Part shown: one piece after another, positions 1 to 64,000 of the stretch
How positions within the stretch are numbered: position 1 is the first letter of the stretch
Layout of the letters: each line of letters opens with the position of its first letter
Assembly (NCBI GenBank): GCA_023375675.1
Contig: JALQBC010000001.1
Coordinates: 992,001-1,056,000 of the forward strand
Length of the DNA stretch: 64,000 bases
Source: Cytospora piceicola
Taxonomy: Eukaryota > Ascomycota > Sordariomycetes > Diaporthales > Cytosporaceae
Reading direction: 5' to 3'
Made by a program: the position numbers and the translations under genes
Notes under the pieces: model-generated
What the model was told of the DNA's origin: nothing
The model's input: the letters and a program-made list of their open reading frames with translations, nothing else
Databases searched by the model: none

Positions 1-1431
1 TGTGTGTCTTCAGCTGCTTTGAATGAAATGTAATCAAATACTCTGGGCAAAGCAACTGGGTTTAGCGAGGCTACACGCCGGCTCACTTCTCTGTTATATC
101 TCTGGACTCTGTCTTTTTCTTCATGTTCACTGGGAATAACTGTTAGACACCACAACCAATTTGCTCAGTATGTAAGAAAGTACTTGCTGTTGTGATTTGT
201 GACGTGATAACAAGTCCTGTCGATGGAAATGTCTTTCACAGCCGGGATAGGTGCATGCGTATCTAGGGACTTGGTGGCTTAATTCATGCCTCCTAAACGG
301 AATTTAGTCGAAATCAAGATTTGTGTAGATGGATATAAAACGAACCGAAGATGCTCTTGCCTAGTGAAAGTCTATAGCAAATGTTAAAATGGCTTATGAT
401 ACTTAGCGGAGCGGTGGTGCTCTCGCCTTTGGAGGATTGCACATATCGCATGTGAATACTGGCACACCCTTCCTGGCTCTAGAGACCCTTCCAGTAATTG
501 GCGTGGCCCCGGAAAGTCTTTCAGGGTCAGGAAACGCGATTAGGCGTGGAGATTGCTGCGGGGGCAGTCCCTCCCGGCCATCCTGTGTGTTGAAAGTAGA
601 CTCATCGCTGTTCGAATCCATGATAGTACTGAGAGGTTTTCAGGTGCAAGTCGGCCACTAATTCTGTACTTTAATTACACATCAGATCCAGCGTGAAGAT
701 GATTAGTTCAAATGGGAGCAAATGATTGAGAGTTTATCGGATTCTTGAAGAATTCGAAACATAATGGGCGGAGGCTCATATTTTTAAGGCAACATTATAT
801 CAAAACATACCTACTAATCAAGAATCAAGTACACAGCCCTACTGCAGCCAGTGCACATTCTGCATCTCGTATAGCAACGGCGCAGATAGCAAGGCGCAGT
901 ATCCGCAGATCACCAAGGCGCAGTGTCATTGCATATGTGTACAGCCCCCCCCCCCCCAAGAGAATTCAGAAGTTTTGCAGTTACCTAAGTACTTAGGTAG
1001 GTAGATCAAGATGTCAGCTTCACAATGGCGGTCACTTCAAAGCCAGCAATACACACAAACTGTACAGATGGCCTCATGGTAATATAAGATGTGCTGGGAT
1101 TTTTGATGATGTTGGACGAACTGTTTATATGAGTACCTAAAGATACCTAGATACTTGAGTGAATACCTAGGTACCTTGTTACATACTTAGGAGGAATATG
1201 TAGGTTGAACCCTGACGTCCTTCCACCCCCCCCCGTTCACCCGGGGTCGGCAACCCTCCTTTCCAGGCCTATCAGCGTTTTTGTCCAGATTGCAGTTAGC
1301 GAACACTATAATGTTCCTGCGATACTTTTTCTCGAGTCCACCTTTCTCTTTACCGATCTCATCATTTCTTGAGCCCCTCCACGGTGCGCATCTGCTGTCT
1401 TTTCAGAACAAACCTGACACAAATCATCATA
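1..1431. other. intergenic, no gene seen
   Basis: No convincing gene was seen. The stretch holds a run of C near 947 and another near 1227. It also has clusters of the short palindromic motif TACCTAGGTA and its variants near 975-1005 and 1137-1190. The right end is presumably the promoter of the HET-domain gene. Confidence 0.5.
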
Positions 1432-3979
1432 ATGGCGTCCGTCAGCCGTTACAGTTATACAACCTTGCCTTCTCCTTCTCATGTCCGCCTTCTTGAGCTA
1501 CGGCCATCACCAAACCCCTCAACCCCTCTTACAGCTTCTATCCTTGTGACAGACCTTGACGACGACGATGACGGCTTTCTTTACGAAGCCTTATCATACA
1601 CATGGGGGCCTCCTGTCTTTCAAGAAAAGCTTATAATTTATGATCGTTCAGGCAACGAACGAATCTTGATGATCACCACGGCCCTCGCAAGTGCCTTGCG
1701 CAGATTCAGACAGGCCGGAAGACCTCGCAATATCTGGGCAGATGCCGTATGTATCAACCAAGGCGATGATGTGGAAAAGAGCACACAAATCCCCTTGATG
1801 TCGCGCATTTATCGTGAAGCTGTGCGAGTACTTGTCTGGTTGGGAGACTCGGAGCAAATTGAACGGCCGCTAGTGTATCTAGCTGGGCGTGCGCAAAAGG
1901 CAAAGTGCAATACTGCCGCTACCAGTTCGAGGTTGAAAGAAGCCCTTTCAACATTGCTATCGTCTCCATGGTTCGGTAGACGCTGGATCATTCAGGAAAC
2001 CGTGCTAAATTCCGACGTGTTGCTCTGCTGTGGCCCGTCTGAATTGACGTGGTCGCGATTGGCGAGCATTATACGAGGTAGTCCTTTCGATGGCAAACGA
2101 CTAGATACGCCAGCAGCGCAATCCGTCCTGACGATGTTCGACCTTTGGAAATTTTGGACTCTGGGGGATAGATCGGATGTTGATTGTGGCCTGATGACAC
2201 TCCTGCAGCGTTTCGAGGCCTCGGATTGTTCTGATCCGAGGGACAGAATTTATGCTTTGGCTGGACTTGCTAACGACGTGACTTTCGCCAATAGTCACAC
2301 AGACGAGTCTATAAGTGTTGATAATGAGTCCGAGGACAAGACACCAGCGCGTCTTGTGATTGAATCCGACTACAGCCTGCCTGCAGAAGAGCTTTTTACA
2401 AGAGTAGCTGAATCCATCTATTACCGGGATAATTTGCATGGTTTGATCTGGTTGCTATCTCAAGCAGGTTCCCGTCGTTCTCGTCCGGCAAAAGCTCTCG
2501 ATGGCTCACCATGTATCCCGAGGATCCCTTCTTGGGTACCCGACTGGCCTCTGCGAAGAACCTGCAGCCCGCTACAATATCCCTTGGATTCTCCACTAAG
2601 ATTCCGGGAGGAAGTGGATCACCAGATCCGCCGTCTGTCAGATGGTCGATCCATTGTGACCGCGTATATGCGATGTGTGGTCACCCTGCCAAAGAATACA
2701 CTGATGTTCCACTTTATTCAACAAGCTCACCTTCTACTGAAGGAAAGCACTCGGTTGGGAGCCCAGATTCCAGTCCAAGAGCGCTCAACCGGAAGGTTAG
2801 AGCTCTTGGACATCCAGTGTAAAAGTGCCAGCTATCCCTCGAAGCTTGACTTCAGAGCTAAAAGGCTTTGGATGGCTCAGACCTTTGTTATGTTGTATGG
2901 AGGGCATGATAATAGTTCTCAGACACTGAAAGTGCGTATTTCCCCCAAAAACTTGCAACTTCAACGAAGACTTTCCTATTTGAAGTGTCACTACAACTGA
3001 CATCGTGCTGCAGGACTCTGAAGGAAATGATGGTCAAACCGCCGATGATATCAACCAGGCGTGGCGGCGCGAAGTCATCAGAACTTTCGCCTGCGCACTC
3101 TCGGGCGGCTGTTGCCTTGTCGATACACTCGAGCAACACCACAGGCTCCATCTCAAGTCACTTATTCCGGACGATCCATTGCCTGACCCCGCAAGTGTCG
3201 CTCCGGAAAGTCTTAGATGGTTTCGGAAAGTACACCACGGACCGTCTCGGCACGGCTTTTCCACCCGGGAGCGTTATCTTGGCCAGTGCCTGCACTTTCC
3301 CGATGGCCTATTTGCCTCACAGATGATCACGACAGTGGAACAGATCCTGGACTGGGATGGGGCATCCATGAATAAGGATATTTCAGATATCGCTTCGGGC
3401 CCCTTCTTCAATCTCATTGACAAGGTAATGGAAGGAAGATTGCTCTATCAAGCCGACACCAACACCCAGCCAACTGCAGCTCTACCCGGCATGATTCTAG
3501 GCGTGGGACCTCGTCACACTGAAGTTGGCGACAAGATCGTGGCTTTCGCCTATGGGCAAGAGCGAACAAATCGTATTAACGCTCTTGACTCTACCTTTAT
3601 TGTCAGAAGACGAAGTCTCAGTGATTTGAGGGGCATCAGGGACAATTTAGACGTCTCAAACGGAGCTTGCCATCTATCACCACAATCACCACAATCACCC
3701 TATCTTGAAGACAAGAAACCTTGGATTCCAGAACGCCGGAATGCTAGTTCGTCACATAATGATGCTGATGATCCCAACCTAGAGTATACGCAAAATTGTG
3801 GAGCCTATGAGCTGGTTGGTGATTGCTGGTGTGCAGGTACCGCTGCAACGTTGAAGGCGAGAGGATTGTGGTTGTTTGAAGATGTCATGCACGACAGTTC
3901 GATACGAAATGATCACAAGGGGGCTCATCTTCAGGGGCAGCAACCAACCATGGGCTGGTTCACGCTCGTCTTTTGTTGA
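1432..3979 (+). CDS. HET-domain (heterokaryon incompatibility) protein
   Basis: Two exons, 1432-2931 and 3014-3979, give an 821-residue protein. The 82-bp intron has donor GTGCGT, branch CTGAC and acceptor CAG, and is phase 0. The N-terminal third shows the HET-domain blocks: YEALSYTWG at residues 51-59, IWADAVCINQ at 101-110, then RIYREAVRVLVWLG ending near 138. A later DPRDRIYALAGLA block lies near 280. The C-terminal exon carries the GDKIVAF and YELVGDCW segments usual in the long tail of these proteins. I chose ATG 1432 because upstream in-frame codons add only low-complexity sequence. HET proteins take part in allorecognition and cell death after hyphal fusion, or in related self/non-self signalling. 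The sequence does not show which partner this one senses. No stop codon or frameshift breaks it. Such genes are numerous and variable in Pezizomycotina, which fits the gene-poor setting. Confidence 0.88.
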
Positions 3980-5070
3980 TGACAATGGGTTCTAGACAAC
4001 CAGGAGACTCTGGCATTAGTGTCCGATAGTGAGGTGGTCTGCCATATAGCAGTTGTAGCTGTACAGTAAATGCAGTACAAAGCAATCGGCTCTACGATCA
4101 GTCGGTTTTATTTTTTTCTGCTCATTGTTGATTCGCCCACATGTCTACGGTTGGTGGATAAGGTATTGATCGAGGTGACATCTGGCTCCCCCCTTGCAAC
4201 TCAACAATAACTCAACACTTTTGTATCGGGTCCTATTATATGTAAGATGGATTAAACTACCCTCCCCTCTACCTACATATGTACATGATAGGATTAGGTA
4301 ACGTGTAAATAATCATTTAGGTACATCTAAACTTGTAGGCATGTGAACCTCTTGTAAATTAACGACCCGATTAGCAACCACCTTCTGCGCCATTGTCACT
4401 CAAAACGCCCTGTCTTATTCTGGAATACAGACAATGGTGTGTTGCAACTGCTGGATTAAGTGCTCCGATATACGAACAAAATTTGTATGTGGCTTAAGCA
4501 AGCTGTGTGCTTACGTCTTCCGGAAGAACATCACAAAACAGAGCGACCCGAAGCCAAGGGGGCATTGGACTGATGCATGTGGCTACACATCCTGGGGTCC
4601 CTGCAAGGACCATAAACACGTCGACGTCAGTAATGGTCCGAAATCACCCATTCGCCGAAACATGCCCCGGTCACAGCCACATATGATGTGGTAGCGAAGA
4701 TCCAGGCCCAAAGCAGAGTTATTGCGGAGAAGGAAGGGGAAAGATTGGGGTCCATCTGGGGAAGCCTGTCGAGATGCCATTAGTCTCTGTGACCAGTTGA
4801 CAGTGGCGAACCTAGGTATAAGATGCCACTGCCTGGCCATGCGTGCCTGCGTGCGTTGTCTCCCGGGTTAAGTGGAAGGTCCGAGATTCGGTGTCCCTCC
4901 CGTACAGGAAAAAGCAATTCCACCAATCCCCCGTGTGATGACATCTCGGGGGTCATTATGGATTCTTTATATGCCATACATGTACCATCAAGTCTTATAT
5001 CTCTGGATTATAGTGTATTTCCATATTAACTATTTCAAGCAATACCAGCTTTACTTCCTCATCAAGTCCG
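3980..5070. other. intergenic, no supported gene
   Basis: About 1.1 kb between the HET gene and the esterase. One ATG-initiated frame at 4434-4694 encodes 86 residues with several early cysteines. It has no signal peptide or recognisable fold and is not called. The right end should contain the esterase promoter. Confidence 0.4.
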
Positions 5071-6256
5071 ATGCCTTTCAAGTGTGACTTAGCAGCATGT
5101 TTCGCTGCTCTTCTACTATGCCTGCACTCCTCATCTGCAACACCTCTCTTACCAAAACCAAGTTTTCGGTGGGATGAGACCAGATATGTGTAAGTGAATT
5201 CCATATGGTATCATATGTGATCCAGTCAAATCTGAAAAGAAAATAAAATGCAAACCAGAATCTGACAACTATCCAGTATTGCCTTTGGAGACTCATACAC
5301 ATACGCTCAAGGAACGCTGGGTTATGCCAACTCCACATACATCGGCAGCAATTTAAACTTCTCCTACACTCCCGAACAACTCCTGTCAGACCGTATAGTG
5401 CAGGAAGATGTCGACGGTACAGCCAACCGAGGACCAAACTGGATCGAGGACATCACCGGCTGTGGCGTGAAACAAGGTTTGACCGACCCAAGGACCTGCG
5501 ACATCCAGCTATGGGACTTCGCGTTCGGTGGCGCCGACATCTCTGTGGAATACCTGCCACTTCACCACAATTGGTCGGTACAGCTTGTCAACCAAACCGA
5601 GCAGTTCCTCACCTACGCGCAGCCGGTACTCAAGCATATTGTGGACCCCAAGAAGACCCTTGTGGCTGTTTGGATCGGGATAAACGACATTGGAGATTCC
5701 AACGAATTGGACGTCAACTTCCCCGAGTTCTATGAGGCGCTCATAACCACGATGTTCCAACAGGCGGTCCAGCCGGTCTTTGATGCCGGGTACAGGAATT
5801 TCCTCTTCATGAATCTTCCTCCCCTGGACCGAACACCCGGAAATGTCGGTCGAGCCGCTGGACCTCTGCCCAACACAACCATGGTCGGGTGGTGGGACGA
5901 CACGCTCGACAAGCACGCTTCTGTTTTTGCCGACCAGAACAAGGGGGCCACATCCCTGGTCTTTGATTCGAACACTTTCTTGAACCATGTCCTGGACAAT
6001 CATGATGCGTATGGTATCAAGAATGTCACCGGATACTGTCCTGCGTTTGATCAGCCACTGCCTGTGACTCAATATGGGTGCTTGCCCCTTGATGAGTACT
6101 TTTGGTACAATAACGGCCACATGTAAGTGATAGCATACCGGAGGATGCTTATGACACAGAAGTGTATACTGAAATTGCAGCAGGACAACACACACTCACA
6201 AGATTCTAGCAGCGGAGCTCGAGAGGTTTTTAATCGCTTCGTCTGGTAGAACATGA
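5071..6256 (+). CDS. secreted GDSL/SGNH esterase (CE16-like)
   Basis: Three exons, 5071-5189, 5277-6122 and 6184-6256, give 345 residues. Residues 1-23 look like a signal peptide. The nucleophile motif FGDSY is at 43-47 (Ser46) and is restored exactly by splicing out 5190-5276 (GTAAGT donor, CTGAC branch, CAG acceptor). WIGINDIGDS is the GxND block. The short third exon supplies the histidine-rich end, TTHTHK, where the catalytic His is expected. Fungal members of this family are extracellular acetyl-esterases or lipase-like acylhydrolases acting on plant polysaccharides or lipids. The exact substrate cannot be read from the sequence. The second intron starts at GTAAGT whose TAA would be an in-frame stop if the intron is retained. 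Its acceptor is a NAGNAG tandem (6178-6183), so either of two mature ends differing by one residue is possible. Confidence 0.9.
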
Positions 6257-7130
6257 GGGCTCCTGTCACTGGCCAGCTGGCTTTGAAGGGTGCTCGGATA
6301 GGTTTTATCGATCAATTTTAATGCGAGGCGCCAAAACTCTCGTTTTTCTCGCGAGAACCATGAAAGTATTACGAGCGATCCATTCTATATTGACAATACT
6401 TTGATGCGTGTTGTGGACAACCCTTCAGTCCTTGATTTCTAGTGATACCTACTCATCTAGGATACGTTCACACATGCACGCAACAAGTCTCCATATCGCA
6501 ATTGATCCTCTGACCGTGGATATACGGTCAGTAAACCTTATCATTATTCACACCTAGCATAGCTCCAGGGATAGTAGGTGATGCCCAGATGCCCAGTTTG
6601 AGTAGTATGATTCTACTATGACTCTAGGGCTTTATCGAGGCGCTATCGAGTATTTTAGTGACTATATGTGCTAGCCTTAGAAATGCAGAAATACTCGTCT
6701 CTTACAAGCATTCAGTGTCTTTGTAGTGACCGTTGACGTAAGTAATTATACTTTCGTATCCCCTGGGATGGAAGACGGAAAGGAAGTCCCTCTTTTATTA
6801 GTCAAGACTCGAGAGAGAAATCTAACCTTGAGAGAATTGATTAGTTGATCTATAACTAATTGCATGGTGACTTTTTGTAATAAGCAAGCCTCTTGAGTTA
6901 GCCCGACTGACGCTCCTAAGGTTCCTTGGCCTTCTTCCCAATATTTATGGGCCTCTTATCACCAGTGCAGAAGATTCCATGCATAACTTCCCAAGGGTTC
7001 TTTAGCTGTAAGGGGGTGACCCCCTAGGCCTTCATATTATTAGTTGTATTGGTTACTAGTAGTTACTAGGAACTTCGATATAACTCACAAAGACAGCCTA
7101 GCGTCAAGAAAGACGGTCTCGCTGCCAGAA
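6257..7130. other. AT-rich intergenic with left inverted-repeat arm
   Basis: No gene was seen. The right half contains the left arm (6777-6940) of a diverged inverted repeat whose partner lies at 8178-8345. Confidence 0.5.
6777..6940 (+). repeat. left arm of diverged inverted repeat
   Basis: This roughly 165-bp stretch aligns with the reverse complement of 8178-8345. Shared blocks include AAGCAAGCCTCTTGAG, CATGGTGA and the inner edge CCTTCTTCCC. Order and spacing are conserved and small gaps are needed. By eye identity is about 70 percent. The two arms bracket 1.2 kb holding the small membrane-protein gene. It may be a decayed terminal inverted repeat of a transposon, or two inverted copies of one interspersed repeat. 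Confidence 0.7.
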
Positions 7131-7454
7131 TCAGTCGGGGGTGATCAGAAGGATGATGATAGCCAGAGCGGGCACGTAGCAGAAGACTGCGACTAGGAGC
7201 ATGGTATGGGCTCCAAGGCGGTTGCCGATAGCAAGACCCAGGGTGGAGCAGAGAATGGTGACGACAGTCACGGTGACGCCAATGGAGAACTGGACGCTAC
7301 ACGCAGGGCCGCACTTGTCGTAACATCCGCGGTTATTACTGCCGAAAGTGATGGGAATCATGGGAACGAGATTGTCTCGCTCAAGGCTCATGTTGTTGTT
7401 GCCGTCAGCATCAGTACCGTTGTACTTCATGTTTGATGAGGTGTTCGTAGCCAT
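7131..7454 (-). CDS. small two-helix membrane protein, function unknown
   Basis: A single uninterrupted frame of 107 codons starts at ATG 7454. The first 45 residues are polar and rich in Asn and Asp. A Cys-containing turn (RGCYDKCGPACS) follows, then two hydrophobic segments of about 22-24 residues, roughly 54-78 and 83-104, which look like transmembrane helices. I do not recognise a family. The clean hydrophobicity pattern argues for a real gene, but the frame is short and has no intron to confirm it. It lies between the arms of the inverted repeat 6777-6940 / 8178-8345, so it could be cargo of a decayed mobile element or a resident gene flanked by repeats. No signal peptide is seen. Confidence 0.5.
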   Translation of the reverse strand: MATNTSSNMKYNGTDADGNNNMSLERDNLVPMIPITFGSNNRGCYDKCGPACSVQFSIGVTVTVVTILCSTLGLAIGNRLGAHTMLLVAVFCYVPALAIIILLITPD

Positions 7455-7689
7455 TTCTGTGTAATTATAGTGGAGGTGCGTCTTGGGTGTCTGGAAAGAA
7501 GTGTCAGGAAAGTGTGGAAAATCGAGACAATGTCAAACGGTCATATTTTGTGGATGCAGGTGATGAATTGAGAGCTTGTAGGGAAACTGTTGGTAGTAAA
7601 GGGTTTATGTGTTTTGTGCGTTTTTGTTTAGCTCACCGTGAACAGTAAATGATGAAACAATCATAACCATATCACGATCTGTGCTGCCA

Positions 7690-7752
7690 CGGTTTCGGTC
7701 TGCATTTGTACGGTCTCGGTTTGGGTTTCTACAGTCTCGGTCTGCGCTGCCA
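7690..7752 (+). repeat. 21-bp tandem repeat, three copies
   Basis: Three consecutive 21-bp units (7690-7710, 7711-7731, 7732-7752) share the core CGGTCTCGGTYTG with a few substitutions. They lie upstream of the small membrane-protein gene, inside the inverted-repeat segment. No coding role is evident. Confidence 0.75.
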
Positions 7753-8177
7753 CTGTCTGCAAATGAGTTGGGCCATTGCTGCATGTGACCTAGGGCCTTC
7801 TCGCGTCCATGGAGTTGTTCTGAGGCCATCGCGATCCTGGTCTGCGAAGCTTTGCTTGGGGTCTGAAGCTCCTCTGGTAATTGGCCGTGTTTTGCGTGTT
7901 GCGTTGTTGTTTTTAAATGAGGCGCACTCGAGTGTCTTCAGTCTGGAAGGACATTCGACTTTTCACATATCGAGTAGAAGAGCACGGTTGGGTCCTGCTG
8001 TTCATCAGACGCTTGGAACTCTGCCTCTTCAGGTCACAAGTAAGGGGTCACGAGGCGATAAAAAGCCGATAAGAAGGTAGGATGATGATAAGGACTGAAT
8101 ACTCGAAAATATTACTAGGAGCACTATCACGTATAGACTCTTCCTGCAAAATTAACAAGAGTACCGGTACCACCAAC

Positions 8178-8345
8178 TTCGGGAAGAAGGGTAAGGAATC
8201 CTGATTAAGTCAGATCAGGTTGTCTCAAGAGGCTTGCTTGTTGAGGAAATCACCATGAAACTAATTACAGATCACCTAAAACATTTTCTAGGTTGCCTTG
8301 CTCTCTCTTCAGTCTTAACACACGAGAGAGGGGCTTGTCTTTTAT
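8178..8345 (-). repeat. right arm of diverged inverted repeat
   Basis: The reverse complement of this stretch aligns along its length with 6777-6940. The inner edge GGGAAGAAGG corresponds to CCTTCTTCCC of the left arm. Both arms point their CCTTCTTCCC ends inward. No target-site duplication could be identified by eye. Confidence 0.7.
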
Positions 8346-9750
8346 GTTCGAGTCTAATCAGAACTAATCAAACTCATACTGTCTTTTTCTTTGCTCTTAT
8401 CAAATCCTGATTAGGGTTATCAACTTTGCCTGATTATCGTTTATTCTAATTTGTCCCTGATTTCTTCACTCGTATGTGAACATAATCTGACTGGCCAGCA
8501 TGGTCAAGGCTCAAGGTCGAGTATAATAAAGTCACCACCAGCACAATATCTCAAGAATCAATATTAACCTTTGAATATAGATTAGGCTGGCAATCAATGT
8601 GGAAACCGCATTTGATTTGATAAATATGTAGTTAGGACCAAAATTGTTATAGAACATAGAACACAGAGACCCTCAAATTAGAGTTAGTACAGTAATCGAA
8701 CAGGTCGACAGCCTTCTCTCCGTTTTCCTTTTCTCTTTCATCCTTCCCATTGCCACTCCTCCCCCCATCCCCCACTTTCAATTTTTTTTCTTCCGTTTCC
8801 ATCATAACATAGCCACTGTTATCCTCGTCATCATCCTCTTCGGTCTATTATTTATTTCCCTCCAGATTGGAAAATCAGCCTAATAAGCTGCGTAAGATTC
8901 ACTGACTGACTGACTAACAAGGCTACACACCTAATGGCCAGGTTTAATTCAAGTATCTAGCTCCCACTACCACGCAACTTAGCTAACCTCCTAACCTGCT
9001 AGCTACCTACGTAGCCCCTTAGGCCTGCTACTATATAACCTTAGAGCTCAAATTATAGCTCCCATAGGCCTCAAAGGTGCGTAGTTCTGCAGGCTGGCTT
9101 AGCTAATCTTCCAAAATAACCAGGTCGATACGCGTGCTAACATTTTGTTTTACAATTTATATGGCATAATAATAAGACCTACACAGTCGTAGCAGCGAGC
9201 TACCAGTCAGTAGCTAGCCCACATGGATTGTATACTGTATTAGGATATATTTTCGCACCTATGCCTACTACAGCCTGTGCTCCGGCGGCAGTGCGTCTCA
9301 CGGCCGTGAGCCCTGTCCCCTCGGATAGATTTCTGATTTACTCCGCATTGGACGAGGGTGTCATACCACGAACGTCAATAACTTCGGCATTCGCACTTCT
9401 TGTTGTTCCGGAGAAGTGGACCCTCTGTCGGGTCCGGATTTCCAAGATGGGGCTTTGCATCCGGCTCTCCCGAAGCGGACATCGGGACGAGCCCGGATCG
9501 TAAGGTGACATCTCACATGCAGAGATGCCCCCGGATCACACATATTGAAATACTTCCCGGCTTGATTCCTATGCGCAAGGATGGAATGATCGCGCATCTC
9601 GTCATTACGGAGCAGTCGGTATGGGGGCCCCAAATCAAGGTACGGTACCCGGTATCTGCAGTGTAAGGCTGAGTCCAGATCTTGAAGGCGGGTACCTGAA
9701 GATCTGTCAATGCTTACTAGGATGGACTTCTTGGAAGAGCCGAGGCAACA

Positions 9751-9814
9751 CTGCTAGGCGAATGCGAAAACTGCCAGGCGAATGCGAAGAGACTGCTAGG
9801 CGAATGCGAACAAC
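9751..9814 (+). repeat. 20-22 bp tandem repeat, three copies
   Basis: Three copies of CTGCYAGGCGAATGCGAA with 2-4 bp spacers start at 9751, 9771 and 9793. The array ends about 155 bp before the start codon of the lipocalin-like gene, so it may sit in that gene's promoter. Confidence 0.8.
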
Positions 9815-9968
9815 CTAGTTGCAAATTTGTCACGAAGTGAGCAAGCCCAGGGGCTCCAAAGATATAACAAGGCCGTGCTCACAACGACGATGGCAATTTC
9901 CACCAGCTGACCATCGCCAGCATTCTTACCCTGACTTGAATCAAAGTGTACTTCGATCATTCTTCAAG

Positions 9969-10812
9969 ATGCGCGCCACATACGCTCTCAGCTCCATGCT
10001 CTCCCTGGCGGTTGCCGCCTCTGCCTCCCCCTTGGAGCCCCGTCAAGGAACCACTTCCAATGGCACAAGAGTCGTCTCGGCGCTTTGGGATGGGTAAGCT
10101 TGTCAATCCTCAATCGTGGCTCGTGCTGCGAATCTTTACATCTGCAAAATCACACTTGCTAATCCCGCGTGCACAGACTCTGTTTCTATCCCCAGCCCGA
10201 CTCGACCTTCAACCTGACCACCTATCTGGGGCGTTGGTACCAAGTTGCAGGCTATGTGGCCATCTTCGATGCTGGCTGCAACTGCATCACGGCCGACTAC
10301 ACTCTCAACTCTGACGGTACCGTCGGCGTCAAGAATGAGTGCCAGGAGCTGGGCCTGCCCATCACCATCTCCGGAACAGCCACCACGGCTGACGCGGCCT
10401 ATGGTGAGGCGGGAGTGCTTGATGTTTCATTCTTCAACTCTAGCAGTATCTGCGCTGGACCGAACTACATCGTCCAAGGTGAGTGGATCCTGCCCGGCGT
10501 TCGGGCCGACGATACTCGAAGGATCAGCCTGCTAATAATTGAGCTCGTCGCTTTCGCAGAGTATGTCGTCGATGACTACGCTATCGTGCAGTCGCCGGAC
10601 TTTGCTACGCTGTTCATTCTGAGCCGTGAGCAGAATGTCACCGACACGAAGCGCCAGGTAAGTTCAAGAGCCCCATCCATGGACGTCTGGTTTCCTCTCC
10701 GCCGACCCAGCGCTGACTCCGTATCCAGAGCCTGATCTCGCGTTCTGTGGAACTGGGGTCGACTGAGTCGCTTATTGTTACGGACTCGCAGACCGGCTGC
10801 CTCTACACCTGA
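9969..10812 (+). CDS. secreted lipocalin-like protein
   Basis: Four exons, 9969-10093, 10177-10478, 10560-10657 and 10729-10812, give 202 residues. Residues 1-20 form a signal peptide, followed by a Kex2-like Pro-Arg site near 24-25. The lipocalin signature G-x-W is at 60-62 in LTTYLGRWYQVAGY. The later YVVDDYAIVQSPDFATLFILSR segment matches the lipocalin closing block (residues about 145-165). The first three intron junctions are standard (GTAAGC, GTGAGT and GTAAGT donors, CAG acceptors) and each one restores the frame. Lipocalins (apolipoprotein D / Blc type) are beta-barrels that bind small hydrophobic ligands. The ligand here is unknown. Several cysteines (44, and the CNC pair near 75) may form disulphides, which would suit an extracellular location. 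Confidence 0.85.
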
Positions 10813-12743
10813 GGAGTATATTTACCTAGGTAGTTTACTTCATTATGCATTGCGGCCCAGTATGAGAGGTTGGGGGAGGTGTGTGGCCCATGGGCTTATG
10901 ATGTATGAGCACATGAGCGTAGCTTGGCAGATTTAATGTTATTTCAGTAGCATATAGTTTCAGCAAGGCATATTTATATGAGTTGCGAACTCCAGTCAAT
11001 TTGTATGTACATTCATACAGATTTACCGGATGTGTTTGTAAGACCATTTTCAAGTGGGGTGTCTGCAAATATTGTACCCTATCTCCCCAGATGGCAGTTT
11101 CGTCAGACCTTGCGGTGAATTGGCTGAGCACTTAATCTATGGCCAGCGAACCAAGTAGACGGCTTAATTTGACATAAATACGGTAGCTAGCTAGCAAAGC
11201 TGAGAGTGTGAACCTTTAATACATATATAACACGGCTGTCTACACAGGAACCCTTCCTTGCTTTTCAGCGATCAAATTATCATGGGGCTTCGGCTTGTAA
11301 TTGAAGTGTTGATATTTGGAGCTCTAATTGTAGCAGTGAATCAGCCCAATATTTCAAACAAGGTTGGACCTACAACCAAAGGAAGAAGAAGCAGTACGGG
11401 CTGAAATGAATCGGGTACAACAACATTGAGGGGCAACTTGCATCACAGTACCTGTGCTTCCAGAGCCACTTTTCTGGCATCTGGTTGATACTTGTAGAAC
11501 CTGATGTCAAAAGATGCCTATCCGTCGAAAGCCCACACTTCCTCCTCCCCTTGAGGAACCTTGCCGCCATCCTCGTAATGTTTAATCCATGCCTCATAAT
11601 TGGCCTTGTGTTCCGGACAATGGTTGGACTCGGCTATGCGCCTAAACCGGCTACCTAGGTATCCTCCCTTCCCCCGTATTCCGGGGAAGCGGTGCACTGG
11701 CTGGTTGCTGCGCTTGCGAAGCTGAATCTGAACCGACTGTCTCCGGGTCCGGCGGTAACCTTGGAGGGTCAAGTCTGCAGCCGTTGGACCTGTGCCTTGA
11801 TGGCCGTTGGGAGTTATCAAACTGTCGAAAAGCTGTGTTGGGTGGGGTTACCAAGGAAGATGAGATCGCATCAACTGGCTTCTCATGGCCTGGGTGCAGG
11901 TACCCCCAGGTAAACGTTTTTGTCTTTTTCAAATGCCATGGCTAATGCAGGGCAGGCAGCTCTGTGCAACAAGACTGCAGATCAAATATCAAGGTGGACT
12001 CGGTTGAAGCTCAAACATGCTACAAATACCTAGGTAGTGTTGAGGGGTTGGGGAAACCTCTACAGGCATTCAGATAGTCAGGCAGTCAAATAGTCAAACT
12101 ACCAGATAGTCAAACAACCAGATTGTCAGGCAGTCAGATAGCCAGGCAGTCAGGCAGTCAGGCAGACCAACGGGCTTAGCCTGGAGTGCGTCAAGCGCGT
12201 GGCTTTCAAAGCACCACATGATTATCTTACTACGCACATGGGTAAGACCTTCGGACCAACTCAAAGGCCTGATATGGACGAACGAGAATGATCAGTAACA
12301 AGGACTAAGCTTACCTGGAATTCATTAATGAATCTATGTTGGGTTCGTAATCCACACGTATGTGCCTAAGTATGTACGATGGGTGACGGATGCGCATACC
12401 AAATTTGGAAAACCTGTGGGCCTTCCAAGGGATATTAACGATACCGGATCCAATACACAGAAGAATCACCGCTCATATTGGAACATGTTGAATACATGCA
12501 TGCTGGGATTTTCAAAATCCCCTGCCAGCTGTAGAGGCCGAGGAGATCCAGCTCACAAAGTGCAATAATACGGTCCGAACCCCGGCTCTTTGAACAGCTT
12601 AATCATCTCCATTGCGACGAGTGGACCAGTAGATTAGCTCAGTATTACTTGTTGTTGATAACTGATGGGGAGCTTCCACGTCGTATAATGTCTGGAAGTA
12701 TGTCCCTGATTATAGATCCAAACCGTCGGTGCTTGTGGGTTAA
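10813..12743. other. intergenic, no supported gene
   Basis: A 1.9-kb gap. A minus-strand frame at 11518-11820 encodes 100 residues with a basic, gene-like C-terminal half, but I find no matching start or exon structure. A tandem CAGnnAGTCA-type array lies at 12070-12166. Single CCTAGGTA motifs occur near 10826, 11651 and 12030. Confidence 0.4.
12070..12166 (+). repeat. degenerate short tandem repeat
   Basis: Imperfect repetition of CAGnnAGTCA/G units, roughly 8-12 bp each, runs over about 97 bp. It looks like an ordinary decaying microsatellite. Confidence 0.7.
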
Positions 12744-13764
12744 CTAGGCCGTACAGTCCTTAACAAAGCGCAGGAGCCTCTCTGAAACAGCCACATATTC
12801 TGGCTCATCGAGCCCTAACCCAAAGGTATAAGAGACATGGTTGTGCCCCTTCATCACCTCAAGCAGAGGCATCTTTGTAAACCTCTTCCTATAGTCTCCT
12901 ACAAACTCGAAAGTCCCTTCCAGGATCTCATCCGCCTCAGCCTCCCCGATCATCAACAATAACTCACACGGCAGCTTCTGACGCGGTGGGTTTGTCGTTG
13001 TGCCGAAGAATTGTTCCCTGAACAATGCGGCCGCTGACCACCTACCGTTAATCTCGAAAGCATCGTTGGTATTGTACCATTCCCTGAGTACCTTTTGCCG
13101 GGCGGGATGGCTAGTGTCCATCGTGAAAGCAGCGGAGAGCAGGACGGCACCATGCAGGAGAGGCTTGGGGTTGGGCTCGAGCAATCCGAGGAAGACTGCC
13201 GTGGCGAGGTGGGCTCCCCCGGCACTCTGGCCGAGGGCGACGACCTTGTCCGGGTCACCTCCGTAGGTCGAGATATTGGACTGAACCCATTTGAGGGCAG
13301 CAGCAACGTCCTCGGCACCGTTGGGGTAATGTCCACCCTGCAACGCGAGACGGTATGTCACGAGGCATGTGACGAAGCCCTTACTGGCGAAGTAATTGCC
13401 TATAGGGTTTGTCAGTAACAAGCATAGGGTAGTAGTGACGTATGTGAGATGCGGGTTTGATACCGATATTTGCGTGAATGTTTGGACTCAGGTCATTGTC
13501 ACCGCCCACGAGACCCCCACCGTGTATGAAGACAACGACAGGCTTTCCCGGAGCCTCCGACGCTTCTGATTTTGCAGGAGTGTAGACGTCCAGGCGATTC
13601 CTCGCATCAGGCCCGTATTTGATAGCTTTGTCTGCCTTGACCTGGCCGGCATATTTCTCGTTCTGCTTGGCCTGGATGGGCTCGTAGAGCTTAGCCAGGA
13701 CGGGCGGAACCTCACTGTTCCAGGCATTGCCAAACCCGGCCAGGGCCTCTCTGACAGTATCCAT
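12744..13764 (-). CDS. alpha/beta-hydrolase (HGGG type, formamidase/esterase-like)
   Basis: Two exons, 13764-13464 and 13399-12744 on the minus strand, give 318 residues. The 64-bp intron has donor GTATCA, branch CTGAC and acceptor TAG. The oxyanion-hole motif HGGG is at 81-84. The nucleophile elbow GQSAGG has Ser159, and a GHNH histidine lies near 286, so the catalytic triad looks complete. The fold matches the HSL/abhydrolase-3 family, which includes kynurenine formamidases, carboxylesterases and steryl-acetyl hydrolases. The substrate cannot be assigned. No signal peptide is seen, so it is probably cytosolic. ATG 13764 is the first methionine in the open frame; the frame stays open further upstream without an ATG. 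Confidence 0.88.
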
Positions 13765-14803
13765 CCTTCTGCAGCTAGTGAAGAGAATGTTTCGAGACTG
13801 TTTGAGATACACGGATTTATTGATCCGGAGCGTTCTGAGGATAGCAAGGTCCCTAGGTAGTCGGTGCAGCTAGACTACGTGCTTATTAGGCATAAGCACA
13901 ATCAAGCATTTATGCTGGATAGCGGTTTTCGGTTCCCCGCCTCGCGTTGTCGCTATGTCGGCAATTCCGCCCGGGGAGGTTGTGGATCTCGGAGGTCCGT
14001 CAAACTGGTCGATCCTTTAGAAGCATGGAAAGTTCCGTTTGAAAATAGACTACGTACATGCTGCGTAGGCTTATAGTATGTATAGAGATCCACTGATCAA
14101 ATGGCATCTAATACTACTAACCTGTCAGGCCCGTGTTGAATCTAGAAATCCAACTGGTAATGTCAAGGATCTCCCTACAATACTTAGTGGCAAGCGGGAT
14201 TTACATGGTTCGTGCGATTCTGGAAATAGCCCTACATAGTATGTCATATAATTGGCGCGCGAGGGGATTTGTTTGTGTCCTTGACACCTCACCTTTGAAG
14301 CTTCTTGAAGAGATCCTTAGAAGAATAGATACAAGTTGTTGTATTTCACCTGGACTGGGTGGTCTATGAATATTGAGTCAAGTACTGCGATCTACGTAGA
14401 TAACTAAGTAGTCAGGTACATATCTATGTAGTCTGTAAGCTGTCAGGCTGTCAGGGTTCGGGTCAGAGAGGTTCCTGTCCAGACATGCAGAGATGCTATG
14501 ACGTCTCGTTCTCCGGCCTGCTCGGATGATCCTATCACCCTTCGGCACTAGTCCTCATGGGGAACTTCGCCTAATAGCTTAGTGCCGAAACCCCAGACTG
14601 GGTGCTTGTGCTCCGTGCTCCACGCTCCACAACAGCAACCGAAGCAGCGAGCAAAAGCCGCACTAGACTGGGCATAAGCTATTTTCCCCCCCGTCGTACC
14701 TTTCCAGCTTCCAATTGGAAACTTTTCATAAACAACACACAACACAACCCAACACAAATCTTCTTGTCGTCTCGCCTCATCTTGCCAGCCGTCGTCTCTG
14801 TTT
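13765..14803. other. intergenic, no gene seen
   Basis: No gene was seen between the hydrolase and malate dehydrogenase, which are divergent. The right end is CT-rich and probably contains the malate dehydrogenase promoter and leader. Confidence 0.5.
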
Positions 14804-14879
14804 GTGAGTGCCACCTCTTCTTCCACCCCTCCTGATTGATCTGTTCCAACTGAACTGACCCCGCCCCTTCACTGAATAG
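14804..14879 (+). other. candidate 5'-UTR intron of malate dehydrogenase
   Basis: A 76-bp stretch with donor GTGAGT (14804), a CTGAC branch site near 14855 and a TAG acceptor at 14877-14879 lies 38 bp before the start codon. It would be removed from the leader of the malate dehydrogenase mRNA. This is inferred from splice signals only. Confidence 0.4.
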
Positions 14880-14917
14880 CTCTTGGTCCTTTATTTCTGT
14901 CTACTCAGATCTTCAAG

Positions 14918-16220
14918 ATGTTCGCCGCTCCCAGAATCGCCTCCAAGTTCCAGCGCCGTGCCTTTTCGGCATCGGCTCGCCAGGTACGTCAGCTTCCAAA
15001 ACCTTCCGGTCGCCCGGGCTTCGACCTCGGGGACACGCAACACCATACTCCAGCAACCTCGATCCTGTACCATCAGTGTCTCACAGGTCCATTATCCCTT
15101 TGCGATCCATCTGATGCTAATATGAGCCTATTCGTAGCTGTCCAAGGTCACCGTCCTCGGTGCCGCTGGTGGCATCGGTCAGCCCCTCTCCCTGCTCCTC
15201 AAGCTCAACCCCAGAGTGACTGAGCTTGCCCTGTACGATATCCGCATGGCCCCTGGTATGTCATTTCACCACCCCCGACACTCAAACATCCATTCCATAT
15301 CCCTACCAGCCAAGCTGTTGTGGCAATCTGGCTATCTTGGTGAGATTGGAGCTTGAGGCTGACAGTTCACCTCCCTCTTAGGTGTTGCCGCCGACATCAA
15401 CCACGTCAACACCAAGTCCATCGTCAAGGGCTACGACTCCACCGCCTCTGGCCTGGCCACCGCCCTTAAGGGTGCTGAGGTCGTCCTTATCCCCGCCGGT
15501 GTTCCCCGCAAGCCCGGCATGACCCGTGACGACCTGTTCAACACCAACGCCTCCATCGTCCGCGACCTCGCCAAGGCCTGCGCCGAGTCCTGCCCCGAGG
15601 CCAACATCCTCGTCATCTCCAACCCCGTCAACTCCACCGTCCCCATCGCCGCTGAGGTCTTCAAGGCCCGTGGTGTCTACAACCCCAAGCGCCTCTTCGG
15701 TGTCACCACCCTTGATGTCGTCCGTGCCTCCCGCTTCGTCTCCGAGCTCAAGGGCAGCGACCCCGCCGATGAGAACATCACCGTCGTCGGTGGCCACTCC
15801 GGTGTGACCATTGTCCCCCTGTTCAGCCAGTCCAGCCACCCCGAACTGTCCAGCAACGAGGAGCTCGTCAAGCGTGTCCAGTTCGGTGGTGACGAGGTCG
15901 TCAAGGCCAAGGACGGTGCTGGCTCCGCCACCCTGTCCATGGCCATGGCCGGTGCCCGCATGGCTGAGTCCCTGCTCCGCGCTGCCCAGGGCGAGAAGGG
16001 TGTCATTGAGCCCACCTTCGTCGACTCCCCCCTGTACAAGGACCAGGGCATCGACTTCTTCTCCTCCAAGGTCGAGCTCGGCCCCAACGGTGTTGAGAAG
16101 ATCCTGCCCATCGGATCCCTCGACGCCGCCGAGGAGAAGCTGCTTGAGGCCTGCCTGACTGACCTCAAGAAGAACATCGAGAAGGGTGTTTCCTTCGTCG
16201 CCCAGAACCCTGGCAACTAG
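14918..16220 (+). CDS. malate dehydrogenase, mitochondrial
   Basis: Three exons, 14918-14983, 15138-15255 and 15382-16220, give 340 residues, the usual size. Exon 1 (22 codons) is an Arg/Ser/Ala-rich mitochondrial presequence. Exon 2 opens with the NAD-binding motif GAAGGIG at residues 30-36. Exon 3 carries [20 protein letters not shown], the NPVNSTVPI block and the catalytic-histidine segment [10 protein letters not shown]. The enzyme interconverts malate and oxaloacetate with NAD in the TCA cycle. Codon use is strongly biased to C in third positions (AAG, GTC, CTC), typical of a highly expressed gene and unlike the accessory genes to its left. It converges with the P5A ATPase gene. Confidence 0.97.
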
Positions 16221-16925
16221 AGGAAGCCTTTGGCTGACGACCGTTCCGATGAGGAGTTCTTGAGACGATTACAATGGAATACAGCCGCCCGCGGGGGGTT
16301 CTGGCTCTGAGGCGCCAGGATCCCGGCCCGGCTTGGTCCCGGGTCAAATGTCCAACTACGCGTAGACTTGACCTGGAGGGAGTTTTTTTCAACCCATTTC
16401 CGGATGTCTTTTCTGCTCTTGCTCTGCCGATATATCCCAGTTTCGTATTGACGGTTGGATCGGATGGGGTGGCAGGTAGAAGACAAAATAAGAGAGGCTG
16501 CTGCTTCCTGTGTGTGGTCTGGTCTTTTCAATCTTGTTGATACAAATAGACAGCTACAGTCGAATGGAGAACACAGAGACAAATCACGAATAACGATGAC
16601 TTTTTGCTCATGGACGATGTGATTTTTTTACAGGCTTGCCATACTTCAAGTGACTGCCCTCGACCGTGCACCTATCAACTACATGTGCTTGTTCGCATCC
16701 CCTCGAATTTAGTTTGGACAGTCACAATATATAAGTAACATCGTATGTACTAATGCAAACCAGTCGTGACGAGACCCACATTGTATCACTTGACTGTACT
16801 GGTACTGTACAAAGGCGTTACACCACGCTTTTAGTCTATGTGAACTTGTAGGCTTCTTCTATTCTAATTCTTCTTCACCACACTCCACTCAAGCACGCTC
16901 ACAGTCGACCCCTACACAGGGTCAC
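16221..16925. other. convergent intergenic region
   Basis: Shared 3' region of the malate dehydrogenase and P5A ATPase genes. No gene was seen. Confidence 0.5.
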
Positions 16926-19900
16926 CTAAGCCTGCTGCCGGCCATCCCTCCAGGCCTGCAGCTTCTGCCTCTGCTCCTCGACCTTGCGCTCGTACTCGGC
17001 GACCTTCTCGAGCCTCTTCCTCTCCTCCTCGATTTCCTTGAGCCTCTGCTCCTCCTCCTTACGGACGCGCTCGCGCTCGAGCTGGTCGGGGCGGCGGATG
17101 GCGATGTCGCGGGGCTGGTAGTCGGAGAAGAGCTTCTTGAGGGCGATCTCGATGAGCCAGCACGAGGCGTAGTCGATGACCATGACGGCCGTCATGGTGG
17201 TCTTGAACTCGTTGGAGAAGGGGACCAGCTTCATCTGCTCGTTGAGCTCAGGGACGAACTCGGTCGAGCAGCTAAAGGCGATGGCCGTCACGCCCACGAT
17301 GCCGTAGAACATGCCCTTGTTCTCCGAGAGGGACTCGCGGAAGGGCCGGCCCTGGTAGTTGACGGCGAAGGTGCTGATCTGTTGGATGAGCTGGAGGAGG
17401 TAGACGGCGCTGTTGAGGAGCGAGGGGGTGAACTCGGCCTCGAGGTCGATCATCTCGGAGCGACTGTAATAGTGAGGTGTTAGTATACAATGCTTGGGTT
17501 TTTGGTTTAGTAGAGGGCAAACTTACGGCTCGAGCTTATCGCAGAACCTGGCGATGTAGATGAGAGTTACAATGTGCACGGCGAACTGGCCAAGAATGGA
17601 GCCAATAATGTAGAAGTTAAAGATGTTCGGCTGGGGACGTTCCTTGGACAGCCCCTCGACAGACTTGGCTCGCGAAATGGACAGGAAGCAGACGCTCATG
17701 AGCATGCCGCTGATGGTGTATTGACCGTCTCCAAACTTGATGCCTTCCAGGTACAGAACACTCAAGCTGTAGGCGCTGATGAGACAGTTGAGAGCAAGAA
17801 TCTTGTACATTTGGATGGTGGCGACGAGAGTGCAACGTCCTTGACGAATAATGTTGGGTACAGCGATAACGTTACGCAGTTTGGAGGTGAATGGCGCAGC
17901 AACAGAGGCATCTCCAAGCTTCAGTGCAGGCGGTTCACCATCATCTCCGAGCTCGCTGTCCATCATGGATTGCTGAAGCTTCTCGGCAAGACCGGCGGCC
18001 TTCTTAGCAACCTCCGCTTGCTTAGCAGCGCGAGGGTCAGTGTTGATCAACTGCTGAGCACCGGGAGAAGTGACCTCCTCAATTGGCTGTTGGTGGCCAT
18101 GGGCACGAGCGTATTCAGCAGGAGAGACACCCTTCCTCAGCGCTTCGCGCTCGAGAGCCTTTTGATACTGGGGGTTTGTTGGTCCAGGTGGGTAAAGATG
18201 AGCGATCATAGGAGGAACTGGGGGGGTAGGCTGGTTGAAGCGCTTCATCATGTCGATTTGCTTCTGGTACAACTCCTTCATCTTTGTGTTCCGAGCATGC
18301 TCCGCAATGCGGACAAGGTCTTCCTGGGTACCGTTGAGGAGGGCAATGCCGATATGAGCTTGTTTCAAGGCACCGACGTCGTTAGTTCCATCACCAGCCA
18401 TCAAGGTAAAGTATCCCATATCCTTGTAGCCTAGCAATAGCTCCTCCTTCTGTTTCGGAGAGACTCGGGCATACACCCAGGTATACCGCAAGATCTGGTT
18501 CCAGCCAACTTGACCCACGAACTTGGCCAATGCGTAGCCAGTGACGCAAAGATCATACTTGTCCAAAATATCAGAGCTTATAGGCTTGGTCGGGTCGACC
18601 TCGATGTTGATGTGTCCATCAACGCTGTGCCAGATAAGCTTCTCCCCGTTGGTGTTCTGCTCAGGGGCGTCCAGAATGAGGACATCTCGGTCAACAATCT
18701 CAACTTCCCGGGCCACGTGAGCAGCCGTGAGCGGGTTGTCTCCGGTGATCATAACAACTCTGTGGCTACTCTCATTGAGCATCTGAACGGCTTGCTTGGC
18801 ATCGTCCTTCAGCGGGGTATGTAGCACTAGGAATCCGGCAAAGGTGAGTCCAGCCTCAACATTCTCTCGCTTGAGTTCATTGATCCTCTTAGAGCCGAGC
18901 TCATCTCCATCGGACAGCTGCTTGTAGGCCAGAGCCAGGACACGAGAACCTCTGCGGGTGAAGTATTTGAAGGTCTCCTCGTAGTCTGCCGGAACAGTGA
19001 CGAGCATCTTCATGATTGTCTCGGGAGCACCCTTGACACCGACGAACGTGCCTCGCATTTGGGTACCAGTCTTCGGGTCCTTTCCGGTAACGGTGGCAAC
19101 GGAGCTCTGGCGTTTGAGGGCAGACGAGAACTGGAAGCGACGCTTCACTTGAACGATACCCTGGGTACCCCCAGCTGCGGCAGTGGCAGGCTTGTGCGTC
19201 AGGGTGTCATTCTTTCCGACAGTCCAGCCAAGAGCAGACAGTGTGGCCTTTTCCATGGGGTCGCCGACAATGTCGCCTTCGTCGAGTTTGACGAGGGCGT
19301 GCGCCGTGGCAAGAACAAGCGTAGTAGTCAAACCAGCATCTTTCACTGGTGTCATGTGGCTGTGCGCTCCATCGGACTCCTTGGGCGTGTCAATGCCAGA
19401 ATGACCAAGACCAAGCCCGGCAATGCCCTCAACAACCAGGTCTTCTCCAGTGAGTGTTCCGGTCTTGTCAAAGCATGCCACATCAATACGTCCAGCAAAG
19501 GGAATGCGGAAGGGCTCCGTGCAGAAAATGGCGTACTTAGCAAGGGCCGCCAGACTAGTGTTGACGGCCAAGCTCAACTCCATGGGCAGCTCAGGGGGCA
19601 CCACGCTCGTGATAATGAGAACGCAGTCCAGCAAAAGCTTTGATCGCTTGCGGTCGCGGATAACACCCTCAGTCCACACGTACCAGGACGCGGCAATGGC
19701 GAAGATAAGCAGGAACAGGATGAACAGCAGAGCCTCGACGTTATTGGCAGATACTCTCTCGGTCGAGTAAATCATAGTGCGAACGAGGCTGCCTTGCGAC
19801 GTCTCAAATCCGGTCTTTGTAACAATAGCCATTGCTCCGTTGTCAGGGGCTTGAGACACTCCAGATGGGATCGGGGGCCTCTGCTCATCAGGGTTGCCGT

Positions 19901-21036
19901 GTGTGATCTGGAGGACCTTAGTACCTCCCCAGAGGAATGCGTTCTTGTCAAGGGCCTCAGGCTCAAGCGTCGCTTCGCCAGGGCGCAGTTGAATCGATTC
20001 CTTGAGCAGAGGTGTGCTCTCTCCAGATAACATGGCCTCGTTAACGATAGCTGTGCCTTCGACTAGCAACATATCGCAGGCGACACCGCTGTCTTCTTTC
20101 GTCCGGCCAACAGACACAAGGTCACCCGGTAGGAGCTTGTCGCTCTGGATCTCGGTCCATTTGCCCAATCGGTAGACCCAAACGTCATATGGCTTGATGC
20201 TCATGCCACGGAACTCGTTCAAGGTGCGCTGACGCTGCCAGACAACGGTGCTCTCAAACACCACCAGCATGAAGAGTGTGAACAGCGAGTAGTACCAGTA
20301 GTCGTCCAGCATCCACAAGCCAACACAGAATATCTGGAAGACGAAGAAGGGAGCAACGGCATGCTCTTTGAACAGCTCCGTGAAAGTCGGAACAGGGATA
20401 TCGAAGGTGTTGGTGCCATAGTGCTGTTCCAGTCTCTTCAGTTCTGCGGCGCTTGTGATGCCCTTCGAGTTCTGGAAGGTCTCGATGGCTGGCTTCGGCT
20501 CGACGTCGATGGCATAGTCGAGAGTGGCGAAGCTCTTCTTCTCGGGATGGTACAGGAATCGGCGCTTCTGGAAAAGGAAGGACAAGTTGTTCTTGCCATC
20601 AACCTGGATGAGGGTCAGTCAAGTGGTCAGACACCAAGTGGGATGTTTTGCGCCAGGGACCCACCTTCTCTCGGATGAGCTCGCAGATGTCAGATATGCC
20701 GGCGTTAGTGACAGGAATGACCTTGACCAGTTTGGCCTCCTCGAGCGATGACGCTTTCCTGGCGGTGAACAGGGCGCGGAGGTTGACGCTCCAGTGGGTG
20801 CTCAACCAGAACAAGCTCTGGAAGGTGATGATGGTTCCCATCCACACGAACGTCCACTCTTGGCCACCGATGTGTTTATCATAGAGCTCGGGATTCAGGT
20901 AGAAGGCCAGGAAAATGGGCCATACAACCGTAAAGGGCCAGACGTAGGCATGGAGGAAGAGAGGCCGAGGGCAGAGCAGCTCGGCAGATTTGATCTGCGA
21001 GCTGTCCACGAGTGTTCCAGGCGGCGGCGGCGCCAT
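16926..21036 (-). CDS. SPF1: P5A-type ATPase, ER membrane (Spf1/Cod1 family)
   Basis: Three exons, 21036-20665, 20603-17527 and 17463-16926, give 1328 residues. Introns of 61 and 63 bp have GTGGGT and GTAAGT donors, and the second has a CTAAC branch site. The P-type phosphorylation motif DKTGTLT lies near residue 500, just after the P5A hallmark PPELPMELSLAVNTSL. Other family blocks are MLSGESTPL, GDGTNDVGALKQ and a K-rich segment with YARVSPKQKE. Family knowledge: Spf1 proteins sit in the ER membrane and remove misinserted hydrophobic helices, affecting protein targeting and ER homeostasis. The last exon ends in a charged, Glu/Arg-rich tail of about 60 residues that looks like a coiled coil. 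The length slightly exceeds the yeast protein (about 1215), mainly through an insert before the GDGTN-distal membrane segments. Confidence 0.96.
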
Positions 21037-22130
21037 AATGAGGATTCGCCGTCAACGCACAGGAGGAGTGGTTGCAAGGTGAGGAGCGAATTACAAGTAA
21101 TGATCCATGCGCCGTCGGATGAGGCAAAACGATGTCGATGGTTTCGACTTAGGGGGACTTGGTTGCTCTTTACAAAAGGCGGCAATGCAAAGTGAGAGAA
21201 AGAAGCCTTGTCGGGTTGTTGTAGGCAGGAGAAACCCGAATGACGAAAGAAATTTGGAGTCGTTTGATATCTGTACTTTTGGATCCGTCCGGCCACCTGG
21301 GCGAATGTTGCAGGGATCCAGGGATGTTCTAGTCGGGCAGCTTCTAGCTTCCAGCTACCACATGTGGCGACCAGTCAAAGTACCTCGATACTTAAATAGG
21401 TACCTAGGTATTTACTGTGTAAATTCACCCACTAAACTGCATGCGCAGTCAGCCAAGATTAGATTCCGCTACGATATCCAACAGTTTCTACCACCACCGA
21501 CCATGAATACCTCGGCCGTACCCTAGGGTAAATTTGAGATGAGGGCCAGAAAGAACACATTTCTCTTGATTCTTCAGCGGCACAAATCTTATCCGATCAC
21601 AGAGCCCAAATGTCTTTTGTCCATTTCCCAGTTCCTAGGCATTCGGTTTGGTAATGATAAATACTTACACAAAGGTAACTTCCCCCCTCCCAACATCAAA
21701 GAACAAGTTTTATGATTTCCTTCTTTATTTACTCCATGGATCGTCAAGACATCAAAGATGGTCTCCACGTTTCATATGAGACAAACTAATTATGCATGTG
21801 TATGGTGCATTCAACTTTTGTCTTATACTACTGTTACAACCCTTGAAACCCTTACGCGCTTATAGTATCGAGCTGATACATGCCCTAGGGTGGCGTGTTT
21901 ACTGAGCGCGATCAAGTGGAGAAAAGGTGGTGTGGTCACAAAACACTGAAAGGGAGCGACATATATGGACGATGATAAGTGAGGCAGGATACGGTAGCTG
22001 TGAGCCGATATCAGGAGTTAGGGCTATAAAGGTTTTCTTGAATTCGTACCACATAAAGCACATGAGCATATGATATATCTTTGGTTCTGGCGAATTGTGC
22101 TCAGCTCGTAACCCGTAACATGACAACCGT
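21037..22130. other. intergenic, no gene seen
   Basis: Promoter side of the P5A ATPase gene and 3' side of the MOSC gene. A TACCTAGGTA palindrome occurs near 21400. Nothing else was recognised. Confidence 0.5.
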
Positions 22131-23197
22131 CTATGCACCCGGCCAGTCCCACACCCGCCTCTCCTCCAGACGCTTCGTAACAGCCACCTCATCACCCACA
22201 TGGATATCCGCCTCCTCGTCCGTGAGAAACCCGTAGCGCCCGAAGACCGGCGAATATTTGTTGCCCTTATCGACCCTTCGATCCTTCATCAACTTCTTCA
22301 GCACGTTACCAGTCTCTCCGGCCCCTGGTCTCCCCGTCTTATAGTCCACGTTGATAGATAGGCAACGGCCACAGTTTCCTGTCAGTACAAAGCGAGAACC
22401 GCTACCAATCTCGATCTCTCCCCAGAAGTCTTCATCGAAGGCTTCCTCGCCATCAATGACTATGTTCGGCCGGAACTTGCGCGTATCCATCTCGTCTCCG
22501 GGTGGAAGCCTGCTGCTCACGTCGTTGACTGACGCCTCGGTTGTAATGAGATATGCAGCAACGCAAGTGAAGGTGAGCGAGTGCGGGTCTCCCTCATTAG
22601 ATCCGGTCACGTAGTTCGTCATGGATGAGAGCCAGCCCTTGTTCTGTTGCTTCTGTGTATGCGGTGACATTGTTCCCAGAATTGGCCGTCTTCCATCGCC
22701 CACATGAACAAGGATGCTCTCGAAGCCCAGGCAGGAGCTGAACCAAGAACTATACTCTTCAGGCATACGGTAGCCCATACATTTGCTGTCGTAAAGATTC
22801 ACCTCAACCTTTTCTAAGCCCGTTGTGTCCGGTTCCAGAGGAACCTCGAGCGTGGTCTTCTGCTCGGGTGTTGGCGGGAAAAGAGGTTCCTCCGGGATCT
22901 TGTACCTCACGATGATCTTATCTTTAACAATCTCGGGCTCGAACAAAGCACAAGCCGGAAACCTAACGACCTCAATAGGTTCAAGATGGCCATCATCATG
23001 AACCTTCAGAAGCATAAATCGGCGGTCATACTGGACTCCCTGACGATCAAGCTTCGCCTGTTGCAGTGCTATGCCCCGCAAGGACTTGATAGGGTAAACG
23101 TAGATCTGACATAATTAGATAAGCCAAGCCCTTTGTTTCTGGGCACTGTAAGACTTTAGGGGGCATCATCTCGCAAACTTACCTTTGTAATCTCCAT
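22131..23197 (-). CDS. MOSC-domain protein (mARC-like)
   Basis: Two exons, 23197-23183 (only 15 nt) and 23105-22131, give 329 residues. The tiny first exon encodes MEITK, and the join gives KIYVYPIKSLRGI, the standard start of the MOSC N-terminal beta-barrel domain. This strongly supports the 77-bp intron (GTAAGT...CAG). The C-terminal MOSC domain has FRPNIVIDGEEAFDED and the conserved cysteine in GNCGRC (Cys253), which in mARC-type enzymes ligates the molybdenum cofactor. The family reduces N-hydroxylated compounds or transfers sulphur to the cofactor. The substrate is unknown. No mitochondrial presequence is visible, so it is probably cytosolic. Confidence 0.92.
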
Positions 23198-23549
23198 GGT
23201 GTTTGAAAGCATCAGGAGTGTTTGGTTACAGCTTAAGAAGCTGAAGAGCTCCTGTCGCCTCCTTACGATCGGCAAAGTGGGCTTACATAACTGAGTGATA
23301 ACACGACGCACCGGCAGGTTTGAGATAAAACGAGTCAAGACCCATTTATGCTCTATCCGGAATCCCCACACAATGTTATGGGATCCACAGGTGTCAGGTG
23401 TTGGATACTCTCTGCTCAACGATTATTTCATACATATAAAAATGTAGGTTGATAGTATAAGTATGAAAACGACACGATCTCTTCAAGAAGCATACTGAGA
23501 TAATATTGGAGTACGAGTAGTACTTGATTGTATAACATCGAATGAAATG
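23198..23549. other. short intergenic region
   Basis: About 350 bp between the MOSC gene and the antiporter gene, both on the minus strand. Nothing was recognised. Confidence 0.5.
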
Positions 23550-25086
23550 TCATTGATGATGCTCGCTGGGCGCAACTGGCAGCGGCGAAGTACTCTCCAG
23601 TCCTGTTGCGATGTTGCGCTCCGAGTCTTTCTCTTGTATACCCCATCTTGGGTCTTCTGCGATTGCTTTCTCTGTCCTCTTCAGTAACAACGCAACGGAA
23701 ACAGGGCCCAAGATCGTGTTCAGAACGATAGCCCATATGGCAATAAGGAATGCCTCTTCAGAAAGGGCACTTGTTGTGTTGAGTCCGAGCTGTATGATGA
23801 GCAGACCAATTTCGCCTCTGGCTATCATTGCCATGCCCAACAGTGTGGCTGAAGCCCATGCTTTGGATGAGGTTTTGCCCCGCGGAGCGAGATTCTCCTC
23901 ACTTGGTGGCATCCGAGAGAAACCGTCCCAGATTGGTACCGAGAGACCCACAACTGCCTAGTAATTACGGGTGCATTAGTCGCCAGTTCAAGGGTGAAAA
24001 CAGGAGGGGATAGAGGGTCAAAGTTACCTTGCCAAGTGCCATCAGTAAAGAAAACACAATGCCACGCCAGATGATTGTTCCGGTCCACAGCCTTTTGAAA
24101 GGGATGGCGAAGCCAATGCTGGCAAAGAAAAGGGGCTCCAGGATGAAGGACTGCGCTCCTGATATGTATGCCTCGAAGGTGTCGTGGAAACCCAGAGATT
24201 CTTGTGAGTTATCCTCCTCGAGCTGAGCAGGCTCCTTCGTTTGACTTGGGAGAGCGTTCAGAAAGGCACCGGCCAAGAAAGCACCGAAGAGAAGCGAAGC
24301 ACCGGCATATGCACATATAACAATATGCGCAGATAGAATGAGCGTCATGATACATATCAAGGCCTTGTGGCCCAGGGAAGCGACTTTCCTCTGTAGTAGT
24401 CGACGATAGAGCGGACTGGCAACGTATTTGGCCAAAAGAGGCGATACGGCTCCAATAGCGAAACTCGCGACGATTGGCCTTCCGACAATCCAACCGATGC
24501 TGGTGCCTCCACCACCTTCGATTCCGCCCAGATTTGATATGACACTGACCATGATCAGCCCAACAACATCATCGAACAAGGCCGCAGATACCAGCACGGT
24601 ACCGACTTTGGTATGGGTAAGATCGACATCCGCAGCATTACTGATCACGATGAAGGTGGTTCCAATCGACGTTGTAGAAAGAGCGGCGCCGACTATGAAC
24701 GTCTCCAAAGCTCCGTAACCAAAACCCAGATAGAGGATCAGATAGCAAAGAGCAATGGGCGTGGTGGTTCCAATGGCAGCGGCCATGACACTCAAGAGAA
24801 AGTTAGCCTTGAGTAGGTCTAATCTGATTGTCAAGCCACCTTCGAAGATTATCAGAATTAGGCCAATGTATCCCAAGACCATGAACGTTTCTTGCCATTC
24901 GGTGCTTAAGATATTCCCCACAGGCGTTCCATATAGGACCCCGACCAAAATCTGCCCGATAAGACCAGCCCCAATGACTTTATTGAAGGCCCATCCCAAA
25001 GACGATAGGAAGAAAAAGAATGATATCAGGATCAGAAGACTTAATATGTCTGGCTCCTCATATTGAAGGAAGCCGGCAGATGCCAT
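23550..25086 (-). CDS. Na+/H+ (monovalent cation/proton) antiporter
   Basis: Two exons, 25086-24028 and 23957-23550, give 488 residues. The 70-bp intron (GTAACT...TAG) joins MALGK to AVVGLSVP. About 12 hydrophobic segments cover the protein. GGLTIRLDLLKANF and the acidic AALFDDVVGLIM block are typical of cation/proton antiporters (CPA family, KefB-like fold). The paired Asp is the expected ion-binding site. A hydrophilic loop (residues about 280-300, SQTKEPAQLEEDNSQES) separates membrane halves. I chose ATG 25086 because it has a good context and the conserved sequence starts there. An in-frame ATG at 25206 would add 40 residues. The protein would exchange Na+ or K+ for H+ at the plasma or an internal membrane. 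A TATATATA stretch upstream near 25292 may be its TATA element. Confidence 0.88.
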
Positions 25087-25528
25087 GGGCAGCAAATTTA
25101 GAGGCTGGAGCCCTCTCCCTAAAATTATATTCAGCGATTGCGGGATGACTGGCTGCCAGGAAGAGGATTTTACGACACGAAGCAGCGTCAACGTGCGTGC
25201 TATCATGCAGCCGCCGAGTGAGGCTGTCTTCAAAAGCGGAAGGGTGCGTGTGATGGTGGTGTCCAATCAAGAGCTGTGAAACAGAGGCCCGTATATATAG
25301 AAGGTGGTTTATATTACAGGTGGCTGCTGAGGAGACGTAGTGTGCTTCTGATGAAGTGACGTTGGCGATTATTATGGAGATGCAAATCGAAATTGGAGAC
25401 CCTAACCCTGATTGATACCCATCGCAGGTTACTTTCTCCGCTGGAGCCTCTTCCTCCCTCCCTGCAATTCGAGATGGTACCTTCCCTAGCCCTTTTCTTG
25501 AGGCTTGACTACACCTTGCGGTCTCATT
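25087..25528. promoter_or_regulatory. divergent promoter, antiporter / Zn2Cys6 gene
   Basis: The antiporter and the Zn2Cys6 gene are transcribed away from each other across about 440 bp. A TATATATA element is visible near 25292. Co-regulation is possible but not shown. Confidence 0.4.
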
Positions 25529-26526
25529 ATGAGCGGAGAGGAAACGGAAGTCGCGTCAATCGCTTGTGAGCCTTGTAGGAACAAGAAATGCAAGGTCGGT
25601 ATTAACTTCCCCCGGTCGAGGCGGTGTTTCTTCCCGCGTGCGTTTGTCACTGACCTATGATCTTGGCAGTGCGATCGCAGACTGTAAGGACAACGGCTTT
25701 CCGTATGAGCCCGACACAAATGAGCTGACCTTTTTTACAGGCCTATATGCACGCAGTGCAAAACCTCCCCAGCAAAGTGCCACTATCCGGTGAAAAATAG
25801 GAGGTGAGATACAGCACGCTTGCTGGTTCTATCCTCATAGTCCTTTCTCCGTCCCGGATCACCTTGTTTTCCTGACTTTGACAATCGTCCCACAGAGGCA
25901 TCCCTGCAGGATATGTCAACGCCTTGGAAAGAAGACTCGCCGAGACCGAAAGAGCTTTATTCTTCGCGTTGGCTGAGATACATGCTGGTGCTGTTGCTCG
26001 TGACCACTATGAGAGCCCAGTGCTACGGCAGGCCATGGGGACATCGGTGCTTTCGGATCCAACGCCTCCTACACAGCTGGACAAAGCAAAACTGATGGCT
26101 AGTTGGGCCAGATCCGCACTCTCGAATCGTGGACAGGCACATGCGTGGTTTGAGGCAAACCGAGGAGATGCCGCTATTCCATCCCATGTGTATTCTGGCG
26201 CGGATTTAGCAAGAGGCGTTGACACTGTCACTCCTCTGAGTCCTGGAACAGTGATCCCAACTAGCAGTGGCCAACTTGTCACTCATATGAATCGAAGCAG
26301 TCAAGCAGAAAGAGCCTCGAGCAACAGGTTTGACGCAGAGACTCCCCAGCACAGCAGCCACAGGGTCTTGACACGACAAGGCAGGTTTACCGGTTTACCA
26401 GAATCTCATCTAGAGATGACACCCTCGGATCCTAGAAACGAAGAAGACAGTCCTTCAGCCCTAGACGTGCCCCAGACCAGCAAAGCAAACAATTTCGCCA
26501 AAGCAAATACAAACTTATATTTTTGA
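25529..26526 (+). CDS. Zn2Cys6 DNA-binding protein lacking a middle homology region
   Basis: Four exons, 25529-25594, 25670-25683, 25741-25803 and 25896-26526, give 257 residues. Splicing restores a perfect binuclear zinc cluster, C-x2-C-x6-C-x6-C-x2-C-x6-C, at residues 13-40, followed by basic KNRRG and a predicted coiled coil (ALERRLAETERALFFALAEI). The rest is polar and rich in Ser and Thr. The second exon is only 14 nt. The first donor, GTCGGT, is weak. The protein would bind DNA as a nuclear regulator, but it stops before any fungal transcription-factor middle domain. That domain is encoded by the next gene, 291 bp downstream and in the same frame. The pair could be one gene whose joining intron I could not identify, or a genuine split. 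Confidence 0.7.
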
Positions 26527-26817
26527 TCCTTCGCTCTTTACTCTTCCGCCGTATATACTCACTTGGTTCTGTGAGTCAGCACGTGAATCTGCGTTGGTTT
26601 GGCCACATCTATTTGGAGCAGAAGCGAGCGCCACCTGTAAGACAGGCCATCCACTTACCGCGGTTTAGGGGGTTTCAGCGCTCTTGGGCCCCACCAAGCC
26701 CCGAGAACCTGACCCGAGTTTCAGGAAATCTAGACGCTGTAAATCTTGGTCGTCTCAATTATTCGCACATCTAGGAAATAAGATTTCGTCGCCATCCACA
26801 CACGGCTTTCACACAAC

Positions 26818-29177
26818 ATGAGCGTCACTCCGATCTCCGGACAGTACGATGATGATTGGTCTCAAACAGAGGCACGATCACCAACAGAGCGTGCCAGAAA
26901 AAGGAGGCGAACCGCGTCCTATCGACAGCCCTTGAATCAAGAGATCGGGCTCATGAGGGATGGTGACGGACCGGATCGCCCTAGCTTTGTCGGCAGTGGA
27001 AGCGGCATATATTTCGTTCGGACTGTTTACGACATATTGGCTCGGAGTAGTGATGCAGCCACCAAAGCTCAGTGCCACTTGGTCCCGGGCGAGGATGACC
27101 AACTGGAAGACACTCATGACCCGAGGGTGGGAAATGCGAGCACGCCTGGGACCAGAACATGTGCGCCGCTCTGGCGGGCGGATGAGGTCGCTCCCGGTGG
27201 AGGGTCTGAGACTCCCAACATCACTTTTGAAGCCTTGGTTGATTGGACCAAAAGTTATTTTGAGATATGGCATCCAGCCTATCCCATTCTTAATGGTCCC
27301 GAGGCCCTTGAGGTCCTCGAAAATGTTGCCACCAACGGTATCGAGAGCCTCTCTGCCCCAGACAAAGCAATTGTGCGAGCTTTGGTATCAATCTCGCTGG
27401 CAGATGCCCGCCAAACAAGATCCTTTCGAGGGCCGGAAGCAAGTGCTCTGAGGCCTATTCCATCAGATCTTGTCTTTCACAGCCTGGACCACGTAGCCAC
27501 ATGCCTTCTCTTCGTCCTTGGGACGCCGGCATCTCTCAAGAATATTCAGGCTTCTCTTTGCGTTGAGCTCTTTTTGGTAACGATGCTCAAGCTCAATATG
27601 GCCTCTCGGCTAGGGGGCGTCGTTGTCCGCATGGCCTACCACCTCGGTCTCCACAGATGCCCTCAACGGTATTCCCATTTCTCTCCTCACGAAATCTCAA
27701 AGAGGAAGAGGATTTGGTGGTCGTTTTATTGTTTGGAAAGACTAGTCAGTCAAGCTCTTGGACTTCCGCTCGATATCCAAGACGATGATGTGGATGTCTG
27801 TTTTCCCACGACGGAAAAACATCAGGCAACTGCTACGGCTGGCGAAGGACTGTGCGATTATTACCCACAAGGTAGCCGGACTCTAGAGCCTGGTGTATGT
27901 TCTTCCAGCTAACTGCATTTGTGTTCAGGTCCACATCAACTTCAGCTTCTCACGTTATTGTCCAAACATGCACAAATTCGAGGCATGATCCTTGAACTCC
28001 GTCACAAAAGCGTGCACGTGAGAAAAGACAGCATGGAGCGAACGCTATATATTCAGTCGAGGATCACAAGATGGGCGAATGAGGTCCACGAGGTCGTCAC
28101 GGGTGAAGGAACAGACGATGAAGACGGCGCTCACGAACAGTCTGAGGGCCCAAGAAGCAAACATGATAGTCCCATCCCGCCATTCTACCGGACTCTGCTA
28201 CTAATCCTGCAACACGAGTCTACAATCGCACTCAACCGCCCACTCCTGGCGAAGAAGCCTGCGACTTCTGCTTCGCAAGCAGCTCTACAGGCGTGCATAA
28301 GTGCGTCGAGAGCAGTACTTGAAACGATAGACAATGCTCGCTTCACCAAGGACGATACTTCTGTAGAAGCCATCGTAGTCTGGCCACTGCTGACGTGGTC
28401 GGTTTGGATGAGCTGCTTCATTCTCACATATGCCGCGCTTGAGAACGTGACAAGTGTATCGAGTGCACGGAAGTAAGCTCCCGCAGACTTTTCACATTTG
28501 AGCGTTGTACTCAAGCATAGCTAACATGCCCATCATCCGTGTACCAATAGGTACGCGAAACGGTCGCTTCGCATTCTCAAGCAACTCTCCAAACGAGGCA
28601 CTGTCTGGCCTGATCGGTGCGCTCAAGCGGTGGAACATATAATATTGGCCCTCGAGAAAAGACCGCAGAAGGCTACTGCCGCTTCTGATGACAGTGTACG
28701 AATGCAAGACTCTGCTCTGACCGAAGACAGAGGCGACCACCGAAGCATTGCTGGCCAAAACCCACATAAACGTGCGAGGCCAACACGACCACCAGACGCC
28801 ATAAGTACATCTAGCAGGCCAAGACTTGGGAAGGAGTCTAATAACAGTCCATCGTAAGTGATCGGCCCAGTGGGTATAATGCTAATGCAGCATGACACTG
28901 GCTTGGATTGCTAAAGACGAATCAATAACCAATATCCATGAGTAGGTCTCCTTTCATTGCTCGGCCGCAGGTTCCAGCACAGTATTACGAAGCGCCACCC
29001 GAATCAGGAGCCTTTGATGCTGGGATCACTTCGAACTCCTCCTTCATACCCGGAAGTCCCAACATGTTTACGGATTTGAGCGGGCAAGACTGGTTGGACC
29101 CGCTCAGTGCCTTGGATTTCTCAAATTTCGCGCAAGCTGGCAGTGGGGACTCTTCTATGGGATTCGGATTATATTGA
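26818..29177 (+). CDS. fungal-specific transcription factor (middle homology domain)
   Basis: Four exons, 26818-27871, 27929-28472, 28551-28853 and 28946-29177, give 710 residues. A basic RKRRR nuclear-signal-like stretch is near residue 30. It is followed by PSFVGSGSGIYFVRTVYDIL, which begins the middle homology region in XlnR-like regulators. The Fungal_trans block has MAYHLGLHRCPQRY, RKRIWWSFYCLERLVSQALGLPL and DDDVDVCFP. No zinc cluster is present in this frame. The C-terminus is acidic and aromatic (FTDLSGQDWLDPLSALDF), like an activation domain. The three introns have CTAAC or CTAAA branch-like sites and restore the frame exactly. It would act in the nucleus. The target pathway is unknown; the nearest candidates are the antiporter and the dehydrogenase. 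See the neighbouring Zn2Cys6 gene for the one-gene alternative. Confidence 0.82.
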
Positions 29178-29283
29178 TCATATTTTTGACTAAGCGTCTT
29201 CCAAAGTTTACCACGCCTTGCGAACCCTCTTTCTTTCCGCGGGGCGTACGGTGTCCCTTCTTCTGACAAGGATGTAGTCTGGT

Positions 29284-30532
29284 CTATTTCTTCGCTTCGC
29301 CGTATGAGTTCCTTATTTCGTCACAGACTGCATCGGTAACTTCCACCGTCTTCGCGTTACCGCCAAGGTCAGCGGTGACGATACCTCGCTCGCATACCCT
29401 CTCCACAGCTTCCAATAGCTTAGTGCTGGCATCCCCTTCACCCAGCCAGGCCAGCATCTCGGCGCTTGTCCAGAATGTGGCAACGGGGTTTGCAACCCCT
29501 TTCCCTGTGATATCGAAGGCGGAGCCGTGTATCGGCTCAAACATACTGGGGTTGTTTCGTGTTGGGTCCAAGTTGGAGGTCGGCGCGATACCAATAGATC
29601 CAGCCAACGCCGCTGCCAGGTCGGAAAGAATGTCTGCGTGCTAATTAGAGTTAGCTAGGTTGTCCAACGTGCGCAGAAAATGGTCAAGACCAAGACTACA
29701 CTCACCAAATTCGTGGCAACAATTGTGTCAATGCTATCAGGCTTCAGCACCATCCGGCACGTCATTGCATCGACAAGCATCTTGTCGACCGTGACATCGG
29801 GAAAGTCCTTGGCGACATCAGCAGCGACCTCATCCCAAAGCACCATCCCGTTCCGCTGCGCATTACTCTTCGTCACGACGGTAAGCAGCTTCCGCGGGCG
29901 GTTCTGCGCCGTCTCGAATGCGAATCGCATGATTCTCTCGACGCCATGGCGGGTAAACATTGCCACCTCGGTGGCAATTTCCCAAGGCTGTCCGCGATGG
30001 CTACGCCCGCCTTGTCCGGCGTACTCTCCCTCCGAGTTCTCGCGGACGATGACCCAGTCCAGGTCGCCGTCCTTGCAGTTCCGGAGCGGCGACTTGGTGC
30101 CGCGGAAGACCTTGGTCGGCCTCACGTTCGCATACTGCTGGAAGGGCTGGCAGATTGCTAGGCGGAGGCCCCATAGGGAGATGTGGTCTGGGACGTCTAT
30201 GGTAATTGATCAGCACATGTTGTAATATCTGGCCCCCTGATTTCATGACCCTTGTTTAGGTGGTACTTACCGGGTGCCCCGACGGCGCCGAACAGGATGG
30301 CGTCGTGCTTCTTGAGCTCATCAAGCCCACCATCAGGAATGTACCTCCCGGTTTTCTTATACGTCTCAGAGCTCCAATCAAAATGGGTGAAATCGATGCC
30401 GAACGAGCCTAATGTTTCCGAGAGCGTCTTCAAGACAGTGATCGCGGCATCTACGACCTCGGGCCCGATACCATCCGCAGGGATGGAGGCGATGCTGTAG
30501 CTCTTGCTAGCCGGGGCAGCTGACGGAGACAT
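29284..30532 (-). CDS. tartrate / isopropylmalate-type dehydrogenase
   Basis: Three exons, 30532-30271, 30196-29706 and 29640-29284, give 369 residues, the normal length. The introns (74 and 65 bp) have GTAAGT and GTGAGT donors and TAG acceptors. Family blocks are IPADGIGPEVVDAA (nucleotide-binding start), RENSEGEYAGQGG, NAQRNGMVLWDEV, DAMTCRMVLKPDSIDTIVATNLHADILSD (metal-binding aspartates) and MFEPIHGSAFDITGKGVANP. The pattern matches tartrate/D-malate dehydrogenases of the beta-decarboxylating dehydrogenase family better than leucine-pathway LeuB. The reaction would be NAD-dependent oxidation and decarboxylation of a 2-hydroxy acid. The substrate is an inference. The gene ends about 107 bp from the end of the transcription-factor gene, convergent with it. 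Confidence 0.9.
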
Positions 30533-31995
30533 GGCTAGACGTGTTGAGTACTGAAACACTTCCCAAACACTTCAAGCCCTTGGAGAAATCCTTGAGTTCT
30601 TAACATGGCGTGTTAAGATGTGTTCCGACAAGCGTTCCTGGGAACGGCGGAACGGCCCACATTGCCCCCCCCGGGCAAAGGAAACACCGTGAGGGGTCTC
30701 AAAGCATTGCGCCATCCCGTTCCTTAACCAAACCCCACTAGATTGAGTCGTTCCCTCAAACACGACATCCACGTTCAACGTTTCCCTCTGACGTCGCGAA
30801 TCATCGTGGACATGGTTCCGTATTGATACATCCACATACATATGGATATACATACTGCCGCCTCCTCCACCCGGGCCCTGTGAAGTGACAGTACGGACGT
30901 CGACTTCGTCTCATCACGGACACTGTGACGATCCTTGATCATCTACATACCGATCTGCTGTTGGAGCAGGGCCCGCTCAAATACCATGTTGGATGTCACC
31001 GAGGATGTCTTCCCCGGCCGGGAATTAGTTTCTCGTCCTGGATCTTTCGGGTATGCAAGAGTCCAAACAACACAAGTTTCGTTTGCGAGGATCTCGGCCT
31101 GAAACCTGAAGTGTGCTCCTTCCTGGGAAGGGGGCGATGGTGATTGTACCTACCGGTGTCGAATGGTTACGCGTCTGCAGGACCACGAGACACTGTCGCA
31201 CCGTTACATTTTGGCCGGCTTGTATATCTGTACAGCAACCCCTTGGGAGATTTGTAGCCATGGAGTAATTCACCGAGAATTTGCACCGAATGAGGCGGGT
31301 GAGAGAGCCAAAAACCATTGTACATGTGGTCGTATTCGGTATGTACGCTGGAAACGGGGTTCTGGGGCGGTGGTCGTTACCTGTCAGAGGAGGACAGTCA
31401 AGTACTGCGGTCTGCCAGAGCTCCACACCAATATGTCACTTGCGAACCTGTTCCACCGCATGCAAGTCACCGATATGAGGATCCGCTGATTTTGTCAAAA
31501 TACGGAACACAACAGTCTGCACAAAGTCGTGTCATCGACCAGCCACGCCTTGACAGAGTGGTTTATGTTTCTTTTCTCACATAAGGACAACTTGCATGCA
31601 GCTAGCAGTAGACGCCAAACCCGGTACCCAGTGGTAGTTGCAGTCCGGAAGGAGTCCGGTTCTTACAAGCACCACAAGCATTGAACGGACAGGATCAAAA
31701 AGAGAAGCCAGAAAACGTCGCCCCACTACTCTATCTATGGATGCATCCATCCATCCTTGTCGAAAGCCACGGGCCGAGTCCATCTCCACAGGCACTTGCT
31801 GACCCCTTATCCGATGTCAGAAGCTCCCTTGCCTGGAGTCCCCCTTCCCCGACCGCAATGGTTTTACAGTATGATGCACGGAAGGGGTGACTTTCGATCC
31901 CGGCTGCAGCTACTTAAATTCTGAGACCTCCCGACGGTGCGCAGGCCTTGTCTCGGGACGACACTGGTCATCTTAAGTTATGCGAGACACAGACA
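30533..31995. other. intergenic, no supported gene
   Basis: About 1.46 kb between two divergent genes (dehydrogenase and methyltransferase). Open frames here are short and show no family motifs. It probably contains both promoters. Confidence 0.45.
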
Positions 31996-33751
31996 ATGTC
32001 GAGCAGTCAGCACCCCGAAGACTCCGCGGGACGAGCCCCTGGGGAGTTCGGCTCCCCGGCTCCTCCGGCGCGACCGGCGGAATCAAGTCACACCACTCAG
32101 GCTACAGGTCTACTGCCTGCCGCACATTGGACGCAGCTTGCGGAACAAGTGGGTGTTTGGCAGACCCGTATGCTCGGTGGTGAAGATGTGCCGCTGAGAG
32201 ATATGTAGCAAAACCTCGACGACGACAACGATTCGGCGTTCGGGGATACGGCCAGCTCGACGGACTCCATCACTTCGAGCATCCTTGAATACCGGACGAT
32301 ACATGGCCGGACGTATCACAGCGATAATGTACCAGGCAACGCTCAGTACTGGTGGGATATACGCCCTTGCCCGATCCTGTCTCAACAGAAACTGACCGTT
32401 ACTTTATCAAAAGGGGCTCGAACGATGAGATGCAAAACGAGGCGATGGACATCAAGTAAGGTCGTACCACAGATTCATAGACGGGGAAACATCCGAGGGT
32501 TAACCGCTTGGCAGCCATCACTTCTTAACACTCTGTACCGAGAACAAGCTTTTCTTCGCTCCGCTCGGCGACAGAATACAAGTAGGAGCCGTATGAATCC
32601 CGGGGGAGACTGAACTTCTGTTCTGACCTACCAACAGAAAGTCCTCGACGTCGGGACGGGGACAGGATTATGGGCAATGTACCGATACCTCATCTTCTTG
32701 GCAGACTAGTTATTCACAGATGCACAGGGATTTTGCCGACGAGCACCCGGGGTCCGAGATCATCGGCACCGATATCTCACCTATCCAGCCCAAGTGGGTG
32801 CCTCCTAACCTGAAGTTGTAAGTCATCTACACCAGATAACGGGCAAGGGGCTGGGTACAACGGTCCTGACCAATGATCCCCAGCGAGATAGAAGACTGCA
32901 CGTCGGAGTGGTCCTTCAAGCCAAACACATTCGACTACGTACACGTGCGCTATCTGGTCGGCAGCGTCATCGACTGGACGGCGTTGTTCAAGGAAGCGTA
33001 CAAAGCCCTGAAGCCGGGTGCCTGGCTTGAAAGCTTCGAGGGCTCGCCGCACATGATCAGCGACGACGGGACAGTGCCCGACAAGTCTGCCATCTCGCAG
33101 TGGGGCAAGTTCTTCGAAGAGGGCGGCAGGACGCTGGGACGGTCGTTCCTGGTAGTCGACGAAGGAATCCAGCGGAAGGCGATGGAAGAGGCTGGGTTTG
33201 TCGACATACAGGAATGGAATTGCAAAGTAGGTCGGAGATGCCAAGCTTCCTTGGGAGAAAGGAAAAAAGAAAAACACGCCGAGAAATTACTTCCCGGTCG
33301 TTTGCGGATTCGAATGGCTGACGAGATATACCTCAGGCCCCTGTTGGCAGCTGGCCCCGGGACAAGAAGCGGAAGAACATAGGGCAGTGGGCGCAGACAG
33401 CTCTGGAGTGCGACATCGAGGGATACGTGCTTTTCATCGCCAATGTAATCGCCGGGTGGAGCCGGGAGGAGATTCTGGTCTACATCGCCCAGCTGAGAAG
33501 GGTAAGCAAGTTGTGCTGGAGGTTGCTGTCCAGCACTCTAGGACTGATGCCTGCGTTTCTTTTGCCCTTCTTCCCTGAAGCTCCTGGGACAAGCCACGGG
33601 TGGGGAATGTCACCCGACTCTTCCTGTGCTGCGTGATACCTCTGAGGATGGCTTAAACTAACGCTCGATTCTCCAGGAAATCCGCAGGGGTAAGCATCAT
33701 GCCTACTTCAAGGTGAAGGCGGTTTGGGGTCGTAAGCCGGAGGATGCTTGA
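31996..33751 (+). CDS. LaeA-like SAM-dependent methyltransferase
   Basis: Nine exons: 31996-32148, 32209-32351, 32414-32455, 32515-32581, 32638-32678, 32728-32817, 32884-33226, 33337-33501 and 33677-33751. They encode 372 residues. The spliced protein reads [30 protein letters not shown], the SAM motif [37 protein letters not shown], then [16 protein letters not shown] and LKPGAWLE, as in LaeA/Rrt-type methyltransferases. The family includes regulators of secondary metabolism and ordinary small-molecule methyltransferases, and sequence alone does not separate them. The first intron (60 nt) has a length divisible by three. Its TAG acceptor is an in-frame stop, so retention truncates the protein at residue 70. 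Exons 3-5 are only 41-67 nt. The N-terminus is Pro/Ser-rich and probably disordered. Confidence 0.88.
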
Positions 33752-34515
33752 AGGATCAGGGAGAGTAAGTATGTGATAATCAAGGTCTTACGACCATAGG
33801 GGGGCTTATATTTATAAGATGAAAAGGGCTGAGCAACGGCACATAGGTAGTCTTCTATACATGTAGATAGTACTTCAGAACTCAAAGAGGATGCCAGACC
33901 ACGCTTGGATAGTTTGACAAAACGGCCTCGAACATTCGATGAACAACTAGAGCCTCATGGCAACTCACTAGTGTTTACGAGATTCTTATAATTGATCTTG
34001 TCCAATCTATGGGGGGTGTTATATCAGTGATTCTTGATTTTGGATTTGAATATGATTGGCCCCTTTACGTACCTCTGTCATCCTGAGGGCTAGGTTAATG
34101 GGGCGTCTTCCAAGGTTGCCACACGACGAACTATCGACAGAAGTACGCACGAGGCATATCAGAGCGCCACGGTATTACATATGCGGATGATGAGGACGAA
34201 GGACGAAGTGGGTTAAATTGATATAGAATGCTGATATATTGAGTTTGGAGGTGCCCTGTGGCGGCCGCTAGGCCAAGCAGCCGAGTTTGTAAAACCTGAG
34301 CTTCGGAGGAAGTATGGTCTGATGATTCGAGCTGAATTATGAGGGAGTGAAGCAAGAAAATATAAGAACCGATATGGACCTAGATGATGAAGACTGGAGA
34401 TCTTCTCTTTCAAAGGAAGTCCGGAGTTATACCAATGTATTATGTGCCAACACTTGAGCACCAACACCAATATCACGACCAATAAGATCTCTTGATAAGA
34501 TATACTACTTCGAAG
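33752..34515. other. intergenic, no gene seen
   Basis: About 760 bp of AT-rich sequence before the DUF3237 gene. Nothing was recognised. Confidence 0.5.
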
Positions 34516-35247
34516 ATGATTGCACAATACCTATCACTGCTTACGGTGGCTGCTTCAGTCGTAGCCAGTAGACGCGCGCCGGGTCCGACCAACCCAACCA
34601 AGCCGGACTTAACTTACCTATTCACAGTGAACATCACCACCTCCGCGCACCTCCCCATCGGAACCACGCCGTTTGGCGAGAGGCAATTCGAGCCCATCAC
34701 CGGCGGCACCTTCTCCGGGCCCCGACTCCAAGGTAAGACCCCGAAAGCCCATCACCGTGCAGGGGCGGTGAGGGGGAAGGAGAAACCAAAAAAAACAACA
34801 ACAAAGGGACAAGAGGATGCCGGAAGTGGACTGACGCTGAGCCTTCTCACCCGTCACAGGCAGCGTCGCCCCCGGGGGCGCCGACTGGGGCATTGTGGGC
34901 GGCAACGGGGTCTTCAGCCCAGACGTCGTCTATGTCCTCCAGCCTCACGACGGAGGCAACATCGTGGTCCGGCAGAGAGGGCGCGCCCCGAACGTCTTCT
35001 CCCTCTTCGAGACCGGGAGCGACGAGTACGGCTGGCTGAACCGGGTCGTCGCGTATGGGGAGGCCACCAGCGCGAGTGGGAGTGGAGTGGTGTTGAACCT
35101 CTGGCAGGTGAGTGCTTGGCTGTATTTATACATAAGGCTTGTGATGAAAGCCCAGTCTATGGGATGCTGTGTTTAATTGTATTGTCAGGACTAACAGCCG
35201 GTTCTACATAGGTGGGAACGGACACGGGCTTGATTCCGTCGTCTTGA
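34516..35247 (+). CDS. secreted DUF3237-family protein
   Basis: Three exons, 34516-34732, 34860-35107 and 35212-35247, give 166 residues. Residues 1-18 form a hydrophobic signal peptide. The family pattern is present: YLFTVNITTS near 35-45, PFGERQFEPITGGTFSGPRLQGSVAPGGADWG in the middle (across the first intron), and FETGSDEYGWLNRVVAYGEA further on. DUF3237 proteins form a small beta-barrel. Their role is unknown, although fungal secreted members are common. The first intron has donor GTAAGA and acceptor CAG, and the second donor GTGAGT and acceptor TAG. The last exon adds only 11 residues. Confidence 0.85.
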
Positions 35248-37628
35248 GGAATCTGGACTTGGGAAGGGGTCAAGTGTGGATGATTAAGGCAGGGAAAGTC
35301 CTTGTTGACTAGCTTCGATACCGCGTGGAGGGTAAATGGCAAATGTCTCTTTGTGAGAGATATAGTGAGGAGGCAGCACAGACGATAGTATTGACATTCA
35401 ATGTTGAAGTCGTTCCGTACCCAAACGTCTAGTGTAACTAACATTGGAAGGCATTCGGACTCCCAATGCTGCCAGCCCGCATGTGTGCTGCGCAGGTGGA
35501 TACAAGTATAGGTATCAGTAGCGATTGAGTTATGGCTACAGAAATCAATCCATGGCAATGACCACGATCAGCAATAGTAATTACTGTATATGACAGCATC
35601 TGCGCGTGGCTCAGATCCTTGCAGCAGGCTCAATCTGCTGCTGCTACATACATACATGTACATAAGTATGCATGTCATATATGAAACCCGGCTCAAGCGG
35701 GTTGAGTCCTCGGATCTGATCCGGAGCCGCATGGAGATCCTTTGTCATAGGCGTGTTTCACGAGAGCCGTTTAGGTCGCGATGTATTGTCAATTGATGCT
35801 GTCCCAGGAATTCGGGGATGGACGTTGATTTTGAAGTATACAGACAAACAGAATCATCTAACCTCGATAAGGGTGGACTCGGGTGGGTTGCGGTGGATTG
35901 TGGTGGATTGTGGTGGAGACGGTCGGTGTATTGTGGATATGACTTACAAGAAAGATTATCGAATCAGAGTCGAGACGGTCCTGATTGTGGTTGATCTGTG
36001 GTTGATTGTCCTGATTGTCCCACGGGCTGACGGGGTTCTTGACGAACGACAGCTGCAATGGAGTGTGATGAGTGATGGGATTGAATTATGATTTGGGATG
36101 GTTTCCACTTGTCATGATACCTTGCCAGTCTACTGGGTACTATGCTGCTATGTAAGCACAAGAAGAAGAAAAAAGGGTCCAGAGAGACAAAGACGAGACG
36201 GAGAACAGAGCCTCGAGCCCACTCCGGATGCTGGAGATCAGCCTGGCCTGGCAGTGGCAGCCTCGGACAAATACCTAGTACGGTAGTATACTAGTATGTA
36301 GTGGCAGCGGTGGCAATTCTTGGCTTTGGAGCTTGCGCAGGGGAGATCAACCAGTGACAAGCAGTCTCGTAACAGGCTTGACATCTGGACATTTGGACAA
36401 GTCCGCCGGGCCGATTGAAGACGGGCCTTTCTCTCCATTGTTTACTGCCTACTACTTACTACCTACTGTCTACCTAGGTACTGCTTAGTAGTACTTACCC
36501 AGGTAGTAGGTAGGTAGTTATTTGTTGTCAATTGTAATGAGCAGTGTGGCAGTATTCCCATTAATATACCTGAGTACTTGGGTGCCCAAGTGTTAAGCAT
36601 TGCCAATATGCACCAAGCAATAGACAATAAGCATTAGGTACACCAGTCCAGTAAGGTTCAGTAGGGTGGTAGGGTTTTCAGGGCATAAGCACCGTCAAGG
36701 CCAGAACGACAGAAGGCTAAAAGATTTGTGGAAACACTGCACACAGGTGGTGCCGAGTCAGGCCTAGCGTCGGCCCCATACCCCGTAACCTGTCCCTGTC
36801 CAGGTGGTCCAGGTGGTCCAGGTGGTCCATGGTTGGTGGTCCTTAACAACCGGCTCGCTTGGTAACCAGGGTTCCAGCCGCAGCCGCAGCCGCACTCGCA
36901 TCTGTTGTTGAATCATGAATGACGGATTGCCATTGATAATGACCGCTGGTTTTTTGCTGGCGTATCAAGACAGCCGCCGCAATCAAAGAAACCCAATCCT
37001 TGATGACGTTCGCCCCCCCCCCCCTTCTCCCCTCCCCCCCAGAGGAACATTTCTGGATTTCACACCCAAGGATGACTGTGGGGATGAGGAATAACCACGC
37101 TACCTGCCGGTCTACCAGTACGTACCGCTGCAGCGCTGGTCTGCAACTGGTATCTGGTGGGTACCTCGACCGCTTTCACCCTGCTTCCACCCTGTCCTGT
37201 CCCCCTGTTGTCTGTTCCCTCTGTTCCCTCGGTGTATGCACTCTCAACTCAGATGCCACATGTATACTTAATTACCACTATCTACCTAGGTACTACTATC
37301 TATCGATATGTACGATTGAATTGACATCTTCCCTCTTTGGGAAAGTACACACGAGAACGGGTCCAACAAGCGATCCCTACTGAGTAAAGATCCCTACTGT
37401 GCATCATCCTCACGTTTGTCTGTCTCTCCCTTATAACCACCGACTGTCAGCCTTCTCAGACTTTCTGGTCTCTGGTCTCTGGTCCTGATCCTTCACTTCC
37501 TTTCCACTTCACGCTATTGCCGCTTGAACGCGAGTATCAACCACCTTCGAAGACCTCTCTCATATTACACCACCTCCCCCTCCCCTCCTCTCCGCCTCTT
37601 CGAAAGTCTTCTCGATTCGACCACAAAG
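35248..37628. other. long intergenic region upstream of permease
   Basis: No gene was seen in 2.4 kb. It contains GT-rich near-repeats (TGGATTGTGG, 35883-35920), TACCTAGGTA motifs near 36470 and 37285, three and a half copies of a 9-bp repeat (36795-36830), a GCCGCA array near 36876 and a C run near 37013. The last 200 bp before the permease are CT-rich, like a promoter and leader. Confidence 0.45.
36795..36830 (+). repeat. 9-bp minisatellite GGTGGTCCA
   Basis: Consecutive copies of CAGGTGGTC and a partial copy occur in the intergenic region upstream of the permease. No coding role is evident. Confidence 0.75.
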
Positions 37629-39293
37629 ATGGAGCAAGGTGGTGTCGCCGCCCAACGGCGGGTCAGCTCTGATGGCGTCGGCCCCGAACACCTCGGTGTG
37701 AAGCCGGAGCTGGCACGAAACTTCAGCAAGGTCTCTATGCTTGGCCTGGCGTTTGCCATCCTGAACAGTTGGACAGCTCTTTCCGCTTCTCTCTCCTTGG
37801 CCCTTCCATCCGGTGGACCAAGTGCCATCCTTTGGGGCCTGATCGTCGCCGGTCTGTGCAATCTTTGCTTGGCAGCATCACTCGCCGAGTTCCTCTCCGC
37901 CTACCCGACAGCAGGAGGCCAGTACCACTGGGTCGCCATCATCAGCTGGAAGCGATTCTCCAGGGCCATCAGCTACTCGACTGGCTGGATCAACGTCGCT
38001 GCCTGGGTCTGTCTCTGTGCCACGGGCGGTCTCCTCGGATCCCAGCTCATCGTTGGCATAATATCCTTGCTGCACCCAGACACGTACCATACAAAGCCCT
38101 GGCACCAGTTCCTCATCTACATCGGTTACACCCTGGCCGCTTTCTTCATCAACGCCTTCAGCAACCGACTCCTGCCCTACTTCAACAAGGCCGCCTTCTT
38201 GTGGTCTCTGGCCGGCTTCACCATTATCTGCATCACGGTCCTCGCCTGCGCGACTCCGAACTACCAGCCTGGCTCTTTCGTCTTTGGCGGCTTCATCAAC
38301 CAGGTTAACTGGCCCGATGGACTCTCATGGCTGCTCGGTCTCCTGCAGGGTGCCTTTGCCCTGACTGGCTTTGATGCTACCATCCACATGATTGAGGAGA
38401 TTCCCAACCCCACGGTTGAGGGGCCCAAGATCATGATCTACGCCATCCTGATCGGCATGTTCACCGGTTTCATCTTCCTGGTGTGTCTCATGTTCGTCAT
38501 CACGGACGTCGATATGGTCATCGAGTCGGCTGCCGGCCCCCTGCTGCAGATCCTCTACGACGCAACCGACAACAAGGCCGGTGCCGTGTGCCTGCTCATG
38601 TTCCCCATCGTCTGCATGCTGTTCACCACCACCTCCATCATGACCACCTCCAGCCGCATGAGCTACGCCTTCGCTCGCGACCGCGGCCTGCCCTTCAGCC
38701 GTGTCTTCGCCCAGATCCACCCGGGCCTCGACGTCCCCCTGAACTCCCTGATCTGGACCACCGTCTGGGTCATCATCTTCGGCTGTGTCTTCCTCGGCTC
38801 CACCAGCGCCTTCAACGCCATCACCGCCGCCAGTGTCGTCGCTCTGGGTATCACCTACGCCATCCCACCAGCAATCAACGTCATGCGTGGCCGGAAGATG
38901 CTGCCCGAGACCCGCGCATTCAAGATGCCCGGGTGGTTGGGTTGGATCACGAACTTGGTTAGTTGTCACCCTCCACAAAAGTCGAGTCAAATTCCATCTT
39001 ACTAACATATATGTCATCAACAGGTCGGCATTGCCTGGACTCTCCTGACCACCGTTCTCTTCGTATTCCCTCCCGAGCTACCCGTCACCGGCAACAACAT
39101 GAACTACGCCATTGTTGCCTTCGGCATCGTCCTCATCATTGCCGTCGTGCAATGGCTTGTTGACGGCCGGAAGAACTACGAGGGCCCCATCATGGATGAG
39201 GCCATGGGCAGGGGCGTTGTTGAGGGAATCGCAAGTGTCGATAGCGAGAACTATGCGACCGACTTCCCCAGCTCCAAGGAGGCGGAGAAATAG
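37629..39293 (+). CDS. APC-family amino acid/choline/GABA permease
   Basis: Two exons, 37629-38957 and 39024-39293, give 532 residues. The 66-bp intron has donor GTTAGT, a CTAAC branch site and acceptor CAG. Twelve hydrophobic segments are visible. The N-terminal block FSKVSMLGLAFAILNSWTAL, the consensus AEFLSAYPTAGGQYHWVA and the later TGFDATIHMIEEIPNP are diagnostic of fungal APC transporters of the GABA/choline (Uga4/Hnm1) group. The protein would import an amino acid or quaternary amine at the plasma membrane. Which substrate is not decidable here. ATG 37629 follows a CT-rich leader and precedes a normal hydrophilic N-terminus. The C-terminal tail is acidic and short. No defects are seen. 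Confidence 0.93.
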
Positions 39294-40067
39294 AGAGGGC
39301 CGCATCTTGTTTCTTGTTATATTATCTGCATCTGCGAGGACATTTAGGAGTTACCTTGATTGGTGTACCTTTTTTACACTGATACCATGAATATGATACC
39401 TTTTTGAGTTGTTCACACATTTTTGGGACTTGAGAACGATGCCGTACGTGCATGAGCTGGACATGCATGACCTGAGCATACCGCGCATTGTGACCACACG
39501 CTTTTGAATTGGCGGCCTTCGCAGTACGTTTGCAGAACATACATCGGAATTCTGATGCCCATACCGGCTTCCACGGATAACGAAGCACGACGATGACTGC
39601 CCTCCAGTGACCCACAGGGCCCCCCGTCTACCGTCCCGTCTACCGGCAATAGCTACCGGCTTCTTCGGATGCCCCCTGGAGTGATCTCCTGACGACACTT
39701 GAAGATGTCGCCGCTCACATCGCTCCTCCCTCTTCCGTACTGCGTGCATGTATGGCTGGCTCGATGACGTGCCTTTATCCTCACATTGGTCACCATTGCT
39801 ATGAGTTCCTTCCAGAGGTCGGACTCACACTGCATATGTACCTAGGTACCTAAGTACTTGTTCCAAGATGAACTTGGCGACGTTCACCAAAGATCTTGGA
39901 TTGTTTTCTCAACGTCCATCCTACTCCTCGCTGTACTTGACTATCCTGTTTATCCGTTACGTCGCTTGATCCTTGAGTTAATCACCCATAGATAGTATCT
40001 CTACAGGCTCCCTAGTAGCAATATCATTATCATATCCACCTCGAAGCAGCTTTCAGCCAGTAGCACA
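39294..40067. other. intergenic, no gene seen
   Basis: About 770 bp. It contains a GTACCTAGGTACCTAAGTAC motif near 39839. The right end is the promoter of the next gene. Confidence 0.5.
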
Positions 40068-41758
40068 ATGAAGTTCGCGACCGGCGCAAGCCTCGCCATC
40101 CTGGCATGCTCGCCCTTCACGGCAGCCATCGGCGAGATTCGCGACCCCCCGAAGCAAGACAAGTACACCAGCGGCGCTGTCATGGGTGGTACCATGACCA
40201 CCAAGCATGTGAGTCTCGTTCTTTGTGGCTGTTGGGTCCGAAGCAACGCTGACAGGTAGCCCTTAGGCCACGTGGAGTGCGCAGAGGTCCGCTGGCCTTA
40301 TGGACTCGACCGTATATCCTTCCTACGCTGGAGACACCCCCGTCGGTTGCGTCGATGGCATCGCGCAGGTTATCCCTGGCGATGCCAACAACACGTTCCG
40401 GTGCAGCAACGTGAGTATATGATCCCAGGATTGTCATCTCCAGTGGCATGGGGAATAGCTGCTGATGTGGGTCCAAGATCGACTTTTACGACTTCAAGAG
40501 CCACTCTGACCTTGGCAGCGCCATCGGCGAGGGAGCCTCAACGTGGGGATGGACAAGTCCCGAGGGACGTGAGTTCATCGCCATCGCGCAGGCTGATGGA
40601 GCTGCCTTTGCGGAGGTCAACTCCGAAGGCAGACTTGTGAGAGCTGGTCTGATTTTCCTGACGGAACGTCACAATGCTGACGCCATACTAGGTCTATCTT
40701 GGCCGTCTCCCCCAGTACCCCAAGGCAGAGCCCATCATCTGGCGCGAGATGCGCGGCTATAAAAAATACATCATAATCGGCAGCGAGGCATTCTACCACG
40801 GCATACAAATCTTCGATATGTCCAAGCTCGTCGACATCGACCCCGCCAGCCCGGTGACTTTCAGCGGTGATGCCGACTTGACGGGCTACTTCGATGGACT
40901 CCCCGTTGGTCGGACCCACAACGTTGTTGTCAACGAGGAGTTGGATTACGTCGTCGCCGTTGGTGCTGAGCCTCGTGACTCGGCTTGTGCTTCTGGCCTC
41001 ATATTCATCGACCTGAGTGATCCGACCAACCCTAGCTCTCCAGGCTGTGCGGCAGGTGACGGCTATGTCCATGACGCCCAGTGCTTAGTCTACCGCGGAC
41101 CGGACGAGGCCTATGCGGGACGGGACATCTGTTATGGCTACAACGAGGACACCTTGACAATGTGAGCTGACACCCTCCTATGTTTCCCACTCTGGCAAAT
41201 TCCGACCAAGATCTTAACCAATAATTTAGATACGACGTGACCAACAAGTCCACGACCAATATCATCTCCCGCACCTCGTACCGTGGTGCCTCCTACACTC
41301 ACCAAGGCTGGGTCACCGACACCCAATGGCAGACAATGCTGGTGCTCGATGATGAGCTCGACGAATTAATATCGTCCGCCAGATCGAAGAAGTTCCCCAT
41401 CACGTATTTCTGGGACATTACTTCGCTCGAGGCCCCTGTCCTGACAGGCTCCTTCCGAAACGAGTATGCTCAAGCTATCGACCACAACCAATTTGTGGTC
41501 AATGGCACCACCTACCAGAGCAACTACGGCGCCGGCTTGCACGTGCTGGACGTGTCTTCGCTGTCGACGGATCCCACAGGGGCAGACGTCACCGAGGTTG
41601 GGTTCTTCGACATCTACCCAGAGGATGATGTGTTGCCGGACGGCGGTGCGGCCGCTTTCGTCGGCACCTGGGCCAACTATCCGTTCTTCCCTTCGGGTTT
41701 CATTGTGGTGAACACCATCGAGAGAGGAGCCTTTGTTGTCAAGAGGTCGAACGCCTAG
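40068..41758 (+). CDS. secreted choice-of-anchor-B (LVIVD-type) protein
   Basis: Five exons, 40068-40208, 40267-40410, 40478-40636, 40692-41161 and 41230-41758, give 480 residues. Residues 1-20 are a signal peptide. The protein is a predicted beta-propeller with repeated blade-like strands. Examples are IQIFDMSKL, GRTHNVVVNEELDYVVAVGA, LIFIDLSDPTNP, TIYDVTNKS and YFWDITSLEAP. This matches the choice-of-anchor B family. Its function is unknown; members are secreted or surface proteins. Four small introns (55-68 bp) each restore the frame, with GTGAGT, GTGAGT, GTGAGA and GTGAGC donors. In the fourth, the TGA inside the donor would stop translation if the intron stayed. Confidence 0.87.
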
Positions 41759-42448
41759 GCTTGGGTGTCTTGTTGTTGCCCATGTAAATAGTACACCCCT
41801 AGAATTCATAGTCTGCTGATCAAATGTAACCATAAAATTGATAGTGCTGTTTGTGGCCTCGGCCAAATCCTCACGGGAGATAAGCAGGTATAACAGCTCT
41901 ACTGGCTCAAGGGACATGCTCACGCTACCAAGACATCTGAAATTAGAGGGTGATGTCGGCTATCATGTACTCTACTTAGGTCTGGTTATGATATGGTTGT
42001 GGTAAGGCTGCCGTATTGCTACCGGAGCTCTGAGTTTATTGCCGAAGAGTGAGAAGAAGCCTTGAAGTCGTCAGAAATAGGAAAATGAGGTCTCGTTCCG
42101 TAGCCATCATGGGCATTAATTGTCAGACTCAAGAGTGCTGACTAAAATAGAACATAGGAGAAATGCCAACAGGACATCAGAAGGCCAAAAGAACATCGCA
42201 AGAGACATGAGTTGCATGCGGCATTCGGAGGAAACAGATAGAATATACTGAATGGGATAAACTTCAAAGAGGGATTGGATGGGAGAAGGGACGGAAAGTA
42301 GGCTGGCGTCTCATGCCGGGTAGGGCCTCAACCTCACGACGTCTTTTCTTGCGAAGCCTTCAGACAGACCCGGAGCAGGAGACACATAACAAGAAGAGTA
42401 AGGAAGGAAGCAGAAGAGAAGAAAGACCAAAAGAGAGAAAGAAACAGC
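41759..42448. other. intergenic, no gene seen
   Basis: About 690 bp between the anchor-B gene and the Pol III terminator of the initiator tRNA gene. It includes a purine-rich stretch (42360-42450). Confidence 0.5.
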
Positions 42449-42453
42449 AAAAA
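42449..42453 (-). terminator. Pol III terminator of initiator tRNA gene
   Basis: Five consecutive T on the minus strand, 8 nt beyond the discriminator base of the tRNA. This is the expected Pol III stop signal. Confidence 0.8.
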
Positions 42454-42461
42454 GAATGGAA

Positions 42462-42589
42462 TAGCTACAACTGGTTTCGATCCAGCGACCTCCGGGTTAT
42501 GAGCCCGGCGCCTTAATTGTGTGTTAGTATATGTGTGGATCAATATTGAATTGATGGTTGAACTCACTCTTCCCCTGAGCTATGTAGCT
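42462..42589 (-). tRNA. initiator tRNA-Met(CAT) with GT-AG intron in D arm
   Basis: Minus-strand exons 42589-42568 (22 nt) and 42511-42462 (50 nt). Joined they give a 72-nt cloverleaf with every stem paired: acceptor AGCTACA/TGTAGCT, D stem GCTC/GAGC, anticodon stem CCGGG/CCCGG around loop CTCATAA, and T stem GCTGG/CCAGT. Initiator hallmarks are the A1-T72 pair, the GGG/CCC pairs next to the anticodon loop, and the T loop ATCGAAA with A54 and A60. The promoter A box (TAGCTCAGGGG) lies wholly in exon 1 and the B box (GGATCGAAACC) in exon 2. The gene is split inside the 3' strand of the D stem, not at the canonical site next to the anticodon. The 56-nt insert has mRNA-type splice signals. Unspliced, the D stem cannot form properly (GAGT in place of GAGC, followed by unrelated sequence). 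Confidence 0.92.
42512..42567 (-). other. spliceosomal-type intron inside initiator tRNA
   Basis: 56 nt on the minus strand. Donor GTGAGT at 42567-42562, a perfect TACTAAC branch site at 42529-42523 with the branch A at 42524, and a 3' end of AAG at 42514-42512, 12 nt from the branch A. A 6-bp hairpin (ATCAAT / ATTGAT, loop TCAAT) lies between donor and branch. There is no run of four T, so Pol III would read through. These features match the neighbouring mRNA introns and do not resemble a tRNA-endonuclease intron. Confidence 0.85.
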
Positions 42590-42830
42590 GATGAAGAATT
42601 TGCTTTGAAGAAGGGCTTATATTGTAGTGGACTTGGCCCAGACGATGACTCACACTCGGGTGCCGACTATATTCGATCCCCCTCTACCTCCAGTGGGGCC
42701 TTGTCAGGGTCTAACCCTAACACTGACTGCAAAAAGCAGGCAACCAAGCTGCCAAAGTATATTGCCAGTCAGGTAAAACCTCAGGTTCCCAATGTCACAA
42801 CACCACATCCAGCACCACTGAACACGCACA
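42590..42830. promoter_or_regulatory. divergent tRNA / ASNSD1-like promoter interval
   Basis: 241 bp separate the 5' end of the initiator tRNA gene and the start codon of the asparagine-synthetase-domain gene, which point away from each other. No TATA element was recognised. Confidence 0.4.
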
Positions 42831-44733
42831 ATGTGCGGGATCCACGTCTCCATCTCCCCGTCAAAGCCAGCTGATATCTCACCGGACCTCAAGCGATGCC
42901 TCTGCAGCCGCGGCCCGGACCACATCGCCACGCACGAGACGCGTCTGGGCGGTGATGCTGATGATGATGATGATGATGCTGCTGACGCGCCCGCAACCCA
43001 CCTGACCTTCACCTCGACCGTCCTCGCCCTCCGCGGCGACCACCTCGCCCGGCAGCCCCTCGTCGGCCCCGGGAGCGGGTCGGTCCTCTGCTGGAACGGC
43101 GAGGCCTGGAAGATCCGGGGGCTCGGCGTCGGCGGGAACGACGGCGAGGTGGTCGCCCGCCTCCTGGACCAGGGGCCCGCCGGCGGCCCGGCAGGGCGCC
43201 AGGCGGCCGTCCTGGGGCTGCTGCGGTCGGTCGAGGGCCCGTTTGCCTTTGTCTACCTCGACAGGCCCTCGGGGAAGGTGTATTTTGGTCGGGACCGCCT
43301 CGGGAGGCGGTCGCTGCTCGTCCGGGACGATGGGCACCAGCTGGTCTTGTCGAGCGTCGCGGACTCGACCGACCCTCTGTGGAAGGAGGTCGAGGCCGAT
43401 GGTATCTATGTGCTTGACCTTGGCGGCGAGAAGCCTCGAGACAGGAGCGCGGGGTTGACGTCTGCCATAACAAGGCTGGACTGGCTTGAAGGGGAAGCAG
43501 CAGTGGATGTTGTGAGTATGCCCTTGCGATGGGCCTTGGGTGCTACACTACTACGTCTATCTAATTGCTATCCGACTTACTCCTCTAGGTTTCTGGTATC
43601 GGCAGGTTCAACGACACCGTGCCAGGTGCACACGCCCCCCCTACTTCGGGATCAGCACCGGTGAAGGCCCTCCGGCAGAAGCTGACAGAGTCGCTCAAGC
43701 TGCGAGTCTTGGGTGTACCTACGCCGCCGGGGGCTGATGGGCTTGATGCTCATACTAAGGTTGCCGTGCTGTTCTCCGGCGGGCTGGACTGCACCGTCCT
43801 GGCAAGGCTCTGTCACGAGCTGCTGCCCTTGGATCAAGGCATCGACCTGATCAATGTCGGTTTTGAGAACCCACGCGTAGCGGCCAATGCCCAGAAAGCA
43901 AAGGGCCAAGAGATCCTGGAACTCTTCGACATCTATGAGGCCTGCCCGGATAGGATGACAGGGAGGAAGTCCTTCGCTGAGCTTCGAGCAGTCTGTCCTG
44001 GGCGGGCTTTTAGATTCGTTGCAGTACGTCACCGCTATCCTGCTTCTTCGGGCTGAGATCTAACACGTCGCAGGTCAATATTCCATATTCAGAGTACCTA
44101 AGCCACAAGGGCGAGGTCACATCACTTATCTACCCCCATAATACCGAAATGGACCTCTCCATAGGATGCGCACTGTATTTCGCTGCGCGGGGACAAGGCC
44201 TGGCGTCCACCGATGCCACGTCCGCTTCCCCCGTCCCATATACCACGCCTGCGCGGGTGCTCCTCTCAGGGCTCGGCGCCGACGAGCTCTTTGGGGGCTA
44301 CCAGCGCCACGGCACAGCCTTCTCGAGGCAGGGGTACCCGGGGCTGATCGGGGAGCTCAAGCTCGACGTCGGCAGGCTGGGCAGGCGCAACCTGGGCCGG
44401 GACGACCGGGCCATGTCGCACTGGGGCAGGGAGGTCCGCTTCCCCTTCCTGGACGAGGAGCTGGTCCGGTGGGCGATCGGGGCGCCCGCCTGGGAGAAGT
44501 GCGACTTTGGGCGGCCCGGTGGCGACGTCGAGCCCGGGAAGCGGGTCCTGCGGCTCCTGGCGGTGGAGTTGGGGATGGCTGGCGTGGCCACTGAGAAGAA
44601 GCGGGCGGTAAGTGTTCTTTCTCGTCACACAGTTCTGGACTGCAGTACTCATCCACTCTCACAGATCCAGTTCGGCTCCCGGACAGCAAAGATGGAAAGT
44701 GGAAGGGTCAAGGGAACGACGCTCTTGTCGTAG
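42831..44733 (+). CDS. asparagine synthetase domain-containing protein (ASNSD1-like)
   Basis: Four exons, 42831-43511, 43589-44023, 44074-44607 and 44665-44733, give 572 residues. The start is MCGI, with Cys2 as the class II glutaminase nucleophile. The N-terminal half is a glutamine amidotransferase type 2 domain (CSRGPDH, GGNDGEV, VEGPFAFVYLD). The C-terminal half is an ATP-pyrophosphatase synthetase domain with SGGLDCT at residues 290-296 and LLSGLGADELFGGY. This two-domain order without the longer linkers of Asn1/Asn2 matches ASNSD1-like proteins, whose physiological role is poorly known. An acidic D-repeat insert (residues 44-50) is a local peculiarity. Introns are 77, 50 and 57 bp with GT donors and AG acceptors. 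Confidence 0.9.
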
Positions 44734-45434
44734 ACAACGACGAAATTTAGTTGGCTCACCTTGATTCCCATACGTTTAGCCTGGCGGTGATGACAATAAA
44801 CAGATACTTCTGAGTCCGGGAGCCTACGCTGAAGAGACCTCGACGATTGTGCCGTTTCGCTCAGAAACCCGTTGTCGTTGGATCTTCGGGCTCTCGGGGA
44901 CTATGAAGTCGTTAAAGGCAAGTCTGAGCCAGGCAGGGAGGCACATGATACCCAGAAAGATTAGAGTGCAATTATTTCTTCAATCACAGAGATACCACAC
45001 CACGATCTATTCGGTCCCACGAATTCTTGAGCTTTGGGAAATTAGTTGCTCAGGCGTCCAAAACGGTGGAAGGTGATGACCGACCATCATGAAATAAATG
45101 TTGATCATCAAAGCATTGTCCTTAGACGGCCTTGTCAGTAGTCCACGTGGCTACCTACTACCCCAAACCTATGAGACATGTGTATCTGTAGCTATCAACA
45201 GGCAAGTGGTGCAATTGATCAACCCTCTACCTGCGCTAGGCAGACCGCATGGTAAACATTCCGTTACTCCCTGACTCCACCCAAGCACTCCATCTCCGTA
45301 TGCTGCGCTCCGAATTAATAACCACCATGTACGCCTCGCAATCATAAGTTGTTGTATGAACACAACAAGCCTTCACCCCAGCAGAAAAGTCCCTTGACGA
45401 CCACCTGCAAATGCGCGTATACCAACCCAAAACT
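44734..45434. other. convergent intergenic region
   Basis: Shared 3' region of the ASNSD1-like and PHD-finger genes. No gene was seen. Confidence 0.5.
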
Positions 45435-46941
45435 CTAGACCCTGACCCCATTCTCCTCGATCTTCTTCCCCTTCTCGTTGAACACGATGACGCTAAACGC
45501 ATCATAGTCATTGCCATCCGTCAAGCCCCGGTCATCATCCGCCTCAGGCGGCAGGCGGCTGTACATGCCCTTGCCCGGCCGGGGCCACAGCCTCGTGAAG
45601 GTCGACTCCTCTTCGTCGTACACCTGGTTCCCGTGGGGCGTGGTAGCCTGCGCGGCGGCCTTGCTCTGCAGGGAGCCGGTGCCCGACCGGGCTCTTGCGA
45701 GGGTCGACTTCTTCGCATTGGCCGGGATCTTGCGGATGAAGTTCAGGGGGCCCGTGGGGTTCGCCTCGGCGCGGCTGAAGAGGCCTTCTGAGGAAGCACC
45801 CGCGAAGAGAGACTGTGGTAAGGATGATGATGCTTTCTTGGGGTTGGGAGAGTCAATGGGGAAGATGGGGAGTTCAGGGTGGAGCTCAGTGGCCTGTACG
45901 AGAAGGTTGACGAGTTCATTTGGGGGCAGTCCAGAGAGGTAGGCCCGTTTCTGTGCCGGTTTGTTAGTTTTCTTTGCTCATATAGGTGTTGAAAATAAAG
46001 CTTACCTGAGCAGTCGACCTGCCAGCCCAACTGCCGAACCTGGGCAGCTCGACCTTCTTCTTGGGCTGCAACCGTTCTCTCTTCGCCTGGCAAGCCATAC
46101 AGTACCAATGTATATTCGGATCCTTGATGATCTCATCCTCGATCCACGGGTCATGACACCGCTGGTGCCAAGGGTCATTGCACCCGTCGCAGAACACCAT
46201 CTGGTTGCTGGCCGGGCTGTGCATGCGCGTGCACTTCTTGCATAGGGCCTGCTCGGCAGTCCGCTTGACCAGCTTGGTGCTCTTCTTCGCGTTTTGCTCC
46301 GCCGCGGGGTCGTACGTGTCCGGCTTCAGGATCTGCCGCCCGGACTTGGTCATGGTGGGTGCCCGGGCGTTCTTGGGCGCCCCCCTCTTGATGCCCTCGC
46401 CGTAATCCGAGGCCTCTGCAGGTGAGGAAAAGTCACTAGCGTTTCCCCCGTCCTCCCTGCCCCGTTTGCGCTTCTGGCCTGGTGCCGCCGACAGCCTCCT
46501 GTCTGGGGTCCCCGCCGTCGAGCCGCCCGGCTTGATTGGCAGGGCCAGAGTCGCTGCTGTGCTGGGAGAAGACGCGGGGTCGGGGATGGTGCTGCCGCTG
46601 GCCATGCTCGCGATGATCCGCTTGCGCACACTCTCGTAGGCCGTTCGTGAGAAGCTGGAGGCCAGATATGAGCTCGATCCGTCGGACTCGCCGCGCACCC
46701 GCTTGAGTATCATCTGTGTCGCGGGCGAAAACTGCTGGGTGTAGGGATATGTTGGCTTCTTGGTGGAATCACTGGTGTACAGTGAGCTCGATCGCGATGC
46801 GTTCAAACCGGGGGATGGAGTGCCCGCTGCTGCTGAGGGCGCAGTAGACGACGTTGCACTCACTCCATCACGAGGACCTGGAGTAGGCTGCTCGGTTGAG
46901 GCTGCAGCGACTGTGCCTATGCCTTCACCGTGATCTGCCAT
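45435..46941 (-). CDS. PHD-finger protein
   Basis: Two exons, 46941-46006 and 45950-45435, give 483 residues. A canonical C4HC3 PHD finger is at 234-284 (Cys234, 237, 251, 254, His259, Cys262, 281, 284), in LCKKC...CDGCNDPWHQRC...WYCMAC. The first 230 residues are low-complexity, rich in Ser, Thr, Pro and Ala. They contain a KRKRGR nuclear-signal-like stretch at 157-162. Downstream lie basic KRERLQPKKK and a C-terminal region with EEESTFTRLWPRPGKGMYSRLPPE. PHD fingers bind histone H3 tails, so a chromatin role in the nucleus is expected. Which complex it joins (for example Rpd3-type, as for yeast Cti6) cannot be decided. The 55-bp intron has donor GTAAGC, branch CTAAC and acceptor CAG. Confidence 0.9.
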
Positions 46942-47297
46942 GTTGTCTTTAACTTTAAGAGTCCGTGTTGCGAAGTTGCTGATGTGTCAAAGGGAGAACT
47001 AGCAGGTGAGTGGGCGAACCTGGCATAAGTGAAGGTTGGAATACCCGAAACGGAAGGTGCACGTGCAAGTCACGTGAGACTTCCCTCAGCTTCGAACCCC
47101 TACGACTCCAGTGTCCAAGCGATCAAGGACATAAATTTAACTGGTTATCACTTGTATTTGTACCACAACAGCCAATCAGGCCTAAATTCCTTCAAGGCTT
47201 TAGGCTGGAATGAGTTTGGGTGATGTGGTACCACATCGGCGATGACCTCAAGAAAGAGCCCAGGAAAGGAAGCCCTCTAGTTCTTTGTGTCTTTTTG
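46942..47297. other. short intergenic region
   Basis: About 360 bp between the PHD gene and the CoA-transferase gene. Nothing was recognised. Confidence 0.5.
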
Positions 47298-48860
47298 CTA
47301 TCTAACCACACCATTCTCCCTCAACTTGTTTATCTCCACCTCGTCTAACCCAAGGTGTTCACGCAAGACCTCATCAGTATGCTGGCCCAAGGTTGGTGGC
47401 GGAGTCCTGAAGCCGGGCTGGCTTTCGGAGAACTTCATCGGCGTGTTCACCAACTTCATAGGGCCGCAATTCTCATGATCAACCTCAATCACCATGTTTC
47501 TAGCTTTTGTGTGTGGGTGATTGAGCGTCCCCTGGACATCATTGACTGCTGCATAGGGAAGACCCTTGCCCTCGAATATATCCAGCCATTCCTGGGTCGT
47601 CTTTTGGGTTGAGATCTTTTCAATCTCCGCCTCGAGCTCGTCTCTATTCGCAACCCTCTGGGAGTTGATCTTGAATTTTGGGTCATCCTTCCAGTCTGAT
47701 CTACCTAAGCCATCACACAGGATGCCAAATAATCGATCATTACCGCCACCCAAGAGGACATCACCATCTTTTGTCTTGAAAGCCTTGTACGGCACAATGG
47801 ATGCTGCTCACTCTGTTAGTTGACACCAATGGTTCCAGGTGGACAGTGGACCTACGATGAGCCGTCCCCCACCTGCCGGTATCCTCGTCGCCGCTGATCA
47901 GACAGCTGCTGGCGATGTTCGCCAGGGTCGCAGTCTGACAGTCGCTGAGGGAGAGATCCAGGTGCTGGCCCCTCCCCGACCTGTGGCGAGCGAGCAGCGC
48001 GGCCATGATGCTGTTGCTCGTGTACAGGCCCGTCGTCAGGTCCGTCACGGCGACGCCGACCTTGACCGGCGGCCCGTCCCTGGTCCCCGTGATGTGCATC
48101 AGGCCGAACTCGGCCTCGACCATGACGTCGTACCCGGCCCGCTGCGCGTACGGCCCCGTCTGGCCGTAGCCCGTGATGGACGCGTAGATGAGCGCCGGGT
48201 TGACCCTGTGCATGGTCGCAAAGTCGAGGCCGTATTTCTCCAGGCCGCCGGGGACGTAGTTCTCCACAAGGATGTCGCACTTGGCGGCGAGCTTGTGCAG
48301 GATGTCCACGCCGGCGGGGTCTTGGAACGACAGCGCGAGAGACTTTTTGTTGCGGTTCACCTGGTGCTGTCAGTTGTCCGTGGCACGTTGCAAGTTTGGA
48401 GAGTGCCACCTGCTCACTCCTAAAAAGTATGCTGACTCCCCGGGCCCTTCATGCTTCGAGTCTTCTTTATACGTTGCATAGGGCGGACCCCAGGCTCGCG
48501 TGTCGTCCCCGCGGACTGGGTGCTCGATCTTTATGACCTCGGCACTGGGGTATGTCAACACAATAGCCCACAAGAGGATCTAGTTCCGAGAGAGACCAGC
48601 AAGACTTACCCGAGGTCACCGAGGATTTGGGTGCAGTAAGGCTATGGTATAAAGTGAGTTCCCAGTGAAACGACATTGGCATCCTATACGTAGGGTAAGC
48701 AGCAACTCACACCTGCCAGTACCCGGGTCATGTCGAGTACCCGGTACCCCTCAAGCGGCAGCAGCCCGGTGGCTGTCGAGGACTGCCGGCGGAACACAGC
48801 CTGGTGACTGCGGGCCACCGCATAGGGCCGACATTGTCGTACAGTTCTTAATAATCTCAT
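47298..48860 (-). CDS. class III CoA-transferase, mitochondrial (SUGCT-like)
   Basis: Five exons, 48860-48711, 48642-48611, 48544-48418, 48360-47856 and 47803-47298, give 439 residues. The N-terminus ([20 protein letters not shown]) is a mitochondrial presequence. Splicing restores the family blocks [75 protein letters not shown] and [10 protein letters not shown]. The third of these contains the GYD segment. This is the CaiB/BaiF family and is closest in layout to succinate-hydroxymethylglutarate CoA-transferase. The reaction would move CoA between carboxylic acids, for example in glutarate/lysine catabolism. The substrate is an inference. The second exon is only 32 nt. In the fourth intron the donor is GTAGGT; the alternative GTCCAC, 4 nt downstream, would break the conserved WGTAHPS. 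Confidence 0.92.
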
Positions 48861-49723
48861 GTTTGTCTTACAAAAGACCGGTTCGAGTAAACAGACAAGG
48901 GAGAAGCCATGCGGCCGGCCGAAATCGCGGAGGGGCTGATTGAGCCGAGGTCCACTCACTGCTGTGCAATCAATCATCAATGCTCCTAGCGCTCGGTGTC
49001 GGCTCCGGATTTCAGGGGTCACCGGAGCCGCTTTGTTCATTAGTAGGAACTTATTGGTCTCTCAACAATATCAAACATAGGTGTCGGTGTCGGATCTAGC
49101 AGTCCAAGCCAATTGCAAATGCTGTAATCCGAGATACTTGTTTTCATCAGACTCTCGAACCCAGTCATGGCGCAGACCTAAACCCAACTCAGGCCAAACA
49201 TCGGTCTTATTATGTATATAAAATCCGTAAACCCAACGCCTCCGCAACGCTACAATACTCGGGATAAGGAAGCCAGAAACAGCCCAACTGCTGAGACAGA
49301 GTCTACGACGAAGATGGCAAGGACACCTGATTGCGCAGAGCACCAGAGCTCAAGCAGTATTTGACCCTAGAATCCTGAACGAGGCGATCAACTTGACCGT
49401 TTTTGCCTTGTTGGCAAAACAGAGTGTTCAGCCAAGCTACAATGAATCCAACTTCACCCAAGATCCTCCGAATACCATCCACCCTAGAGCAACTTGACTG
49501 TACTTGCCTGCATGCTGGTAATTATGAAAGCGCCATGCGACGAATTCAATTTTCAATTCCTTGCTTCTTCTCCCACGCTGTTCTCAAGACAGCCAATGAC
49601 AAGATTTCCCCAGCGCTAAAGACACAGTCCCTCTTGATAACCCCTTCCACTTTCCTGTGGTGTAATACGCCAAGTCCAACAACCTGATAGTCCAACAAAA
49701 CATCGATCAGCGCTCTTCTCACT
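48861..49723. other. intergenic, no gene seen
   Basis: About 860 bp between the CoA-transferase and Bir1 genes, both on the minus strand. No gene was recognised. Confidence 0.5.
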
Positions 49724-52700
49724 CTACTCAGCGACAACCAGCCCCTCAAGGGTCTCCCTGGCCTTCGTCCCCTGCCTCTCAAAGGCCATAACCATGCTCT
49801 CGCACTCGTACTTGAGCTTCCGCTCCGCCTGCCCGGCGTTGTAGTAGATCCACTCCTCGACCGTCATGTCGCGCTCACGGCCCGACAGCTCCCCACCCTT
49901 GGCGAAGTAGCGGTCGGCCGCACCCTCACTCTCTTCGTCGTAGCAGTGCTCCCCGAAGACGGCGTCCAGGTCGACGGCCGTCCAGGGCTCGGTGCTCTGA
50001 AGACCGCTGATAACGTTCCTCTTAGACGGCGAGAGGCCCTTGGACGGCGACATCTGGCGCACCGGAGTAGTTTGTACGGACAAGGCAGCCATGGGAATAG
50101 GCCTGGGTCTGTCGCTGGCCGCGTTTGGCTGCCAGGTGGGAGGTCGGTTCTCTGCGTCCGATGCCTGCGGAGACGGGGAGGGCGAGACGGTGGCCTGTTG
50201 TGCGGACTGAGCAGGAGAAGCATGGTGTCGAGGCGTCCGGGGAGGAACAGGCAAGACCTGAGACCCAGAGGGCATAATAGAGGGCTTAACCCTACGATAT
50301 GCGAACGGTGAGTCGTTTGGGGCAGGCACTGGCTTCCGCGCGAACTTGGGTGTATCGAATACCGATGGCTTATCCTGTTTCGTCGTCGGCTCGATCTGGA
50401 CTTCAGCCTGAACGAGTGGCGGTTCTTCTTTAGCAGGGGCCTTAGCAGGGCCCTCTACGGGAGCTGGCTCCTCGGGCGCACTATCGGAGCTCTTCGGCTT
50501 CTTGGGAGGGCGGCCGCGCTTGCCCGTGCTCGTGCGTTTTACCTCCTCGACTGGAGCTGGGGCCGGCTCCGCTTCCATCTTCTCCGGCTCCGGCTCCGGC
50601 TCCGGCACCGGCTCTGATACAGGTTCAGCTGGAGGTTCGGCTGGAGCCATAGCCGCGGGTTCAGCGGCGGGCTCAGGTATGGGCTCAGTTACGGGCTCAA
50701 GTATGGGCTCAGGCGTGTGTTCAGCTGCGGGCTCAGGTACAGCAGGGACAGCAGTAGGCTCGACCTCCCCGCCTTGCGACAGGTTCGACTTCTTTGCTGG
50801 GCGGCCACGCTTTCCAGTACTCTTGGTGCTTCCGTTGCTCCCAACGCTGCCAAGGGATGTCCGGCCCACAGACTTCCTCATAACCGTACCATTGCTGCCG
50901 AAACTGACATTCGCTTCTGCTAGCTCATCCGGCTCTTCGGCCTCCTGGGTCGCGCGCCGGTGTGGCTGTTCGACGGGCGCCGCCGGCTCCTTGGTCTTCT
51001 TGGTAGTGGTAGTATTGGATTTCGATCCCTTCTTCGTCGTGCCAGCCTTTCGACCCCTCTTTGGAGCCTTGATCTCTTCTGGGACTTCCTTTCGGTCGAC
51101 ATCCATATCATTCTCGAGGGTCTTCAAGTCGGCATCGACTTGCACATTAGTTGGTTGAGCAGGGGCAGGATCGAACATGGCGAAGTCTGTCGTTACTGGT
51201 TGAAGAACATGCTCATGCTGATTGGAGGTCTGCATCTCATCCTGCATCTGGCCGGAGGCAGCGGTAACAGTGACAGCCTTCGTTGTCTTTGGATCAGCAA
51301 GCGCGGTTTCGTCATCCGTCAGTGGCCTGTCCAGGTCAGCCTGAAGCTGTCTATCAAGCTCGGTGTCATCCGGAATATCAGCAGGAGCAGCAGACACTGT
51401 CGAATCCTCCGACACCGCGCGGGTGCCTCGAGTAGATGCCTTTCGAGTTACAGAGGCCTTTCTCCTTGTCTTCTTAGCTGCAGGTTTCTTGGCAGGCTCT
51501 GGTGCTTCCAACATTTCCGTGTCAGCCCGAAACACTGCAGTCGCACTGCTAACACGAGCCTGGCGCGTCTTCGTAGCACGTTTCTTGGTAGCAGGTGCCT
51601 CTGCGTTGGTATCCTCGGAGTCCTCCATCTCGTCACTAGCTCGCTTGCGGGCCTTTGTGAGCGTCGAGGGCGGCGGCGGTGGCGGCGGCGGCATGGCTGC
51701 TTCCTGCCCCAACTCATCTTTATTCTCAGGCACTTCGACAGCCTCATCCTTCTTGGCACGAGTCTTCCTGGTGCGGGTCGTCGTCGCCGCCTTCTTGCCT
51801 CTCGTAGTCTTTTTCGCACCCTTAGACGCCGTCGTCGCATTAGATGCTGTCGTTGCATTGGATTCTGTCGTCAGAACGCTGTCGTCGATATCCGCTGTAA
51901 CCTCTTCGACAGAAGCCAGATCCGCGAAAGACAGTATGGATAGCCGCGAGGCCTTGGACCTTCTGGCAGCCTTCGTTTGCCCAGCCTTCTTAGGCGCTGG
52001 CTTCGAGCTGATTAGGCTGAAGAAGGGGCAGTCCGGCTCACGCTTGTAATGCTCGTCCCTGTAGCAGATCAGTAAAGGAACCAACGCGTTTACCTCCAAA
52101 CACAGGAATATCCGTACCAGGGATTATCGCTTCTCCCCCAGTCATCAAGTGCCAACTGGCAATACGTGCAAGTAGCCATATCATCAGACTCCATTGTCGG
52201 CGTGTATTTCCAACCGGCCTCGACCAGCTACCCAGAGGTTAGCTCGCTGTCTCGTCCCCCGCCCACTCGGCCGCGACTGCTCATCTCACCTCCTTGGTCT
52301 TGCAGCTCCACCCCTTCCTGTTCTCGTTGGGCCACCTGTCCGCAAACGTCGCCATCCGCGCCTCGGACATGAGCGCGTCCCGGGGGTCCTCGCGCGGGTA
52401 CTCGCCCAGCTCCGCCTCGACCGCGGCCGTGATCGCCCACCCGCACTCGGGGGAGTGCCTCAGGTGCTCCTCGAGCGGGTTGTCGTTCTCCTCCCAGCCG
52501 TCGAGGGCCTTGTTGCACAGGAAGCACGAGACGTTGTCGGGGTTGCTGGGGAGTGGCTGGAATATGAAGCCGGCTTTGGCCATCTGCGAAGGCGCGGGAC
52601 ACGTCAGTATCATATGCAGAGATGCTTGTGGGTTGGAAATAGGGGGGGGGGGGTTCCTCTGGCTGCTTTGCTCACATCGGCGGGTTTTATGGACTTGTGT

Positions 52701-52834
52701 GGCCATGACAGCGCCTTGGGGGCACGCGAGTGTGCTGCGCTAGAGGTTCTCCGCTTCGCGACTGTTTGCGGGCCGTTGAATGACGCCAGGCGATTATCGT
52801 ATATAAAGTAATCGTTCATGTCGTTGGCAGCCAT
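49724..52834 (-). CDS. BIR1: BIR-domain chromosomal passenger protein (Bir1/survivin-like)
   Basis: Four exons, 52834-52676, 52583-52290, 52227-52118 and 52058-49724, give 965 residues. Two BIR domains lie in the first 210 residues: BIR1 with CFLCNKALDGWEENDNPLEEHLRHSPECGW, and BIR2 with CTYCQLALDDWGRSDNPWDEHYKREPDC (both keep the C-C-H-C zinc ligands). The remaining 750 residues are disordered, Lys/Arg-, Pro- and Glu-rich. They hold two RGRP AT-hook-like motifs (GKRGRPAKKS, GKRGRPPKKP) and a PEP-repeat stretch. The end has a folded-looking block WTAVDLDAVFGEHCYDEE...AERKLKYECESMVMAFERQG. Family knowledge: Bir1 links Aurora kinase to INCENP at centromeres in mitosis. The second and third introns restore BIR2 across four exons. 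Confidence 0.94.
50500..50770 (-). repeat. Glu-Pro-Ala repeat stretch in Bir1
   Basis: On the minus strand the Bir1 frame shows short imperfect repeats of EPxxE(P)/EPVxEP type, about 60-70 residues long, encoded by direct repeats of GAGCC/GCTC. It probably varies in length between strains. Confidence 0.7.
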
Positions 52835-53411
52835 GGTAATGGTATGCGCGCTGTCGGCGCTGTCGTCGAGCCAGGGTTACCAGACTGTGCTGTGGCCGAG
52901 ACCAGCAGATGTTGTGTTGGAGGCGTGTTTCGGGGTGGGGGGATGTCGCAAATCGGTGCTCCACATGCGAACAGTATAGGCGTGTGTCGGTCCGATGATG
53001 CTTCAACTAAAAGCAATGCTTGTTGTGAAATGCAACTGCGAGAAAGCGCGGGGCAAAGCGGTTTCAATGGAGGTGCACGTTGCGGTTGTTCGAAGTCAAG
53101 AGGGTTCCGGAGGCAATAGCAACAAAGTTGGGATTCCGGCGCGTCATTGGTCTGCCGCCTCGAAAGTAAACATTGAACGAACCTTGGCCCCACAACTAGT
53201 ACCCACCCGGTATGCGGTGGCCCAAGCTCCTAGATAACCTTTGATATCAATGGTAAACATCCCCAGGTCTGACTGTGGACAATCAGAAATATGTATAGAG
53301 AATACATCATTGGTATTTTACTCTATAATTTCCTCTTTATCTACGTGTCTGCGTGAAGAGAGCCACATATGGGTTTCATAAGCGACTCGTCTCCTGCTTA
53401 CCATGTCCGAG
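52835..53411. other. intergenic, Bir1 promoter side
   Basis: About 580 bp upstream of Bir1. No gene was recognised. Confidence 0.5.
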
Positions 53412-55581
53412 TCAGTTGGACAGGCCCAGGTCCTTGAAGAAGGCCTCATTGTTAGGCTTGCGGCCGAGGAACTGCTCCAGAGTGACCATCTCCTCTTGGC
53501 TTCCACCCCGCTCAAGTACAGTGTGCCTGTACCTACGACCCTCCTTGCCGTTCATGGGATCCGATTCGAAGACAGAGTAGAACATGTCCGTCGAGTAAAC
53601 CTGCGAGGACAGGTAGCCGTAGTAGCCAGCATCGTAGCCTCCAATAAGATGTCCGAATGTGGCAGGCCCATTGCCCCAATTGCTGGTTCATGTATTAGTA
53701 TCTTAGTTGTGACAGTGCATCTCCTGCTAGCGGAACTCACCTTCCCTCGCCGAGCGACTCAGGACCCTTCATGCCGGCAATCTCGGCCCGGAGGTCGTTG
53801 TAGACCTGGCTGGGATCCAACTTCTCTGCCTCCTCATGGCTCTTGGGACTGTGGACCGTCATGTCGAAGATACCGAAATGCAGCTGTCGCAGGTTAAACA
53901 GAGCGCCGTTCACGTGCTTCGTCGAAACAAGCTTCTCGATCAGGTCGTCGGGGATCTTCTCGCCCGTCTCGTAGTGGCCTGAGAGTGCCTTAATCTGGCT
54001 AGGAGTCCAGCACCAGTTCTCCAGCATCTGCGAAGGGGCCTCCACGAAGTCCCTGACAGTCGAGGTGCCGTGAAATCGAGAGGTCTTGGTCCGACCCGCC
54101 AGATCGTGGATACCGTGTCCCAATTCGTGGAACAGAGTGACCACCTCCTCGTGCTTCAGCAGACTGGGCTTCTTTGGCGTGGGCTTGCTGAAGTTGCAGA
54201 CCAGGGCAGTCGCCGGGTAGCGTCGGGACTTGCCATCCGCCTGCAGGAAACCGGGCTGCATGTTGAAGTTGGCAGCGTGGCCATACTTGCCCGAACGAGG
54301 GTGAAGATCTAGGTATAGGTACCCGACGAAGTCACTGCCCTCGGCCTCGTCATCCCAAACGGAGAACAGCTTGACATCCTCGTGCCAGGAAATATCCTCC
54401 GCCTTGCCTGTGGGGCTGATTGCTGCCTTGTCCTCAGGGGAGAGTTCGACAAATACGAATCCAAACAGCTTCTCAAAGATGTTCAGCATGCCAGCCACGG
54501 TCTGCTTCAAGGGGAAGTAATCCGATATCTTGTTCTCGTCGATGCTGTATTCCTTCTCGATCATCAAGCGGTCGTAGAAGCGGTGGTCCCAGAGATAATA
54601 GTTGCCATCAAACTTCTCTCCCCGGGCCTCGACATCTGCCTTCTTGAGCTCCAGGAGGTGTGCTATCTCCTTCTTCCCACCAGGTGCCAGACGAGTTCGC
54701 AGATTGCCCAGGAAGTCATTGACCGTCTTGGGCGTCTTGGCCATCTTATCCTCAATCCTGAAGGTAGCGTGATCCGGGTAGCCAAGGAGGCGCGCAGCCT
54801 CATCGCGGAGCAGCAAGGTCTCCTTGAAGAGAGGCATGTTCTGGTTACACTTGTTCTCGTTGGCAACGAAGAGCTTCCGCCGCGTCTCAGCGTTCTTCGC
54901 GAACTTGAGAGTGGGGAACAGGTCGGGGTACTTGAAGGAGACGCGGATCTTGCCCTCATTTTCTCCGGTTCCCTTCTCCCAGCTATCGACGAGGTCCCCA
55001 GGCACACCGTCCAACTCCTCACGCGTGAAGTAGATAGCACCGTTCTCCTCGTTCAGTGACTTTGTGAACTCGATCTGGATCTGGCTCAGCCTCTTCTTTA
55101 TCTCCTTGAAGCGGTCCCTCTGGGGCCCCTTGGGCAAGCTCAGCCCGTTTCTGATGTAGTTCTTCCGCTCCTTCTCGAGGAACTTCAGGTCTTCTCCACC
55201 GAGGCCCAGGCTGTCCTTCTTCTGGTAGACCGCGTCCACGAGCTTGAAGACATCCTCCCGCATGCCCATCTCGATCGAGAACTCGTCCAGGATCTTCTCG
55301 GCCTCGGTCGAAGCATCACGCAGCTCGGAGTCGCTCGAGACATACTGGTAGAAGCCCAGGATCCGAGAACTCAGACCGGCCTGGTTCTCATCGTAGATCT
55401 GGGGTAGCAGGACATTCTGGAATGTCGTCTTGGAGGAGTCGTCGGCGGGGATCTTGGCAACGAGGTCATCGAGGACCTTACGGCTCCTGTCGCATAGGGC
55501 CTTGGTGTCCGAGACGATGCTGTCCTTGGTGCCAGTGAAAGTTGGCGGTGCCTGAGGGGGCTTCTTGTACTTGTCCATCAT
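53412..55581 (-). CDS. M3 metallo-oligopeptidase (thimet/saccharolysin family)
   Basis: Two exons, 55581-53741 and 53682-53412, give 703 residues from ATG 55581, matching saccharolysin (about 712). The zinc motif HEXXH is at about 484-488 in TLFHELGHGIHDL. Downstream Glu-containing blocks (RDFVEAPSQMLENW) and the substrate-binding GYDAGYYGYLSSQVYSTDMF near the C-terminus are typical of the family. The last of these is restored by splicing. The enzyme cleaves peptides of up to about 17 residues in the cytosol or mitochondria. The frame stays open upstream to an in-frame ATG at 55998. That would add 139 residues including a strongly hydrophobic segment (FLVFLLLSLILAIPT), so a longer targeted form is possible. 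The 58-bp intron has donor GTGAGT and acceptor CAG. Confidence 0.93.
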
Positions 55582-56640
55582 GTATGGAGGATGCGTGACT
55601 GACGGCTTGTACGTCGAGTATGTAGCCGTGGCAAAGACGGGAGACTGGCCGACGCCACGAAGCCTTGCGAACCGCAGCTGTGTCGCGAGCAGCGAGATGC
55701 GCGGAATGGCAGTTGGGATAGCCAGAATGAGGGAGAGAAGGAGGAAAACGAGGAAGGAGGTGGTAAAGAGGAGGGCAGATCTATTATGCAGATTGCCGGG
55801 CTTTGGATTTCGTGTTGAAGGTTGGGTAGGCGCCAGGTTGAAGGTGGTACGACGTATTGTTGCGTGGGGAGACGAGCTGGCAGCTGTCTGCCGCTCTGCC
55901 GCTGTGGCTAAATGGGGAAGCTGTGAGCCTGTGACGCGGGCGGGCAGTGCGGGGTGCCGATCAATTGAAGTGTCCAGGGGTTCCCCGCGACGCTGCATGC
56001 AGGCACCAAAGCACACCTGGGCACTCACTTTGTCCGTATGGTTCTGGCGGTAAACTCAATGCTAGTAACACAGGGGCCCGTGGACATTACAATGAATTTG
56101 ATTGAAGGGTGAACAATGAAGGAGGACGAAAAGGTAGCCAAGCCGACTGAAGATGGCATACACGCACGGTCTTGGCGTCTCCATCCTCATCATCACCTGT
56201 GGCCCTCCTACCTCCATAGTTGGGTACACAGTACAAACATCCGGATCAACTGACCTCCTCAGGAGCTGCCAATCCATCTTTGAGGAGGCTGGGGTTAGTT
56301 GGGCCCATGTAGGATCCAACCGTCCTGCCAACCGGCAAATGCAAGATCGCCTAGATACTGTGTATGTCCCAGGAGGATCAATATTACTGTTGACGAGCCT
56401 TGGTGGCCCTGATATTCATCTACCTGATTTGGTCGTACTCCTGGAGCTATCATGGTCCAAGGACGAATCCGGGGTACCCAACGTCCTGCCCCATAACACA
56501 TCGTTCCTCGTGAGTAACAAAAGCAGTAAACGCCGGCCAGCCCTCAAAATACATGTATTATGTCCATATACCATGTCCATCATCCACAACACAACGCAAT
56601 GCAACGCATCACCAACCACCCTCTTTCGCTTGCCTCCTGT
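55582..56640. other. intergenic / possible M3 extension
   Basis: Contains the in-frame N-terminal extension of the M3 peptidase up to 55998 and its promoter. A plus-strand frame at 56153-56644 has no recognisable features. Confidence 0.4.
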
Positions 56641-57356
56641 CTAGTTCGCAAGAATTGTCCGGACGAGATCTGCGTGTCAAGCCTCCGTCAGTAATTCGTT
56701 CCCATCGGTACGGTACAAACCGTATCGTCTCGGGGCCGAGCGGGACACTCACCAGTGTAGTTGACCTGTCCAGAGCTAGTGTCGACGGCCTTGAGCAGCT
56801 CGTCCACCTCGTCGTCCGTCATCTTCTCGCCCAGGTTTGTCAGGATGTACTTGAGCTGGCCGACGCCGATGAAGCCTGTCATGTCCTTGTCGAAGACCTG
56901 GAATCCTCGGCAGTACTCCTCGGGCTCGCCTGGGTCGCGGAAGCCGCCTGGGCGGTTCAGCACGCGCTGGAAGGTCTCGAAGTCGACTGTAGTTTTGTAA
57001 AAGATTGGACAGTCAGCCTATTTCATCTTGTTTTCTTTCTTCTAATCACTTAGGTGGTGTGATGTGCGTTCGCAAGTTGTGGACTGGGTGCTTCGCGCGG
57101 TAGGTGTCTTGGGCCGCGATGTTGTTGACGTCGGGTGTAAACACGGTGGCTGGGGCGGGAGTAAACACTCACAATCACCACCGACGCTCTTCTCCAACTC
57201 CCGGATCTCGTTCATGGTAGGGTTCTGGCCACAGGCGCGCAGAAGGTCGCCGAGGTTGTCGAGGGTGACACGGCCATTGCCGCGCTTGTCGAACAAAGAG
57301 AAAGCCTCCTTGTAGTTGGTAGAAGCCTGTGCATCGAAGTTAGAAGAGGAGGCCAT
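56641..57356 (-). CDS. myosin essential light chain (Cdc4-like, EF-hand)
   Basis: Three exons, 57356-57173, 56986-56753 and 56669-56641, give 148 residues. It has the calmodulin-like four-helix-pair layout: YKEAFSLFDKRGNGRV (EF1), FDFETFQRVLNRPGGF and FDKDMTGFIGVGQLKYILTNLGEKMTDDEVDELL (EF3), and the end DLVRTILAN. The calcium loops are degenerate. EF1 has no Glu/Asp at position 12 and EF3 has Gln there. Calcium binding is therefore unlikely, as for fission-yeast Cdc4, the essential light chain of the cytokinetic myosin. The protein should act at the contractile ring or actin cables. Introns are 186 and 83 bp, longer than the local average. The final exon adds nine codons. Confidence 0.92.
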
Positions 57357-58822
57357 GGTTGCGGTTTGCAGGTTGATTGCGGTGAAGCAATGAGTGGTAG
57401 CAAGACGGTAGAAATTGACTTTCAGCCGTCGCAAGATTGTATATGTGTGGAAAATGGGTGCAGTGGTGCAATTAATGTTTGCTGGCTGTGTTTGTTGTGT
57501 GTTCCAAGGTTCCAAGGTTTCCAAGGGTTCCAAGGTTGTGGTGGCTGGAGATTTGGAGATGGTGGTGCTTGGGCAGCGCAACACACAGCAAGCCAAAGGG
57601 GGTAACGACATGCGGTGGCCGGAAAGTGCACAGGGTCGGCCGCTTGTTGTTGCCTGTCGCAACGGCGTGACACAAGTGCTTCAACCAAGCAACATCCCAT
57701 CCCGTTGGGGGGATTTGCGGGCGCTAAGCGACCCCGCGGCTTGGATTTGATCGATGTTCCCCTGGTTTGATGCTGCCAGCCCTTCCTCCAACTCCTCCAT
57801 CTCCTCCACGGCCAATAGCCGCAATTGCTTGTGTATGGGTAACCAGGCACTCGGGGAGACTCGTATAACCAGAGAAAAACTCACCATTGTGGGTAATTAG
57901 AAGACTGCAGGTACTTGGGAGACAGGTAGGCAATCGAGGACGGTGAGGTTGGCGATGGTGTTTTCTGGGGTTGAGAATGGAAATTGGACAGTGTTCTTTC
58001 AACAAATAATGGAGAAGAGCGGTCTCGTCAACCACCTTGTTTATGGGCCCCCTTGGTCTGTGCTGTGCTGGCTGTTTCTCTGGGGGCCATCAGGCCATCC
58101 AGGGCCAGTCAGTCAGCCCCGTCTTACTGTCTTTCAAGGTTCACAGTTACAGATGGATACTGCTATTAATTAACGGGGCTGGCACACACTGACTGCTGAC
58201 TGGGCAACCGGACGGTGAAGAAGCACCCTGATCCATCCCTTCACCGTTTTACATGTGGAACCGACTACCTGTGAGGAATACTGCATACCTACCTAGGTAG
58301 GTAGTATATATGTCTCTGTGCGTCATATAGAGTCTATAGAGATATATACTTCAATATATATAACTGTAATCACTTCCTTCTTCTATTCATCAAACTACGC
58401 GTCGCCCAATTTGTCCCATCCTCCCATGCCTACACGCTCATGTTTGATATTTGCCGTTTCTCCATGGACCTCAATCTACACGAGATGATGGTGATACAAC
58501 CTAGAAGTCATGCATACCTACCTACTTAAGTACCTAGGTAGGTATTAAAACCGGTGAATCGCCGTCCCGGGTGATGACGTGAGAGTGAGACCCCCGGGAG
58601 ACCGTTGACACCAGCTCGGCACGGCACTGGACCTCGTGAAAACGTGGGGCCTACATGTGAACCTGCAGATGCGGCTCATTAACAATGAGATATCTATGCA
58701 TCTGCATGACATGATTTGATCTAGCCCAAGTATCAATTATTCCTACATACTATACTATATCAACCCATCCCAGCATATACCATCCCAGTCCCGTGAGATC
58801 CCCCATTCCAAACTCGCCCACC
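57357..58822. other. intergenic, no supported gene
   Basis: About 1.5 kb. Two strong TACCTAGGTA clusters occur near 58276-58301 and 58512-58546. It contains the divergent promoters of the light-chain and CoA-binding genes. Confidence 0.45.
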
Positions 58823-59419
58823 ATGAGCACCGAAGCCTCCATGAGGACATTCTTCTCGTCCAAACACTTCGCCGTCGTCGGAGCGTCCTCCAACACAGCC
58901 AAGTTCGGCCACAAGAGTAAGCCCACAGCCCAGTGCTTACCACCGGTACCAGACTAGCCGCCAGCGTGACTAAACACCCCGAACCCAGTCTTCGCCTGGT
59001 ACCTCCACCACAACATCCCCGCGACGCCCATCAACCCGACCGCCCCGTCCATCGCCGTCCCCTCCCTGCCCCCCGGGGGCGGCAGGCCCGCCGAGGTCCC
59101 GGCCGTCAAGTCCCTCTCGGCCCTGCCCAGCCCCAGGGAGACGTCCGTCTCCATCATCACGCCCCCCGCCGCGACGCTCCGGGTCCTGGAGGAGGCCAAG
59201 AGCCTCGGCATCCCCGCCGTCTGGCTGCAGCCGGGCACCTTTGACGACGAGGTGCTGGCGTTCGCGCGCGAGGGCGAGGGCGGGGGTGCGGATTCCCAGG
59301 TCGGCGGGAAGGGCTTCAGGGCCGTCGTGGCTGGGTTTGGGGGCGGCACGCGCGGTCATGACGGGTGGTGTGTGCTCGTCGACGGTGAGAGGGGGTTGAA
59401 GAGTGTTGGCAAGCTATGA
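58823..59419 (+). CDS. CoA-binding-domain protein
   Basis: Two exons, 58823-58916 and 58989-59419, give 174 residues. The 72-bp intron (GTAAGC...CAG) joins FGHK to IFAWYLHHNIPATPINPTAP. This is the Rossmann-fold CoA_binding pattern: FAVVGASSNTAKFGHK as the glycine-rich start, SIITPPAATLRVLEEA, and the late GIPAVWLQPGTFDDE. Members bind CoA or related nucleotides. The biological role is unknown. The C-terminal third is Gly-rich and lower in complexity than usual (about residues 140-165), so its exact end is less certain. Confidence 0.88.
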
Positions 59420-59669
59420 ATGAGTGCGGTTGTCTTAGAAGACCTTCATGAATGCCAAGTCTATTACAGGTCCTCTATCTTCAGAGCGAGTGTGAGAACC
59501 AGTGAGGTCGCTTGATGTCGGTGTCACTCATGAGAAGCAGGACTGTCAGACTGGACATGTGTGTATCGGGGAGTTGACCCATTGTCGAATTGTGTATTTA
59601 TTACTTCGAATATCCGAAATTCACCTGGAGATAAGGAACCCAGATGAGACACCCGCTGTCTACTACATA
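59420..59669. other. short intergenic region
   Basis: About 250 bp between two convergent genes. Nothing was recognised. Confidence 0.5.
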
Positions 59670-62090
59670 CTAGTCAAGGAGACCGGCAGCCAGAGCCTCA
59701 AGATCCTCGAGTGTCTCTGGCTCGTTGGCCTCAATGACCTTCTTGCCCTTGTCCTTCTTGACCTTCTTCTTCTTCTTCTGCTGGTCGTCCTCGACATCCG
59801 AGTCGTTCTGGAACCACTTCTTCTGTTTCTTCGCAGCAGGTCTAGCATCCTCCTCGTCGCTCTCGCTGTAGTCACCACCACCGGAAGTAGGCAAGGACCG
59901 CAGCAATGCCAGAGGATCGTCCATATCGTCGTCCCCGCCCTCCAGTTGTGCAACAGGCCCAGCCGGCCCCGACCCCTCGCCACGTTCCTCCCTCTCCAGC
60001 GCCTTCCTGCGATCCCTCTTCTCCTTCCTCTTCTGCTTCGCCGTTTCCTTGTCTTCGATATCCGCCTCCTGTACCTTGCCGGATTCCTCCTCGACGAACT
60101 GCCGCCGCATCTCCTCCACGGGGCCTTGCTGCTTGAACTCGTCCTCGTCGACGATCTGGTACATGGGGTGCGCGATGCCGTCGTCGTCGAAGACGAGCTT
60201 TTGGCCATGGCCCTTGAACTTGAGGAGCTTCTTCTTGGATTTGAGGAGCTTCTCGCGTCGTTTGGAGTCGATTATCAATTGCTGATCGCCACCGAAGTCG
60301 ACAACCTTGACCTGGCCATCCTCCGTCATGCCTTCTTGTGCAGCCTTGTCCAGGTCGTCGTCGTTCAATACACGCTTGGCCACCAGGAAATTGTCGATGT
60401 CGTCGTCGTCGTCGTCTCCACCCACCATCTTGCGGTAATGGCTTGACAGGACATCCTGGTTCGTACGATCGAACATCTTCTGCACCTTCGTTCTGACCTC
60501 GTCCTTCTTGGGCTTCTTGCCCTCGCCATCTGTGTCCTCCTCCGTGTCTGTCAGGTTCATCCTTGGTGCGTTCTTGATCTTCTTCATGTCTTCGCCCTTG
60601 CGCATTTTGATCTGCGGTGTTCCGGGAAGTCCCAGGCTGGCTGCATATGCATCCAGGTCCAATTTGTTCATGTCGAATATGTCCTTGTCTTTCTGTAGAT
60701 ATACTGACCGGACGTAGGTCACGAAGGCCTTCTGAGCCAGGTACTTGATGTCTGGCTGCTTGAAGGCCATGCTCTGCAGCTGATTCTTGATGCTCTTTTT
60801 CTTGCCTTCCTTCACGTTGATCCTGTGTATTGGGATCTTCTTCTGCTCGAGTCTCTTCAGCATGCCTTCCTCCTCGCTCGGGTCAAGGAAAAGCACTGCA
60901 CGGCCCTTGCTCTGATATCGCGCTGTTCGTCCGACTCGGTGGATGTACGTATCCGCATCTTCGGGGCAGTCGACTTGGATCACCCAGTCGACTGCAGGGA
61001 AATCAACACCTCGGGCTACAACGTCCGTCGCAAATAGACACGAGTGCCTTGCTGATGTGAACTGGTGTGTAATCCGCATTCTTGCCTCCTGCTTCTGTCG
61101 CCCGTGTAGATGTAACAAAGGTATACCTGGTTGGAGCTGTCGCAAAGTCTCGTACACGAATCGCACCTGTTTTCCAGAGGAGAGGAACACGACGATCTTG
61201 CTCTTGAGACTCGACCTTATGAAACCGTACAGAGTGTCCAGCTTCTCGGAAAGTGGTGTAACGATGTAGTGTTGTTCGAGGGAGTTCGGTGTTGCGGATT
61301 CGGCAGCCTCGTGAACAGAGACGTACTCGGGGTCCTTGAGACTGAGTCGAGCCAGGTCAGAGACCTTCTTGCTCTGTGTTGCACTGAAAAGCATCGTCTG
61401 TCTTGTCTGCGGCAGATGTTCTACCAGCGCATCCATGGCACCCTGGAAACCCATGTCCATACAACGGTCGGCCTCATCGAGCACCAAGACCTGCAAATCG
61501 TCGACTTTCAGACCGAAACTCTGGTCCAAGTGCTGTAGCATTCGCCCCGGTGTACAGACGAGGATATTCATTCGATCGATCCGCTCAGCCTCCTCCTTCA
61601 AGCTCTTTCCGCCGATGACCAGACCGGCGGAGAAGTCATGGTACCGTCCGATCTTGCGCAACACGTCAAAGATCTGCACGGCCAGCTCGCGGGTCGGGGA
61701 AATGATGAGTGCGCCGAGGCCATCGTAAGTCGTCCATCGTGCGTGGTAGAGCTTCTCGAGTACGGGGATCAGGAAGGCGAGGGTCTTGCCACTACCGGTC
61801 TTGGCTGCGGCGAGGAGGTCGTTGCCCTTCAGGGCGGCGGGAATGGCGCGGGCCTGGACATCGGTGAGGGTCTCAAAGTGGGAGGCCTTCAGGCCAGAGT
61901 TCGTGGCTTCGCAGAGGGGCAAATCGCTGAAGTTGACTATTTTATCGGACTTTGGGTCGATCTCGTCGATGGCTTTCTTCAATCGTTCGTGATCATCGTT
62001 CTCCCTCTTTCGCTTCAGGGTCTTGTCGTCTATCCTGGACGTCTTGGACGACTTGGAAGGCCGTTTTGGGCCTTTTGTGCGTGCCGGCAT
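59670..62090 (-). CDS. DBP4: DEAD-box RNA helicase, ribosome biogenesis (Dbp4/Hca4 type)
   Basis: A single exon of 806 residues starts at ATG 62090. Helicase motifs are in order: Q-motif region ([18 protein letters not shown], Walker A at 96-103), PTRELA at 132-137, DEAD at 205-208, SAT at 236-238, [16 protein letters not shown] and HRVGRTAR. The rest is a Lys/Glu/Asp-rich C-terminal tail with [12 protein letters not shown] and [10 protein letters not shown] blocks. Length and tail match Dbp4/Hca4, the nucleolar helicase that acts on the small-subunit processome and releases U14 snoRNA. Intron-free structure is common for this gene. No defects are seen. Confidence 0.95.
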
Positions 62091-62750
62091 TGTATATCCA
62101 CGCACGAATGGTGAGAGGGCGAGGGTGGTGTCGATGTGATTTCTGGGGAAAGCGAAGTCAGGGTCCGCGTCTCGTCCAGAAAATTTCCAGAGAGAAAAGC
62201 ACTGGTGTGGATTGAATAAGTGGTCCGGCAGGCAATGGCGCAGAACTTGCCGGCCGCTATTTGGCGACCACTCAACGCCAGCAGCAAACACTTTCACATG
62301 GGTCGAAACAATACTCGATCCGACCTTCTCGGCCAAGAATTTAGACTATTTTCGCGCGACAAGACAAATGTGACGTTAGCAATTATACGCGATCTAAGGG
62401 TGCTCTTCCAGGAATTGCCTGCCTGTGCAACAGCACACAGACAGAGTTCTTCCAGCCTTTCGAAAATAAAGATAAGATAGTCTGGAATGGCTTCCAAGGT
62501 TGTTAAGAATGTACTGGGGTATTGTTCACCATCACGGCAGATTACTTTAGTTCGCTGTTGAACTTCGTATGAAACGACCGCCGTGGGAGACAAAAAGGAG
62601 AAACAGGTGGACTCCCGTTTACCACAAGCCGTCCAACAAGATAGCCGTTCATAGCCTTCATAGCCCTTCATAGCCCTTGAATTATCTCCAGACAACCTCT
62701 CAAAAAGATAGATACCCCGGCGCATCTGCACGGCTTACTCAGGGTTCACA

Positions 62751-62807
62751 GACTGAGACTGAGGCTAGACTAAGACTGACTGAGACTGAAACTGAGACTG
62801 AGAGTCA
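62751..62807 (+). repeat. (ACTGAG)n-like microsatellite
   Basis: Several imperfect copies of GACTGA/GACTGAG. Confidence 0.7.
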
Positions 62808-63081
62808 AGTCACAGCACAGTAATCAGTCGAACGTCGTGGAAATACTGGACCCCTGATCCTTTCCAACAAGCTCTCCATCAAAACGCCGATCTTCCCCCA
62901 GCGCCCGCCGCCCGCTGCAGCCGAGGCCGGCGGAGTCCGTCCACCATACAGTAGATAGACTACTTGTTACCGTTGTGGCTTATTCGGGACTGCGCAGCTT
63001 ACTACTGCTTGACTTTCCGTGCCGCATTGGATTATCTGACCACGTCGACTGCCTGACAAGGGTTCAATAAATCCTGATCCT

Positions 63082-63112
63082 CCTCTCCTCTCCTCTCCTC
63101 TCCTCTTCATCT
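63082..63112 (+). repeat. TCCTC pentanucleotide repeat
   Basis: About six consecutive TCCTC units in the leader region of the FAD synthetase gene. Confidence 0.75.
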
Positions 63113-63189
63113 TGGTCCATGGCTCGGCTGCCCACGGGGACATATATACCATATACAGCAGACGGTAAAAAGGCAGACACCAGCTCGCG

Positions 63190-64000
63190 ATGCTTCACAA
63201 CCATGCCGCCAACGGCAGTGCGGCCCCGGGTGGTCCCAATGGCGGGGTCGGAACACCAATAGACACGTCCTCAACCCCCACCATGCGCCATGTCTGCCTC
63301 GAGCTGCAGGCCAAGGTCGACGCCTTCCTGGCCGAGGACGTGGACACGAAGCTGCTGCGGGACTTACAAGACCAGGTCAGGGACGCAGTGGGCGTCATCG
63401 ACGAGGCACTGGATAGATATAGGTATGCGCCGGGCCGGATCCTGCGCGGTCCCGAGCCAGCGGGCAGTCACACGCCCGGGCAGACTGGATGCTGACATCT
63501 CACAGCTTCGAGGAGCTCTCGCTCTCCTACAACGGCGGGAAGGACTGCCTAGTCCTGCTCGTCCTGATCCTCGCCTGTCTCCCCCGCCACTACGAATCCA
63601 CCTCCTCCGCCTCCCCCTCCTCCTCTCCTCCGAACTCACCATCCGCCACGACGATACCCAACACCACCACCAACAACAACAACAACACCCAAGACATCCT
63701 GACGTCCCAGATCCCCACCAACACGCCCGCGCCCCCCACGCCCGTCCGCCCGGGCACGCCCCAGCCCTTCCCGTCCGCCCTCCAGTCCGTCTACATCGTG
63801 TCGCCCCAGCCCTTCGCCGAGGTCGACTCGTTCGTCGACGCGTCCGCCGCCCGCTACCACCTCGACCTGTGCCGCTACGCCCTGCCCATGCGCGCCGCCC
63901 TCGCCGCCTACCTGCGGGAGCGCCCGGGGCTGCGCGCCGTCTTCGTCGGCACCAGGAGGACGGACCCGCACGGCGCGAGCCTGACGCACTTTGACCAGAC
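63190..64000 (+). CDS. FAD1: FAD synthetase (FMN adenylyltransferase), 5' part
   Basis: Two exons are visible, 63190-63422 and from 63506 to the window edge; the gene continues beyond it. The PAPS-reductase-family PP-loop SYNGGKD at 85-91 is restored across the 83-bp intron (GTATGC...CAG). The later GTRRTDPHG block is the second diagnostic motif. The enzyme adenylates FMN to FAD in the cytosol. A long Ser/Pro/Asn/Thr-rich insert (residues about 105-160, with an NNNNN run) separates the two motifs, longer than in yeast Fad1. The ATG at 63190 is preceded by a CT-rich leader. Confidence 0.9.

Follow-up and report, generated by a model that had tools for sequence, protein, structure and literature searches.

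All four initiator tRNA-Met genes found in the Cytospora piceicola assembly are split at the same point of the D stem by an insert with the signals of an mRNA intron, and a spliceosomal intron in each of them was judged by far the best account, with a probability of roughly 0.88. Four of the four copies found are split, the exons are perfect, the splicing signals are conserved and no endonuclease-type structure was found in the inserts. From this anatomy we infer transcription by RNA polymerase III (Pol III), removal of the insert by the spliceosome and a dependence of translation initiation on splicing. The splicing of tRNA and that of mRNA are taught as separate machineries, and we know of no tRNA that is processed by the mRNA splicing machinery.

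Anatomy of the split gene

The window, the whole stretch of 64,000 nucleotides that was analysed, carries one such gene on its minus strand, where positions 42589 to 42462 read AGCTACATAGCTCAGGGGAAGA, a 56-nt insert and GCGCCGGGCTCATAACCCGGAGGTCGCTGGATCGAAACCAGTTGTAGCTA (table 1); the sequence, coordinates and signals given for 42462..42589 in the initial annotation were reproduced. The joined exons are 72 nt long, were called by ARAGORN as tRNA-Met(CAT) with a complete cloverleaf, and carry A1-T72, a GGG/CCC anticodon stem (G29-31:C39-41), A54, A60 and the T loop ATCGAAA, in agreement with the initial description of a flawless initiator tRNA. The joined exons were assigned as an initiator by the identity elements A1-U72, G29-31:C39-41, A54 and A60. 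The A box at 42572..42582 and the B box at 42473..42483 were placed by the tRNA A-box and B-box consensus sequences.

The insert lies in the 3′ strand of the D stem, between positions 23 and 24, and not at the canonical position 37/38. Its junction can be slid by one G (AAGA/GTGAGT...AAG/GCGC), and the GT-AG placement was chosen because it fits spliceosomal rules. In the unspliced window ARAGORN called no tRNA gene, and the unspliced locus scored 22.4 bits with the Rfam tRNA model, for which the cut-off is 29. None of the stop-to-stop frames of at least 250 aa overlapped the split locus. The nearest upstream frame of this size starts at 42822 on the opposite strand and encodes a glutamine amidotransferase domain. 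An M3 peptidase is also encoded in the window; it is 96% identical to an unnamed protein, 86% to Diaporthe ampelina and 80-82% to Pleurostoma, Phaeoacremonium, Cryphonectria and Coniella, which on this one protein probably places the fungus near or inside Diaporthales, among the Sordariomycetes.

Table 1. Coordinates and signals of the split initiator gene in the window, the split initiator copies of the assembly and the introns of the U6 gene.
Feature	Position	Strand	Remarks
Exon 1, initiator tRNA-Met nt 1-22	42568..42589	-	acceptor 5′ strand and D arm to position 23
GT-AG intron, 56 nt	42512..42567	-	between tRNA positions 23 and 24
Exon 2, nt 23-72	42462..42511	-	CAT anticodon, T arm, ATCGAAA loop, acceptor 3′ strand, A73
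5′ splice site GTGAGT	42562..42567	-	from sequence and four-copy alignment
Branch site TACTAAC	42523..42529	-	branch A at 42524, 12 nt before intron end
3′ splice site AAG	42512..42514	-	first AG past the branch
Presumed A-box region TAGCTCAGGGG	42572..42582	-	inside exon 1; from sequence
Presumed B-box region GGATCGAAACC	42473..42483	-	initiator type, inside exon 2; from sequence
TATA-like element	42616..42621	-	32 nt upstream of tRNA
T5 run, Pol III-type terminator	42449..42453	-	starts 9 nt downstream of tRNA
Split initiator copy, window	C1	-	
Split initiator copy, L001	C32	-	
Split initiator copy, L002	C32	+	
Split initiator copy, L003	C25	+	
U6 (L036) intron 1			53 nt; GTAAGT...TACTAAT...CAAG
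U6 (L036) intron 2			60 nt; GTAGGT...TACTGAC...ACAG

Census of initiator genes

Searches were made in the window's own assembly (43.6 Mb in 99 contigs), and the counts of the genome search are lower bounds. The joined 72-mer matched at least four places, each solely over exon 2 (nt 23-72, 100% identity), and no uninterrupted match to it was found in the 99 contigs. A pattern running from the anticodon stem-loop to the T loop, with up to three mismatches allowed in its fixed positions, returned the same four loci and nothing in the reversed control. Exon 1 is identical in all four and is followed by the insert at one and the same place. Across the four copies, on three contigs, none of the 72 exon positions varies, the inserts are 55-56 nt long with pairwise identities of 62-91%, and the flanks mostly differ in the four-way alignment. 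A second, intact initiator gene, which by the initial annotation would have spoken against its reading, was sought throughout the assembly, and the search returned (as a lower bound) four genes, all of them split.

ARAGORN called none of the four loci, and only one of them reached the Rfam tRNA cut-off, at 30.3 bits; tRNA finders can miss such genes. The wider tRNA census scored 63 of 1659 first-look candidates, many isotypes being missed, and a query with an elongator Met sequence gave no match, an empty result that is uninformative. The initiator patterns had no match in viral_contigs and none in genome_contigs. The string spanning exon 1 and the donor was absent from viral_contigs and occurred twice in genome_contigs; both matches lay in bacterial bins, ARAGORN called no tRNA in their 8-kb loci, and they were set aside as chance. 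When the locus was compared with bacterial plasmids by blastn, the best 20 of 120 records were short partial matches covering at most 17% of the query.

Splicing signals

The donor GTGAGT, the branch sequence CTAAC and the acceptor AAG are present in each of the four inserts, with ACTAAC common to all copies at the branch and a branch-to-acceptor distance of 12 throughout. In L001 coordinates, and with the signals as they were first described for the window copy, each of the 14 columns of donor, branch and acceptor is invariant, compared with 17 of the 41 remaining insert columns (one-sided Fisher test, p = 6e-5); since the copies are related paralogues, the test measures conservation, and the copies do not count as independent events. 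The string GTGAGT-N26-45-CTAAC-N5-15-AAG has a single occurrence in the window, at the intron itself. In 100 dinucleotide shuffles of the window its mean count was 0.08, with one or more occurrences in eight of them.

By the usual features of U2-type introns, the inserts have GT...AG ends with a fungal donor and a CTRAY branch at a fungal distance from the acceptor. The acceptor is AAG in all four copies and not YAG, which is a preference and no defining rule.

For comparison, putative mRNA introns were collected by a mechanical scan of 144 kb from 27 sources, excluding the C65 loci, for introns that carry the motifs and whose removal joins open frames. The scan gave 37 such candidates and the reversed-sequence control five; as loose motifs for donor, branch and acceptor had been used to pick them, motif agreement with them is partly built in. 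GTGAGT was the commonest donor (8/37), and CTAAC (9/37) was the second branch sequence after CTGAC (17/37). The branch-to-acceptor distance ranged from 4 to 26 with a median of 12, the value found in the tRNA inserts, whose length also falls inside the range of the 37. The tRNA inserts contain 41-43% A, against a mean of 26% in the putative mRNA introns. AAG was a rare acceptor (4 of the 37), and this unusual end is the main mismatch with the spliceosomal reading; it is softened by intron 1 of the U6 gene described below, which also ends in AAG.

RNAalifold was applied to the four precursors, each row being one end base short, and recovered the T arm, the anticodon arm and the acceptor stem; no compensatory changes were found among the four. 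It also predicted a precursor helix in which GCTCA of exon 1 pairs with TGAGT of the donor. If formed, this pairing could hinder U1 binding, or hinder or time splicing, and on the same prediction GCTC, paired with the donor before splicing, may change partner and pair with GAGC in the D stem of the mature tRNA.

Pol III features

The A and B boxes lie in separate exons of the gene, and each of the four copies has a run of five or six T that starts 9-12 nt past the end of the tRNA, so that both the internal boxes and a terminator of Pol III genes are present. TATA-like elements were found at −30 to −34 in three of the four copies; upstream of L002 there is only TATGA, at −39 and −12. No T run longer than two occurs within the inserts. 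This is weak evidence, because 29 of the 37 putative mRNA introns are also without TTTT, and the absence of T runs was accordingly dropped as a sign of Pol III selection.

U6 and other RNA genes

The initial annotation had cited U6 snRNA introns of some fungi as a precedent for a Pol III transcript spliced by the spliceosome, and U6 was found at two places of the same genome. At L036 (from 1501 up; G000:C68:682185-682353 and beyond, minus strand) the gene is split by two GT-AG inserts (table 1), and with both taken out it gives a TTCG-capped 5′ hairpin followed by the canonical GATACAGAGAAGATTAGCATGG core. The limits of intron 1 were read against the intronless copy L035 because Rfam puts the 5′ end of its model wrongly inside that intron; the second insert is displayed in the Rfam alignment. 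A B-box-like GTTCAAGTC lies inside the second intron. Fungal U6 is transcribed by Pol III, and in fission yeast U6 a B-box-like sequence likewise lies in an intron. The intronless U6 (L035, 1501-1599; G000:C63:24720-24818, minus strand) has two G-to-A differences in the GATACAGAGAAGATTAGC core block and is possibly a retrocopy or a decayed gene.

Ordinary tRNA introns were found at 14 loci outside C65 (ARAGORN positions 36-40), and the tRNA-Asp copies at L078 and L076 and on the plus strand in L072 are intact with an ordinary anticodon-loop intron. A tRNA-Asp-like sequence (L064/L072, G000:C2:185643-185704, minus strand) lies about 275 bp away from an intact tRNA-Asp gene that has its intron, in the opposite orientation; the anticodon intron is exactly absent from this sequence and its 5′ part is degenerate, as if a spliced tRNA had been copied. 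Its odd 5′ end had made it a candidate second case, which was rejected as the intact copies carry the ordinary intron. A partial tRNA-like match beside very AT-rich DNA (L063, G000:C5:312149-312205, minus strand) seemingly lacks its 5′ part and is probably a pseudogene.

A local cluster at G000:C21:384810-398602 brings together, within 14 kb and over both strands, five calls of tRNA-Asn and one of tRNA-Val. G000:C65, of 135,041 bases, carries many tRNA genes and is apparently the mitochondrial genome, which would be large at 135 kb; an ARAGORN call there of a 95-nt intron at position 25, seen twice through the mutually overlapping loci L021 and L029, is probably spurious and was left uncounted. 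Two U3 snoRNA genes were found with the Rfam Fungi_U3 model, at G000:C22:315239-315517 and C27:297055-297333.

Alternative explanations

The insert might be a non-canonical tRNA intron cut by the tRNA splicing endonuclease at a bulge-helix-bulge (BHB), as in red algae, nucleomorphs and archaea. The pathway itself is presumably in use, since ordinary tRNA introns occur at the 14 loci outside C65, among them the anticodon loop of tRNA-Asp. However, the central 4-bp helix of a BHB reached just two of four pairs in each of the four copies, over all slides and bulge sizes tried, whereas the same scan of the 14 ordinary intron loci gave four of four pairs in eight and three of four in six. Shuffled inserts reached at least three central pairs in 288-332 of 500 trials, so that the helix at the D-stem insert is, if anything, weaker than chance. 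Removal by the endonuclease, which the initial annotation had named as a competing outcome, also predicts none of GTGAGT, CTAAC and AAG, yet these are conserved, and RNAalifold gave no compensatory changes; we consider such removal very improbable.

All four genes could instead be decayed or silent copies, an intact initiator gene having been missed or lying in unassembled sequence. The assembly is in 99 contigs and its search counts are lower bounds, and insertions in the D or T arm of eukaryotic tRNA genes are usually taken as marks of pseudogenes and mostly affect a single gene among many synonymous ones (PMC4090602); unlike those cases, every initiator copy found here carries the insertion. 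Identity at 72 of 72 exon positions in all four copies while the inserts drift to 62% is unexpected for decaying pseudogenes, and the T-run terminators are retained. No further initiator was found at up to three mismatches, and four copies resemble the three tRNA-iMet genes given for Trichoderma simmonsii (PMC8600724). These observations leave this alternative very improbable. Hardly any weight was given to a chance insertion, an assembly error or a self-splicing group I or II element. One insertion point is shared by four separate loci with diverged inserts, and the signal string is expected by shuffling 0.08 times per 64 kb. That the three other inserts have diverged and still keep the signals means that neither an assembly error, raised at the outset, nor a single broken copy explains the insert. 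No Rfam family was found at or above cut-off in the window, and 55-56 nt is too short for a group I or II intron.

Relation to known introns

Fungal U6 snRNA genes with spliceosomal introns were reportedly described by Tani & Ohshima in 1989 and by Canzler et al. in 2016. Like the initiator inserts, these introns have GT-AG ends and a fungal branch site and interrupt a small, structured RNA of the Pol III type; U6, however, is part of the spliceosome, whereas the initiator is a cytoplasmic tRNA, of a class with dedicated splicing enzymes. Canonical introns of eukaryotic nuclear tRNA genes lie at position 37/38 and are removed by endonuclease and ligase. The inserts share with them a place inside a nuclear tRNA gene and removal, if the spliceosomal reading is right, from a Pol III precursor, but differ in their position at 23/24, in having no endonuclease structure that could be found and in their mRNA splicing signals. 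An intron within an initiator tRNA gene also has a bacterial counterpart, which is self-splicing and lies in the anticodon loop.

Fungal U3 snoRNA introns end in YAG in all but one and average 92 nt (PMC5832005), in contrast to the AAG acceptors, lengths of 55-56 nt and tRNA host seen here. The introns of Cyanidioschyzon merolae and of nucleomorphs also lie at non-canonical positions of eukaryotic tRNA genes, the D arm included (PMC4090602). For C. merolae the BHB is named there as the determinant, and for nucleomorphs the mode of splicing is described as unknown; here, unlike in C. merolae, a BHB was not found and GT-AG signals are conserved.

For Trichoderma simmonsii, three tRNA-iMet genes were predicted by tRNAscan-SE (PMC8600724), which hints that the intron is not common to all Sordariomycetes. 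Among the matches listed from the open-licence literature, there was no precedent for a spliceosomal intron in a tRNA. What would be new is the host class: spliceosomal introns in structured Pol III RNAs were already known, and we know of none in a tRNA.

Proposed maturation and its consequences

On the spliceosomal reading, the four genes would form a functional Pol III initiator tRNA-Met family, each with a U2-type intron at 23/24. With TFIIIC bound to the A box of exon 1 and the B box of exon 2, transcription by Pol III would continue across the intron, where T runs never exceed two, and end at the T run beyond the tRNA. Excision of the 55-56-nt intron by the major spliceosome, by way of GTGAGT, CTAAC and AAG, would next join AAGA to GCGC and so restore the D stem, and trimming, modification and CCA addition would follow.

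As every initiator gene found is split by what looks like an mRNA intron, the fungus would need its mRNA splicing machinery to start making proteins. It is likely that in this lineage the spliceosome matures a whole isoacceptor, the sole tRNA able to start proteins, that splicing capacity sets the supply of initiator and global translation, and that the U6 gene with its two introns is part of the same loop. If this is true, the spliceosome is able to handle a tRNA-like Pol III precursor, the rule of separate machineries is broken, and translation initiation is tied to splicing.
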